In this document: positions 1-64,000 of the stretch, piece by piece
Layout: every line of letters starts with the position of its first letter
Position numbering within the stretch: the stretch's first letter is position 1
Assembly (NCBI RefSeq): GCF_025024155.1
Contig: NW_026251790.1
Coordinates: 1 to 64,000, forward strand
DNA length: 64,000 nucleotides
From: Gamsiella multidivaricata
Lineage: Eukaryota > Mortierellomycota > Mortierellomycetes > Mortierellales > Mortierellaceae
Direction: 5' to 3'
Notes under the pieces: model-generated
Database searches by the model: none
Seen by the model: the letters and a program-made list of their open reading frames with translations, nothing else
Told to the model about the DNA's origin: nothing
Translations under genes and position numbers: made by a program

Positions 1-1594
1 TTTTGGTGGGGCAAAGGGTGGTGTCAAACTCAACCCCAAGGCGTACACGTCTTCTCAACTCGAAACCATCACCCGTCGATACACTATGGAGCTCTGCCAA
101 AAGAACTTTATCGGACCTGGTCTGGATGTACCCGCCCCTGATGTTGGAACTGGCGCCCGAGAGATGTCCTGGATCATGGACACCTATCGCCAATTCAACC
201 CACAGGATGTGAACGCCGCAGGATGTGTCACCGGCAAACCTATCTCACAGGGAGGCGTCCGTGGTCGTAACGAAGCCACGGGCTTGGGAGTTTACTATGG
301 TGTTCGCGAGTTTCTGCGGTTCCCGGAAGTGCAGAAGATGACAGGGTTAACGGGTGAGATCGCTGGCAAGACGGTGATTGTGCAGGGATTTGGTAATGTC
401 GGCTACTGGGCTGCAAAGTTTTTCCACAAGAATGGGTACGTCCTCCTTTTAAGGCACCGGATCGTGTATGTGCGTGTGTGTGTATCCTGTTTGCCAGTTC
501 TCTAACGCAAGCTTCTATGTCCCACCATAACACTAATATAGTGCTAAGGTTATCGGCATTGGGGAACACGACGTCGCGGCTTATGATCCCCGGGGCCTTG
601 ATGTCGACGCAATCTTCAAGCACCGTGCCGAGAAGGGATCCTTCCGCGGATTTGGCAATGCCGAGATGATCGAGGAATCCACCAAGGTGTTGGAACGCGA
701 GTGCGATATCTTGATTCCTGCAGCCCTTGAGCGCCAGATTGGTCTCAAGAACGTGAAAGGAATCAAGGCTAAAGTCATCGGTGAAGCCGCTAACGGCCCC
801 ATTACCCCTGATGCGCACGACTATCTCGTCTCCCAGGGTACAGTTGTCATCCCCGACCTGCTATTGAACGCTGGAGGTGTCACGGTCTCGTACTTCGAGG
901 TAAACAAACCAAAAATAGAGCATTGGTGGCAAACAATGTTCTTCCGGGACAAAGGATGATATCATCGAGACTTGGATCTAGCGTGGATTGCAACGACGAT
1001 AGATGGAGGAGCGACAATAACCGGACACACAGCAGAGCTAAGCACAGCAATAATGCATGGGCGAAATGTTTACAATTCATGAATATTAGCTGATGCCATC
1101 GATGACGCTGCATTTGCTCGCCACATGGCAGAAGTGAAGCAAAGACACAGGGATTCGCCACAGGGATTCGCCACAGGGATAGCGCGACATATTTGATTGG
1201 AGCTTAGCGGCTCTCTAAGGAAAGAGCGATTCCCCTCTCTAACCAGCGTCCATTATTTACAATTTCACTTCAATAGTGGTTGAAGAACTTGTCGCATGTT
1301 CGTTTCGGCCGCATGTCTCGTAAATGGGAGGAAGCAGGCAAGAGCAAGCTGCTAGCGCTTGTGGAGGAGAACGCCGGTCGCAAATTGACTACAAAAGAAC
1401 GTCGCGCAGTCATCCACGGAGCTGAGGAGCACGAGCTCGTCTACTCGGGTCTCGAGGACACTATGATCGACGCCTGTGAAGAGACGCGTACCACGGCTGC
1501 AGCCAAGGACACCGACTTCCGTACCGCAGCGTTCATCAACGCTATCCAGAAGATCTCAACCGTCACCACCCAGTCTGGACAAATGTTCCTTTAA
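1..1594 (+). CDS. Glutamate dehydrogenase, GLUD1 type (5' truncated)
   Basis: Interconverts glutamate and 2-oxoglutarate with NAD(P); the animal relatives are mitochondrial hexamers. The gene enters the window already open, so the N-terminus is missing. Exons are 2-435, 542-899 and 1277-1594, and the frame closes across both introns (106 and 377 bp). The fragment starts at the catalytic-lysine stretch FGGAKGGVK, then shows the substrate region [13 protein letters not shown], the Rossmann motif VQGFGNVG and the downstream NGPITPDA element. The last exon starts [12 protein letters not shown], continues into an antenna-like helix and a pivot helix ([12 protein letters not shown]), and ends SGQMFL. 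This layout matches animal GLUD1 rather than the large NAD-GDH or yeast NADP-GDH. The antenna looks about ten residues shorter than in mammals. Intron 2 contains a 15 bp direct repeat near 1149-1180. Family is certain; cofactor preference is not visible. Confidence 0.93.
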
Positions 1595-1976
1595 ACTACT
1601 ATCATATTCCACATAATGATTTTGTCCTCAGCATCGTTTTTCTCCATTCCCTCACTCGCAGCATTTTGTTGTATGATAGAGCTTATATCTACGTCGTCAC
1701 ACATTTTACAAAGACTAATATTTGGAGCAACGCAATGTGGGGAAATGGGCCGTTCCTCGCGCTCAAAAAAAATGTATTTTTTTCTTTTTTGCATAGTTTA
1801 CAAATGACAAAGCAATCAAGATAACTTGTATTAACAAACGAGGAGAGGGAAGGTCAAGAGGAAAGAGAAAGAAAGTTGGGTAAATGCGAAAGCGGGAAAG
1901 AGGGAGAAAGAGAGGAGAACAAAGATAAGATCCAGTTTTTGGAAATGATCTCGTAGGGTCTGGTTCGATCTTTCCG
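1595..1976. other. Convergent 3' UTR interval
   Basis: This gap separates the stop codons of the glutamate dehydrogenase and KH-protein genes, which face each other. It is A/T-rich with poly-A and poly-T stretches and a purine-rich run at about 1840-1925. No gene is visible. It probably holds both 3' UTRs and polyadenylation signals. Confidence 0.6.
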
Positions 1977-3823
1977 TTACTCCTCGTCCTCCTCAGGGAT
2001 ATGGTCGCCAGACATGTTCAAACGCTTGTCCTTCTCCACCTCAAGCTGACCGTAGAGCAGGTACAAAGCCTTCTCGTTGGCTTCCAAAGTACCGACAATC
2101 GTGAACATGCGCTCGCCAGTCTCATCGTGGGGGGTCTTGGCAATCGAGATGCGTGAGCCAGACAGACGACGGATTTCCGAGATCTTTGAGCCGCCCTTTC
2201 CAATGATACATCCGACCATGTCGGCGGGGATCGAGATTTCCTGAGTGCGAAGATTGGCATTGTTCTGGCCAAAGGCGGGCTCAGGACGAGGGCGGTACTG
2301 AGAGTCTTCACGAGGGCGAGTAAAGTCCGATCCGTTTCCAGTGCGCGACGTGTAGTTGGTGCGGGTTCCAGTCGTGGGGGCTCCGGCAGTGTAGCTGGGT
2401 CCAGCGCCGGGAACACGGGGAGCCGCAGGGTTGTAGAGGACGGTGCCGACGCCACGCTCCCAGTCGTCAACAAGGCACTTGCCGATTTCGTAAATGGCGA
2501 TGCGGATGGCCTCAATAGTTCCCTGGACCTCAACAACACGCTCGGTCGACTGAGGGAGCATCTCTTTGGAGGCAACCATGCGAGCCGAGGAAGTGTCCTG
2601 AATGTGTTTGATCTTCAATCCTTGACGACCGATGATAGTGCCCATCAAGTTGTGCGAGATCAACAGACGGACGGACGAGGTCTGGGCGACAGGACGGAGA
2701 GAGTTGACGGGAGTTCCTGGGGGCGAGGAAGTGATGGGGTTGTCCAACAACGTCTGAGCGATCAGCGAGAAGGCCTAGAGAGTCGTATAGAGTATATCCG
2801 TATAAGAACAATGAAAGTTATATGTTATTGAAAGTTTTTTTTTCGACATGGAGCAGCGTAAACAGACAGAGCTGCTGTGTGCTAAAGACTGTATGCACCA
2901 AAGCTCCAGACAGTGTAGACAGCGCCAGAGCATTAAACCAAGAAAGAAGCCCGGATGCTGGTTCCTCCGGAGAGCAAGACCATCCTCGATACGTTATAAC
3001 CCTCCGCGGGTTTTATGCAAAAAATAAACCCAGCAGAACCAGCCTCTTCTTGTTCCTATTCTTTGTTTCCTTTGCAGCTGAGATCCACGATTTAATTAAG
3101 AGGGACAACCTAGAATAGAAGAATGGCGCACTCTCATATAGCTGCGACTTGACCGACCGCATTCTTCGTCCAAGTCCCCGACCTTCAATCGATGATCGCC
3201 TCCATCCAATATACCCCCCACATCCTAACCTCCTCTTCCGAATGGCCTCATTCGTGACAACGTGCTGGCTATCATGTATTCCAGTCCCGGTGAAATGAAG
3301 TAGAAACATTGCCGCGAAACCCAAAGCCACAACCGCACCATGCCTGCTATCCATCCTCTCATCCAGCTGGCTGTACCAGAACCATTCCGTCTCCGGGCAG
3401 AAAGAACAAAGTCGATAGCCGTTGTGGTCATCCTGTTGAAGGCAATTGAACTGGAGCGAACCCGAAAACAAAGTGGTAAAGAAGGGCCATTGATTCCTGA
3501 TGAGTAGTATGCATCTTGTCAATTACCTTAGCGACACCCTCGATAGTGCCGGTGACCGTCAGAACACGATCGTGGACGCCCTGAACAACCTTGGAGACGC
3601 CAGCCTTGACGCCGGTCTGATCACGAAGATCGGCGACGTTCTTGCCAGCCTTGCCGATGATGACGCCAGCCTCCTTGGTCGAGACCAGAGCACGAAGAGT
3701 GAGGGGGGCATCGACATCAAGACCCTCGCCCTCCTTGAGCTCGTGATCGTCGTACTGGGCCTCGTACAGAGAGTTGTTGTTGGCCGAGACGGCGAGGTCG
3801 TTAGAGTCCTGAGCAAGAGACAT
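1977..3823 (-). CDS. Three-KH-domain RNA-binding protein (Rnc1/PCBP-like)
   Basis: Predicted single-stranded RNA binder of 364 residues. Exon 1 runs 3823-3527 (99 codons) and exon 2 runs 2774-1977, joined across a 752 bp phase-0 intron that splits the end of the first KH fold. KH1 has the GXXG loop GKAG (about residue 57), KH2 has GRQG (about 148) and KH3 has GKGG (about 291). A linker rich in Gly, Thr and Arg lies between KH2 and KH3, and the tail is acidic (PEEDEE). Size and spacing fit fungal Rnc1/Pbp2 proteins and animal PCBP/hnRNP K, which control mRNA stability and translation; a specific target cannot be read from sequence. The start codon lies 265 bp from that of the divergent PCC1 gene, so they may share a promoter. 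Confidence 0.9.
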
Positions 3824-4088
3824 GGCTAGGAAAAGTGGAACTGGATGAGGGCGGGGAGTGAGAGGAGGGGAAGATGGAGATGGAGGATGAGGAAGAGCGG
3901 AAAGAGGGAAGCGGGAAGGGATGGAGCGGACGGAGGGAGAGAAAGAGACAAGGGGGAAGAGGGGGATGGAGTAGAAAGGTGATAAAAAAAATTGCGTGCG
4001 CTGAAGCGTTGTTTTCTTTTCTAGTCGCTCCATTCAAGGCCAGAGAGTTTACGGACAAGCCACATCGACAGGAGACCAGTACGCAGGC
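3824..4088. promoter_or_regulatory. Divergent promoter, KH protein / PCC1
   Basis: 265 bp between two start codons that point away from each other. The KH-protein side is strongly purine-rich on the plus strand (about 3840-3970), meaning its transcript leader is C/T-rich. This is the same pyrimidine-rich leader seen before several other starts in the window. No clear TATA box was seen. Confidence 0.55.
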
Positions 4089-4996
4089 ATGTCTCGCCAA
4101 GCCAACCAACCATCCACAACAACAGGTGCCATGGCCGCAACAGCACTGAACGAGCGTCTGTAAGTCAGCGAAGCAGCTACCAAGATTGCACCTAGAGATG
4201 GCAACAATACATTCAGAAGTGGAAGCAACAGGAGCAGAGGATGGGCCCATCACACTTTTTGCTTGGGCGTGCAATAAGCAGGACTACAAGCGGAGCACTT
4301 GGCCCTCACACCAGCCAGCAGCGAGGGGAGTCGTTATGTGGAAAGCAACTTCAGGAAAGTTGCAGTCGATGCTCACGGAATCGAATCCACGCCTGCACTA
4401 TTTTAATGCCCGTCTCCTATCGAATAAACATTCGTTTCCGAATGGATTCTACTGAAGGATATCAGGCTCTATGCAGAAGGAATCTCAGGACATGAGGACA
4501 GAGGCGCTTTGGTATCAAAGAAAAAAGAACTTCGTTATCGAAGATCCGACATTCACGCTGCTAATCGTAATGTATATGGACTTATAAATAAATAGGACGC
4601 TACAGATCCCATTCCCGTCATCAAGACTGGCCAAAATCGCAGCAGACGTGCTGGATGTGGACAAGGATCTGAAGCCAGAGGTCTCACAGCGTATTATCAG
4701 CACTCAGGAACACATCTTGACCATGTAAGCGAGGAAATTTACCATCATGTCGCGAAATAATCTTATACTTATGTCCTTGCGTATGAGCTGTGCGGACCAA
4801 ATGCATCTTTTCTAGTAAAAACGCGTTTAACGAATTTGTTTCTTTGTTCATTGATCCTATGATCCTATGTTCTAGTGATTTTCAAACGTCGACATTGAAG
4901 CTGCTGAGGACAGTGGTTAACTCTTCACTGGAAATGGTACAGATGGTCGTCAATACAATGGGATCGTTTGATACAGAAGAACAGGATGAGGCATAG
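4089..4996 (+). CDS. PCC1: KEOPS/EKC complex subunit Pcc1 (LAGE3 family)
   Basis: 106-residue subunit of the KEOPS complex, which makes the t6A modification of tRNAs reading ANN codons; Pcc1 is the small dimerisation subunit. Exons are 4089-4159, 4596-4724 and 4876-4996, with phases 2 and 2 that rejoin cleanly. The diagnostic strand TLQIPFPSSRLAKIA is followed by the helix and strand region VLDVDKDLKPE, then DFQTSTLKLLRTVVNSSLEM, which matches the C-terminal helix pair of LAGE3 and Pcc1. The start at 4089 adds about 24 polar residues before the conserved fold, so a later start is unlikely: the first ATG-containing exon supplies only this tail and the next exon opens directly in the fold. Length is typical. 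The introns (436 and 151 bp) hide the gene from simple ORF scans. Confidence 0.92.
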
Positions 4997-5107
4997 AGAT
5001 TGCTTTACCAGCTTTGTACAATATATACGCATACGAATAAAGCAATGGGCATGAGGCCAAATGCGATAAATACATGCCGCAGGGTCTGTAATTTAGCGGC
5101 CCCCTCC

Positions 5108-5130
5108 AAAAAAAAAAAAAAAAAAAAAAA
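5108..5130. repeat. Poly-A tract (A23)
   Basis: Uninterrupted run of 23 adenines, about 110 bp after the PCC1 stop codon. Confidence 0.9.
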
Positions 5131-5419
5131 GAGAAGGCGATTCGGCAACAGATATGCACCCAGGCACGTGAAGGAACAAAAAAGAACCCCATAATATGAT
5201 GGTTAAAGAGAGATGGCTAGGAGAACGGCGTATTGTTTGTGTTTGTTTGTGCGTTTGTGTCCATTCGCGATGAAAGAGACTTCGGCCAGAAAAGGCAATT
5301 GGCGGACCTGTGATATCCATAAATGGAACTGGCAGGAATTGGATGGCCCTGGTCGTGTGCCTGGATGCGTGAGCCCTCTTTTTGACGAGCAATTGGGTCT
5401 CCTTCATCTCCATCACCCC

Positions 5420-5503
5420 ATCGATATCGCCTCCATCCCTCCATCGACACCGCCTCCATCCCTCCACTCATATAGCCTCTATCCCTCCATAGATATCGCC
5501 TCA
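5420..5503. repeat. Imperfect minisatellite, about 24 bp unit
   Basis: Roughly four degenerate copies of a unit containing ATCCCTCCATCGA and GCCTC, located upstream of the membrane-protein gene. It gives spurious open frames on both strands. Confidence 0.7.
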
Positions 5504-5712
5504 TGGGAAGAAGGAAGTAGAAGGAGGCTAAGGATGTATAGTAAAACTAGTGCAGATCTGTCCTTATATTTTGTCTTTCTCATCCCTTTCTCTCCTTTCA
5601 TTTAAAGTGCGTTCACCACCATTCTCCTTTTCCTTCTTTTCTTCCACCTCTTCGAGAAAGGTTTTTCTTTTCCTCACAAAGCCGTTTTACTGCCCACACC
5701 CCCACGCCAACA

Positions 5713-6699
5713 ATGTTGTCTCTACTCTCAAAGCTCGCTCCAACCATCCCGCCATCGCAATCACCATCGCCATCACCGTCGCGATACCGATTCCCAAGAT
5801 CCCTCTCTACTTTAACTCTCCTCCTCTCCTGCCTTGCTGCCTTTCTCTGTCCTATAACCGCTCAATCCACAAACACTATTTCCCTCTCGTTTTTGGACAA
5901 AATTGGCGCACAGCTAGGACAGCCGCAAACCATCACACTCGCCTCATGTGTCGCCCTTGACACCTCATCTTTCCTTGGTAGTCCTACCCAGGGCAACTAT
6001 GCCTCTGTGTCCGCGTCCGATCCCTATGCAGCAATGAACCTCTACATTGACCCCTACTGTCAGGTGCTCGCTTCCAGTGCAGTCGGTATGTGGAACAACA
6101 CCACCCCGGTAGCCAACGTTGCAGGTATTCGCTGGGAAGGCACCGCGCCCTCCACAGACCCGCCTGGCACACTGAGACGCACAGGTTTTCCGCCAGGAAC
6201 GGCGGAGCAGGCACCAGTGAGTACTCATCACAGTTCAGGCAAGGCCGATCAGTTTGTGATGGACCCTTCGAAGGGCAAAGTCGTCGTCGCACTAGTCTCG
6301 GTCGTGTTAGTAGTCGGTATCGTCATTGGCCTGTGCCTGGTCTACAGGGCTGCACAGTATGTTCCCCCACCCAAGGAATACAGTGCCGCACCCCTTTCTG
6401 GTGCTCTCCTCGGGGAGAAGAAAGTCAAGAGGAAACAGGCTTATTACAAGAAACCGTCAAAGGAAGATCAGACTTTGCTCGCTAATGAATCCATGGTAGA
6501 GAATCGTGGCCGGTCAAGGCTATCGGTTCAACAACAGCAAAGGCGCTCCAGAGGAGAACTTCCGTACACGGGTTCGGTCCTGATTGATATCATACAGGGC
6601 GATATGTATCGTCCGTGCCAGATCAACCCACCTTCAATTTCACAGCAGGCAGGAGGACGAGTAGGCGAGGTGGTGGTTCCTATGCACCAGCTGGGCTGA
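5713..6699 (+). CDS. Putative single-pass membrane protein, function unknown
   Basis: Single-exon gene for 328 residues, not assigned to a family. The N-terminus has a Ser/Pro-rich stretch, then a hydrophobic signal-like segment (about 31-50, ending ITAQS). The following outside region has three cysteines (near residues 79, 115 and 40 in the signal) and possible N-glycosylation sites such as NNTT. A clear membrane helix spans about 189-211, followed at once by Tyr and Arg. The cytoplasmic part is basic (GEKKVKRKQAYYKK) and has a Gln/Arg-rich patch. The layout (signal, modest ectodomain, one helix, basic tail) resembles fungal surface sensors or anchored wall proteins, but no WSC or other known domain is visible. 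The start follows a long pyrimidine-rich leader. A possible AATAAA lies shortly after the stop. Confidence 0.75.
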   Translation: MLSLLSKLAPTIPPSQSPSPSPSRYRFPRSLSTLTLLLSCLAAFLCPITAQSTNTISLSFLDKIGAQLGQPQTITLASCVALDTSSFLGSPTQGNYASVSASDPYAAMNLYIDPYCQVLASSAVGMWNNTTPVANVAGIRWEGTAPSTDPPGTLRRTGFPPGTAEQAPVSTHHSSGKADQFVMDPSKGKVVVALVSVVLVVGIVIGLCLVYRAAQYVPPPKEYSAAPLSGALLGEKKVKRKQAYYKKPSKEDQTLLANESMVENRGRSRLSVQQQQRRSRGELPYTGSVLIDIIQGDMYRPCQINPPSISQQAGGRVGEVVVPMHQLG

Positions 6700-7012
6700 T
6701 GAACGTTTTCCGCGCGCCAGTGAGACCTATTGCAATAAACGCCGCCCCTTAGTGTCGTGCTCTCGTCCGTAGTCCAGCTTTCCATGTTCTTTCATATATG
6801 TTTTACACGTATCCCTTCATCTTCGGCATTGTAATAATGCAAGTAAAAATAACAATGCAAACAAACAGCCCCTATTGAGTTATCTCAGGCCGTTCCACAG
6901 CCCTGTGGCACGTATGTTCCAGGGATAACACAAAAGCATGCATGATCGATACGCTGCTGTCTCTATGAGCGCGACCTTTTTTTATTATTATTATTATGCG
7001 CCTCCTGAATCT
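6700..7012. other. Convergent 3' UTR interval
   Basis: Gap between two genes that face each other. It contains an AATAAA-like signal at about 6733 and a run of TTA repeats near 6979-6997. No gene is seen. Confidence 0.6.
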
Positions 7013-9374
7013 CTAATCCGTGTTGTCGCTCTTGTGGTGTCGACCCATGGTTCCAAGAGCCTCGTAGTCTCCGGACCCAAGGGCGTTTTGCTGTAGCTTC
7101 TTGACCTTTTCGTAGTTCTACGTAAAGAAAGTCAGATTTATGGTTAGCGGAAGATTACCAGATAAGACTCGATCTGCGTGCAAACGTAATGGAGGGTTCC
7201 GCTTACATAGGCCATAATACCCCCAATCGAGACCAGCAACCTGTAAACGAGAAGCAAGAAATCGTCAGATCAACGCCTAACGATACATATCCACATCAAT
7301 AACGTCAACAAGGAGACGTACCCAAGAAGATTCACGAATGTCAACCGGTCGCCAAAGATCAGCATGCTTAGCGAGATCACCACAATCTCTTTGCTGATGC
7401 CTGCGACCGAGAGCGTTACCGTCCCCGTGTTCTTGATCAGCTTGAACTCTGCAACCGTCATAGCGAACGCTAGGAACCCACCTCCACCGACCATCATCAT
7501 GATGAACACGCCTGACCGGAAATCATCAAAAAACTCAGACGACGCAAACTGAACGAAAGGGTCCTCGATCACCAGGGACAAGAGCGACATAATCGCAAAC
7601 ATGATCGGGCTAATATAGTACAGTGTTGCCACTGGGTTGTCCATTCCAAGCTGATCCTTCTGCAACAACATTTGTGTGAGCGACCAGCGAAGTCCCGACA
7701 TGACCGCTGCAAAGAGAACGAGAATAAAGCCCGTCATGTCGAACTGGGTCTCGCCTGCGACTGTGAGGATGACGCCGATGACAATGACTCCGATGATGAG
7801 GATAAGGCTCATACGGGGCTTTTCGAGTCGAAAAAAGAATGCAAATATGAGCACCCAGATCGGTGTACTTGACTTGATCTATTGATTCATGACGAGGATA
7901 ACGGCCACTTAATGTAGTTCGCGCAAAGTAGTGCATGCGCTATGACGGCAATTGAATCATGTCAGTCCTGTGGGCGGCTCTTACCATGGTATAAAACGAA
8001 AGAGTAATGTACATCAACGAAGCATTTGCCATGCAAATTTCCAGCGCGGCTGCGACTGCACAGGGTACCTAATGATAGTGATAATGTACAACCAGATCGG
8101 ATCAAATTCTATAGCGAGTAAAATGACATTGGTGAAGTCCTGTTCAATATAATTGATTTCCCTCCCATGCCATATGCTTAGAGATTCGGCGGTAGTGAGG
8201 GTCTCAGTTCCTTTGAAGTCCTGTCTCGCATTGTACCATTGCCACCAGATTCGTCACGTATGTGTACCAGAGATGCTTACCACTTGAGTAACATAGCTGT
8301 GCATTGTGATCCTGCCTCCTCTACCGGACCGTGTTGCATCGAAATCATCAGGGAAAAAGTGCATCAAACAGGCTGTGATCACAAAATGCAGGCCCGCGTG
8401 AATCGACGACACAAAGAGCGGCAAGTTGAAATTCCAGTTGTTCTTGCCCATCAAGTTCTAAGGAATCCAAGAGAATGCAGCAAAGCTAAGGCTAACATGC
8501 AGATCGGCGAAAGAGCCTCAAACAGACCTTGAGCGTTGTCCACATGCGCCATATTCTCATATTCATATCTATGACTGTATCTTACTTTGTTGTAGATCGA
8601 CAGGGCTGTGCTGAAAAAATACCAGGCTGCAATGTAGCTGAGGTTAGAAGCAATGTTTGCCGCAACACGCTTCTTGGGCATCACGATCTGGGGAAGTGAG
8701 GACGAGGACCTTCCGATGTTGATAAAGACATTGGGCGTTTGGTTCTTGAAACCGCCATTGCCACCCTTGTCGCTGTTAACACTGCCGGATTCGCTCTTGA
8801 AAGACGACATGCGCATCAGTGGTAAATGCTTCGAGGCCTCTGTCGTGCTGGCTGACGAGTTTGAAGGCGGGGCATTGGAAGACGATACTGGAGGATATCG
8901 AAAGTGACGGGCAGAGTTGCTGGTTGGTGAGGCAGGGCTACCTGGTCCCCCAGCAAGGCCAAGTGATGAGGCCAGAATTAATCCCAACTGCGTTCGGGCT
9001 GCACCCGCCGAACCAGGCGGGGTACTCCGTGCCGATGTATGTATGCTGGGATGAGAAGGGATGGATATAGCCGTGCCTGTCAATCCTGAGACTGGTGTGG
9101 AAGAGTATAGGCTGGTGGGCAACACTGGGGACCCCACTGCACCACCAGCCTGTGTAGGTTCGAGGGTGTCAAGCTCAGAGTCGGTCTTCTTGCTATGCTG
9201 GATACTGATGCGTTTGAATGACTTCTCTGGAGACGAGGTTGTGGGCGAAGAGATGTAGCTGTTGGCGATGCTACTGCTAGGGGATAAGGATGTTTGAAGT
9301 CGAGGTAGAGACGATGATTTTAGGATCTGCTGGGAGAGGCGACGTGCAAGTGTGGTGTCTCTTGCCTCGCGCAT
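7013..9374 (-). CDS. SLC35C2-like nucleotide-sugar/triose-phosphate transporter
   Basis: Multi-pass carrier of the TPT (drug/metabolite) superfamily, 581 residues, expected in Golgi or ER membranes. Exons on the minus strand are 9374-8586, 8457-8281, 8068-7985, 7878-7322, 7240-7207 and 7117-7013; all phases rejoin. The conserved order is STALSIYNK, FNLPLFVSSIHA, PCAVAAALEICMANASLMYI, then SFYTM joined to IKSSTPIWVLIFAF, GLRWSLTQMLLQK, SVAGISKEI and a closing NLLG helix. GLRWSLTQMLLQK and the KSS motif place it with SLC35C2 rather than with GDP-fucose or UDP-sugar carriers. About 230 N-terminal residues are Ser/Thr/Pro-rich and probably disordered. An apparent extra open stretch in intron 2 was rejected because skipping it gives an ungapped match to the family. 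The transported substrate is unknown. Confidence 0.88.
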
Positions 9375-10855
9375 GGTCAGCAGAAGAGAATGTGGAAGGG
9401 AAGTGGGAGGTGGAACGCTAACTGGCCAAGTGTGTAGATCCAAGGAGCTTAACAACGATGAAGGGGTCAGTTAGATGCGTTAAGGAATCTGATGGGATGT
9501 AAGTATTGAAAGAATGAGTAGCGAGAGCGAAGGGGTTTGCAATGTCAAGAAAAAGTGATGTGTGATCCCATCCTAGCCCACAAAGATGACGACCAACCCC
9601 TGGAAGTGTTCTCTTGTGCTCTCGCCCGCACTCTAACTCCCATTCCATCATCAACCTCAATTGTGTTCTTCATCAAAGTCAAGAGAATGTATGTACCTGA
9701 ATCAGCCTTGCCCCTGTTTGACCATAGTTAGACTAAATCCATTGAGATGTGAATCGATCGTATCATGAGCTGGAATCGCACCAGAGGAGTGAACACCGAT
9801 CTTGCGAGCTTTTAAGCTGAAACTAATAAGGTTCTACCACTCAGACGTTGTAGAGCCTAGCCAATTTGAGTCTATCGGCATTCCTGGTGAAACGATACCT
9901 GAGATGTATTAACCTTCTGACCCGGCATCCATCATGGTCATAGCAAAGGTATGCGTTGGCAAATTCAACGAGGGCTTGATAAACATCTCATTCAGGTATT
10001 AATGGTCAAGAGTAGGATGATTGAAAGAAATGTATAGGAGCCTGGGTCAGTGTAAGACATGCGACTTATCCACGTACTTTGTGTTCTAACAGTTTTGTTG
10101 AATTCCCATCCCAAGACCGTATCTCATTCAGGTTTATTCCGATGCATTATATCGATTCGTGGCTTTACCATGCATGTATAAGATATCGCACAACAGGTAG
10201 ATACGTACGAGAGATGGTAATGGTAGAACATGAGCTTGGCGATGCAGGTGTGTATTTTAAACAGCCCATCGCTTCTAGCGCCTCAGTACAGAATGGTCAC
10301 TGCTGCAGTAATTATTGAGTGATAATGTCTAGTGCTAGGCAGTCAAGGACGTTCACGCATTGCAGCCCGGACAGATGACGTGAAACAGCGGTTTAGGCAG
10401 CAACCTCCAAGGAAAAGTATACAGTCGGGAAATGGACTGCAATAGCCCAGGTAGCTCATGCATGGCTCTTCCATCCAGTAATCCAGTATTTCGTCAGGTT
10501 GGGCTGAATGGCTGACATAGTGTTGCTGTGTGCACGCTTCTAGGTGCTTATCTATCGGTCTTGTTTCCTTGGGCCTTAGAGTCGGAAGAGTGTTGCAGAG
10601 TATTGATGCCGCACCACGCCGCACAGTCTCGACCACTCGCATGCGTCAAGCGGCACACTTGGGTGGCACACTTGAGCAGCAGGAAACTGAAGGGTGTGAT
10701 GGCAGAGTTCTCCCGTAGCCGCGAGGGCTGCAGAAGGACGCCCTGGATACTGTTGACACAAGTGTTCTGGATACTTTCAACAGGAGCAAAGGTCAGGGAG
10801 GCCTTGTGGGGCGAGACGATGGAGCTGGAGATGGAGTTCGTCACTCCACTGTTCC
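9375..10855. other. Gene-poor interval
   Basis: About 1.5 kb with no gene I can support. The first few hundred bases are the likely promoter of the SLC35C2-like gene. The open frames at 10528-10880 on both strands show no recognisable domain and may be upstream debris of the decayed frame that follows. Confidence 0.5.
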
Positions 10856-11339
10856 GTGACTGATGAAGCGCCACTTGCACATGAGGTTTTCAATGATGCA
10901 GAGGACTTGGCCGCGCTCGAGGAGGCTGACAAGAAGGGCGAAACTGACAAGAAGGGCAAGGCCGACAAGAAGGGCGAGGCCGATGGTGCACACCTAGTCT
11001 TGGCCGAGTGGCAACAAGAAGAGATAGATCGGTTCGTGGTGTCCTCGGAGGAACAAAAGGAGGAGAGAGAAGAGAGGGCGCTGTGGAGCAACTTTCGCAG
11101 GAGGCTGCACTCGGCGATATTGCCTCCCTCCATTCTTCATGAGCACCACGACCAGCAGCTTCCAGTGGACCACTCCGAGTCCGACTATACTGTCAAGATT
11201 TAGGACGCCCTCCTGGACCAGCTCGTGCAGCCTGGTGCAGCAGCAGCAATGCCATCGGACCCACTCCAGATTGCAATATTGCACCTCCTCGTCTTGTTGC
11301 AAAGTGAACGGCCCGAGGACAGTGAGACGGGCGGAAACT
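10856..11339 (+). pseudogene. Decayed reading frame with DKKG repeats
   Basis: A frame that looks protein-like but is broken. It has no ATG start: the first open codon is GTG in an upstream-open frame. It reads acidic sequence with three copies of a DKKG unit (10931-10980), then a helical Glu/Arg-rich segment. It meets an in-frame TAG at 11201-11203 and then reads on openly for about 45 more codons (DALLDQLVQPGAAAAMPSD and a Leu-rich helix) to TGA at about 11339. Codon choice and amphipathic character continue across the TAG, which suggests a former gene rather than noise. No family was recognised. Possible upstream parts lie in another frame at 10528-10863. It could instead be a fragment of a multi-exon gene whose introns I could not place. 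Confidence 0.3.
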
Positions 11340-12045
11340 GAACCCAGATATGGCACAGGAAGGTGTGGGCAATGGCCAATGCTGGCGGAGCAGCAGCTGC
11401 ATGGGATGATACATTTGAGTGCCACAGGGTTTGAGGAAACCAAAAACAGGGGTGGCAGCTGAAGTGCTGGTCTGAGGTACAGCAGCGCATGGACTAAACT
11501 AAGTGTGCGGAGAAGCGGGATGCGCGATCGATCGAAGGAATAAGGGTGTGCATGTGTCTTCGGAAGGTGGCACGACTTCGATGCGGGGATATGGGTGCAC
11601 AACAATGCACAGTACTCTGCAGGCCGTATTCTCCGAGAGACACTGCGACACATTTCTCTCGCAAGCACCCTTCGGGTTGTTTTCTTTTCATTTGGCGCCC
11701 TCGGCTGATTGGCCAATTGCGGCCATTTGCCACCGACCTTGTATTTTGAGTTCTGTGCCTGACTCTGTGCCTGGCTCTTTTACCTGGAATGGCACACAGC
11801 TGGATGCACAAGGTTGCGCACGGGCTGTGTGCACGCAGTGTGAGAGCACATCAAATAGCCGGGCAACAATGACCGGAGTATGTCTCACATCCGAGCGCCA
11901 TGCGACGATGCATCTTCCAACAATTGCTGGGGCGCACCGTGCAGCACAGAGACATTCCTTTCCTTGCCTTACCTTGCCTTTCCTTGCCTTTCCTCGCCCT
12001 TTGCCGCCTTTCCTTGCCTTCCTTGCCTTCCTTGCCTTCCTCGAG
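11340..12045 (+). promoter_or_regulatory. Upstream region of the repeat-peptide gene with CCTTGCCTT array
   Basis: No gene is visible here. The last 85 bp (about 11956-12040) is an almost pure pyrimidine array of CCTTGCCTT-like units, directly followed by a TATA box. Such C/T blocks next to TATA are common in strongly expressed fungal genes. Confidence 0.5.
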
Positions 12046-12053
12046 TATAAATA
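12046..12053 (+). promoter_or_regulatory. TATA box (TATAAATA)
   Basis: A full TATAAATA match lies 165-172 bp before the start codon of the repeat-peptide gene and right after the pyrimidine array. It is one of the clearest core promoters in the window. It predicts a transcription start near 12080 and a leader of about 135 nt rich in CA. Confidence 0.7.
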
Positions 12054-12217
12054 CAAGATCATGTCCCCCAGTTTCGGTTCGTATTTTCTTCACACAACAG
12101 ATCCCATCTCATCCCCACTACTTTCCCTTCTCTCTTCTTCGCGCCTACAGTAGTCCCCTACTTTACGAACACCTGCCCTAATCCCACGCTCGTACACATA
12201 CACATACACAACACACC

Positions 12218-12850
12218 ATGAAGATCCAGGCCAGTCTGATTGCTGCAGTCATCCTCACCATTGCTGGTGTCAAGGCTTTGCCGATTAACCCGGAGGCTGT
12301 CGGTCCTAATATGCGTCTCCCAGTCATGGAAATGAAGGAAGCTATCAACCCTCGCATGCGCCTTCCAGTGATGGACCTCAAGGAGGCTATCAACCCTCGT
12401 ATGCGTCTCCCAGTCATGGATCTCAAAGAGGCTATCAATCCCCGCATGCGTCTCCCGGTCATGGATATGGAGGAAGAAGCTGTTGGTCCCCGCATGCGTC
12501 TCCCAGTCATGGAAATGAAGGAAGCTATCAACCCTCGCATGCGCCTTCCAGTGATGGACCTCAAGGAGGCTATCAACCCTCGCATGCGCCTTCCAGTGAT
12601 GGACCTCAAGGAGGCTATCAACCCTCGTATGCGTCTCCCAGTCATGGATCTCAAAGAGGCTATCAATCCCCGCATGCGTCTCCCGGTCATGGATATGGAG
12701 GAAGAAGCTGTTGGTCCCCGCATGCGTCTCCCAGTCATGGAAATGAAGGAAGCTATCAATCCTCGCATGCGTCTCCCAGTCATGGAAATGGAGGAAGAAG
12801 CTGTTGGTCCCCGCATGCGCCTTCCAGTCATGGATCTCGAGGAGAACTAA
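12218..12850 (+). CDS. Secreted tandem-repeat peptide precursor (12 repeats)
   Basis: Single-exon gene of 210 residues, not assigned to a known family. Residues 1-20 form a textbook signal peptide (hydrophobic core AAVILTIAG, cleavage after VKA). The rest is twelve repeats of 15-16 residues with the invariant hexapeptide MRLPVM. The usual unit is EAINPRMRLPVMDLK; variants use VGPR for INPR and MEMK, DMEE or MEMEE at the end. The copies group into a higher-order pattern: one GP copy, several INP copies, then a copy ending EEE. Eleven of twelve hexapeptides follow Pro-Arg (the first follows Pro-Asn). There is no cysteine, no dibasic Lys-Arg site and no membrane segment. The TATA box and pyrimidine block argue for strong expression. 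Likely a polyprotein precursor of small secreted peptides, or a structural wall or matrix protein. Confidence 0.85.
   Translation: MKIQASLIAAVILTIAGVKALPINPEAVGPNMRLPVMEMKEAINPRMRLPVMDLKEAINPRMRLPVMDLKEAINPRMRLPVMDMEEEAVGPRMRLPVMEMKEAINPRMRLPVMDLKEAINPRMRLPVMDLKEAINPRMRLPVMDLKEAINPRMRLPVMDMEEEAVGPRMRLPVMEMKEAINPRMRLPVMEMEEEAVGPRMRLPVMDLEEN
12293..12840 (+). repeat. 45/48 bp coding tandem array, 12 copies
   Basis: Near-identical DNA units of 45 bp (48 bp in copies with an extra Glu codon) sharing ATGCGTCTCCCAGTCATG or close variants. Whole blocks of four to five units are duplicated almost base for base, which indicates recent unequal exchange. Because the unit is a multiple of three, two spurious frames stay open on the opposite strand. 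Confidence 0.9.
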
Positions 12851-15682
12851 GAGCACAGCACCCAGCGACCACACCATGCTCAACCACATAGGGTTCTTCA
12901 CCTCACGAGGCAGTTTCTCTTCTTTCATTCTCTACTATACCCATCCTGCATAGCGATTAATATCTCAGTTCTCGTAATGGCTAATTGTACATATTGCAAT
13001 AAACTACTTGTCTTTTCAATTTACTCTGACCCACTTAAGAAACGAAGGATGCATCTCTGATATACTAAATAAATGGGTAGCTGAACTCGGTTTCCTTGTG
13101 CGAATGGATGGGGTATCTGTGTAAGAAAGACACCGGAAACGCGTGGTGAAAGAATGTCGCGTCTCGCTATGATTTTATTTGTCGTCCTGCTTCCGCTCTG
13201 TACATGAGATCACCCAGCCATACAACACCTCGAAAGCGGGTTCGCCATAAAGGTGTCCTCCAGCGGCGCCATTATTTTCTGCTGCAGTGTGCACGTTCCC
13301 CACAGCTCCCCTCTTTCGTTCGCCAGCGAGTTCTGATCAGTTCCATGGTCTTTGGATGCAACATGCACAAATAAAGATAACGGTGATAGCCGGATTCATT
13401 TGCTCGGGTCGAGGACAAGCAAGGCGACGTCGCAAACATGGGCCTGGTTGACCCCACTCTTCAGGTTGAGATCTTGTCCAGAGCTAAAGAGTGACCTGGA
13501 CTATGGCACACTGTGGCGATGGCCAGTATCGAGAGGGCTTGTGAGGCTATAGAACAGCCTGTGGTTCTAAAGCGGTGCTTTACGATTCTATGTAAACGAT
13601 AGTCTACTGCTGCTGCTGCTGCTGTAAAGTCGAAAGAGTGGTGTCGTGGGTAACAGTGCAGCAGCTGCGATTGGTTGGACTGTACTAGAAAGCGCCGCAG
13701 CATCTGGTGCCGGTTCGTCGCTTTTATTATTTTTTTATTGACGCGTCTTTGCAGCGTTTAGTGGACGCGTGAGGCTTGTGACAGCTAAATAAAGACGGCC
13801 AAGAGGACGTGCGCGTAGAACTTGTCTCTTCCCTTTCTGCTCTGCCTTCTCCTCCTCCCTTCATTGGCCCCTCCCTTCATCGGTCCCTCTCTTCCTGGTC
13901 GCCCTCCCTGGTCCGCCCTGTCAAGGTTACTGAAAAAGGTAATGGTAATGATGTGCTTGGTCCGAGTCAAGCTCGAGCAAGGCAGTGTTGAGCTCCTTGG
14001 GTGGAACCAAGTCACACCCCAGCTCTCTGCTGGCCTGGGTTGTCCACGTACTGGCTACGGTGCGTCGGGCTCTTGGGGTTGGAAGCATGTAAGTACGCCT
14101 GGGGCCAACACACTTGCACATCCATATTGCCGATGACCAGAACCACAGGAGGGGTACGTATCGTGCGTATCTCGTGGTGCTGTCCGCGCTTTAAAGCGGT
14201 GCTCTTTCTATTTCTTTTTGTTTGGCTTCGCAGACCTGGCTTTTGTCTTGAGGGACACTAGCACACTAGCTTCAGGTTCAAGTTGTCTTTCGGATGACGA
14301 GTAGTCCTTTTGGGTGACAAGTTCCTCTTTTGGATGGCTGTGACAGAAGACAACATGCACATGCACTTGATATGGGTGGAGCGAGCAATCCTTCATTCGT
14401 GCATGACTTTGCCACTGGGGAACACAAGATCTAGGGCTGTTTACAGCTCTCATTAACCACTACATTTTTTCTCAGCCTTATGACACCCGGTAGGCAACGC
14501 CCGATCTGTCCTCTTGGCTCCGACTCGTAGGTCTCTCTGCCCAAGCAAGCGCGGCTGGCAATATTTCCAGAGTATGGATTTAGCCAGCTGGACTGCCGGG
14601 TCATGATCACATCGCACTGGGGATGGTAGCGAGGTATTGTGGAGCCCTGATACGAGACAAGCGGGGTGGTAGGATGCCAATCCCACGAGTGCGCAACTCT
14701 GCGACATGAAAAGGAGCAGCATCCACAAGGCTCCAAGAATAGCCGCAAGCACCAGTCGAATAACAGATGGTTTGTCCACTATGTTATGATGGTTCGATGG
14801 TTTCTGTTCACTCTTCTCTAGGTTTATTCTTGGTTCAGCCTACGGCAGCAACTTTAGAGGCCTAGGTGAGAAACAATACTGCATGTCCACATGCACAAGT
14901 ACACTAGCTATTCCATTAGCAACAACAATAAAGTGAAGAAAAGTATAAAGACACGCGTCCATAATGAAAGAGTGGAGAAGGCCTCTAATAGGTATGTGCT
15001 GTATTTGGGTGAAGAGCAGGACCATTTGCACAAATGGACACATGTACGGAGCATAACAAACTAGAAAAAGAGAAAGGTAAGGAGAGATGCCGATGAAGCG
15101 AGTATGGTCTTCTGTTGCTCTAGTGCGATCCATGCGAATGTTCGACGTTGTATTGCAACGGGTACCGAGGTGTTCTTTTTTATTTTATACGTAATCATTT
15201 GTCTATGCGGAGAGGAGCGCGTTTTCCGCTGGTTTGACGAAAGGCGATAGGGATGCCGCTCGTGAAGAATCAGTCTCCTCTACATCGTAGATTGGCTTTG
15301 ATCTGGTTGACACGCGACGCACTACAACAGCAGACGCGTACACGTTGCGTGAGCTGGGACAACAAATATTTTCGTCAGAACTGAACAGTTCGCCTCTAAA
15401 CACTGAGCGCACTGCAGAGGATGGAGCAAAGCGAATACGGAGAGAAGGGAAAGACTTTTTTTTTCTTCTTTTTGACTCCTTATTCGTGCCAGAACAAGCC
15501 ATGGCCATTATGAACAATGGAAGCATCTGTTGATCACTGACATAGTCCACGTTCTTCTAGATACCCATGATAAAACAAAAGAGTTCCGAGCCTTTAAAGC
15601 TACATTTGCACATTAAATAGCGCAACCACCTTCATAATTAAGACCATATTTAATATTGTACAATGTTCAAGCCTTCGGATCT
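12851..15682. other. Long gene-free interval
   Basis: About 2.8 kb with no gene I can support. The first 170 bp holds the repeat-gene 3' UTR with an AATAAA at about 13002. A (CTG)6 run lies near 13607-13624. Five ACGCGT hexamers occur at 13139, 13741, 13765, about 14953 and about 15334. A hydrophobic minus-strand frame at 14453-14779 begins with GTG and has no ATG, so it was not accepted. Confidence 0.55.
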
Positions 15683-18600
15683 CTAGTAAGTTGCCTTCTC
15701 AGGATACAGCTCCTTATGTCGTCGGAGCCTCCGCATCTCCCTCTCATACCTTCTCCGGTTCACTCGCTGCCTCGCCTTGTACGCCCACCACCTCACCGGA
15801 TCCGGCACAAACACTGTACCAATCGCCATCGGTGGAAGACACTGATCCACCTGCTCCGCTCCCTGTGTCGTCTCGACATTGACATTCGCAGTGGTGTTAC
15901 TAAGTGTTCCAGTTTCACTATCCGCGGGCAGGATCATGAGAGGCCGCGTGCTCGCATCACCAGGGAACACAACCAACACGTTCACGGCTACCAATGGGCC
16001 AGGCTCATACTCCTGTCGCCCACGCATCCGAACCGGCGCATGTTCTGCCGCTACCTCCTCAGATCTCGGGCCACGCAGACCGATAGCGTCTTCGCCCACA
16101 TATGTCGGCAAATGTGTTCCTTCGTGGCTAGGCTTCTCGAACTGCTCCATCTCAATCCCCTCCGAGTGTTCAACTTGACCACCCATGTCTCTATCTGCCG
16201 TAGAACCGCCGCCGCGTGATCGGGCCGTCAGCGAAGCAGCCACAGTCTGCGCCCGTCTCAGCGCACCCTTGACACGCGATGTCGTCCGCGTGTTCATCAC
16301 CGCACTCCTGCGCGACGGTGTTCGAACTGGTATTACAGATGTTCTTCTGTCGCTGACTGATTGTGGCTGCTGAGCAAGCGACCGCCGGTATCGTCGGAAA
16401 TTCCTCTTGGTCCTTGGGACGAGTTCGCCATGGAAAACAAGCGGCTCGATCGAGATCGGCTGAACCTTAGTCGGATTCCGATGTTGCCGCTGTTTGATAC
16501 CCTCATTTCCGATCGCAGTGAGGCCCTGTGGAGACAAAAGTCCGAGCTCCAAGACCTGCTGCTCTTCATCACGCGTGCTACCAGCACTCGCTCCAACTCC
16601 AGCCCCCATCTCAGCGTTTGTTGGTAGTTCTTCCGCGATATCATCGTATCCATTGTCTGTCAGTCCCTCCTCATCCTCTGACTTGACAGCGGAGTGATCC
16701 CGAAATCTCTTTAACGAGGACGATCGACCAAGGCTCTTTAGCGACCATCTGTGCTTCAGACTGCCACGTATCTTTGGTTCCTTACTCTGGATTCCAGACG
16801 AGGAGCTTGGCGGTGACGCTTCCAGGTTGCAAATATAATCCGGTCGCGCGCGATAGTCCCTCTTCTCATCATCGACTCCTGCGCCAGTCGTGCTTACTCC
16901 TAGACAGTTACTCCTCACGTGTCGATGTCGAAGAGTGTTGGACTCAACTCCTGCAGCAGCTGTGGACATACTCTTCACATCCTTCTGATCCTGCTGCACA
17001 CCAACAACGACCCGATACATTGGCTTCATGTTCGCCAGACTCTGATCATCCCTCGCCGCCAAAGCCTGTGCTACTCCCTGCCGCCTTCGTTCCTCTTCCT
17101 CTTCTTCTTCTTCCGCCAACATCCTCAACTCAGTCCTAGCTCTACGGATCTGCTCGCGTTCGTTCAGCCTCTTCTTGATCTTATATCCCACCAGGACCAG
17201 CAGAATCACTCCAAAGATAAAGCCAACCATCATAAACCCGAGTGTCGCTAGATTAAACTGTGACCCCTTTTTGCCACCATCATCTTCTGGGTGGTCGAGC
17301 AGGCTGACCGTCAGTGTGAACGCGATCGGCACAGAATTCGAATTCTTAAGCCTATAGACATAGTATCCCGAAAACCGTCTGGGATCTCCCGCTGCGAAAT
17401 CCACGACTGTTGAAGTGGACTGTCGTAGAGCTGACGAAGACGCTGAAGCATCCAGCCCCGAGTACTTTGTCCAGCGGTTCAATAGCTCACTGGTATTCAA
17501 AATCCCAGCCAGCGTAATCACAGGACTATCACCCACAGTTATATTGTCGGAGGTTGTGGGTACGTCCGTAGGGATGGGCGAAGAGGTCTCAGAGTAGCCG
17601 TTCCAGGAATCATCCGTGAGTCCATGCGTCGCTCGCCAGTACATATTCATAAACCCTTCCCAGACGTTCTGGGATGCAAAGTCCATCGGTAGCGAAGGAC
17701 TCGTGAGCAGCGAAAACCGGATATCCAGATCCTGCGCGTCGATGTAGGTTTTGAATGTCAACGATTGTCCAGGCTGCATCGTGTACGAGTATGAGACGTT
17801 GAGGTCGAGCGCAATATGGGTCGGACAAGTGTCTGGTGTCAAGACTTGGCCCTTCAGTTCGGGTCGTTGGCGGATCAAATCCTGCAGGGTCCCGTTCATG
17901 GGAATGTCGGAGCTATTACCGAGGAGGTAAGCTGGGCTGGTTGCAGATGCTGCGGAGGAAGCCTTTGCTTTGTCCGTGTCAAAGAGACAAAGTCCGTTGA
18001 TATAGGAGCAATAACTGTCATTGCAGTCCTGGCAGTCGTCATAGTAACTGCACCATCGTAATGCTATTCAAGACAATAAACCATCGTTTACATTAGCACA
18101 TTATCTCGGCGGGCGAACAACGTCGCACGCAAAGCCGGTAAAGAGAGTCAACTTACCTCGGCAGTTGTTGAGATCAGCCGGCGCAGGCGTAGAAATACCC
18201 AATGTGAAGTTCAGCATGTCCTGATGTTCCTTTCCATCAAACCCGCCAAAGATATACATCGTCCATGCAGTTTTACTTCCGCCAGTCGATCCTGGTGGCC
18301 GAAGAACCATCGTATGATTGACTCTGTTCCTCATGATGCCTTCTGTGTCTGACACATCGTAAGAAGTCCACCTCTGACATGCTATCGACATAGTTGCGGA
18401 ACAAGAAAACGCTGTCAGAAATGCTCCTCACCAATCTCGTGAATGTCCTGTCGACATGGATAAATAGATGATCCACTTACAAAGATCATAGATCGATACT
18501 TTGCCGACATAGCATGCTTCTGCTTTCGCACTGAGTCCAAGTCCATATGGCCTCATCCCTCCATAGATCAGAACCATATCGTCGCCCATTAATCCTGCTG

Positions 18601-19718
18601 GCGCCCAAACTCCCGACACGGGGTCATACAAGACAGGAGGCAGGTTCTGCGGTGCTATCATGCTGTTCTGCGACCCATCTCCTGAGTCGTCCTCCCCCGA
18701 ATCCGTTCCATTGTCCGAAGGTTGTCCATCATTCGTTACCATCGGCGTAGCCGTCAAAGGATCGATCCGCGGTGCTAGCGCATACCACAAACCCTGCTCG
18801 AGAAAATACTGGTATGTGATAACATTCCTTGTCGTCTGGTTGACCATCCCCCCAAAGAAATAGATCGACTCTGTCGCCTTGTGATACACGGCCGTCGCGC
18901 CTGCGAGTCCTACCGAGTTCTGGCGAGCGGCCTTCTTCCACTTATCAGCTCCGACATCATACATATTGATGTCGCGCATTGTCTCGCCTGCGGCGTTCAT
19001 GCCTCCAAAGACCGCCAGTTGTGTCGAGTTGTTGGTCGTGACAACGACACAGGCAGCTCCGATCCTGGCTGCGGGTAACTGATCAGAGTAGGTGAGTTGT
19101 AGTTGCGCCCACTGTTTCCCGTTGAACTTCCAAATGTCGCCCATGCCTCCGATGATAGAGACGCCGCCATAGATGTAGAGATCGCTGTCGTACACGAATG
19201 CAAAATGCCCATAGCGAGGATCGGGGGTCCTGGAGGTCACCGTTAACTTTTTCCATGTATTGGTTGCTATGTATGAGAGTGTACAAACATCGCATCAGTC
19301 AGCGTGTTAGCATGCCAGAGGATGTGCCATAACTGGTAGTCGAAAGAGAAGAACCTTACCAAAGTTATAGGAGAGCAAGTCTGACATGAACGTGGTCTGG
19401 GAACTCGTTCCTCCACTGATATAGACCGTGTCCTTTGCAGAGTCGTACGCCATTGCATGCTGTGACCTTGGAGTGAAGTCTTTGAATACAGCCGTTTCTA
19501 CAGAAACGAAAATAAAAAATGCCCGCATTGAGACATTGAGTAAGATGAGCAGTAACAAATATGGCTATAAATGTTTTTCTGGTATCACCCATTTTTTTTT
19601 CTTCCTTTTTACCTGACTGACAAACAGATCCTGTGTACATGCTGCTACAAACACAGCTGTTGGCACTACACGTCCCTCTGCCCGAATTCAAGCAGACATC
19701 GCATGGCACTTTAAGCGG

Positions 19719-19749
<31 letters not shown>

Positions 19750-20912
19750 AAATGGAAGGATACGGTTGCGTTTTAGCGACTCGATTATGCTTTCTTCGTT
19801 TTTTTCATGCAATAAAATATATCTCAATGGAAAGAGAGACAGAGCAAGTGAAAAACAAAAATGAACAAAACTTACACACGGACGTCCACCCGGCCGTAAA
19901 CCCTACAGATCCAGGTGTCTGCTCCTGAGTCGTGAAGACAGCTGTCATCACTGGTCCAGAAGAGTACAGCGTCGGGACACTGTCCATCCAAATGTTCCCG
20001 CATAGTTTCGCAATCACGGGCGAGGACGTGTCTGGTCCGTCGTAGAGCGTTAGATAATCAATCCTGCGTTTGTATCAAGCCCCAAGTAAATCGTATGAGT
20101 CTCAGGGGCAGAAGACATGCGTGGCCCAAGCCAAACGGTGTCATTAACAAAAAAGAAAAAAAAAGAAAAAAAAAAACTTACCCGCAAACAAGTTGGATGG
20201 GCGACCAAAACGTCAATTGAATGATATAAGGTGTTGAAGACGACTTTTCGCTCCCTGCCAATGTCGATGATGATGATGTCGGCGCCGGAGTCGACGCATT
20301 GGTGTAGGCCAGCATGGTCCAAGTACAAGATCGCGTCTGTGTCGGATACACTCCATCCGCGGAATTACTCGAGAACGATCCATTCCATCCTGGGCCTAGA
20401 ACCTGAGGCATATCCGAGTTACAATTGGTCGTCGCTGCCCTGATATCGCCTCGGTAGACGTATTCATGGGAGGGTCGGTTTCTGGGTGGATCCTGGGCCA
20501 TAGGATCTAGATGATATACTGGAAAAGTCTCCCCCCGATTGGCCACTTCAGCCAGCAAACCATTGGGGGAAATAGCGCTCTTTTCTTTACCGGGTTCCTG
20601 GTGGAGCGCAAGAAAGAGTTCGTCTTGGTTGCGATTGTTGGGTTCAAGATGTGAATTCGATAGTGTGAGATCAGATCTAGATCTCAGTGTGGTCTCGCCA
20701 AGGTCATGATGGCTTTCCCTCTTATATATGCTGATGCCGTTGGTTTGCGGTTGTTGAGACACAGCTGAGGACGCCGGTACTGCGGTAACAAAGGGGCGAA
20801 GGGAGGTGGTGGAGGCGGCGTGCTCTGGATCGATGAGGGACTGGAGGGCGATGGTGCACAGCAGCAGAAGCAAAAAGAGGGGCAACCACCGCGGCTGTCC
20901 CTTAAGCGCCAT
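15683..20912 (-). CDS. Attractin-like CUB/EGF/kelch/PSI membrane protein
   Basis: 1514-residue type I membrane protein. Minus-strand exons are 20912-20182, 20063-19876, 19708-19613, 19497-19360, 19266-18481, 18381-18157 and 18063-15683; phases rejoin throughout. Order: signal peptide (1-32), polar stretch, CUB domain (about 165-306, with DYLTLYDGPDTSSPVIAKLCG), one EGF-like unit (CDVCLNSGRGTCSANSCVC), kelch repeats (about 345-700, motifs such as YIYGG, VFGGM, YIFGGFDG), a PSI-type Cys cluster (WCSYYDDCQDCNDSYC), a beta-rich segment, a membrane helix (about 993-1015), and a tail of about 500 residues. The tail begins KIKKRLNEREQIRRARTEL, which resembles the juxtamembrane motif of animal attractin, and later has LVAVNVLVVFPG, like the second conserved attractin tail block. 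In animals this family handles cell signalling and receptor turnover; the fungal role is unknown. A CAA microsatellite sits in intron 2. Confidence 0.87.
19719..19749. repeat. (CAA)n microsatellite in an intron
   Basis: About ten CAA units, just upstream (in transcript sense) of the splice acceptor for the EGF-like exon of the attractin-like gene. On the transcript it reads as TTG repeats within the pyrimidine-rich acceptor region. Confidence 0.85.
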
Positions 20913-22114
20913 GGGGGAGGTGAGGAGGCGAATCTCTCTTCCTCTTGTCGTTGCTCACTCTCAGTCCGTTCTAGCTTTCTATTTGACCTTGTAGCTGAGT
21001 GTGTTCTGATGTGTTCGTGTGTAGGTATGCAACTGTTCTGCGCCGCTGCTTATAGTGATACGGCAACTGGGTATGCGTTCCGGTTTAGTTGAGCGAAGGC
21101 GGATGTGCAGTGGTGGTGGAATGAGAGGGATGAAAGGAAGATTAAGATGAGGCCGAGGAAGAGGTGGTAGTATTGTCAGTGAGGGTGAAACGAAGGCTGA
21201 ACCTGGGCCTCAGCATGGACATGGGTTTGGAACAAAGCAGCCGATAAAATTAGTCCAGCCAAGCGAACACAATGATAGGCCGATGACGATGGGCCAGAGA
21301 GGACGCGAAACACAGGCGTTATTGTTCCCGATGTCCAATCTGTCGATTCTGTTCAGCCTGAATGAGGATAGGAAGATAGTCAATGGTATACAGGGCGTAT
21401 CAAGTGTCTATCGATATGGGAAGTGCGAAATGTGAGATGGGATGCGGCCGTGTCGAAGGAGGGCGGAGAAGGATGGAAATACTGGAAAACGAAGTTCTGT
21501 TTATTTCCGGGAACAAACGTCGGCGCAAATTCATAGTTGGCTGTTCCCAAAGAAGAGCAGCAAGAATAGCAAGAATAGCAAGAATAGCAAGAATGAAAGA
21601 GCGTCCACCAGCAGCACCAGCGATACCGGCAGGGCGGGCGTAGTTGGGATCGCTATACACACACAGTGAACAGCAAGGGGACTAATAAATCTGTCGAGTC
21701 GAGTTGAGTCGAGTCGCGTGAGTGTTGTGGGCGTACATGACGAATGTCTATAAAACAGTGACGCCCACACAGCCGACAAGTTTGCCGTCAGCATAATCCA
21801 TTCTTTTCTTCACGCCCTGCGCGTCCATCTTTCGGCTGGTCTTCGTCCATTGCCCCTGCTGCAAGTCATGCTCGTGGGAGGATATATTGGCCATAAAAAG
21901 AATGGGATGAACGGCCTTGCTCCTGGTTGACATTCATTCCTCCCTCTATCTTAGTGCGAACATCAACAGAAGCAATTGCTGCAAGGGTTTAGAAGAAGAT
22001 CCATTTAAGTTCACGCTAAAGCATCGCTGCTCAATGCTCTCGAGCATGGTATTATTTTCCATTTTAAATTGTCAAGACCGGGTAAAAAGGTCATCTTTAT
22101 TCACATGAAGGCTA
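20913..22114. other. Promoter region and gene-free interval
   Basis: 1.2 kb between the attractin-like start and the calcium-pump stop, both on the minus strand. No gene is supported. It contains four copies of a 9 bp AAGAATAGC unit (about 21562-21597) and a GAGTC-rich patch near 21695-21718. A complete ORF at 21383-21643 is explained largely by the 9 bp repeat. Confidence 0.55.
21562..21597. repeat. 9 bp direct repeat (AAGAATAGC), four copies
   Basis: Four head-to-tail copies upstream of the attractin-like gene. They keep frames open on both strands. Confidence 0.85.
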
Positions 22115-25100
22115 TCACGAACGTGAAGCCTGAGTGCCCTGACGCGACCCCATCATACTCGATCGTGGACTTCCAGTCCTCCAATCACCTTGACCACCCG
22201 AACCAGGCGTCCTTGGCGCCCATCCTGCGCCCACAGATGTTGCAACCAGCGAAGGAACCATCGCGCCAGTATAGAGCATATGTTGATCATCCGTATTATG
22301 GTACGCCGACAAGCGACCACCACGGATGGCCTTGAACACCGAAAGTTCTGTCCGGACCTTGTTAATCGCAGAGTTCCAGGCCAGATGGCTGTCACGGTTC
22401 GAGTATCCGCTGCCGGGACTGACACCGACCATCGATCCTTGCTGAGAGTTAACAGAGACTGGGATTGAAGCGACACGACCAATATCGCCAGCCATCGCTG
22501 GGTAATTCTCAAAGTTGGGCACACCTCCAGTGGGGGGTGATGGCCGGTTGATGCGGTCTCGAAGGCCTCCAAAGATCTCCTCGGGGATCAGACGGATGAT
22601 AACACCCACGGGGATCGAAAGGAAACCCAAGAGAATGCAGATCAGCCACTGGATACCTCCAAGTTTCTCGGTGTCAAAGGCTGCGCCGCCAAACTGGACA
22701 ATGATCGCCTGGAACAGAACCATGATGATGAAGATCACAATAAAGTACGTGTTCTTGTGGATGCCAGAAAAGATGTTGAGGTGGTTATCCAGTCGACGGC
22801 AGTTGATCTCGTTAAAGATCTGCAAGAAAACGAAAGTGTTGAACACCATAGTATCGAGCTCCTGTCGTTTGAAACCAGTGTAAGCGTCCTTAATTTTCGG
22901 ATTCTCATCAACCTTGGGCTGAAGCCAGCCGGGGATTTCGTCGTAGTTGAGAATCTCCATGCCTGCGTACTCCAGAATAAAGGTGATCGTCAACTGCAAA
23001 ATGGCCTGGCCAAGAATCATCTTCCACATCGTAAAGGTGATCAGAGGCGCTGTGCGGGGTTCGGGCTGTCGGTCCAAGAGTTCAGGAGTAGGTGGGTCTG
23101 TAGCGAGAGCAAGGGCGGCCAGGGTATCCATGATAAGGTTGATCCACAGAAGCTGGACAGCAGACATTACGGGCTTTTGTGTGTCAGAGATAACGGCAGT
23201 AACTAGGGTCAGGATGACAGCGGTAATATTGACAGTCAGTTGGAACTGCAGGAACTTCTTGACAGCATCGTTGACTGCGCGTCCCCAAAGGATGGCCTTG
23301 ACAATGCTCGAGAAGTTGTCGTCCATCAAGATAATAGCCGAGGCTTCCTTGGCGACCTCAGTACCGGCAATACCCATGGAGAATCCAACATCCGACATCT
23401 TGAGAGCAGGACCATCATTGGTACCGTCTCCTGTTACGGCCACAATCTCGCCCATGGCCTTGAGACGACCAACCAGAATCTTCTTGTCTTCAGGACTGGA
23501 TCGAGCCAAGACCTGGAGTCGTGGGATCACTGCGTCCATTTCTTCAGGACTGAGCGCACGGAATTTGGGCCCCTCCATAATAATTCCACCCTGCGTGTAG
23601 ATGCCGCACTGCGTTGCGATCGACTTGGCCGTCAGAATGTTGTCACCTGTAACCATGCGGACAAAGACACCAGCTCGCTGGCAGGCAAGGACGGCCTCAG
23701 GAACACCCTCGCGCAGTGGATCCTCGATACCAACAACACCAATTAGGGTCAAGTCGCTCTCAGCGACAGCAGCAAACGGAACGTCACCATCCTCATTGAG
23801 CTCAACGCCGGCAGGTGGCCAAGATTCGAAATCGCGGTAGGCAATTCCGATGGTTCGGAGAGACTGCGTAGCATAGGAAATGATAGTCTTGTGGACCTGC
23901 GTCTGAAGCTCTTCCACGAGTTCCAGCTCAGTCACCTCCGCCATGCGATCCTTCTCACTCAGGGAACCATTCTGTTCGGAAGAACCGCCTATCTGGATAA
24001 CCTTGCTACAGCGCTTCATAATGATCTCGGAGGCACCCTTGACGTGAAGGCGGAACTTGTTTGGACCCATCTGCACAGTGGTAGCCATGGACTTGCGTTC
24101 AGAAGAGAAGGGAAACAGATGGACGACGGGTACGGCCTCGCGGAGTTCACGGTAGTCAGCACCGCCGATCTTCTTTGAGAAGTCGAGCAGAGCGACTTCG
24201 GTCTTGGATCCAATAAATGACAGGTTACCCTTGTCGTCGGTGTTCTCAAAGGCTGAAGAATTGATGGCGATGGCTTCATGCATTAGCGTAGTGATCGCAG
24301 GTGGCAATTTGCTGACAAGCTGACTCATAGGGACGGCATGGCGGTTAACGGGAATGTTGGCGCGAGGATTGGCCTCTCCCTCGGGGCCATCAGCGATAAA
24401 CCGTGTGTTGACTCCCAACGTACCAGCAACAATAGTCATCCTAGTAAGTGTGGCATGCAATGAGATTAATGGTCAGATAACAAGACAGCAGACGATGGCG
24501 AGCCGCGTGGCGGTATGCGTACCTGTTCTGGGTCAACGTTCCGGTTTTATCAGAGCAGATGGTCGTGGCATTACCCATGGTCTCGCACGCAGCCAGGATG
24601 CGGACCAAATTATTGTCCTTCAGCATGCGTGTGGTTGCAAAAGCCAGGGCGAGGGTGACAGCCAGGGGAAGACCTTCAGGAACAGCAACGACAACGACTG
24701 TAACGGCAGTAATAACAATGGTGACCAAACTCTTCACGATTTCTGCACCGGCAGGCGTTCCGTTCCTTCTGAATCCCACAAAGTACCGGATGATGAGGAT
24801 AATCAACATGAGCAAGGCCGCCAAACTGCCCAGTTTGGCAATCCTCTCTGCCAAGCCATTCAGCTTGATCTGCAGCGGTGTATCCTCGGCTTCGGTGCGC
24901 AGCGACATCATTGTCCTTCCATGGAAACTGTTTACGCCTACACCCGTGACAACGTAAATACCCACACCTTCCAAGACCTTGGATCCAGAGATGATGAAGG
25001 GGTCGACTCCATGGATACCGTGTTGCGGCTCAGCAATAACCTCGATGCCCTCATGATTGGTTTGGATTTTACTCTCGCCCTTGTTCAAAGCAGCCTCGGC

Positions 25101-26991
25101 GTCCTGCATCCTTCTCAGCTCCTCAAAGGTCACTTTCTTCACCGCATCAGATTCTCCTGTCATGGCAGATTCATCGCACTTCAAATTGTGTCCGCCGAGA
25201 AAGATACCGTCTGCTGCGATCACATCTCCGGGCTCAAGGTGCAGGATATCGCCGACAAGGACATTAAACACGGATAGCAGGACAGTTTCACCATTTCGAA
25301 GAACCTAGCAGGAAGCAATAACAATATGTTTAGTTTTGAATATATGAAGGTATGCGCGTATGGACTGATTGGCGGTAGCAGGCCACCAGTTTGTCATTCC
25401 TCATTCCACATCAAACCGCTGTTTGTCACCACAGCAGATCAAAGGACATAACATTTGGATACAGGCCAATGTCCAAAGATCAGGGTGGAGAGATAACTGA
25501 AAAAAAAAGAGAGTGGTAACGTGGGTGTGTAGGTCTGTACCTTGACTTCACGGTCTTCCTTTTTGGCATTCAATTTGCGGAACTGGGCCTCCTTCTGGTA
25601 GTCATTAACGGAACCGACCATGACGACGATGATGACAGCGGCCAGAATGGCGACACCTTCGACCCAGGAGATCTTGGGATCAGTGGCGATGTAGGAGGTA
25701 TAGTCCCGGTTGAAGCGTTCGGTTGGTTCATGTTTCATGCCATAGTCCTCGTAGATTCCAAGCCCAATGGAGATGACAGCGGCAACAAGCAGAAGGATCT
25801 AAAGAGCGAGATAACGCATAGCGGAGGAACATACTATCAGCATCATAATACATGACTGGGACAGGAACAAAGGCAGAGACCAAGACAGGGACAGAAACAG
25901 GGAGCCAGTAATTTTAGAAAGGGGGACCAACAAAAGCACGTAGAATTGTGGACGAGGTGATGTCATGAGCATGAATACATGGGGAACAAGGACGGAAGTA
26001 GCCAGGTAGATGTGGGATGGTCAAGTAGCACGATCAGGTGCGCGTCCATCGTCCATTGTTGCACAGAAATGAAAAAATGCATGCGCATCCAATGGTACAA
26101 CGCATTCAGCTTCCGATGTGTCGGTCTGTGCTCCTTCCTCTTCCCTCCTGCTGACTGGTTCGCTCAGCAGCAAATGAACACACTGAAGTAAAGGGAGCAT
26201 GCTCAACATAAAATCCCAGCACTTACCAGAATCTTTTCCTGCAATGCAATCCACATCAATTGAAAAATGTTCTTTGGCTTCCTCTTGGGCAGCAGGTTCC
26301 GTCCAAAGTACTCTTCACGGTCCGCAAACGAGACCGCAGCGGTGTCGATGTCGCCCACGTTGACACCCGAAATTGCTTGTGGTGGCTCCTTTTGTTCTCC
26401 GCCTGCCACAACACCAACACTTTCGAGCGGCCTGTTATCGGTAGTAGATAGGCCCCGGACTGGATCTGCATGCAACCCTCTAAGAATGCCCTCAGTACCA
26501 TTATAGGCCGCCAGTTGCTCTGGCGACTTTGGGTCCATGAGCTCCATGAGCTCGTCAGGTGTGAATGCAAAAGGCCCATTGTTGTTTGGTCGTTGTGGAA
26601 TGTGTGCAGTCTCATGAGACCCGGATTCGTGTTGGTAAGAAAGCGGTCCTGGGTCGGTCGGTTGTAAGGGTTGGTTGGATGCCATATTGCTTGCAGCGGG
26701 CTGTTGGTTCGACTTGAGCGATTTGGTTTCGGAAGAAACTGTGGACTCCGATAGAGCAGAGGAAGCGGTGGTATTATTGTGGTTATTATAGTTGCTGTTG
26801 TCGATGGTTTGTTGAGTGTCTGTATTGCTCGTTGACAGATCTTCCCCAGAAGAAGGGTTTATGGCCTGAGGAGGAGGAGGAGGGGGAGGAGGAGATGCAC
26901 CAGGAATAGGTTCATGAGCAGGAGTAGGATTGGAGGTAGTGTTGGTTGAGTCCAAGACCACGGTGTCCGGATTCAGCTCGCTCTTGTCCAT
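22115..26991 (-). CDS. PMC1: PMCA/PMC1-type Ca2+-transporting P-type ATPase
   Basis: 1376-residue P2B calcium pump that exports Ca2+ from the cytosol into the vacuole or out of the cell. Minus-strand exons are 26991-26227, 25798-25541, 25304-24523 and 24440-22115; frames rejoin. Visible catalytic elements: actuator loop SAMTGESDAV, M4 calcium-site motif VPEGLPLAVTLALAFAT, phosphorylation site CSDKTGTLTQN with Asp about 593, KGASEIIMKRC in the nucleotide domain, MVTGDN and TGDGTNDGPALK, and the M6 WINLIMDTLAALALATDPP. The N-terminal 255 residues are mostly disordered and include a run of eight prolines, then the family start (EQLAAYNGTEGILRGL). The tail (about 1288-1313) contains AWNSAINKVRTELSVFKAI, which resembles the calmodulin-binding helix of animal PMCAs. 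Vacuolar versus plasma-membrane location cannot be decided here. Confidence 0.93.
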
Positions 26992-29900
26992 GCTGAAGCG
27001 AGAGAGAAGCTGGGGAAGCGCAACTGAACAAGTGTGCTGTCTGTATGATTAATGAATAGTAACCGGATTAGATTGTGCGATATAGAAAATGAGGGCCTCT
27101 GCAACTGTCTTCTTCTCTACACCAAAGGGGATCGATTGTTAGAAAAAAAAATAGTGGGTGGAATTAGACAGGGAGGAATATGGTTGACGGACGCAAGGGA
27201 AGAATAGGAGAGGGATGAAAGAACGAAGGAGCGAAATAGAGGGCCTGGCCAATTTGTAGGTTAATTTGGACGTCGCGTCAGAACAAAAGGGTCCTGCCTA
27301 AATAATGCGGTCAGCGAGTTGAGCAAAATGCAATAAACAATCGGCAATTATGATGTCTTTGGCATTTTGTATTTTTGCTCCAACCCTCGGTAATGCCCAT
27401 GGTGCGGCGGAGCGTAAGCGCATACATCAGAAGGCAGGATGCACTGGGATGCTGCTGTAGAAAGGGAGCGAAGGGCAGAGAGGGGTTGTTGTTGAAAGTC
27501 AAGGCCAAGGGGTGCGAAACAGAGACAGGCTCGAATCGCTGCCAGGGAAATGGGATATAATTTTTGGGGATTTGGGGGATTTGGATCGCAATTGGTCAGG
27601 GTTGTCCGCATGCCCTCTCTGGGGCGTATGTGTGGAACACCAGTTTGCCACACACCGTACCACAGGCACCGCCCTGTAGACTACTCCTACGCATCATCTC
27701 GGCTACCACAGACATCGGTCCACGAATTGCGCGGGTCGCATGTCATTTTTCTGTCTCTTGGGCCACACACACAAAAAAAAGGCCTGAAAAGAACATTTGG
27801 AAGGGCGAGAAGACCGGAGATGACATGCCCAAAAGAGGGGCGCGTGCTCTCATCCTCCACTTAATCTGCGGTATGTCCTCTGGAGGGTTTACCATCTTTC
27901 CCATATGATCGCATGAGCCATAATCGTACGTAAATAGCGACAAGTGAGAAGTAGGGCCGTACTATAATGACTCTTCGGTGAGGAGCGCGTTCGTTCGGTG
28001 AGGAGTTTATGGTGAGCACATTGCAGTTTGTCCCTTTTTACCGAGAATGAATGAAAAAAAAGAGCGCGTAAGTAAGCAACTACAGAAACGGCGGATGGTC
28101 TGCTCATTGTGGAGCAAGAGAACTTGAAGCTGAACAATTACTCCGCTCATCCTCCAAGGTATTAATATCTTTTGGACCATCACCACCAATAGGACACTCT
28201 GAACGGCTCAGATCGATGGGGCCTCTAATTGATGGCCTTGAAAATGGATGCAAAGAATAGGGTGCCAGGTAAGAGTGCAGAACAACTTGTTATGCTCATG
28301 GCGGCCATCCATCTGATTTGTGGATACTGTTTGGACCTGAATCAACAACGCCATGAAGTTCTACAAAGTGTCGTCAGATATCGACGTCAGTCAGATCCGC
28401 TGAACATCAACTAAAGTATGAGTATTGCCGCGCATCATTCCGATAACCCCTAATCGGCGTTTATTCTCTAGAGCCTCGACTGCAAGTATGAGCTCCAAAA
28501 CTCCTTATTTTATAGAACCATGCGCATCTTTCATCAGTAGCGTTTGAAGCCTTCTCGGGATTCGCAGCACGTCTGGAACGGTCAGTCTCTGCTTACTTAA
28601 TGCCTTAATAGTTATTGTCCTCGCTGTTAAATTTGATAAAGCAGCCGTCGCTGGTGTACCGTTCATTGGTAGCGAAAGCAGAAACATGCCAGAGTCCCGG
28701 AAGAGTGCCCCTCGTACGGGCAAGCAGTTTATGCAACGTTGATGGCAATTACAGCGTTACGCAATTTGTAGCAGTGTTTGAAGTACAAGGTCTTTTTTCT
28801 TTTTTTTTTTGTTTTTGTTTTTGTTTGAGAGATACAACAAAGGAACGTAGAGCAGTTAGACGTCTGGTCGCTTGTTTTCCAGTTTCAGGTCCACGTTGAA
28901 TTGTTCTGGGGAATCTTCTCCGAATGTTACTAACATATACAAGCCATCCAGGGAAGCGAGGGTTGGGCGAATAGGTCGCGAATATGGATTGCGGAGGGAA
29001 TTGTTGCGTACATGGAGACGAGGCTGGCAGAAATGGGTATCTTCTCACAAAGCGGTTCGGAACGCGCGCAGGCGCCTAGTCGTTAAGTGTATGGGCCATT
29101 ACTCGAGGTATGTGAGATAAGGACACCGAATGTCGCCGTCTGTTCTCATACTCCTATAGATGGAGTAGAATGGCGGTGCACATTATTGGCCACCAAGTAA
29201 CGCTCTAGAGTGCTTAGCATGACAACAAGAGTAAAGAGATTACGCTTCCTATGTCTTAAAAGAAAATATTACACGTGAACCTTGGGGCATACAGTAGTCT
29301 TTTGTACATGTTTGGAAGGACTCAGCAGTATCCCCGAACAACTTAGCCCAATGTGTCACACAACATGCAACGACCCATTCGCCTAGGCCTTTACTCATAT
29401 TTCACGATATCTTATTACAGTACACATTTCACTCGTCCTCCCTATTCCTGTAGCTTTCAAAGCTAAAACAAAGACTTCGGTGGCGGAAGAGTGACCCTCC
29501 CCCTCAGAAGAAAATCGATATCGGGTATGTCTGCATGTTTGTTGTATAGACTCCAGTGGCCACAAAGACTTGGGCTGACAGAGTTTATTTTTGAGCTGTG
29601 CAGGTCGACCGCGAAATGTGCAAGCTGGTTGGATGGTTTCATTGGAATGGCGGATGAAAAAAGATCATGGGGGAAGCCTTGAAAGAGCACAGTATTTCGA
29701 GAGGCACCAAATGGTGTCCAGAGATGCCTGCTGGGGCCTGAAGGAAAATAAAGAAAGAAGGCTGCATGCGATATGGTGCGATGGAAATGCAGTGTGTGCA
29801 GCTGTTAACGATCTACTACACACATGTGCTCGTTGTTGTGGCACTTGCGACATCATCTCTCATCCATACGAGGATGTGATGGTGGTTTCTAGAGAGAGGA

Positions 29901-30267
29901 AGGGGCATCTCATCTCGCTGGTCGATCTTGTTATCGCTTTTTCGAGTTTTTCCTGTGCGTGTGCGTGTTTGTGTGTGTGCGATGGATGGATTTGCACATG
30001 TTTACCGGCAACGCCTGTACATGCTTGCTTGGTATGCTGCTGTGTTGTGTCCACTCTGGCGGTGCATCTGGCTCCTTTCTCTCTCTCTTTTGAACTTTGT
30101 ACTCTTTTCTCCATTCAAAGCTCTGTTTTTCTTCCTTATTAAGATCCAGCTTCTCTTTCTTTTCCGTCCTCATTCCTTCTCTCCACTCATTCCGCCCTCT
30201 ACCCTTTCCTCACCCTTCTTCGAGCCAAAAGCATCCTTACTATTTCCAAAGTGGGTATCGATCGAAA
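26992..30267. other. Long gene-free interval
   Basis: 3.3 kb between two divergent genes (Ca2+-ATPase minus, MFS plus), so both promoters lie in it. Several complete ORFs of 60-180 codons exist, but none shows a domain, a convincing start or splice sites. The 300 bp before 30268 is C/T-rich, the usual leader type here. GT-rich stretches occur near 29955-29985. Confidence 0.5.
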
Positions 30268-32977
30268 ATGATTTCCCCCGTTCCTCAGTCGAACGGCACA
30301 GACGAAAGAAGACCCCTGCTCGGAACCAACAATAGCAGTCATGACGACAACTACAAGAACCGCTCAGCCCTCTACAGAGCCAGAAGAGCCCCCGTCGCCG
30401 TCGCATGTGTCGTGGCCATGGCTCTCTTCACAGACATGGTACGTCCACCCTGCTCGTTTTTCTCTGCTTTGGATCCACTCATCCTGCATATCACCCGGCT
30501 ACTTCGGTGCCCTGTGGTTGATGGGAAATTCCAATGGTCTAAAGAAAAAAAAAAAAAAAATATAAAAAAAGTTTGTCGAGCGGGGACGAAGCCCCGAATA
30601 TCTGATAATCTTGCTTGTGGATCTTTTTCCTTGGTCATATGGCGTCTTTTCTCATTTATGGTTTGCCCTTCATGTTTACTAGGTTGTCTACGGTGTAGTG
30701 GTTCCAATCTTGCCTATCATCGTTAAGGAACGACTGGGAGGAAGTTCCAGCGATGTCGGGCTTCTCTTTGCGTGCTATGGTAAAGACGACGACTGAGAAA
30801 CATTACTTCACGCATACAGGACAGGATGAGGGTCATTGTCTATCAGGATAACAAAAACAAACTGTCCATGTGCTTGTGCTTGTGCTTGTGCTTGTGCTTG
30901 TGCTTGTGCTTGGGACATTCGCCTTATTGCTCTCATGATGACTTGTTATGTCCGAAGAAGTACCATTTTCGTTCATCCAGGGGCCATGTGACTATCGCAG
31001 CAGCCAAACCTGTGTTTGTCATCCGCAAAGAGGCGGAAGATGTTCTCACTCGCACGGACGACGACGATGAACTTGAATTTGGCGGTTCAAGTGATCAGGG
31101 TCAACTGGGGAGGGGGGAAATACACATCGTCGCCAACATACCCTTCGTCTTAATACTCCTCGATAATATAGCGATTGGTCTTCTTGCTTCGACGCCAGTC
31201 TTTGCCATTCTGAGCGACAAGTATCAGAACAGACGGGTACGTTTGTGGAAATTAACAGCAATCCAAAAGCAGACCAGGCCACCAGACCCTGGTCTTTTAC
31301 TGTCACAAGGCCACTCTTATTGTTGCAGGTCATGCGCTGACGCGTGCTAACTTAGCTTGTATTAATACGATGTTGCATTTCTTCAATGACTCCATAGATA
31401 CCAATGATGGTCGGCATGCTTGGTCTTGCGGTGGCAACGGTTGGATTCTCGCTTGCCAGTAATTACTGGGTCCTTATCATGGCTAGAATCGGTCAAGGCT
31501 CTGCGGGCGGAGCCTCATGGTATGTTCCTCATGGGTGGTTTATGATTACGGTTACGGCTTTTAAGATTCCCAATGTATATTCTAACAAAGGGGGCAAATC
31601 CACATATTTCAACATCGTAAAATAGGACGATTGGACTGGGAATGCTGGCTGATGTATATCCACCCGACAATCTCGGTGTGGTGATGGGCGCTACTATGAT
31701 GGCGAACGCGATCGGATTCATGTTGGGACCGATGGTTGGCGCTTACTTTTACGAATACCACGGATACAAGGCTCCTTTTATCTTCTGTGCGGCTCTCGCG
31801 ATTCTTGATTTTCTGTGCATCCTTTTTATTGCAGAGCCTGAGAAGCGAAAGTTCTTCTCCACTAGCAGTGATACGGATGCGGCGGACGCAACAGAGGTCA
31901 TCGTAGGAGACGCGGCGGCGACGAGTAATGGAAAGCACACGGATCAGGATGTGGATAATTTGACGATCGGAGAAGTGCCGTCGACGAGTACAATTGTTGC
32001 GGTCGAGAGAACCGCGGCTGCAATCTCGGACCCGAAGCATGCACAGGAGATTCTGGATGACGGACTGCACCTGCATCAGGATCAGCATCAACATCAGCGC
32101 AACGCACATGCCAGAACGGATAGTCGATCTGGATACGGAAGCGTTCGTTCTTCGTCGTCCTCCTCGTCAGAACATTCCACATCTTCGGCCTCGTCGTCTT
32201 CCAAATCGTCGGCAGCAGAGGAGTGCAAGCAGGATGAGACAGATGTGTCGATGTTCAAGATTGCGAGCAACTGGACAATCGTCTGTTGCTTGTTGGCCAC
32301 CTTTGTCGCTGCCAGCGTCTTTTCAGGTAAATGCTTTTTTCTTTTATGAACTACCCTTTTAAACCCTCAAAATGCTTGAAATAATTGCTGTTTAACCAAT
32401 ACCATCATCACTATTTAACTTCTTACGCCTAGGATTGGAACCCATCCTGCCATTGTATCTGGAGGAACTGTTGCATGCAACCCCAACGCAGACCGGACTC
32501 GTCCTAACTGCTGCCATTTTCCCTACACTCTTCGCCTCGGCCATCGGCTACTACGCTGACCGTGTCGGCCACTTTTACATCTCGCTGCTGGGCATGCTGA
32601 TCTTTGCGCTCGCAACCCTCTCGCTCGCATTACCGACATCCTTCCTCTCCTTCGTGCTACCGCTCGCCTTCTTTGGTCTGGGCTCCTCCACGATCCTAAC
32701 GCCGCTGTTGCCGGCCATGGCGGATGTTTGCCACAAGAAGGGGTGGAACTGCTATGCAAAGACTTATGCGCTCTACAACATGACGTATTCGCTTTCCATG
32801 GCTGTAGGGCCCATCCTTGCTGGCTTTATCTTTGAGGACTTTGGTTTCCAATGGACCATGATCATGTTTGGCGTGATGATCATCGCAGCCACGCCGGTTA
32901 TCTTCTCGGCACAGATCGCGAACGTCATGGCACGGTGGAAGGGTTCTCGAAGCACGGATGCTACATCGAATGCATAG
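30268..32977 (+). CDS. MFS transporter, DHA1/SLC18 (vesicular amine)-like
   Basis: 566-residue twelve-helix major facilitator, probably a proton-coupled exchanger for amines or drugs. Exons are 30268-30438, 30683-30779, 31172-31236, 31398-31519, 31626-32326 and 32433-32977; all phases close. TM1 carries VVYGVVVPILPIIV, a family feature of SLC18/VMAT-like carriers. The loop after TM2 is ILSDKYQNRR (motif A), TM4 has RIGQGSAGGASW, TM5 has GMLADVYPPDNLG, and motif A is echoed after TM8 as GYYADRVGHF. The loop between TM6 and TM7 is long, with His/Gln-rich (HLHQDQHQHQRNAH) and poly-Ser stretches. The substrate is unknown. The short early exons agree with the many-intron style of the neighbours. 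Intron 2 holds a TGTGCT hexamer array. Confidence 0.88.
30869..30912. repeat. (TGTGCT)n hexanucleotide array in an intron
   Basis: About seven copies in intron 2 of the MFS gene. It produces a spurious Cys/Leu frame. Confidence 0.85.
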
Positions 32978-33145
32978 GAGAATACTACACAGATCTACAC
33001 CCATACTCATTTGTACTCATACTCGTACTCACATTCATCCTTACTCTCGTCCTTGCATTCATTTTCATGTCTCATTCATACTCTGCTTTCGCATTAAATT
33101 ATGTTTTTTTATCATCTGGTAAATGATATACATATATTATGATTC

Positions 33146-33146
<1 letters not shown>

Positions 33147-33179
<33 letters not shown>
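33147..33179. repeat. Poly-A tract (A33)
   Basis: A run of 33 adenines between the convergent 3' ends of the MFS gene and the APSES-factor gene. Confidence 0.9.
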
Positions 33180-33180
<1 letters not shown>

Positions 33181-33219
33181 AGAAAGAAAGGAAGAAAAAG
33201 GACGAACAACTATAGCACT

Positions 33220-36200
33220 TTAGACATCGATCTCGTCCCCATCTGAAAGGGAGCTCAACAGCGGGCCCAATAACTCGTCGACCTGATCAATCGCCACATT
33301 GCAGCACAACGCAATCAGTCGCTGGTACTCATACCACCGCTTGCCTTGCTGCCTCTTCAGGTCCACAATCTGGACCACCCGATCCTTGCGTCGCTGCTGC
33401 AACTCTGAGAGTTTTGTTCGCAGCTGCTCCACCTCATTCTCGAGCTCCTCCAACTTTGAGGAAGAAACAATCAAGGCTGGCGGCTGAGCGCTGGCGGGAT
33501 TAGCGCCTTGCTCGTCGGCTATCACGGAAGCAGCATCTGTGGTTGTTGTGGTCGTGGTTTCAACTGGCGCAATCGTTGTTTCCAATACTCCGCTCGTAGC
33601 ATCTATAGCAGTCGAGCCCATTGTAATATCATCTTTTGACTGAGAAACTGTCTCTACTCCAGAACCAGCAGCGTTGGCAGTGGAAGGCGGCGGCGGCGGC
33701 GGCGATATCAAAAACTCTTCTTCGTTCTTGTTCACATTCCCTTCAGTCTTCTCAGCCTCAGTCGTCGTCTTTGGCTCCTCCACATTCTTCTTAACCTCAT
33801 TTTCCCTCACCTCATTCCGCAACCTCTCCTCCTCCTGCGAAATCAACTCCTGCAACCGTAGTCGCTGCCGTTCATGAATCTCCTGTTTAAGCAACCCTTC
33901 CAGCGCCTTGATCTGCTCCTCTGCTTGTCCTAGTGTCACAGTCTTCAATTTCAGCTCATGAATCGTCCGATGTCCCTCTCGAATCTCTGTCTGAATCCCT
34001 TGCAGCAGCCCACGTGCCTCCTGAATGTCCTGATCCTTTTCGAAAATATCCTTCTCATACGACTGTGTCAGTTTGCTGAACAGTTCACTGACTGTTGGGA
34101 TCACAGCTTGTGAGGACGAGGAAACAGGAGGTCCACCTGGGAGTCGTACCGAAGTTGTCGTGCCTGGCCAAGAGTTCGCCTGTTGAAGCTGGGAGAGCAA
34201 TCCGCTGGACGATCCTGAAGCAGGTTGGGCGAAAGCCAATCGTGGTGCTGATGGCAAAAGTGTGAGTGGTGGCGGTGGTGGGAGCATTGCTGACGTAGCA
34301 GTAAGAGGATGCCCGTAGGGCTGATCCTGAGACCTCGTTCCCTTATCCACGGGCTGAACATGTGGGTCCTTAGCACGAGTTACGGACGCTGGCGCACTAG
34401 TTCCAGAGTTCCTTATCGACCCCTGTTGCCGCTGTCCATCGGACTCTGCTTCTGCACCGGCGGATGGCTTCGAATCTGCAGAGGAAGCGATCTGTTGCTG
34501 CTGATCTGTTTCCAGCAAATACTCTTCCGCGTTCTTTCCTGTATGATTACGAATTTTCAAATCCGCTCCCGCATCGACCAGCATCTTCACGACCTTCTTA
34601 CCCCCAACCTTCAATCTCGATGCAATTGTCAATGCCGTATCGCCCACACGATCCTGCACATTAATAATCGACGCCAGCTCCGAAGGATGCTGCGCCAGCT
34701 TTTCCAACAAGCACTCGAGGTAATACCTCGCCGCATGGATCTTCCCACGCTGGCCTGCCGTGTTGGTGACATGGTGGAACACTGTCTGGTCGTCCTTGTC
34801 GATTGTAAAAATGGTCTTCTGGAGCACCTCCAACAGCACCGCAAACGTCTTCTCCTCAAAATTGTTGCTGAACAGCACGCTCCGCATCAATGCCGTTTGC
34901 CCATCTGCGTTGACCCTGTACGTATCCGCGCCATTCTGGACAAGAATCTTGACCACCTCTAGCTTCGCCATAGCTGCTGCCCAGTGCAATGATGTGTGTC
35001 CCTCACCATCGATCACAATATTGAAATCCAGATCTGCGGGCGGCTCTGTCAAAATTTTGGGCAGCGTCAGTGTATCGGCGATGAAGTATTCCAACAGTGT
35101 ATCCGCATATGGCCCTCGAGACTGTGTCTCCACTGATGTCGATCCTGTCGCTATTGCCGTGGCAGTTGAAGACAGTGTCGATTTGCGATCATCCTGATCC
35201 GACGCCCTCGTACGTGATGTTGACCTCCTGTTGGTCTTGCTGCGGACACTCGGTGAGGAATCGCGCTGGAAGGCGGTATCCTGATCGTCGTCGTCCACGT
35301 CCATCGCGTTGTCATCGTCGTCATTGTCCTCCATATGAGATCCACTTTCCATGTCTACATCTTTGTTGGATTTTTGACGGGCACGTTTTCTGCGCGAAAC
35401 CTGCTTGTCCTCGAATCCGATAAACAACTCATCGCCTGGACGGACATGCCTTTTGCGCAAAGAGCTTAGGGATCTGTCCTGCAACGAAGGAGGGCGGCGT
35501 CGGCGTTTGGCTGGCGATGTCGATGTTGAAGCAGACGAGAAAGATGTTTCCCGATCAGAGACATCCTCTGAGGACAGATCGGGTCGTGACGCTGTAGGCG
35601 AGGGCGTTCTAGTGCGCACTCCAGTGTGTCCTGACAGAAGGCTCATGGTTCCGCCCTCACTCTCATCGCTGTCTATGATTATAAATAAGCAAAGTGTTAG
35701 ACCATATTCGTTGAGTCGGATCGAAACCAAACAGTATGCAGGCAGCAGTAAACACCAATTGCCCCAAATTACCATCACCATCGTCACCAGTACTTGTTGA
35801 GCCATCGTCCATGTCCTCGTCTCCCTCTGTTGCCAGGCTCGTCTCTCTTTCCTCGCCTAACGCACCTGGCCCGCCAGTAAAATTCGCCCCGCTGTCGTTG
35901 GCACCCATGGAGGGCTTGGGCAGAATCTGGGCTGCAGCCGCCTTGCGCTTCGTCTTCCTAGCTCTCGGTTTTACGCCGGGTTTGTCCTCATTTCCAGGGG
36001 TCGACATATCTAGCGCGCGAGGTTCACGTGGTTTCCGGGGTCGATTCGATGCTGCTGTGATGTGTTTGGGCGCCAAAGGTGGACTGGTCTGCGTTGCTTG
36101 ATAATCCAGCAGGGGCTGTAGCAGATGCACGACGTTATACTCCTGACAAAGCTGAACTCCGCGTTCAAGCGGAACCCATGTACCTGATCATGGACAATGA

Positions 36201-37899
36201 AGGAATGAATATTAGCACATTTGGCACGTTCCCTGCAGTATACATAGGACCCCAACTTGAGGCATAATCCCTTACCTTGGTACTTTCCGTATCCACCTTG
36301 AACCTTCTCATGCTCCCCCTTCTGAACTTCCCTCTCCAAGATTCTCGTTCGCTGCGGCTTGTCAAAATCTGCAACTTTCAGAATCTGCGTCGCGTTTAAG
36401 TAGGAGTCCGATCGGCGCCTCATGACTGCAACGCCCTTGCAAATCATCTCAAACACGGGCACGCCTGAGTAAGTCGCTTTGAAAATCTGGGGCGATCCGC
36501 TTGTTGGCGCTGCTGCTACTGAAGCTGCCGGTGTTGGGCGACTCTCGATCTTGACACCTCCTCCTTGAGCTGCCCCTTTTGGCTTTTGGGGTGGCGGCTG
36601 GCTTGATTGTGCGCCTGCTCCTGGACCAGTGCTTGCGGTTATTGGTGGAGGTGGAGGCGGAGGCATAATCTCCTCTTCTGTTTTGACATTGCCTCCTATC
36701 GGGTCAGAATTAGGAATGGTGGCAATTGGCACGCCTCCGGTGGACGTCCCTGTGCCTGGTTCTGTATGAGAAGGCAGATCTGCAGGTTGCCCTTGTTGAC
36801 CCTGCTGAGGTATACCGCTCTCGCGCGCATTATTGCTCGTGCTGGGCTGTCCGACCGAGGTTGATGTTCCTTGGCTGGAGGGCCATTGGCTCTGTAGTTG
36901 AGATGTCGATGCATTACTTGTATCTGAAAAAGGAGCCTGGGTTGCAGATTGCGAGTCCTGACTAAATGGTAGCGTTTGAGGTGATTGTTGTTGCTGTAAT
37001 TGTCTCTCTTGCTCCTGCTGCTGCTGCTGCTCCTTTACGAGTTGCTCCTGCCGTTCTTTCTCCAGCTGCTCCTGCATCTCTTTCTCAAGTTGTTGTTGTC
37101 TCTGTTGTTCTAGCTGCCGCTGTTGCTGTATCATTTGTTGTTGTCTCAAAATTTGCAATGAAGTTGGTTTCTGTCCTGTTGGTGAGACCGGTGAAGGTTG
37201 CGCAGGAGAAGGCTGGCCGGGCTGGACCGCGCTTGTAATCGCAGCGGTTGTGATAATGCTGCTGGGAAGAGTTGCGCTCGGCAGAGCGGCACTTGATTGA
37301 CCTCGGACGGGACTTGGAATTGTTCCAGAGAGCGGGGATTGAAGCTGCAGAGGCTGCGTTTCGTTCGGTAATGTGGGAGGGGCCATAGAGGACACCAGCG
37401 GTATATTAGGGGACATTTGTTGCTGTTGCTGTAGTTGCTGCTGCTGCAATAATTGTTGCTGTTGTTGTTGTTGCTGGAGGAGCTGCTGTTGACGCTGCTG
37501 CTGCAATAGAACAGCAGTGGGGGTCTTCGACGTTGGAGAGACAACTGAGGTTGGAGAGACAACTGAGGTTGGAGAGACCACTGCAGTAGGAGATACCGCA
37601 TAGGGCATTCCTGGGATGGCTGTTGGAGAGATTGGCCCTGTTAGGGACCCCAGCGCCTGTGGGGTCGAGGGTATGGATGTCTGGAGGTGCAGCTGTAATG
37701 GCATAGGCACGTTAGTGGTCAGACTGGGTATGCTGGAGCCTGAAGGACTCTGATGAGGGTAAAGTTGCCCGAGGACATGCTGATTATGACTCGTCAAGGA
37801 CGGTATGGATGCTGTTGGAACACCGACTGGCTGGTTAGGCTGCTGTGGCGTATGCTGTTGATATGGTCGCTGCTGCTGCTGCTGCTGATGTTGATCCAT
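33220..37899 (-). CDS. APSES/ankyrin transcription factor (MBF subunit, Mbp1/Res-like)
   Basis: 1495-residue DNA-binding protein of the Mbp1/Swi4/Res class that drives G1/S genes. Minus-strand exons are 37899-36276, 36183-35773 and 35672-33220, with frame kept. The first ATG of the frame is at 37899; the codons upstream of it have no ATG before a stop. Residues 1-470 are Gln/Pro/Ser-rich with several poly-Gln blocks. The APSES domain spans about 472-575 ([27 protein letters not shown], then [18 protein letters not shown] across the splice). A basic, acidic-patched linker follows ([24 protein letters not shown]). Ankyrin repeats lie about 890-1075 ([40 protein letters not shown]). Coiled coils follow. 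In yeast Mbp1 the APSES domain is near the N-terminus, so the long Gln-rich lead is unusual. Confidence 0.92.
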
Positions 37900-38366
37900 C
37901 GCCGCGTGTTTTCTAGTCAAAGGAGGTTGCTGATGAGAATGATGGCGTCTGCGAAGGAGTGGAGCTTAATGTTAATTAAAGGGCCAAGCAGCAGTAAAAA
38001 CAATGGCTGTTGTCCTAAGTGCGACAAAAGTCTACGCGTCGCCATATGTGCCAAGTTACCAGTCGCGAGGTCTCTACGTCTTCTTTTTCGTTGTCGTCTT
38101 TCAGGAGCCAGACCGGCAGCGGAGTTGATTGCAGTACAGGCGAGCGATCGTGATGTAATGAAACGCGAGAAGTAAATGGATCAGACGCGTCGCTGGTCAT
38201 CCGTGGTACACGCGACGTGACGCGTTTTTGTCTCACCATGGATGACCCCACACCATGGTTGGACGCGCCTTGGACCATGTAGACACAGTACATGTCAACC
38301 AAATAAAGAGCATCATCATGGATATAAGTACGTTGGACCATGGGCTGCTGTTTTCTTTTTCATCTT
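37900..38366 (-). promoter_or_regulatory. Promoter of the APSES factor with three ACGCGT boxes
   Basis: 467 bp between the APSES-factor start and the stop of the BAR/SH3 gene. Exact ACGCGT hexamers (the MluI cell-cycle box bound by MBF) occur at 38034-38039, 38185-38190 and 38220-38225, with a related ACGCGA at about 38163. About one ACGCGT per 4 kb is expected by chance at even base composition. The cluster suggests that the factor controls its own gene. Confidence 0.5.
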
Positions 38367-41300
38367 TTAATGTGCATGGAAGCAGTTGTTGCACGACCCT
38401 CGCTTGAACACATTAGGACTAAACTCTGTGCACTGGCACTCTCGACAAGGGCCCACCTCTGTATCTGCTACATCCGCTGCTTTACTGACGAAGTAATCCT
38501 TAGGAATGTAGCCCATGCCTGGAGTAGAAGGCGCTGCCGGCGGCGAGACTCCTGCTATGGGTGCAGTTGTATGATTAAAGACCACGCTCTGTCGAAGTGA
38601 ATCGCCTCCTGTGCGTCGCGCTCCCGGGGGTGGGGGTGGTGCTCTAGAGCCAATGGGTTTGCTCAACGGCGCTACTCCAGAGGAGGGTCGGATAAGAGGA
38701 GGTGTAGCTCGTACTGATGCTATCGCGAGGTTGGCGGGAGCAGTGAGTCCGTTCTGTGCAACTGGCAGTACCTGTGGATTCCTGACAGGTGGTGGGGGAG
38801 CGCGTCGTACTGCTGAGGCATGGATGGATACCTCTGGCTCGGGCTCTGGCACCGCATACTCGGGCTCATCAGGGTAGCCGGTCGGCTCTGATGCACGTTC
38901 ATAATACGCTGCCTCTTCCTCATCTGCATATTGACCACTATTAGATGTCGCTGAGTTGAGTGATCCCTGTCGTTGTCTTCCTGACTCAGTGTCACTGAAA
39001 ACCTCCTCCACGTAATTCGATGGAAACATGCCCTCGTGCCGCATTCCGCTCGCGTCCACCATCTCGCCCTCCCACCAGCCCTCGTCAATCTCCTCGATGA
39101 TCCGAACAATATCGCCCTTTTGAAAAGACAGCTCTCCTTCTCCAGTTGCCTCAAAATTGTAAAGAGCCCTCACTTGCTTCTGTGGTCGCACCTGAGGTAG
39201 TAATGTCGGTGATGCACTTAGAGCGCAGAATCCACTCGCTCTGCTGCTCCCAGTGCTTCCATTTCTCGAATGCGCTGTTTTTGTGTTGAGGGTAAGATGT
39301 GAGGCTGAGCGACCAAGCTCTGGCGCGTTGCGTTGGTTGCCTGGGTGGCGACGCAGATCAGAGATAGATCTTGACTGATCCAGGCGGCGCCCTGTTGTTA
39401 CAGAATGGACACTGGAGTGGTCATCGGAATGGCCCGAGTGCTCCTCGTCGGGATCGATAGAACTCTGTCTGAAAGATCTAAGCGATTGTCCTGCTGTATG
39501 CTTGGTACGTGGTCCGCTTGGGGTTGCGAATGCGCTTTCGAGAATTGCCTCCAGTATCTCGACCGTCTTGCGAGCGAACGCCAGCTGGGCTTCATAGTAC
39601 ATTTTCAGGCTGTGGACGTTTTCATCCTATCAAGCCCAATAGAAATGTCGTGTCAGAACGATGTTCAGTTGTAACCATGCTCACAGAGCAATACACAGTT
39701 TTGGAACGTCAGCTTACTTGTGCATCGTTGATGGCTGTCATGACTCCAAGGATACATTCTCGAGTTTCCTCGTACTTTGCTTTTGCGGCCTGCATCTCTT
39801 CTTCCCACTCCGGCTTCTCCTTTTTGGCCTTTTGAACCTTGGCCAACTTGGCATCGTAATCTAGTCGCCGTGATTGTAATTTCTTTTGCAGGGTCTAAGG
39901 TTTCAAACGCAACACGCTAGTAAGCCCTGGGTTCTTCGGCTTTTTTTTTTTTATTTTTTTCATAAATGGATTGAGCCGTACCTGGTATTCTTTCATTTGA
40001 GCCTGCTCCCTCTCTAAGCATTCAATGTACGTGCTCCCGAATCGACTGATCTATTGTTCGCAATAACAAGATGGAGATATTGAATGTTAATCGCGTTCCT
40101 TTAGTTGTTCCTTCTTACCGGGAGGGTTTACCTCCCACAATGTATTCTAAAAGAAAAATTAAACGCGAATCTTTCTTCGCTCTTTGCAATAAATGCACGT
40201 TGCATAATCTGTTGGATCCTTATGCGCTCCTGACTGAACCAATGACGCTCTGAATGTCTGGCCTTTCCGGTATTATTGGCAATGGTGTTGCAATGCTGAA
40301 TATCCCATCCTGTGCCAATGGGTCAAGCCGATCTGCATTTGGTCTCATGCTTCTTACCAGTTCGCTTTGCGCCAATCCGATGTTCTGATGTGCTTCCCCC
40401 ATCTGCAGCAGTGCCTCCCTGTAGGTCGAGTCCTCGCGAAGAGCATGCGCTTGAGTGGACATGCTTATCCCGAACGTCTCGATCGCCAAGCCTTTGTACT
40501 TATCGTCGCCTTCGACTCGTTTACCTAATTGCAATATCATATCGGAGAGACAGAAAGACAAGCAAGGAGAGGCGAACAAGGTTTGTCATGTATTTTCTGT
40601 TAGATGTTCGGCGCAATATTTAATGAAATTGAGCGGGAAAAAAAATGCAATCGTTCCCAGTTCTATCTCATTCTGGCAAAGCCAGGAGGAAGTACTGACG
40701 CCACAGCGAAAGGCACGGAGAAGAAATAGATGGACTCGAGAAAATCACAAGGTACAATAGGAGGATTATCCCACGCTGTTTTTGGGTCTTTTTCTTGCAT
40801 GGTTGGGTAACGATCCACGATCATTCTTAATGGTGGGTGAGGCAACAGATGTTGAAGGCTGATAACTCATGGTCGACTGGAGTAGGGAGGTGCGGTATGA
40901 TAATGAGGGCGACTGGAGCGAATGGATAGTAAAATGATCGTGTTTGCCTTGCCGTCGACCGCTTGATGAGAGCATCTTCCCCCCATGGTAGGTGCCCCTG
41001 TTCTTGTCATCCACAGTCTATTCAGCAGAGCTTATTGGTGCACCCAACACGGCAATAGTAGTTGGAAAACAATGTGTTGTCGATCTGAAGTGTACTTACT
41101 GATAGCTTTCAGGTACGCATGAGAAACCTCACTCAACTTTTCGAGGGCCACTCGCTTGGCCTCAGTCTCGGTCTGAAGAGTCTCGAAGTCCTCGTCCATC
41201 CGAGTCCTTTGAGCCTTGCCGATCTTTTCTCCCGTCCACTGTTTTTGCAATTGAAAGGGATATGTCTGGTCTGTCAGCGAACAAGGAGACACTAAACACA

Positions 41301-41367
41301 AGTGTAGATATTTCGAGCACACACTGTCACACTGTACCTGCTTCAGCTTGCCAATGTTTTTTATCAT
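38367..41367 (-). CDS. Endophilin-like BAR and SH3 domain protein with Cys/His tail
   Basis: 613-residue membrane-curvature adaptor, expected in endocytosis and actin patches. Minus-strand exons are 41367-41338, 41238-41100, 40524-40358, 40050-39982, 39894-39718 and 39626-38367; the frame closes at every junction. The BAR domain (about 1-250) reads WTGEKIGKAQRTRMDEDFE, SKRVEGDDKYKGLAIETFG, ECLEREQAQMKEYQ and RRLDYDAKLAKVQKAKKEKP. After a Ser/Arg-rich linker comes an SH3 domain (VRALYNFEATGEGELSFQKG, GWWEGEM, GMFPSNYVEEV). A Pro-rich region (APPPPPGARR) precedes a C-terminal motif with CRECQC, FKRGSC and NCFHAH, spaced like a small zinc-binding knuckle. Exon 1 encodes only ten residues. An open stretch inside intron 2 was rejected because skipping it restores the BAR helix. 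The 5' leader contains a CAA microsatellite. Confidence 0.9.
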
Positions 41368-41458
41368 ACTAGGGAGTGTGGGTGATGAATTGAGACTGAA
41401 GGGTCAAGAAAAGACGTGCGAAGAGTTCAAGGTGAAATAGTTGTATATATGTTGTTGC

Positions 41459-41521
<63 letters not shown>

Positions 41522-41986
41522 GGATGCAAGAGGAGTGAATGAATGAAGAAGCGAATGAATGAAGGTGGGGAAGAAGCAAGTTTTCGAAGCAATGACAACG
41601 CTTGGTGCTACACAGCAGTTAGTTTGACTTGGTATTTATATCTTCTCAAGTTGCTTCCATGGGTTGGAGAAGAATGTCATCGGTTCCCGACCCCCCGGTC
41701 GTGCTTTATCCTTGCGACACCTCCCCTGAGGGTCCAGGTCGGACAAGACGTATCCCCGCTCGGACCAGGCGCACCCGCGTCCACTGGTTCCACTTTCTCA
41801 CTCACAATGGCACAACTTACTCTTCCCTATCTGCCTCCATTCCCATCTACGACTTCGCCACCAAATCTGACATTTGGAATGTGTCCATGATCTCATCCAC
41901 CATCATTCGTTGCGCTAACTATATATAATCCACTATTCTTTATTCACCTTATTATCAACCCATCTCTACAACATAGTCTTTTAACC
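41368..41986. other. Divergent promoter interval with microsatellite
   Basis: Lies between the BAR/SH3 start (minus) and the decayed secreted-protein gene (plus). It holds the GTT array and, at about 41921-41929, a TATATAA element that would serve the plus strand. No intact gene is supported. Confidence 0.55.
41451..41522. repeat. (GTT)n microsatellite, about 24 units
   Basis: 72 bp of almost pure GTT with one GCT. It lies 84-155 bp upstream of the BAR/SH3 start codon, so in that transcript it would be a CAA-rich leader or promoter element. Confidence 0.92.
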
Positions 41987-42215
41987 ATGGATAGCCATTG
42001 CTCGAACTCCCTTGCTGACCGCTGAGGAGCTCTACATTCGCAAGCGGATTTACTTTTTTTTCGCTTTTCTCGACCGCTCTGGCCGTACGAGTCGATGATA
42101 AGCACGACACAACACCAAAGGAGGCACCATGGCTGACAGTATCACTTTAAGGCTGCTGCCGCTGTCAAAGAAAAGGTCCAATAGGATGCTGCCAAAGCTG
42201 CCAGAGACAAGAAGT
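41987..42215 (+). pseudogene. Decayed small secreted-protein gene
   Basis: A TATATAA element at about 41922, a CA/CT-rich leader and an ATG in good context (41987) look like a normal strong promoter, but the frame stops after 12 codons. In a second frame (42019-42150) there is a signal-peptide-like end (FTFFSLFSTALA) followed by VRVDDKHDTTPKEAPW and a stop. In a third frame, starting about 42137, QYHFKAAAAVKEKVQ, stop, DAAKAARDKK, stop continues the same low-complexity Ala/Lys style. The pieces read as one small secreted Ala/Lys-rich protein disrupted by frameshifts and stops. A spliced intact gene cannot be fully excluded. Confidence 0.35.
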
Positions 42216-42855
42216 AGAACAGGAACAGGAATAGGAGCAGGAACAAGCAGGAACAAGCAGAAATAGGATCGGAGCCAATGCTGATCCCCAAGTGATCTAA
42301 TCTGATCTGATCTCTGGGATCGCTTTTTCCCAATATGGCGACACATGTCAGTTAAAAATAAAGGACACCTTGTTCCTCTTGTTTATTGTAAGATGAATGA
42401 TGAGTGATGAGGATGAGTTGTAGCTTGACAACTGCCTGGTTGCGCCGAGATCTGGATGAATGATCTCTTTGCAAGAAAAAGGTTGACAGCTGCAAACAAG
42501 CGTGTTCTTGCACGAGTATTGCATTTATCTTCCCCGTCATGGAGCCATCCGCGGGCTGCTGCCGAGGCGCGACCGTTGGACAGCTTTAAACAACGACAAA
42601 GGACTTCGATGTGCGTAATGAAGAAGAGGAGTAATAGGAACCAGGGGCTTTTTATAAGAACATTTTTTGCACAAGTAAGACGTCATGGTAGGATGCGGAA
42701 TCGCACGATAGATTTGCATCAAATGAAAATGAACTTCTCCCTCCTTGCATCCTGTTTGAGTTCCCTCCACTTCTGTTTGTCATTTATATTCGCGCCGCCC
42801 CACAAACAAAGTGCCATTGAATGTCCAAGGGTCTGGCATCAGTATCTACAGCACC
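42216..42855. other. Gene-free interval
   Basis: Starts with a short GGAACA(G/A)-type degenerate repeat (about 42216-42268) and ends as the likely promoter of the acidic-protein gene. No gene is supported. The complete ORF at 42456-42887 overlaps the next gene's first exon in another frame and has no recognisable content. Confidence 0.5.
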
Positions 42856-44834
42856 ATGAGGACCAAGCCTGGAAAGCGACACTATAAGTTCCTCTGCGTC
42901 TTCCGGGGCAAGCAAGTCGAGGAGGAACGAGAGGTCTCCAGGTACTGAATCAATCTATCTCTACCTGTCGCGTCTCTCCCTCATCACTCTTTTTGTTTCA
43001 GCCTTAAAAGACACTCCCGTACTCAGTCCTATACTGTCTCCTCCCTTTCTTTGCCTGATCTTTGCCAGCGATGAGGAAGAATTTGACATCAAACCCAGAC
43101 TTCTTTGGCCCGCAGAGGAATCACCTGATGCAGAACAGGACGACACCTGCGACGTCGATAACTATGGCAACACAAAACCAGTCAGTGGTAGCAGCAGCGG
43201 TAGCAGTGGTAGTGGCAGCGGTAGCAGTGGTAGTAGCACTCTAGTCCCATCCGAACGCGAGGACGATGGGCGTGAATCTATAGACAAACTCCCGTGCACA
43301 TCACATCCACCAACACGACTTCAGCACAGGGACAAGCACAAATACAAGGACAAAGCAGAAGTAGAAGTGGAGGCAGAAGTAGAAGTGGAGGCAGAAGTAG
43401 AAGTGGAAGCAGATGTAGAAGTGGAGGCACCACTGCAGGACATCGATGTCTCATCTTATCATCCTGCAACACCGCAACCGCGCACGCCTCGCCAACAGAC
43501 TCCAGAAGCAGCAGAGACTTCAAAAGCATCCCTTCAAGAGATCAGCCGTGGTTATTATTCAGAGATGGTTGCCACAGTGGTGCACGGAGACGATCGCGAG
43601 GGTTCATTAGTAACAGCGCACGAAATCAGGAATCCCTTCATTGAAGACCCCGACACGACTACTACTGTCGACTTACAGCTCCAGTCAGAGGAACGAATGC
43701 TCCGATATCATGAATCAAGAGGCAAACTTGGCTATGTTATGTACGTTCGTAACTTCATTTCCCGTATCCTGGAATCATTACATTCATCATTCGTTTCGTT
43801 CGTGCCATTACTCAGTATTATGGTCAGCTAATATTGTTGTTTTTTTCTATTTCATCCTCAAACAGTCGTGGAAACAAATTCTTAGTATCGCCATCAATAT
43901 ACGAAATGGAATCGCCCACCAACACATTTGGACCGAGGCTATTGTTCCCAAAACCACCATCACCCACCAAAAGGAAGAGCCAAGCATCAAGAAACAGCCA
44001 TCGTCGGGATAATTGTGCTATTTCATTAACACCCTACGAAACAGATACTCCCGACGTATTCGATCAGTATATCCCACACCCAGAAACACCAACATCACCT
44101 ATGCCAGAACACCAATCGAGACCGTTTTATTCTCCGGAAACATCTGTGTATCACTATGGCTATGACGATCATGGCGACGATGGCGATGGCGATGGCGGTG
44201 GCGGGAGTAGCGCTTATGGAAGTGAAGGAAAACAACCAGAGGAGACGACCAAGTACAGGGAGTATTTCAGCACCGTTAAAAGGAAACCACTTGAGATTCC
44301 ACGCCCGAATAAGCACGCACTGGAGGAAGATGTTTGTGAGAGAGACGACGACGAGGATGAGGCAGAAGAGAGGGAGGAAGAAGATGAAGGTCATGTTTGC
44401 GAGGTCTTTGACGGCTGCTGGGGCAGTAGGAAACATATTGTTGGCGTCTACTACTGGAATGAGGAGGAGCGCGCCGAGCAAGAGGGTCGGATTGACAAAC
44501 TTCAAATTCTCGACAGATGTGTATGATCTTCTCTCAACGCCTTTTTCCTGCGACCTTTTTCTCTGCTGTACTTTATTGTTCATAATTGTCTACTCTCCTC
44601 TCCTTTTCTACATTCATTCTGTAATTTCTTATGCACAATCTGTACATTTGTATACCATCCTCCATTGTATTATTTTTTTTCCTTCACTCTCTCTCTTTTT
44701 TTTCTTTCTTTTTTTTTTTTTTTTTCTTGACGCACCTCATCTTCTCATTTTAACAGAAAATTAAACAGCGAATAGCCATGGTAATGACCAGCATGGCTTC
44801 CACCAGATCAACCGCAGTTGTATTCAGCATGTAG
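42856..44834 (+). CDS. Acidic low-complexity protein, function unknown
   Basis: Not recognised. Exons 42856-42941, 43069-43740 and 43866-44520 join in frame. A probable last exon at 44757-44834 follows a strong T-rich tract ending AACAG. If that intron is not used, the frame simply runs to TGA at 44526, giving 472 residues instead of about 497. The first exon is short and basic (MRTKPGKRHYKFLCVFRGK). Exon 2 opens acidic (SDEEEFDIKPRLLWPAEESP), then has a Gly/Ser run and a block of Glu-Val repeats (AEVEVEAEVEVE-like, about 43360-43430). Later parts hold Pro/Ser/Thr stretches with possible kinase sites (LLFPKPPSPTKRK, ETPTSPMPE), a Gly/Asp run, and a final EF/DE-rich segment with CEVFDGCWGSRKHIVGVYYW. 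No enzyme fold is visible. Probably a largely disordered nuclear or cytoplasmic protein. Confidence 0.6.
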
Positions 44835-45011
44835 CATGGCACTATGGAGGACATTCGCTTGCGCTTTATTTATGAAATGCCGAGTGTCAAATGTAAAATG
44901 CCAACTATCGACTGCCAACTGTCAAAAGATATGGATGCCATGGATATGAAAAGCCTATACGAGTTATGAATACGTGAACAGAGTGGCAAGGCAAAGACTG
45001 CGGATGTTGCT

Positions 45012-45386
45012 TCAAAAGTCTGTCACCCGACCCTTGAAGGACCAGTCTCCGAATCGGACGGGCTCCCGCTTGGGGCCCCCTACTTCACCCGTAGTCGGGT
45101 TAGTATCGCCTTCAAACTCTGTTGGCACCGGAGTCTTTGCGTCGGGATGACTGGTACTCGGTGCGGATTCTGCATTCTTGATCAGTTGTTCGAATTCAGC
45201 TTGGTCCTTGGCAGATCCTAGGGGGATGGGGCCTGGCCCTCGGGGACGGATACCCTGGGAATATGATCGGAAGAGAATATTTGCAGCTGAAACGGAGACG
45301 GAGGAAGGTACCCTCCGTACGATGGCTGTGAAGGCTGTGGTGGTACTTTTGAGGGTGAGTGAGGTGAGAGTGGTGGTGGTAGCCAT
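45012..45386 (-). CDS. SDHAF4: Succinate dehydrogenase assembly factor 4 (SDHAF4/Sdh8)
   Basis: Single-exon gene of 124 residues. SDHAF4 binds the flavinylated catalytic subunit of complex II in the mitochondrial matrix and guards it until assembly. The first 45 residues are rich in Thr, Ser, Arg and Ala without acids (TLKSTTTAFTAIVRRVPSS), as expected of a mitochondrial targeting peptide. The C-terminus shows the DUF1674 signature: GDTNPTTGEVGGPKREPVRF followed by GDWSFKGRVTDF, with the conserved terminal Asp-Phe. Length is typical. The start codon lies 204 bp from the divergent start of succinyl-CoA ligase alpha. Confidence 0.95.
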   Translation of the reverse strand: MATTTTLTSLTLKSTTTAFTAIVRRVPSSVSVSAANILFRSYSQGIRPRGPGPIPLGSAKDQAEFEQLIKNAESAPSTSHPDAKTPVPTEFEGDTNPTTGEVGGPKREPVRFGDWSFKGRVTDF

Positions 45387-45589
45387 GGTTGTTTCGGGGT
45401 ACTGGAAGGAGTATGGGTGTGAAGACGAGGAATGAGAGAAGCAGTGATGTTGAATGGAAAGGGTGCGATGCGATGCAATGCGGACTGAAAGTGGACTGGG
45501 TTTCTATTTGTATTTATGGACCGCTGCCGCCGTCTGCAACCTTTCCCCCCAGATTCCTTCTCTTCCCTCTCTATCCCTCCTCCCTCACT
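45387..45589. promoter_or_regulatory. Divergent promoter, SDHAF4 / LSC1
   Basis: Only 203 bp separate the two start codons, so regulation is probably shared. The LSC1 side is a long C/T block (about 45535-45588), the leader type seen at most genes here. No TATA box was identified. Confidence 0.6.
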
Positions 45590-47774
45590 ATGCTCGCCTC
45601 CTTCAGAACCGCGGCGCCTGCCGCCAAAGGCAAGTCTGGCATCCTCTTCACTCTCCTTCCGAGCTACCATTACATCTCGTTACTGTCGGCTCGACATGGA
45701 TCGCACTTTGATGTGCTATTATTTCGCACCTCGCTTCGAATATAGAAGCAACACTATCGACTCCCACAAACTCCGCGATCAATTGAACCGTCAACACTAG
45801 CCGGAAACACCTCTCTGGCACAGGAACGCAGTTGACTCTCCATAGTTTTCTTGGAAGGATCCTGACCCCAGGGAGCGATCTCTACGCTTGCAACCTATCT
45901 GCCCTTGACCCAGATCACGATTTTACCCACGCTTCTCAAACTCTCGATGCTAAACTAACCCCCTACAATCTGTCTCTCAACTGCTTTTCACAGTCGCTCA
46001 GCGCATGTTCAGCAGCTCCTCCAAGGCTGCGAACTATGACAAGACCATCAAGAACATGTTGATCAACAAGCAGACCAAGGTTGTCTGCCAGGGATTCACC
46101 GGCAAGCAGGTAAAAAAAAAAAAAAAAAGGCGCCATACCAACTGTGGGGGGGAGGTTCGGCGGCGAATCTACAACATACGCGTTCTAGCACTCGATCCCA
46201 CGACTGAAAAAAAAAATCATATTCTGGGGTCTCAACGAACAATGGGACGATAATGAGCTACTTGTATTTGGCTCAGTGCGTTATGTGCTATGCTATGTGC
46301 AGTTTTGCACCGACCACAAAACAGGGCTAGCCGATTATTATTTTACCCTGTGTGACCGATAGTGATAGTGCCTTTGCACGTTTTCTGTTCTCCTCAGTCG
46401 GTTTGGTCGCCCCCTCTTTGGCTTTCTGAATGCTTCCCCCAGCCGACCCATTCTGCGCCAGATACCGCATTTGTACCTATAACAGAGTTTAATGATGTCC
46501 GTTCCATCGATCTTCGTCGACGAATCCACGGATCAACGACGAATGGGACAAATTGGTCCGTGGAAACACTCTGGCGTGATGAAGAGGGACTGTCTGTAGA
46601 CTGATGTATAACACAACGTAGTAAGAACATTCGAAGGAGATCGATGCCATACTAATCAAGAAATGTACATGAACCCAACATCCTGCTTTTTGATGAATAG
46701 GGTACATTCCACTCCAAGCAAGCGATCGAGTATGGCACCAAAATGGTCGGAGGTGTCTCCCCCAAGAAGGGTGGCCAGACCCACTTGGGACTCCCTGTCT
46801 TCAACACAATTGCGGATGCCGCCAAGGAATTGAAGCCCGACGCTTCTGTTATTTATGTTCCTCCTCCTATGGCTGCTGGTGCGATCATGGAAGCGATTGA
46901 GGCCGAGATTCCTTTGGTTGTTGCTATCACGGAAGGCATTCCCCAGCAGGACATGGTTCGCGTATGTAATTTCAGGGGACATGAACGGTGAAAGGATTGG
47001 ACCGAGTGTGTATGAGAGAGAGTGTGTGAAATGAGCCGTTATTGACTATAGGCCCGTGTTTTTTTTTGTGTTTTGTAGGTCGTTAGAGCATTGAAGACTC
47101 AGGACAAGACTCGTCTTATTGGGCCAAACTGCCCTGGTATCATTGCTCCTGGTGCCTGCAAGATCGGCATCATGCCCGGCCATATCCACAAGGTCGGAAA
47201 GATCGGTATGCTGAGCAATCTTCCCTTAACTCATTTCATTTTTTTTTTCTCTCAAGCAATTGAAGGCCTGTAGATACTCATTATCCTCTGTATTTTTTTT
47301 CGAATTGCACCATGCTCAGGTATTGTCTCCCGCTCGGGTACGTTGACATACGAGGCTGTGAACCAAACAACCGAGGTCGGCCTTGGTCAATCCCTCTGCA
47401 TCGGTATTGGCGGCGACCCCTTCAACGGCACAAACTTTATCGACTGCCTGACACTGTTCCTCGAGGACCCTAACACGGAGGGTATCATCATGATCGGAGA
47501 GATCGGAGGCAGTGCTGAGGAGGAGGCGGCCGAGTTCCTGAAGAAGTACAACTTGACACGTGAGAAGCCCAAGCCCGTGGTGTCCTTTATTGCAGGACGT
47601 ACTGCACCTCCGGGACGCCGTATGGGTCATGCGGGCGCTATTATTGCGGGAGGCAAGGGTGGTGCGGAGGATAAGATCAAGGCACTCGAGAGTGCCGGAG
47701 TCGTGGTCTCGCAGAGCCCCGCGAAGCTGGGTGTCTTGATGAGGGCTGAGATGGAGAAGGCTGGCTTGCTTTAA
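45590..47774 (+). CDS. LSC1: Succinyl-CoA ligase, alpha subunit (mitochondrial)
   Basis: 332-residue alpha subunit that, with the beta subunit, converts succinyl-CoA to succinate with nucleotide phosphorylation in the TCA cycle. Exons are 45590-45629, 45994-46109, 46701-46961, 47079-47205 and 47320-47774; 999 coding bases close exactly. The first exon plus the start of the second give a targeting peptide ([20 protein letters not shown]). Conserved parts: [35 protein letters not shown]-like [24 protein letters not shown], and the phosphohistidine loop [14 protein letters not shown]. The first intron appears to use a GC donor (AAG followed by GCAAGT), which restores the targeting peptide. SDHAF4 lies head to head 203 bp upstream. 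Starting instead at 46006 would lose the presequence. Confidence 0.95.
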
Positions 47775-48755
47775 CGGTAGGAGGTTTTTTTTTACACAGG
47801 GTCATAAATATTAACGATTCGCTTGAGAATGTGGAGTGATACGCGAGGTGTGGGAATGAGGTTGGGAGTGCACGAGCAGCATGGGTTAATAAACGGCGTT
47901 TGACGCTGAGACGCATTTTGCGATGATTGTGATTGCCCTACTCTGGTCCCTGAAATGTCGAAATGTTCGCGTTGAAAATAATAAAAAAAGAAGTGGGCCG
48001 AGCGGTGTATGCTGATCCAATCCATCCCTCTCGATGGATTGGATACAAGGGATGCAATTTGGATGCCAACATTCTTGTTTGGCATTAGAGGAAATGGCGC
48101 GTGGGAGGGAGAACAGCCGACTCTTTCACCTCATTCGGCCCTTTGGCCTGGAGGAGGAGGGATGAAGGGAGTGTGTGGGACACTCTCTCTCACATTCACG
48201 CACGATTCGCTAGGCGTGCATGACATATCCAAGGCATCATACCCCCCAAATGCCCATACATAGTATTTACATAGTATAGAGATAGAGATAGAGATATTCA
48301 TAGTCAATGTTGCACACAACACCCTGCCCGATGCCCTCACTTCCTGCAGTTCTCCCTCCCCCTTGGACCTCAAGGGAAACTTGTCTCGACCAACAGGAAT
48401 CAGCAATTGGCCCATCTCTCTCTTCCCATTCCTCATTCGCTTTCTCATCGACAACTCAGTCCTCCTCCTCCTCCTCCTCCCTCTCCACATAGCCCTTTTC
48501 CTCGCACTTCCTTTTCTTTTCTTTTTCTTGTTGCATCGCACACCTGCTCTCCATCCCCTGCCTCTTCCCCTGCACTCTTCCTTTCTTTAGAAAACCATAC
48601 ACTCTCTCCCTCGAAAGAATATTCTCTTTTTTTTTCTTCTACTTATCACAAACAAGCGCTGCCATCTTTTTCTACTTCTCGTCATCCCTCTCTGTTCCTC
48701 TTGAGACACTCTTCAACACCGCACCTTTCGCTCTCCTCGCTTTATCAATTGACAA
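47775..48755. other. Intergenic region, 3' UTR and C/T-rich promoter
   Basis: No gene is supported. A GATAGA run lies near 48276-48296. The last 300 bp (about 48450-48755) is strongly C/T-rich and leads into the next start codon. Confidence 0.6.
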
Positions 48756-50585
48756 ATGGCACCACCCTCTGCTACGCATCAGTCAAGCCCAACAGCTACT
48801 GCCGCTGTCACAGAAACTACCAGCACCGGCAATAACCCCAGTTCTTCCACTCAACCCTCAGCACAACAGCAAAGCAGCAGCAGCAGCAGCACATCTGCCT
48901 CTGTTCACCCATTCTCAGATCGCATCCTTGCTGCAGAGCATCGCTTCACGTCCCTGACCCAGAACATTGCACACTTCAGCCCACTCAAGACCCAGCTGGA
49001 CAGGCACAACATCACCATCGAGCGCCTCGAGAATGAAATAAAAGAAAAGACGGCGCTTCTTCAGTCCTGTCAAAATAAACTGCAAGTACTCTCCCTCCCT
49101 ACCCATACTTCCCACTCTGTATCTCCTGCCCTCTCTTATTGTCATTGTTACCGTAATGATCGGTTGAAGATTACTGGCTCCATTTGCAGAAATATCTTTT
49201 TTCTGCAAAACAAATATCCATTCAATGCTACACACACAATGCACCCACCCCATGGCACTTTGCTTGTTATGAATATCTTATCCCATGCCACTTGGATATT
49301 ACCGCTAAACAGTTTCTTTTTTCAACAGGAAATCAATGGCGAAGCGCCCACAGAACTCACGGCAAGGCAGCAACATCAGTTTACATGCCTCCGAGGAAGC
49401 AGAAACAGAGGCCCTTTTAGCGCAGCAACAGGCCACCAAGGAAATACTCGAGTCCTTGAATGGTCAGCTTTTGGCTGCCAAGATCTTGGTAAGTTTTCCG
49501 CTATCACACCTCACACACATCATAGTAACAAGGATTCACAGCCCTGGAGTTTGTTTAATTTTTTTTTTTTTTTTTGTGGATAAGTTCTCTTCGCATGCAC
49601 AGAAGAATATGAGGACGTGCTGCTGCAGGCGTTGTTTCTCGGAATGAAGAACCGGGACAATAGCAGCTGCATAGAACATGGAAGGCACTATTAGATGTAA
49701 CATGGGTGTGGGCGCGGACAAAAAGAATACGGGAAGAAAAAAAAAAGAACAATCGCAAGATTTCGATAGATAAGATTCTTGTTTCCTTTGTTTACGCGGT
49801 GATCGCTGTGTGGGGATACGCTGGAGATTTTCTTTCATCAGATCAAAATAGCACGCGGAGGTAGATGATCGAGCAAGTGGCTATTGTTGTTGTTGTTGCT
49901 GGGGTTTGTGGGCTTTTGACAGAAAAGGGGAATGCTTGTAAAGACTCTCCGGCGCACAGCTGTCCTCCTCAAAGTCGCACACGGCCATAAAGCGTCCAGG
50001 AATGCATTTATTTTTTAGTGGATGCGAGTACTCTTGGTGTTCGATTGGCACTGTTCTGAGAAAGATGTTTGGGGACCGCGTTTTGATCTTGTGGAGAAGT
50101 TATCTGCCCTTTTTTCATGTGCACAACGGCGATGGCTGCCTGGTGCCCTTATCCTCGCCTTTTTTTTTTCGTTTTCTTTTTTCTTTTTTCTTTTTTCTTT
50201 TTTTTTCCCCTCAGCCAATCGGATGCAGACCACCGTTTTTCGTTTAAACTGCATGCGGTTTTTTCATTTTCCATCGCAGGCTTGGCCGCAGCGTCGACTG
50301 CTGCCCACAACAGGCTATCCGCCTATTCCTTTCTCCCTTTCCGAATCAAGTACACACGTTGGAGAGGGCTACGAAGAAAGACATGTCCACTTGCTGTGTG
50401 GCACAAATAGGAAAATTGGAGACTGCCTTGTGCACATCAAAGGGTGTGTAGATGGATGGTGACCGTATATAGCGCAAATCCCCTGCCGCGTTATTCGTTT
50501 ACCCATCCTTAGTCCTGTACAGCTTGGGCCCTCTCCCCTTTTATTGTTATCCTAGGGGATGAGAACCCGTAACCTCACGCGTTTT

Positions 50586-50620
<35 letters not shown>

Positions 50621-52594
50621 TTCGGTTGTTAGTGTATCATATGTAGTACTGACAACTTGTGCTCTACTTTTATCATTTTAGCATATCGGTCTTACTCGAC
50701 AAGTCGCGCAGTACTTTGAAAGTCGTAGTGAACTTCAAACACTTTTGGAACAGGTACCGTTTCTGCTAGTTTTTTTTTTATTTTTATTTTTTTTATTTTT
50801 ATTTTTTTTGCTCGCTGACCACGCTGAGGGTAGTCTATGAGCGAGGCGAATGCCTCTGTATTTTTTGCTTTTTGTTTTTTTGCTGCTCAAACCTGCGCAG
50901 ACCATTCATTTTTCGATGCTCTTTTTTTTTTTTCTCGCTCATGCTCCTGTGCGGCGACCCAATCAACTTGCAGATCTTCTCCGGATCGACTCCCGGTAGG
51001 TCAACATATCACAGGACTGTAGAGGCAGGAGGAAGGACTGAACAACCAACGATTTTACAGCGATTGACCTTGATGTATTCGCATCTGCTCAACTATTTGT
51101 ACCTTTGATAGAGCATCCAAAGGAAGATGCGCTGGAACGGGAACTGGAACAGATCTCTGCTGAAATCGTGAAGGTAACCTGTTTGGTGGCAAAGGAAAAA
51201 GATTCAAGGGACCCTGAACCGTTATTTGAATACTACAGATCCATAATCCCTTGCTAACCGTTTCTTTTTCACACTTGTTTTTTTCTGGAACTGCAGGTCA
51301 AGGAAGATTTTGCGAATCATCGAGCGGCAAAGAATGAGCTCAAGGAAATTCGACGATATGTGGATATCTGGAACGATGCAGTTGAGAAGCAGGTCGCCTC
51401 GAATGCAAAGGGTGTCAGCAAATCGCTCAAGAAGTTTGTCCCCTTCTTTGGACCCAGTAAGTCGCCCTCCCTTGCTCTCGCTCACCATCAACGTCTTTCC
51501 TGTTCTGTTCTGGATCTGGACATATTCATTCAGTATCTAGACGAAGTCCGCATGGATCATTTATTTATACAAAACAAAATTGTTATTTGTTCTTACTAGA
51601 GCCCCCATCATACACGAAAATCGCCGACAACCATATGGCGAACGCCCGCACGTTTGTCCCAACATTGGAGGACATTGGACTCTTGTCGGACATCAATATG
51701 GAGACAATTGCGGACACATCCAGCGAACTCATCATCTACACGGCTCGCTTCCGGGACTCGTACAACGCTCTTTCGCACGAACTGGAGGTCCTTTACAAGC
51801 GGAGTCGTGTCCTCAAGAAGAAGAAGAATCAGAGCATAGAGAAATTGTTCGACGAGCGCTGCAAAATCTTCTCGGAGGAACTTCAAGCACATTATCGTAG
51901 CGTGGGCGAGAGTCTAGTCAGCGGGTCTGGATCGACTTTGGTGGGCGAAGATGGTGCTGTCACAACTGCTCAGGGCGCGCATCTGTATGGAGCGAATGGT
52001 GGCAGTGGCGGCGGAGCAGGATCAGGAGCTCGACTTGCGGTCCATAGACAGCATGTTGAGACAAGTCTCGAATCATATTCCTCAGAAGGATCTTCATTAG
52101 GACACAACTCACAGGAGATGCTGTTGGGGGACGAGGAACTACCGTCTTATTTCCAGCATGAACATGAGGCAGAGGCAGAGGCGGCATCGCGGCATAGGCG
52201 CACGTTCTCGTTGGGTTCGCCTGCTCATTCATCCTCGGCTTCGTCTTCGCTTTCGCTTCATTCGCCCATGCCCATGCATACGACGGACAGTCCACCAGAC
52301 TATGTGAGGGATGAGCAGCATGCAGGGCCGAGCTATTCAGCAACAGTGATGACGGCATCAGGATCATCAGTGTCCGGTGCTGCTGGAGAGGATGAAGATG
52401 CGCAGTTCTTGGCGTATCATCGGCGATATGATACGCATCGCCGACAGGGCTCTAATGCACGGACAGCAGCAACAACAACAACGACAACAACAGTAGCAGC
52501 GAGATCGAGATCGAGAGCGAATACTGCGAATGCGATGGACATGCCTCCAGGATATGAGGAGACCCGGTTCCATAGTGTGGTGGATCCTGTTTAA
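48756..52594 (+). CDS. Coiled-coil protein with three PPxY motifs
   Basis: 615 residues, no named family recognised. Exons are 48756-49081, 49329-49488, 50682-50753, 50974-50995, 51061-51173, 51297-51456 and 51600-52594; 1848 bases close. Intron 1 must start with GC (GCAAGT) because the nearby GT donor leads to a stop in exon 3. Intron 3 is long (1193 bp). Residues 1-50 are Ser/Thr/Gln-rich. Heptad-like helices follow (FSDRILAAEHRFTSLTQNIA, ERLENEIKEKTALLQSCQN, QATKEILESLNGQLLAAKI). Next comes LLEQIFSGSTP, then LIEHPKEDALERELEQISAE and more helix, including SKSLKKFVPFFGP. The C-terminal half has a helix (ALSHELEVLYKRSRVLKKKK) and then disordered sequence. PPSY (286-289), PPDY (516-519) and PPGY (600-603), plus LPSY (465-468), are ligands for WW domains of Nedd4/Rsp5 ubiquitin ligases. 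An adaptor role is inference. Confidence 0.8.
50586..50622. repeat. (TTTA)n microsatellite in an intron
   Basis: About nine TTTA units in intron 3 of the coiled-coil PPxY gene. Confidence 0.9.
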
Positions 52595-52893
52595 AAGAAA
52601 AGAAAGAAAGAAAGAAAGAAAAAAAAAAAAAAAAAAAAAAAACAGGCAAATGGGATGGAAGACTTGCCCTGGCGGTAGTTTCTCTCAGCATGCCATTTTC
52701 GCTATCTTTCTTTCTTTGTCCTTTACATTCCTTTGTCCATGAAAAACTGTAAATATCGTACATGCGCCTCTCCTCCGATTTTCCTTCGCCCATCGTCATT
52801 TTTCTCCTGTTGGGTTAGAAAAATTGCTTTTTTTTTTTTCTCGAACACACTCCATAGAGATTTGAAGAAATGAGAGAGCAAAAAAGTCATTAA

Positions 52894-52927
<34 letters not shown>

Positions 52928-53686
52928 CGGTCGGTGCCTGAAATGAATGGTTTGCTCCGCGGGGGAGGGGGTGTTTGACTGCATCCAAGAAGGGTAAGGT
53001 CAATGCGCGCCCTCCTATTTCCATGTCCACGTCCATGTCCATGCTCGATTTGACCGCTTTTTTAATATCAAAAAGTCGACTGGCGAAGTAGTCGCGCCCT
53101 TCTTTTTTTGATCTTGGCTTTTCCTAGCGATAGTATTTACTCCGCTTGGGCCACATCACAGCCCAGGGGGGTAGAAAGTCTCAACAACGACAGTGAAAAA
53201 ATGAAAAAGTACATTACTTGTAATGCTTTTTTTTTTTACAGGTTACTTTCAATTATCTGCTTTCTCATCCCTCGATGCTGCGGTGGAAGCGGGCTATTAC
53301 AGAGATGGTGAGGATGAACATACTCCCATTTTAAATACAATTTAGAGATCTACCTATTAAACGTTCCCAATTTTTTTTAATCGCATTCATGCATCGAGGA
53401 AAGAGAACTCAAAAAGATCATGTTCTATGCCTCCTACGCCCAAAAAAAAAAAGAGAAAAAAAAAAAAAGGACGCCATGGTGATGTATACAACATGCATCC
53501 AAAAAAATATGATATAAAATAAAATAAAATAAAAAAAAAGGGTCTCGGTAATTGGGGTACGTTTGTCTGCCTGGTCTTTCAAGTCGCGAGGCGCACCTAT
53601 TGATCCTCTATCTCTGGGTACTTTTTTCCGTAGTAACTGGAGAGTGGAGAGAGAGAGAGCATTTTGCATAGAGTGGGGTGTGCGGG

Positions 53687-53718
<32 letters not shown>

Positions 53719-54366
53719 GGGCCCGATTGTGGATACGCAGCATCTGCCACTATCTAATGGCTGTAGCTTGAAGGTGATGATGATGACGAAAGAATAGCCA
53801 GGATGGTACCCTCTAGAGTCACTATTATAGTTTATCTCCATTGGCACTTGCAGATGTAGAGATAAGATCCAAAGAAAAAAAAAATTGATGCTGGCGGCTT
53901 CCTGCACGTCTTTCGCATCTCCTTTTCCGTGTCTCTCGTTCTCACTATGAATGAATAAATGAATGAATGAATGAATGAACGAGTGATATGATATGATATG
54001 AACGTTATGAGTGTTCTGAATGAGCGAACTTTAGAATAGTGACCATTCGGTCTGAACTATTTCACAGAAGAAAGAGGAGGAGGATAACGGGTGCCTGGAT
54101 AGAGTTCGTCGCAGTCTTGTGATGAATAAGACCCAACCTTATGTCTCTTTTGCATTTCATCTTCTCGGTGTTTGTCTTCTTTCCCAGTCTTCCTTCTTTC
54201 TTCCTCTCCTCCTCCTTCTTTCCTCTCCTCCTCCGCTCTCCTCGACACATTCACGCCACCAACGCCGTCGCCGTACTCCTCCCCATTCCCATCCCTATAA
54301 ACGCGCTCATCCCCTCCTCCTCCTCTTCTCTCTCTCATTCAATCGCTGCTGATTACACTAGAAAGT
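52595..54366. other. Gene-free interval rich in homopolymers
   Basis: 1.8 kb with no gene I can support. It contains AAAG/poly-A (about 52603-52642), poly-A at about 52897-52926 and 53689-53715, and GAAT repeats at about 53945-53980. A C/T-rich leader precedes the next start. A possible exon pair near 53130-53340, with a good acceptor before 53241, was considered but could not be tied to a start or a family. Confidence 0.5.
53945..53981. repeat. (GAAT)n microsatellite
   Basis: About nine GAAT/AAAT units in the intergenic region before the WD40 gene. Confidence 0.85.
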
Positions 54367-55917
54367 ATGTCCCCCTCGTTGCCTCCTCCTCCTCGCAAGC
54401 TGTCTTCCGGAAACTCGGCCCATTCCTCCTCGTCCAGATACCCAAAAGTCAACCCAAATTCACTCGCCGCCTCAGATCCCTTGTTCGACCGCAACGACGA
54501 CGACGACGAGGCGCTCGACCTGGCTCTCGCGGAATTGCTCGGCCAATCCCACATCTCGCCACTTCAACGCCATCAACATCTCCCCCAATGCAAACACTAT
54601 GGCCCAGCTGCTCTTTCATCAGCAGGAGCTCGGCCACTAAGCATCGCCAGTGTCTCCAGTCTCGGCTCAGGATCCTATTCGAGCTTTGGTAGCACCCACA
54701 GCCGCAGGGTCTCCCAAGCTTATCTCTCGCCCTTGTCCCCGACTCTCAGCGAACCCTCCAACCCCTCGGGTTCATACTTCAGCACATTGACGGAGGATGA
54801 TGATGAATGTCCTCAGGACCCAACACTGTCTTCCTCAGCAGCAATAGGCACTTCAGAATACGACATGTCTCTGGCAGCATCCTCATTGCCGTCATGCACC
54901 TACTGCTCTAGTGTGAGAAGCAACAGCGTCTGTAGCTCAGGTACACAGGACGACAAGTCCACAAGCGTCTCCTCCAGTCTTCTCGGCGGAGCAGGTCTTG
55001 GATTGAGTTCTCCCTCACGCTATCACCACCAGGCGCATCGCGACAGTGTTCACCAGCTCTTCGACAACAATCGATTGGCGGTCCTGAAGGAATATGTGCC
55101 CTCGGAGGTGCGACTCCGATTGAGCTATCATCTGGACGAGTGCTGGTTCTTGCACTTTTCACCTTCGGGACAGTACATGGCCTCCACAGGTCTTGATCAT
55201 TCAATTATCCTTTGGCAAGATTTAGCGGTAAGATATTGTTCTTACTCTTCATTACTTTATTCGACTCTTACTGCTGTGCTACGTTCATACACTCCCTGTA
55301 TTTTCTTTTAATCTCAAAAAAAAGACTGGCAGAGAGAGATAGGGATATACAGGTGCATTTGGATTGTGTGATGTTGCAGCAGTAGGGGCAAGCAGTGCCA
55401 TCGTAAGGTGTTGCGGGAAGTGTCGTGGATTGTTTGTGAAAGATGCCGATGGGCGATGGTGATACAGAAGCAAACAAACAAACAAAACAAACGATTATTG
55501 CTTCTTTAAATGGATGAATTACCAGACGCACACCACAACCCTTTTATCTCCCATTTCCGTGCACCATTGGACCCCTACGCTCATGTTTGTGCGATAGACT
55601 GGAAGGATCCAAAGAAAAGTAGAAGAGCTGCTGGATGAATAGGCCTTTGAGAATTCTGAAAGGAGTTGGTTAGAAGGGATGGCGCTCTTCCGTCTGCAAC
55701 CCTCCTAATGCAAATAGTAGATGGATAATCTATAAGTTGTTGCGCAACCATTCCTCGGTAGTCATTAAAAAAAAAAAAAAAAAAGAGAACCTGGGAACTC
55801 CAATTCCTCCCCCATTTCCTCGAACGGGCCATTTGACTGTGGGCAGACGAGCGGTGTCGGTCATTCAAATTCTCGAGGATGTCGTCTGTTAACGCGAATC
55901 TGAAAGACAAAAAAACG

Positions 55918-55954
<37 letters not shown>

Positions 55955-58604
55955 GGCGCTACTACATCCACACCACACAACACCCATCACCCATAGTGGG
56001 GGCATTTCATCGTTCGGCTTCGTGGCCAACACACCATATGCATCTAGTCTATCTTGCCCTGTACCCGCCACGTACCTCGCCCGCCTCTTTATTTTCCCAG
56101 GGCCTTTGTTTATGATAAAGACATGTATCAATTTCCAGCTTATTGGTTTTTGCCATTGGGCATATCGGCCTAAGCGAGGGGTCCCGTCGTTGAGCTTTTT
56201 GTTTACATCTCCGTTCCACCGATAATTTACCCACCAGCCCTTCTTCTTAATAAGACTATAAAAAATGAGTCTGACCAAGAGTCTTGATTATCGTTTCCAG
56301 AAGCACTGTTTACATCGGCGCTTGCAGCGCCAAGAGCTTTCTTTTTTAATTTGGCCTTTTTTCTTGTGCATCTTTGTGAGTGTGTGCCCTGTCCGTATTC
56401 GTATTCGTGTTCGTGTTTGTGTTCGCGTTGCTGTCCCTTACTTTCGATTGCAGCCAACGAAAAGCGAGGCTGGTGTTGATTGGCACTCTCACTTCACCAC
56501 ACGCCATATGGAACAACATTTGGGACTGGGTGGGAAAAATAAAGGTGTGAAACCATATTGGATCACACCGAGCTATTCAGGGGCTTGGAAACGACATCAC
56601 AAAAAGCTCAAAGAAAGGCGTGTTATGAAAGGCGTGTTTACCAGGTGCTGGAGAAATCATGTAGTAGTAAAGGGCGGCAGAATAAGGCTAGCACCCGACC
56701 ATAATTCCTCGGAGCTCACTTCCATGGCTGTCGTCGTGCATGTAGTGGTATGACAAGGGGGATCCTGTGTGTTATACCACGGGCATTGGGACTCATTAGA
56801 GTTATGTTGGCACAAGACTATAGGGGAGGGGAAAAGGTGAACATGTGTGCAGAATACAAACGTGAAAACATTTCCTAACGCGCTTCTCTTTACCATGATT
56901 CTATAGACGCCAGAACCAACCGCATACAAGACCATCCAGTTCCCACGCACCATCACTCATGTAGAATGGTCGCCCGATAGCAAATATGTACTCGTGAACC
57001 TGGGGTTCGATGCATTTAGACCTCAACAGGCCACGGAATTCCATTTGATTGATGTAGCGGTAAGGCCAAGGTGATTTTGTTGTTGTTGTTGTTGTTCTTT
57101 CTATATACCGTGGCGCCATGGTTTCTTTTCACCAGCGTGTTTGATAAAATACTGAGAGCATTCACATGTTTTGAGATAATGGACTACGGATGACAAATAT
57201 TTGTAAACATTCCTGCATGGTCACGTCTTACTGATCCTCTATGGCTCCAATTGCATGCGTCCTCCTTAGGCTGGCGAGGTTATTCTTAAGCGGAAACACA
57301 GAGATGGACCACGAGATATCCCTGTCAACGCCATCGGTTGGATGACAGACTCGAAGCGATTCATAACAGCGCCTAGAGATGGTTTGGTCTACATTTGGGT
57401 AAGAACAGCTGAAAAAAAATGAAACCCTCCCCTATTATGACTTTTGATCTCCTCTAGTCTTCTTAGTAACCCTGTCCGCATCTTGGCTCGGATCATTGTT
57501 TGGCGGATTAAATTCTAAGACCGTTTTCTGCTGTTCTTTTGCAATAGAACTTGGAAGGCGAGGTCGTTCAGGAGTTGGATATGGATAAAACTGTCGATAT
57601 CATGTACATGGTCCCAGGAGAGAATAAGGCCGTCATCACCAGCGACAACAAGGTCGAAGTCATTTCTTTTGAGGGGGAAGAGTCCAAGTGAGTTTAAAGC
57701 AAATTGGTTTTTATGTTCAAAGCCAGCAATGAAAGTCTATAAGGGCATTCATGTTAATCTAATGACTTGTTGTTTTGCTTCCGCGACTAGATATGTGGCC
57801 ATGGTGGAGGAGAGACCAACTGTCATGAGCGTCTCGCCCGACGGCTCATACCTCTCCATTTCTATCAAGGTAAGGCAGCAGAATCTCGTTCACAACTACT
57901 CTTATTTCAAAAACAGAGCCGTCTCTAATCACTCTGAAAAACATTTATTTTGCTGTCTTCTGACAAATAGAGCGATGTGGATTTATGCCGACCAGCTCAG
58001 ATTCTCATATACGATTTCCGAACGCTGACCTTCCTGAGGGCTTTGGAGGCAGATTCATACGTGAATGAGCGGTTTATTATCATGCCAGCGTTCCTGGGAC
58101 CGAACAAGGAGATCCTCTGTGCAGGATCCGAGAACGGCAAGCTGCATTTCTGGGATGTCGAGACGGGCGAGGCCATTGCGATGTTGGAGGAGCACTCTAA
58201 GCATTGTGGATGGTCGGCTATGCATCCGACGATGCCTGGTTTAATGGCCTCCTGCAGTGATGATAATCAGATTATCATGTAAGTTTTCATTGATTCTGTT
58301 GAGTTTGTGTTCTCAGGAGAAAGAATTTCACAGAGAAGGCGGGAGATAGAGGCTCTGTACTGTCGATGCATTGTCTTGCATTGTCTTGCGTTCAGACTGC
58401 TGTGCTTTGGTTTTTTTCCACTAGTTTCCTGCATGAATTCAATGCTAACTTTTATTCGGTGTCTGTGTGCTTCTTTTTTTTTTTTTTTTGGAATATAGTT
58501 GGACCACAAAAGACTTGAGCAGAGCGCTTCAGGACGAGGACGAGAAGTGGATGGAGAGCAGGCGTGAGGAGCTTCCGCACATCGATATCAAGAAGGGGTG
58601 GTAA
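54367..58604 (+). CDS. WDR26/GID7-like WD40 repeat protein
   Basis: 591 residues. Exons are 54367-55227, 56907-57059, 57270-57398, 57548-57687, 57791-57869, 57971-58278 and 58499-58604; 1776 bases close. The N-terminal 240 residues are Ser/Pro-rich and acidic with no visible domain. WD40 blades follow: YHLDECWFLHFSPSGQYMAS then DHSIILW; THVEWSPDSKYVLVNLGFDA; VNAIGWMTDSKRFITAPRDG then VYIW; a degenerate pair; LCAGSENGKLHFWDVETGEA; MPGLMASCSDDNQIIIW. The blade order and the late sequence match WDR26/Gid7, the substrate-recruiting arm of the GID/CTLH ubiquitin ligase. The LisH and CTLH motifs that normally precede the propeller are not visible. Intron 1 is unusually long (1679 bp) and contains a (CA)15 repeat. 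It could be a GID7 paralogue with another role. Confidence 0.85.
55922..55951. repeat. (CA)15 dinucleotide repeat in an intron
   Basis: Uninterrupted CA repeat in intron 1 of the WD40 gene. Confidence 0.92.
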
Positions 58605-59315
58605 AACTCTGCACCAACAACAAAAGACGATAGACCATGTATCACAGAAAGGAAGACCACTCGCGCGCTTTCATTTATTTTGTTTATTTTGTTGGGTCCC
58701 CTCGATTTTTTTGGAGGTCATGCAAAACGTGTACACCAAGAAAAAGAAGACAAAGGGACATCGCAAAGGAAACGCGACATATGTATCTTTTTAATGCAAA
58801 AAGGAAAAGAAACTTGTACATAAAGAAAAAAAAAAAAAACTTGTAACATCAAAATAAAGAAACCGACTAAACAAACCATAGCCCGACGCGCTGCAAATTG
58901 TGGTTTTATAGTTTGTAGAAAAAAAAAAAGGCCTTACAAATATTCTGCAGTGGAGCAAATGCCCCTTCCCCCCCCCCCCCCCCCCCCCAGATATATCAGC
59001 CACAGCCCTGCGACGGTCCAGAAACAGAAATGAATCTTCCATTCCTGGACAACAACACGACGTCGCGTCTTCTCTTCCTTTTTTTTTTTTTCTCCTTGGC
59101 TTTCGCCATCTCTCGTCATTTAAAGTTCCTGTTTTGAGATGTTTCTTTTTAATTTTATTATTAATATTACTATTGGAATTATCTTTTGCATCCTGTCTGT
59201 AGCGCTCTGCTTTCTGTTCTGAACAGAATTATGTAATCATAATAATAATAATAATAAAAAAAAAAGGACGTTCCTCCCTCTTGGATCCGTGTGCTCGCGA
59301 TGGGGACATGCGTTC
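58605..59315. other. Convergent 3' interval with homopolymers
   Basis: Lies between the stop codons of the WD40 gene and the Cys-rich gene. It holds both 3' UTRs, a C21 run at 58968-58988 and an AAT run near 59237-59256. No gene is seen. Confidence 0.6.
58968..58988. repeat. Poly-C tract (C21)
   Basis: Uninterrupted run of 21 cytosines, rare next to the many A/T homopolymers of this window. Confidence 0.9.
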
Positions 59316-60207
59316 TTATTTCGCGGCTTCCTCGGCAGGCTTGGGCGCAGAAGCAGAAGCAGCACCTGTTTTTTTTTTTTTTTTTTTTGTATGTGTGTGT
59401 GCGTGTGTGTGTGGAATAATCGAGTATTAGAAAGAGAGAAAATAAAAAAATAAAAAAAGAGAGGCAATGGAAAAGCCTGAGATCAGCAGGTTTGTTTTAC
59501 ACTTTTTTTTTTTTGGGGGGGGGGGGGGGCCTTTTTCAGACGATAGGGGTGGAGAGGGTGGAGACATGTTCAAGCAAAGGAGATGCGGGGTGGTTTTGAA
59601 TGAGGCAAGCAGAAGAACCTTCACGGGGGCACTCGCAGCGCTGGCTCTCGGGGACGTCCTTCATGACTATCGGAGATGTGGGATTTCGAGTTTTTATATT
59701 AATAAAAGATCGTTGTTGTTGTTTTTTATCCTTTGTTCACTCGCTCGCTTTGTCAACTTCAGATCTACGCTTTTGAAGAAGGGACAAAGGGAGCGGGAAA
59801 AAAAAAAAGATCTTTCGTTACCTTGAGAGACGTGCTGTTGATGTTTTCGGAGGAGGGAAAAAAGGGCCGAGTGAAAAAAAAGAAAAAAAGTGCGTTTTTT
59901 TTTTTTTTGTTGGTTAAAATATCCCTTTTCGACAGCCGGTGAAGAACATCCACATATTCGAGCTCATCCAGATGCTACTACGGTACCATGCCGCAACCTT
60001 TCCAGGTCTAGTTGGTTGATTCATATACATGGATAATGAAAAGAAAGAAAAGAAAGAAAAGAAAGAAAGAAAGAAGTGTCAGTTATCTTTTTTTGCTTTT
60101 CCTCTCCTCCTCTCTGTGAGAAAGCGATACCACGCCAAGCAGGAACAGGATGTGTGTCTCAAATTTACCGTCTTCGAGCATTTGTCGCACTTGACAGCGA
60201 AACACAT
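59316..60207 (-). CDS. 56-residue Cys-rich protein encoded by five tiny exons
   Basis: Reconstructed by hand; the largest coding piece is 50 bases. Minus-strand exons are 60207-60169 (39 nt), 60007-59987 (21 nt), 59834-59822 (13 nt), 59666-59619 (48 nt) and 59365-59316 (50 nt), totalling 171 bases with a stop. Each intron has GT and AG ends and the phases (0, 0, 1, 1) fit. The protein begins MCFAVKCDKCSKT, then TWKGCGM, HVSQ, VMKDVPESQRCECPRE and an Ala/Pro/Glu tail ending EEAAK. The Cys pattern C-x2-C, then W-x-GCG-x-H and C-x-C-P, looks like a compact zinc site and resembles small uncharacterised proteins I recall from other eukaryotes. No signal peptide, so probably cytosolic or nuclear. 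Function unknown. A (T)n(G)15 tract lies in intron 4. Confidence 0.78.
59502..59529. repeat. T13-G15 homopolymer junction in an intron
   Basis: A run of thymines directly followed by fifteen guanines, inside the last intron of the Cys-rich gene. On the transcript strand it reads as poly-C then poly-A. Confidence 0.8.
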
Positions 60208-60711
60208 TTTTGTCAAAGGTGGGAAGAAAGGAGAGCGGGTTGTTGTTGCTGTTGTTGCTGTTGCTTTTGTTGGAGTCTACTGGCTCGAGAAAATGGTGCT
60301 GCGATGAATGGTACACAAAGATGTGCGCATGTGGGAGGGTTTTTATACTCCCGGAAACAAAAAAAAAATGGAGAGAGAATGAGACATGTGACCTAATATA
60401 CGGACCTTCCCCTTTCGGTCAAACTAAGCTGTGTATTTTCGTTCGATCAAAAGTCAAAACATGGACGCGCGTACTCTTTTTTCTTCCCGCCGTCGTCGTC
60501 ATTATCATCGAGAGCCTTTATGGCTCCCGAAACCTCATGTTCCGTGTCTAATGTCCTCCTTGCCACCCCCTCCTGCCTAGGATTCTCGATCCACGATCAC
60601 TCCACCTCCACAAAGCAGATTTTCGAGACAACCGTTGCATATCATAAGCAAAATACTGTATTATACAATTAGGTTTTTTTTAAGGGAAAAACTATTACAT
60701 AGTGCAAGGAT
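60208..60711. other. Promoter of the Cys-rich gene and 3' region of the next gene
   Basis: About 500 bp between two minus-strand genes. A GTT-rich patch lies at about 60240-60275. No other feature is supported. Confidence 0.55.
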
Positions 60712-63700
60712 CTACACTGAATCTCGTCGTCGATGACCACGATGCATAATGTCCCGCGTCAACGTCTTGCCATACGTCCGGCGCTTCAGGAACTGACCAA
60801 CGTTCTCAATCACGAACCCATGGCTGTTCGTCCGGCCATGCGTCGGCTTCGACACCTCCAGCAGCTTCTGCTTCATGTGGTCTCGATAAGAATACCGTGG
60901 GTATGTTGGCAGCGGGGGCAACGGCACCATCGGAGGTGGGCAATCCGCAATGTTCACGCTACGGTTAAGGTCCATGCTACCCCGTCCAGGGAACATCGCA
61001 CCGGAGTTGTTGAACTTCGGTGACCGGGATACAGTAAAGGAATGACGATAACCGAGCGAAGGCGAGGATGATGGGGTGAGCGGGAGTGGACGCGTGGGCG
61101 CGCTTGGTCGGAACCTCTCCATCGAAATTCGTTCCGGCGACCGGCCAAGGCCAGTCAGTCCAAGGCCGATGCCACCGGAAGTGCTGCTGATGGACATGGC
61201 GGGCTGCGCAGCAAAGTAGTCGTCGATCAGGCTGCTGCTGGAGATGCTGCTGGTTCGGTCCGCTGGCTTGCCGCCATGCGAATAAGACTGTTGCGGTTGA
61301 TGGTGCAAAGGATGAGACAGCGGCGTGGTACCTGCACTCCGCCTTGCCCCGCTTTTCAAAAAGTTCTTCATCAGCACAGCAGTCGACATATCGGGCGTTC
61401 CGACTGGGGTCATCATCTTTGAAAGCGATGCCGATCGAGATTCGCGTCTAGGCCCCACAGACGACTGGAGTTCGACGTACTTGATCATGTCCTCACCCAG
61501 CTGCTCGAACTCTGACTCCTGGCCCTCGTCATCATCGCTGTCATCCTCAACGTCGCCGTCATCATCCTCAGAGCTGTGGTAGCCTCCAGCGCTCTCATGG
61601 AAAAGATTAGACCGATCGTCGCCACAGTCCAGGGCCCTCCTTCCGTTCCTTTCAACGCTCGCGTTGATCTCTGCAAGGTTTGAATGGTTAACTGTCGAGC
61701 GATCGCTATTGCCATCGAACACTTGCTCTGCCTGCATCAGACTTTGCATGTCCAACTTGAGCGTGCCAGGACGAGAGGTCTCCTTGAACTGCAAAGGTTC
61801 AACGGTTCTTGATCCCTGGTCCAAAGAGACCTTGCTTGGAGAGCCGGTCGAGGAACGAGTCGCTCGGATGTGTTCTCTGCTTGATCTTCCCACGACGGTG
61901 TTCTGCTCCAGGCACTTGGATCCGTTGCGGAGCAAATCCTGGGTGGTGAGCAGTATCCGCTGGTAGACCTCATCTGACTCTTTGAAGGACCAGTTCTCAA
62001 TCACCTCATCTGGACACATGTCGATATCGACCTTGATGTCGTTTTCGCGACATACAAATTCCATGCTAAATTGAGAGATATATTAAAACCTTGGGCGTTA
62101 GATCTTCTTTTGCTCTAATCGAGAGCGATATGCAAGTAAAATATTGAGCCCTAAAAAAAAAAAAAAAAAAAAACGAAGTGAACATGGACTTACGCCTGAA
62201 GTTGCATTTGCAGTTCCAGCAGCATCTTGTCCCTGTGCGAGACTACCCGATGTAGCGTCTCCTTCTCGCCCTTCAGGTTGGCATTTTCAATTTGGAGTTC
62301 AATAATCTAGTTACAAAAAAAAGAAAGACCACAACATTAAATTTCTAGCGTTTGCGCACAAAAAAAGATCATGTCAGCGCGTATCGCGTAATGCTCTGCG
62401 TTCTTACCTTGGCATAGAGGCCACATTCTCGTTGACGATGCTCTTCTTCTTCGCGCTTCATTTCCCGCTTGACATACTCGGGGAACTCGAGTGGAGGAGG
62501 ACATTGGCAACGTACGATGACGGTCGGTGCGTTCGTCATGTGCATTTCCTTGCCCATGTTGGCCTGCATAGTCGAGACGTTCTCTTTCGTCAGGGGGGAT
62601 ATGATACCGAGGGACTCTATTACTGGAGATGTCGCCCTCATGGCTGTCCCTGTTGTTGTGCCCGTAGTCTTGATTGCATCCGTCAACGAGAGCGGCTTTA
62701 TTGCCGAGGCTCTGCGAAGGTCAGCGATAGATGGTCGCCTCGTAAGTTGTTTCCGTTGATGGCCTGGCTTTGATATCGTGCACGCTGCTGTTGGTATTGA
62801 TGCCTCTGTGCCGGTCGGTGGGGTAGCAACCATGCTGGGCATGGTCGGGGTGGCGGCGATCGTTGGTGTTGAAGAGATGGATGAGGAGGACGAGATTGAG
62901 AGAAGAGACTCGCTGCTGCTAGACCGAGTCATGTAGCATGCAGAGTCAATGCCCGCATTGGCTCGGTTTCTGGCACGTGTTTTCGGGGCTGTCTGGGGCG
63001 ATATTACTGACCCTGGGGCCCCTATTGAGGTCACAGGCGATGTTACGGAGAGTGTTGCAGAGGATGCATTTTGGGGTATTTGTGCAGGGTGTTGGTTTGA
63101 GGATGGTACGACGGATGGGAAATTAGAGGTCTTTTGTGCAACTGTTGTTGCTGCTGTGCTGTGGCCGTTAGCGGAGCTGGGCTTAGTCACTATTGAAGGT
63201 GGTTTGATGGCGCTAGATTTTTGGGTTCGGGCGATGGGTTTAGCAATCATCGAGGCTTGGCCACTGCCGCTGCTGGGGCCCGTTATTGATGTGGAGGATG
63301 GGGTTCTGGTGTGGTGGTGTTGCTGGTTTGTGCCATCGCCAAGTCTGCCTGGAGACGTTACGCGGGGTGAGGGTGAGGGATACATCCGTGTGGAGGTGGA
63401 GGGCCGTGCAATATGTGAGGAGGCAAGTGTGCTGTCGTTCCTGTCGGCATTCAGACGAGACATGCTGTTGGTAGATCGCAATGTCGACATCTCTTTTGTG
63501 GTGAGGTGATGAGGTGTTCCGCTGAAGGCCCTTTGAGTGGGAATATAAGAGGTGCCGCCAGACATGGTGGGAAGAGAGGGCCTCCGTAGTTTCTGTTCCC
63601 TGGCGAGTGCGAGTGCTGTGAGGTTGCTATTGTTGCTAATGCTGCCGCCAGCAATGGATGATTTTTTGCTTGTCGTGCCAGCACGCGTAGCGATGGTAGC

Positions 63701-63805
63701 CAGGGGAGATGAAGGAGATGAAGGGGATGAAGGAGAAGAAGAAGAAGGTGGGGGACAGACTAGCGTGCTGGAGCGGGCTCGATTAGGGATTCTGCTGAGG
63801 GCCAT
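60712..63805 (-). CDS. Ser-rich coiled-coil protein with N-terminal SxIP motif
   Basis: 954 residues, no named family recognised. Minus-strand exons are 63805-62408, 62306-62194 and 62065-60712; 2865 bases close. The first residues, MALSRIPNRARSS, contain Ser-x-Ile-Pro flanked by Arg, the motif by which microtubule plus-end proteins bind EB1. Residues up to about 430 are Ser/Thr/Pro-rich and basic, probably disordered. A coiled coil spans the exon 1-2 border (FPEYVKREMKREEEEHRQRE, IELQIENANLKGEKETLHRV, HRDKMLLELQMQLQ). A short conserved-looking segment follows (CRENDIKVDIDMCPDEVIEN, ESDEVYQRILLTTQDLLRNG). Then come an acidic run (SSEDDDGDVEDDSDDDEGQE) and a long Ser/Pro tail with proline patches (PPPMVPLPPLPTYPRYSY). 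The layout suggests a cytoskeletal or polarity scaffold; this is inference from motifs only. Confidence 0.75.
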
Positions 63806-64000
63806 GGTCCTTTTATAAATATGCGGTATATTTTTGTAGAACCTGGTGAGCGCGCTTGCGTGCTTTTTTAGTCGAACAGCAGGAACGTGGTGTAGGGAGC
63901 TGCTAGGCGTGGAATAAACTGAGCAGGAAACAGAGGAATCGAGATAATAAAGAGAAATAGAGATGAGCGAGTTAGTGTCAATCGCGACTGAACGGGTCCA
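63806..64000 (-). promoter_or_regulatory. Promoter region of the SxIP coiled-coil gene
   Basis: The last 195 bp lie upstream of the minus-strand start at 63805. In transcript sense a TATA-like ATATTTATAAAAG sequence sits about 10-30 bp before the start codon, too close to act as a standard TATA box for a normal leader. Nothing else is visible. Confidence 0.4.

Follow-up and report, generated by a model that had tools for sequence, protein, structure and literature searches.

The window analysed here is a stretch of 64,000 nucleotides that carries, on its plus strand, a gene encoding a signal-like start followed by a short leader and an array of near-identical units. We refer to this gene as copy A; it is the one member of a five-gene family that lies inside the window, and its features are the following:

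11955..12038, plus strand: pyrimidine-rich tandem block of the CCTTTCCTTG type, present in copy A only
12046..12053, plus strand: TATA box TATAAATA, its TATAAA starting 172 bases before the ATG
12218..12850, plus strand: repeat-precursor gene copy A, one uninterrupted reading frame of 210 residues plus stop
12218..12277, plus strand: predicted signal peptide MKIQASLIAAVILTIAGVKA, placed by hydropathy, with V-[K/Q]-A directly ahead of LPINPEA in 5/5 copies
12278..12298, plus strand: leader LPINPEA, identical in 5/5 paralogues
12299..12847, plus strand: array of twelve units of 15-16 residues, the last one ending MDLEEN
12311, 12356, 12401, 12446, 12494, 12539, 12584, 12629, 12674, 12722, 12767 and 12815, plus strand: starts of the MRLPVM cores
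12851..14517, no strand: 3' flank of copy A, about 88% identical to the flanks of copies B and E
12998..13003, plus strand: AATAAA, a possible poly(A) signal
12158..12928 and 12178..12831, minus strand: long open frames over copy A

Residues 5-18 of the copy A product have a mean hydropathy of 2.49, compared with 0.41 for the best later 12-residue stretch, and we take the signal peptide to be cut after V-K-A, following the -3/-1 rule. The initial annotation had described a signal-like start followed by twelve units of 15-16 residues that all contain MRLPVM, Pro-Arg before eleven of the cores, Lys-Glu-Ala at many unit ends and a lack of dibasic sites, and each of these statements agrees with our counts in the single 210-codon frame: MRLPVM occurs twelve times, with Pro-Arg before 11/12 cores and Pro-Asn before the first; the inter-unit linkers end in Lys-Glu-Ala (8/11) or Glu-Glu-Ala (3/11); and KR, RR, KK and RK are absent from copy A and likewise from its four paralogues. 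TRF reported a higher-order period of 228 bases at 12311-12844: the series of DNA versions in units 2-5 recurs in units 7-10, a recent internal duplication.

Both upstream elements pointed out in that annotation, the TATA box and the pyrimidine block, are real, whereas their distribution differs: the block is private to copy A (it was not found in the aligned upstream regions of the four paralogues), and a ATAAATAC box is common to all five. The upstream DNA has diverged between gene types, B resembling E and C resembling D, but 5/5 genes retain the ATAAATAC box together with blocks from the 5' leader.

Five genes within inverted duplications

A search of the genome (37.5-Mb assembly, 180 contigs) with the copy A protein gave seven matches at five loci, all on contig C162, whose positions 1-64000 are the window, with the four paralogues B-E situated outside the 64-kb window:

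Copy A, 12218-12850, plus strand, 12 units
Copy B, 80757-81563, minus strand, 16 units
Copy C, 84473-84967, plus strand, 9 units
Copy D, 97600-98232, minus strand, 12 units
Copy E, 101142-101906, plus strand, 15 units

All five genes are intact and together comprise 64 units, and their products of 164-268 residues contain nothing beyond the predicted signal peptide, the leader and the repeats. Leader, core and C-terminus are common to the family, apart from one C-terminal residue that differs in D (MDLE[E/D]N). The predicted architecture of a secreted multi-copy precursor, with a signal-like start, a leader and 9-16 units, recurs in every gene, and the fixed core with variable copy number anticipated by the initial annotation is seen among paralogues (9, 12, 12, 15 and 16 units); the orthologues that it expected in related species were not found at E<=10 in limited protein searches.

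The family lies in inverted duplications, B-E and their flanks being 92-99.6% identical to one another. B/C and D/E form divergent pairs that are mutual inverted duplicates (4146 bases at 98.4%), with further flank sharing at 121-124 kb of the contig. The contig contains nested inverted segmental duplications at 76.8-85 kb, 97.6-105.9 kb and 120.7-123.8 kb (92-99.6% identity); in the last of these the flanking DNA is present and no precursor gene was found. The similarity of the 3' flank of copy A to those of B and E is a trace of segmental duplication. An ORF adjoining the duplicated segments resembles, by eye, an IS630/Tc1-type DDE transposase, without a Pfam match at 0.001.

A DNA pattern for PRMxLPVM has 63 exact matches in the 37.5-Mb assembly, all within the five genes, compared with none for the reversed control; being an exact pattern, it would let degenerate units elsewhere in the assembly slip through. 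Within the window, the corresponding degenerate DNA pattern is matched exactly at 11 sites, compared with 0 in each of 100 shuffles. Likewise, all 58 matches obtained at E<=10 with the leader plus first unit as query fall within the five genes. An exact PRMRLPVM scan gave single matches in 3 viral-contig stretches and 64 bacterial or archaeal genome stretches, which is the chance level; because each of the latter (n = 64) carries just one match, clusters of core matches are not attributable to chance.

Protein searches, which require shared 5-residue words, identified no relatives at E<=10 among 4907 and among the best 8000 candidates, with related Mortierellaceae represented in the database. 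Small repeat genes often go unannotated. Among the best 120 of 7996 matches, a conserved neighbour on the contig, ribulose-phosphate 3-epimerase, is 89% identical to its counterpart in Mortierella antarctica, 88% in Actinomortierella ambigua, 87% in Modicella reniformis and 82-85% in three others, at 74-80% query coverage in these six Mortierellaceae; Mortierellaceae being closest, the source is a member of this family of soil fungi. The string MRLPVM is absent from all 5.39 million papers searched, and the family is not described in the excerpts of the matches listed for Mortierella, Mucoromycota or Kex2 secreted repeats, RiPPs, secretomes or peptide precursors. Our best reading is that of a precursor family that is lineage-restricted and partly recently duplicated. 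Among the nearby ORFs scanned (nine including the precursor, then ten), none stands out as a protease or as an enzyme that would tailor peptides; the matches obtained point to ordinary genes, encoding a Ca2+ ATPase, glutamate dehydrogenase, a kelch protein, an MFS transporter, an AMP-binding enzyme, a patatin and others.

Conserved core and variable linkers

The core reads PRM[R/S]LPVM in 63/64 units and PNMRLPVM in the remaining one. Its P, M, L, P, V and M are invariant in 64/64 units, the Arg ahead of the core is kept in 63/64, and the Arg within it is replaced by Ser in 11/64. Outside the core, the third Met of the unit is often Leu or Ile. The linkers mostly follow [D/E][M/L][K/E]E(E)A, then IN, IS or VG, then Pro-Arg, and are five (48/59) or six (11/59) residues long, a variation that speaks against a rigid repeat fold. 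Glu-Ala closes 59/59 linkers and all five leaders; Lys stands ahead of it in 28/59 linkers and is missing in 31/59.

Two types of linker block can be distinguished, [K]EA-I[N/S] (28/28) and [E]EA-VG (30/31), such that the K/E and IN/VG positions flanking Glu-Ala are tied in 58/59 linkers. Synonymous sites between and beside these positions are far less tied (39 distinct of 59 records), and the linker therefore looks like one element. We considered this coupling as proof of a cutting register and set it aside, because synonymous differences are large (pS 0.46-0.69) and exchange between units inside the identical core would keep the same blocks.

Next, we asked how selection is distributed along the unit, using distinct DNA versions because the units duplicate and are hence not independent. 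The 64 units comprise 22 distinct versions of the 24-base core, encoding 3 peptides. A minimum spanning tree of these versions contains 23 synonymous vs 4 replacement steps, where a synonymous share of 25% is expected under an assumed transition bias. Based on 34 distinct 15-codon units out of 41 distinct (16-codon units were left out), pN/pS is 0.034 for the core (bootstrap 0.007-0.072) vs 0.36 for the linkers (0.31-0.42), with the core value above that of the linkers in 0/300 bootstraps. Whole-gene pN/pS, determined for four of the ten pairs, is 0.09 (B/E), 0.18 (C/D), 0.15 (A/E) and 0.14 (A/B). Purifying selection is concentrated on PRM[R/S]LPVM. A fixed core combined with a tolerant spacer is the pattern found in peptide precursors; the same conservation would also be expected if the core were what makes an uncut repeat polymer function.

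The minus-strand frames over copy A were considered as candidate coding sequences. One antisense frame, in phase with the gene, begins with a hydrophobic stretch and continues with HDWETH repeats; it is open in 5/5 genes, and copy A has a second open minus-strand frame. When all six frames were compared over 32 distinct 15-codon units, pN/pS was lowest in the sense frame (0.20), compared with 1.50 and 4.15 for the other sense frames and 0.92, 3.01 and 0.45 for the antisense frames; the frames at 12158..12928 and 12178..12831 correspond to 0.92 and 0.45, respectively. Antisense coding was rejected on this ground, and since the sense pN/pS is the lowest, the openness of the opposite strand is most likely a by-product of sense codon choice.

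Predicted processing and alternative readings

We hold with middling confidence that these genes form a family of five secreted multi-copy precursors of linear peptides, most probably cut after Pro-Arg and releasing 15-16-mers headed by M[R/S]LPVM. The chain would enter the secretory pathway, where a kexin-type or other single-Arg-directed protease would cut after (I/V)(N/G)-Pro-Arg and before Met, and a Kex1-type carboxypeptidase may then trim the Arg. Linear peptides of 15-16 residues, for example MRLPVMDLKEAINP(R) and MRLPVMEMEEAVGP(R), would thereby be released and could serve as an extracellular signal or act in the interaction with other organisms. We infer that Pro-Arg before Met is the most economical cutting point, because it precedes 63/64 cores, would yield core-headed peptides of 15-16 residues with variable tails, and is matched by two kexin-type genes in the genome. 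The computed monoisotopic masses of the predicted products are as follows:

MRLPVMDLKEAINPR: 1781.964 (1625.863 without Arg), 16 copies
MRLPVMEMEEAVGPR: 1743.847 (1587.746 without Arg), 14 copies
MRLPVMEMKEAINPR: 1813.936 (1657.835 without Arg), 5 copies
MSLPVMEMEEAVGPR: 1674.778 (1518.677 without Arg), 5 copies
MRLPVMDLEEN (C-terminal product): 1345.637, 4 copies
LPINPEAINPR (leader product): 1232.688, 4 copies

The kexin-type genes, at least two in number, lie in tandem on contig C113 (184500-194400) and were recognized by P-domain matches and, by eye, subtilisin-like catalytic motifs on separate exons. Since kexins occur generally in fungi, finding them here gives no specific support. A duplicated kexin might permit differing cutting preferences. 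Kex2 accepts Pro at P2 less well, and the linker blocks can also be explained by simple exchange of units inside the core. No example of Kex2 cutting at Pro-Arg was found in the excerpts of the literature searched; PMC2515848 points to evidence that Kex2 sites can carry other residues at P2, and PMC9769878 describes products of fungal repeat precursors in Pichia that were apparently cut after a single Arg.

The main alternative, which we regard as plausible but on the unlikely side, is that the protein works uncut and belongs to the hyphal surface or matrix as a secreted, disordered and charged polymer of repeats, in which MRLPVM would be a binding or assembly motif. A canonical cutting site is absent from all five proteins, their linkers mix basic and acidic residues, and disordered secreted repeat proteins occur in Glomeromycotina, as passages of PMC8786786 report. 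An AlphaFold2 model, built from five close sequences, has a mean pLDDT of 42.9 and forms the signal helix alone; this lack of a confident fold fits disorder, as weak evidence given an alignment of so few sequences. A PDB sequence search returned no match at E<=10; neither did a fold search with the low-confidence model, which says little. NCBIfam matches are weak, for copy A far under the cut-off. Against a surface polymer, the proteins lack a GPI-type hydrophobic C-terminus (hydropathy averages -0.68 over the final 20 residues in copy A, and all five end in MDLE[E/D]N), and no Cys or N-glycosylation sequon is present in any of the five; no Pfam family lies above the cut-off for copy A, the other copies giving weak E-values only (best 0.0001). 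The variation in linker length also tells against it.

Alternatively, a peptide precursor could be read in another register, with cuts at Glu-Ala or Lys-Glu-Ala that would release peptides headed by (I/V)(N/G)PRM[R/S]LPVM, or with cuts at proline. The initial annotation had named both Glu-Ala as a Ste13-type code and the fixed prolines as possible targets of a prolyl oligopeptidase. Each unit can indeed be read as starting behind the ubiquitous Glu-Ala, and DPPIV-type and prolyl-oligopeptidase-type genes are present in the genome. We nevertheless consider this register unlikely: Lys precedes Glu-Ala in fewer than half of the linkers, we know of no endoprotease for Glu-Glu-Ala, and the K/E and IN/VG residues flanking Glu-Ala change together, as if the linker were one element. 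The Ste13 idea is weakened further because a dipeptidyl aminopeptidase needs a free N-terminus and thus a prior cut, and the prolyl oligopeptidase remains without specific support beyond the existence of such genes. Taken together, the peptide-precursor interpretation of that annotation is upheld in part: architecture, fixed core and non-dibasic Pro-Arg speak for it, and the Ste13 code, the prolyl oligopeptidase and the orthologues do not.

It is very unlikely that the products are Met-rich secreted binders of metal (Cu+), with M-x4-M-x-M providing thioether ligands. In the mature copy A chain 15.8% of residues are Met, both core Met are present in 64/64 units, and 3/5 members have a sub-threshold match to HMA_2 (heavy-metal-associated; 19.9 bits for copy A vs a cut-off of 30), but His, like Cys, is absent from the family, the third Met is frequently replaced, and our reading of the HMA_2 match is that it is compositional. 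A narrow literature search for metal binders of this type found nothing. Finally, a selfish or decaying functionless tandem repeat, spread by the segmental duplications in which the nearly identical copies B-E lie, has hardly any probability in our view, given five intact copies, the low whole-gene pN/pS (0.09-0.18 in the four pairs) and an upstream box preserved although the DNA around it diverged between gene types.

Relation to known precursor systems

The proposed precursors resemble the KEPs (Kex2-processed repeat proteins), which likewise combine a signal peptide, here predicted, with three or more near-identical repeats of at least eight residues, a fixed core and a variable spacer, no other domain being found. 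All five genes carry 9-16 tandem units of 15-16 residues behind a predicted signal peptide (hydropathy in copy A; V-[K/Q]-A site kept in five copies). KEPs are defined, in passages of PMC7329392, by KR, KK, RK or RR between repeats; because 0/5 genes contain any of these, Pro-Arg standing before 63/64 cores instead, the family is not a KEP by definition. The 39 Mucoromycota strains given in that source are mainly Glomeromycotina and Mucoromycotina, and 'Mortierell' does not occur in the main texts of PMC7329392 and PMC6339444.

Ascomycete alpha-type pheromone precursors also combine a repeated short peptide with Glu-Ala-bearing spacers. In these, as excerpts of PMC6339444 describe, KR precedes a Glu/Asp-Ala that is later removed by Ste13; in contrast, the family has no KR followed by X-Ala/X-Pro dipeptides, its Glu-Ala has no dibasic site ahead, and Pro-Arg lies between Glu-Ala and the core. 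A STE3 search gave 0 matches in the genome, the control genomes being equally silent. The family is thus built like a KEP or an alpha-pheromone precursor, yet departs from both the dibasic definition and the KR-Glu-Ala order.

Dikaritins (ustiloxin and phomopsin type) likewise derive from secreted precursors in which a short, fixed core is repeated. The dikaritin core requires Tyr, whereas PRM[R/S]LPVM and PNMRLPVM contain none and lack a Kex2 site; a UstYa (DUF3328) search found 0 matches in the genome and was equally silent in control genomes. The borosin core is fused to an N-methyltransferase, and none was present among the Pfam matches at E<=1 of the five members, which span 164-268 residues. 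The AGL/IDP repeat surface proteins of Glomeromycotina resemble the family in being secreted, disordered, repeat-bearing and lineage-specific in an early-diverging lineage. They are Pro/Gly-rich and generally predicted to be GPI-anchored, with exceptions (PMC8786786, in part); the family is Met-rich and without an anchor signal, the C-terminal hydropathy of copy A being negative and the five tails alike.

Tentatively, and with more doubt than conviction, we suggest that these genes form a class of their own among the multi-copy signal precursors of fungi, with Pro-Arg replacing a dibasic site as the cutting code and the product acting in Mortierellaceae as a peptide signal for mating, density or partner recognition. 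If this is true, the KEA-IN-PR and EEA-VG-PR linkers would give two peptide isoforms per gene. Passages of PMC7329392 and PMC6339444 present dibasic sites as the entry criterion of fungal repeat-peptide precursor surveys, and the latter states that, Mucoromycotina and Blastocladiomycota apart, the pheromones of early-diverging fungi are largely unknown. Because the usual cutting sites are absent, surveys keyed on KR/RR/KK/RK would not list the family, and five genes with 64 units, strong selection and the other hallmarks of a precursor thus fall outside the survey definition. Should the peptides be released, this would point to an overlooked processing rule, and early-diverging fungi may hold more such signals.

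Precursors with the same linker and another core were sought with the pattern E-A-[I/V]-[N/G/S/D]-P-[R/S], which has 81 matches in the assembly, 63 in the family and 18 single ones elsewhere, compared with 3 for the reversed control. The 18 outside matches exceed the control, and no two lie within 10 kb. None of the 3/18 sites checked reads the motif in an open frame of at least 40 residues; one is on contig C96, and the other two are identical sites in an inverted duplication on contig C68. This duplication (257000-275000) comprises 2819 bases at 99.97% and 1777 bases at 98.9% identity, so that the genome has large inverted repeats, or assembly haplotypes, outside the precursor contig as well.
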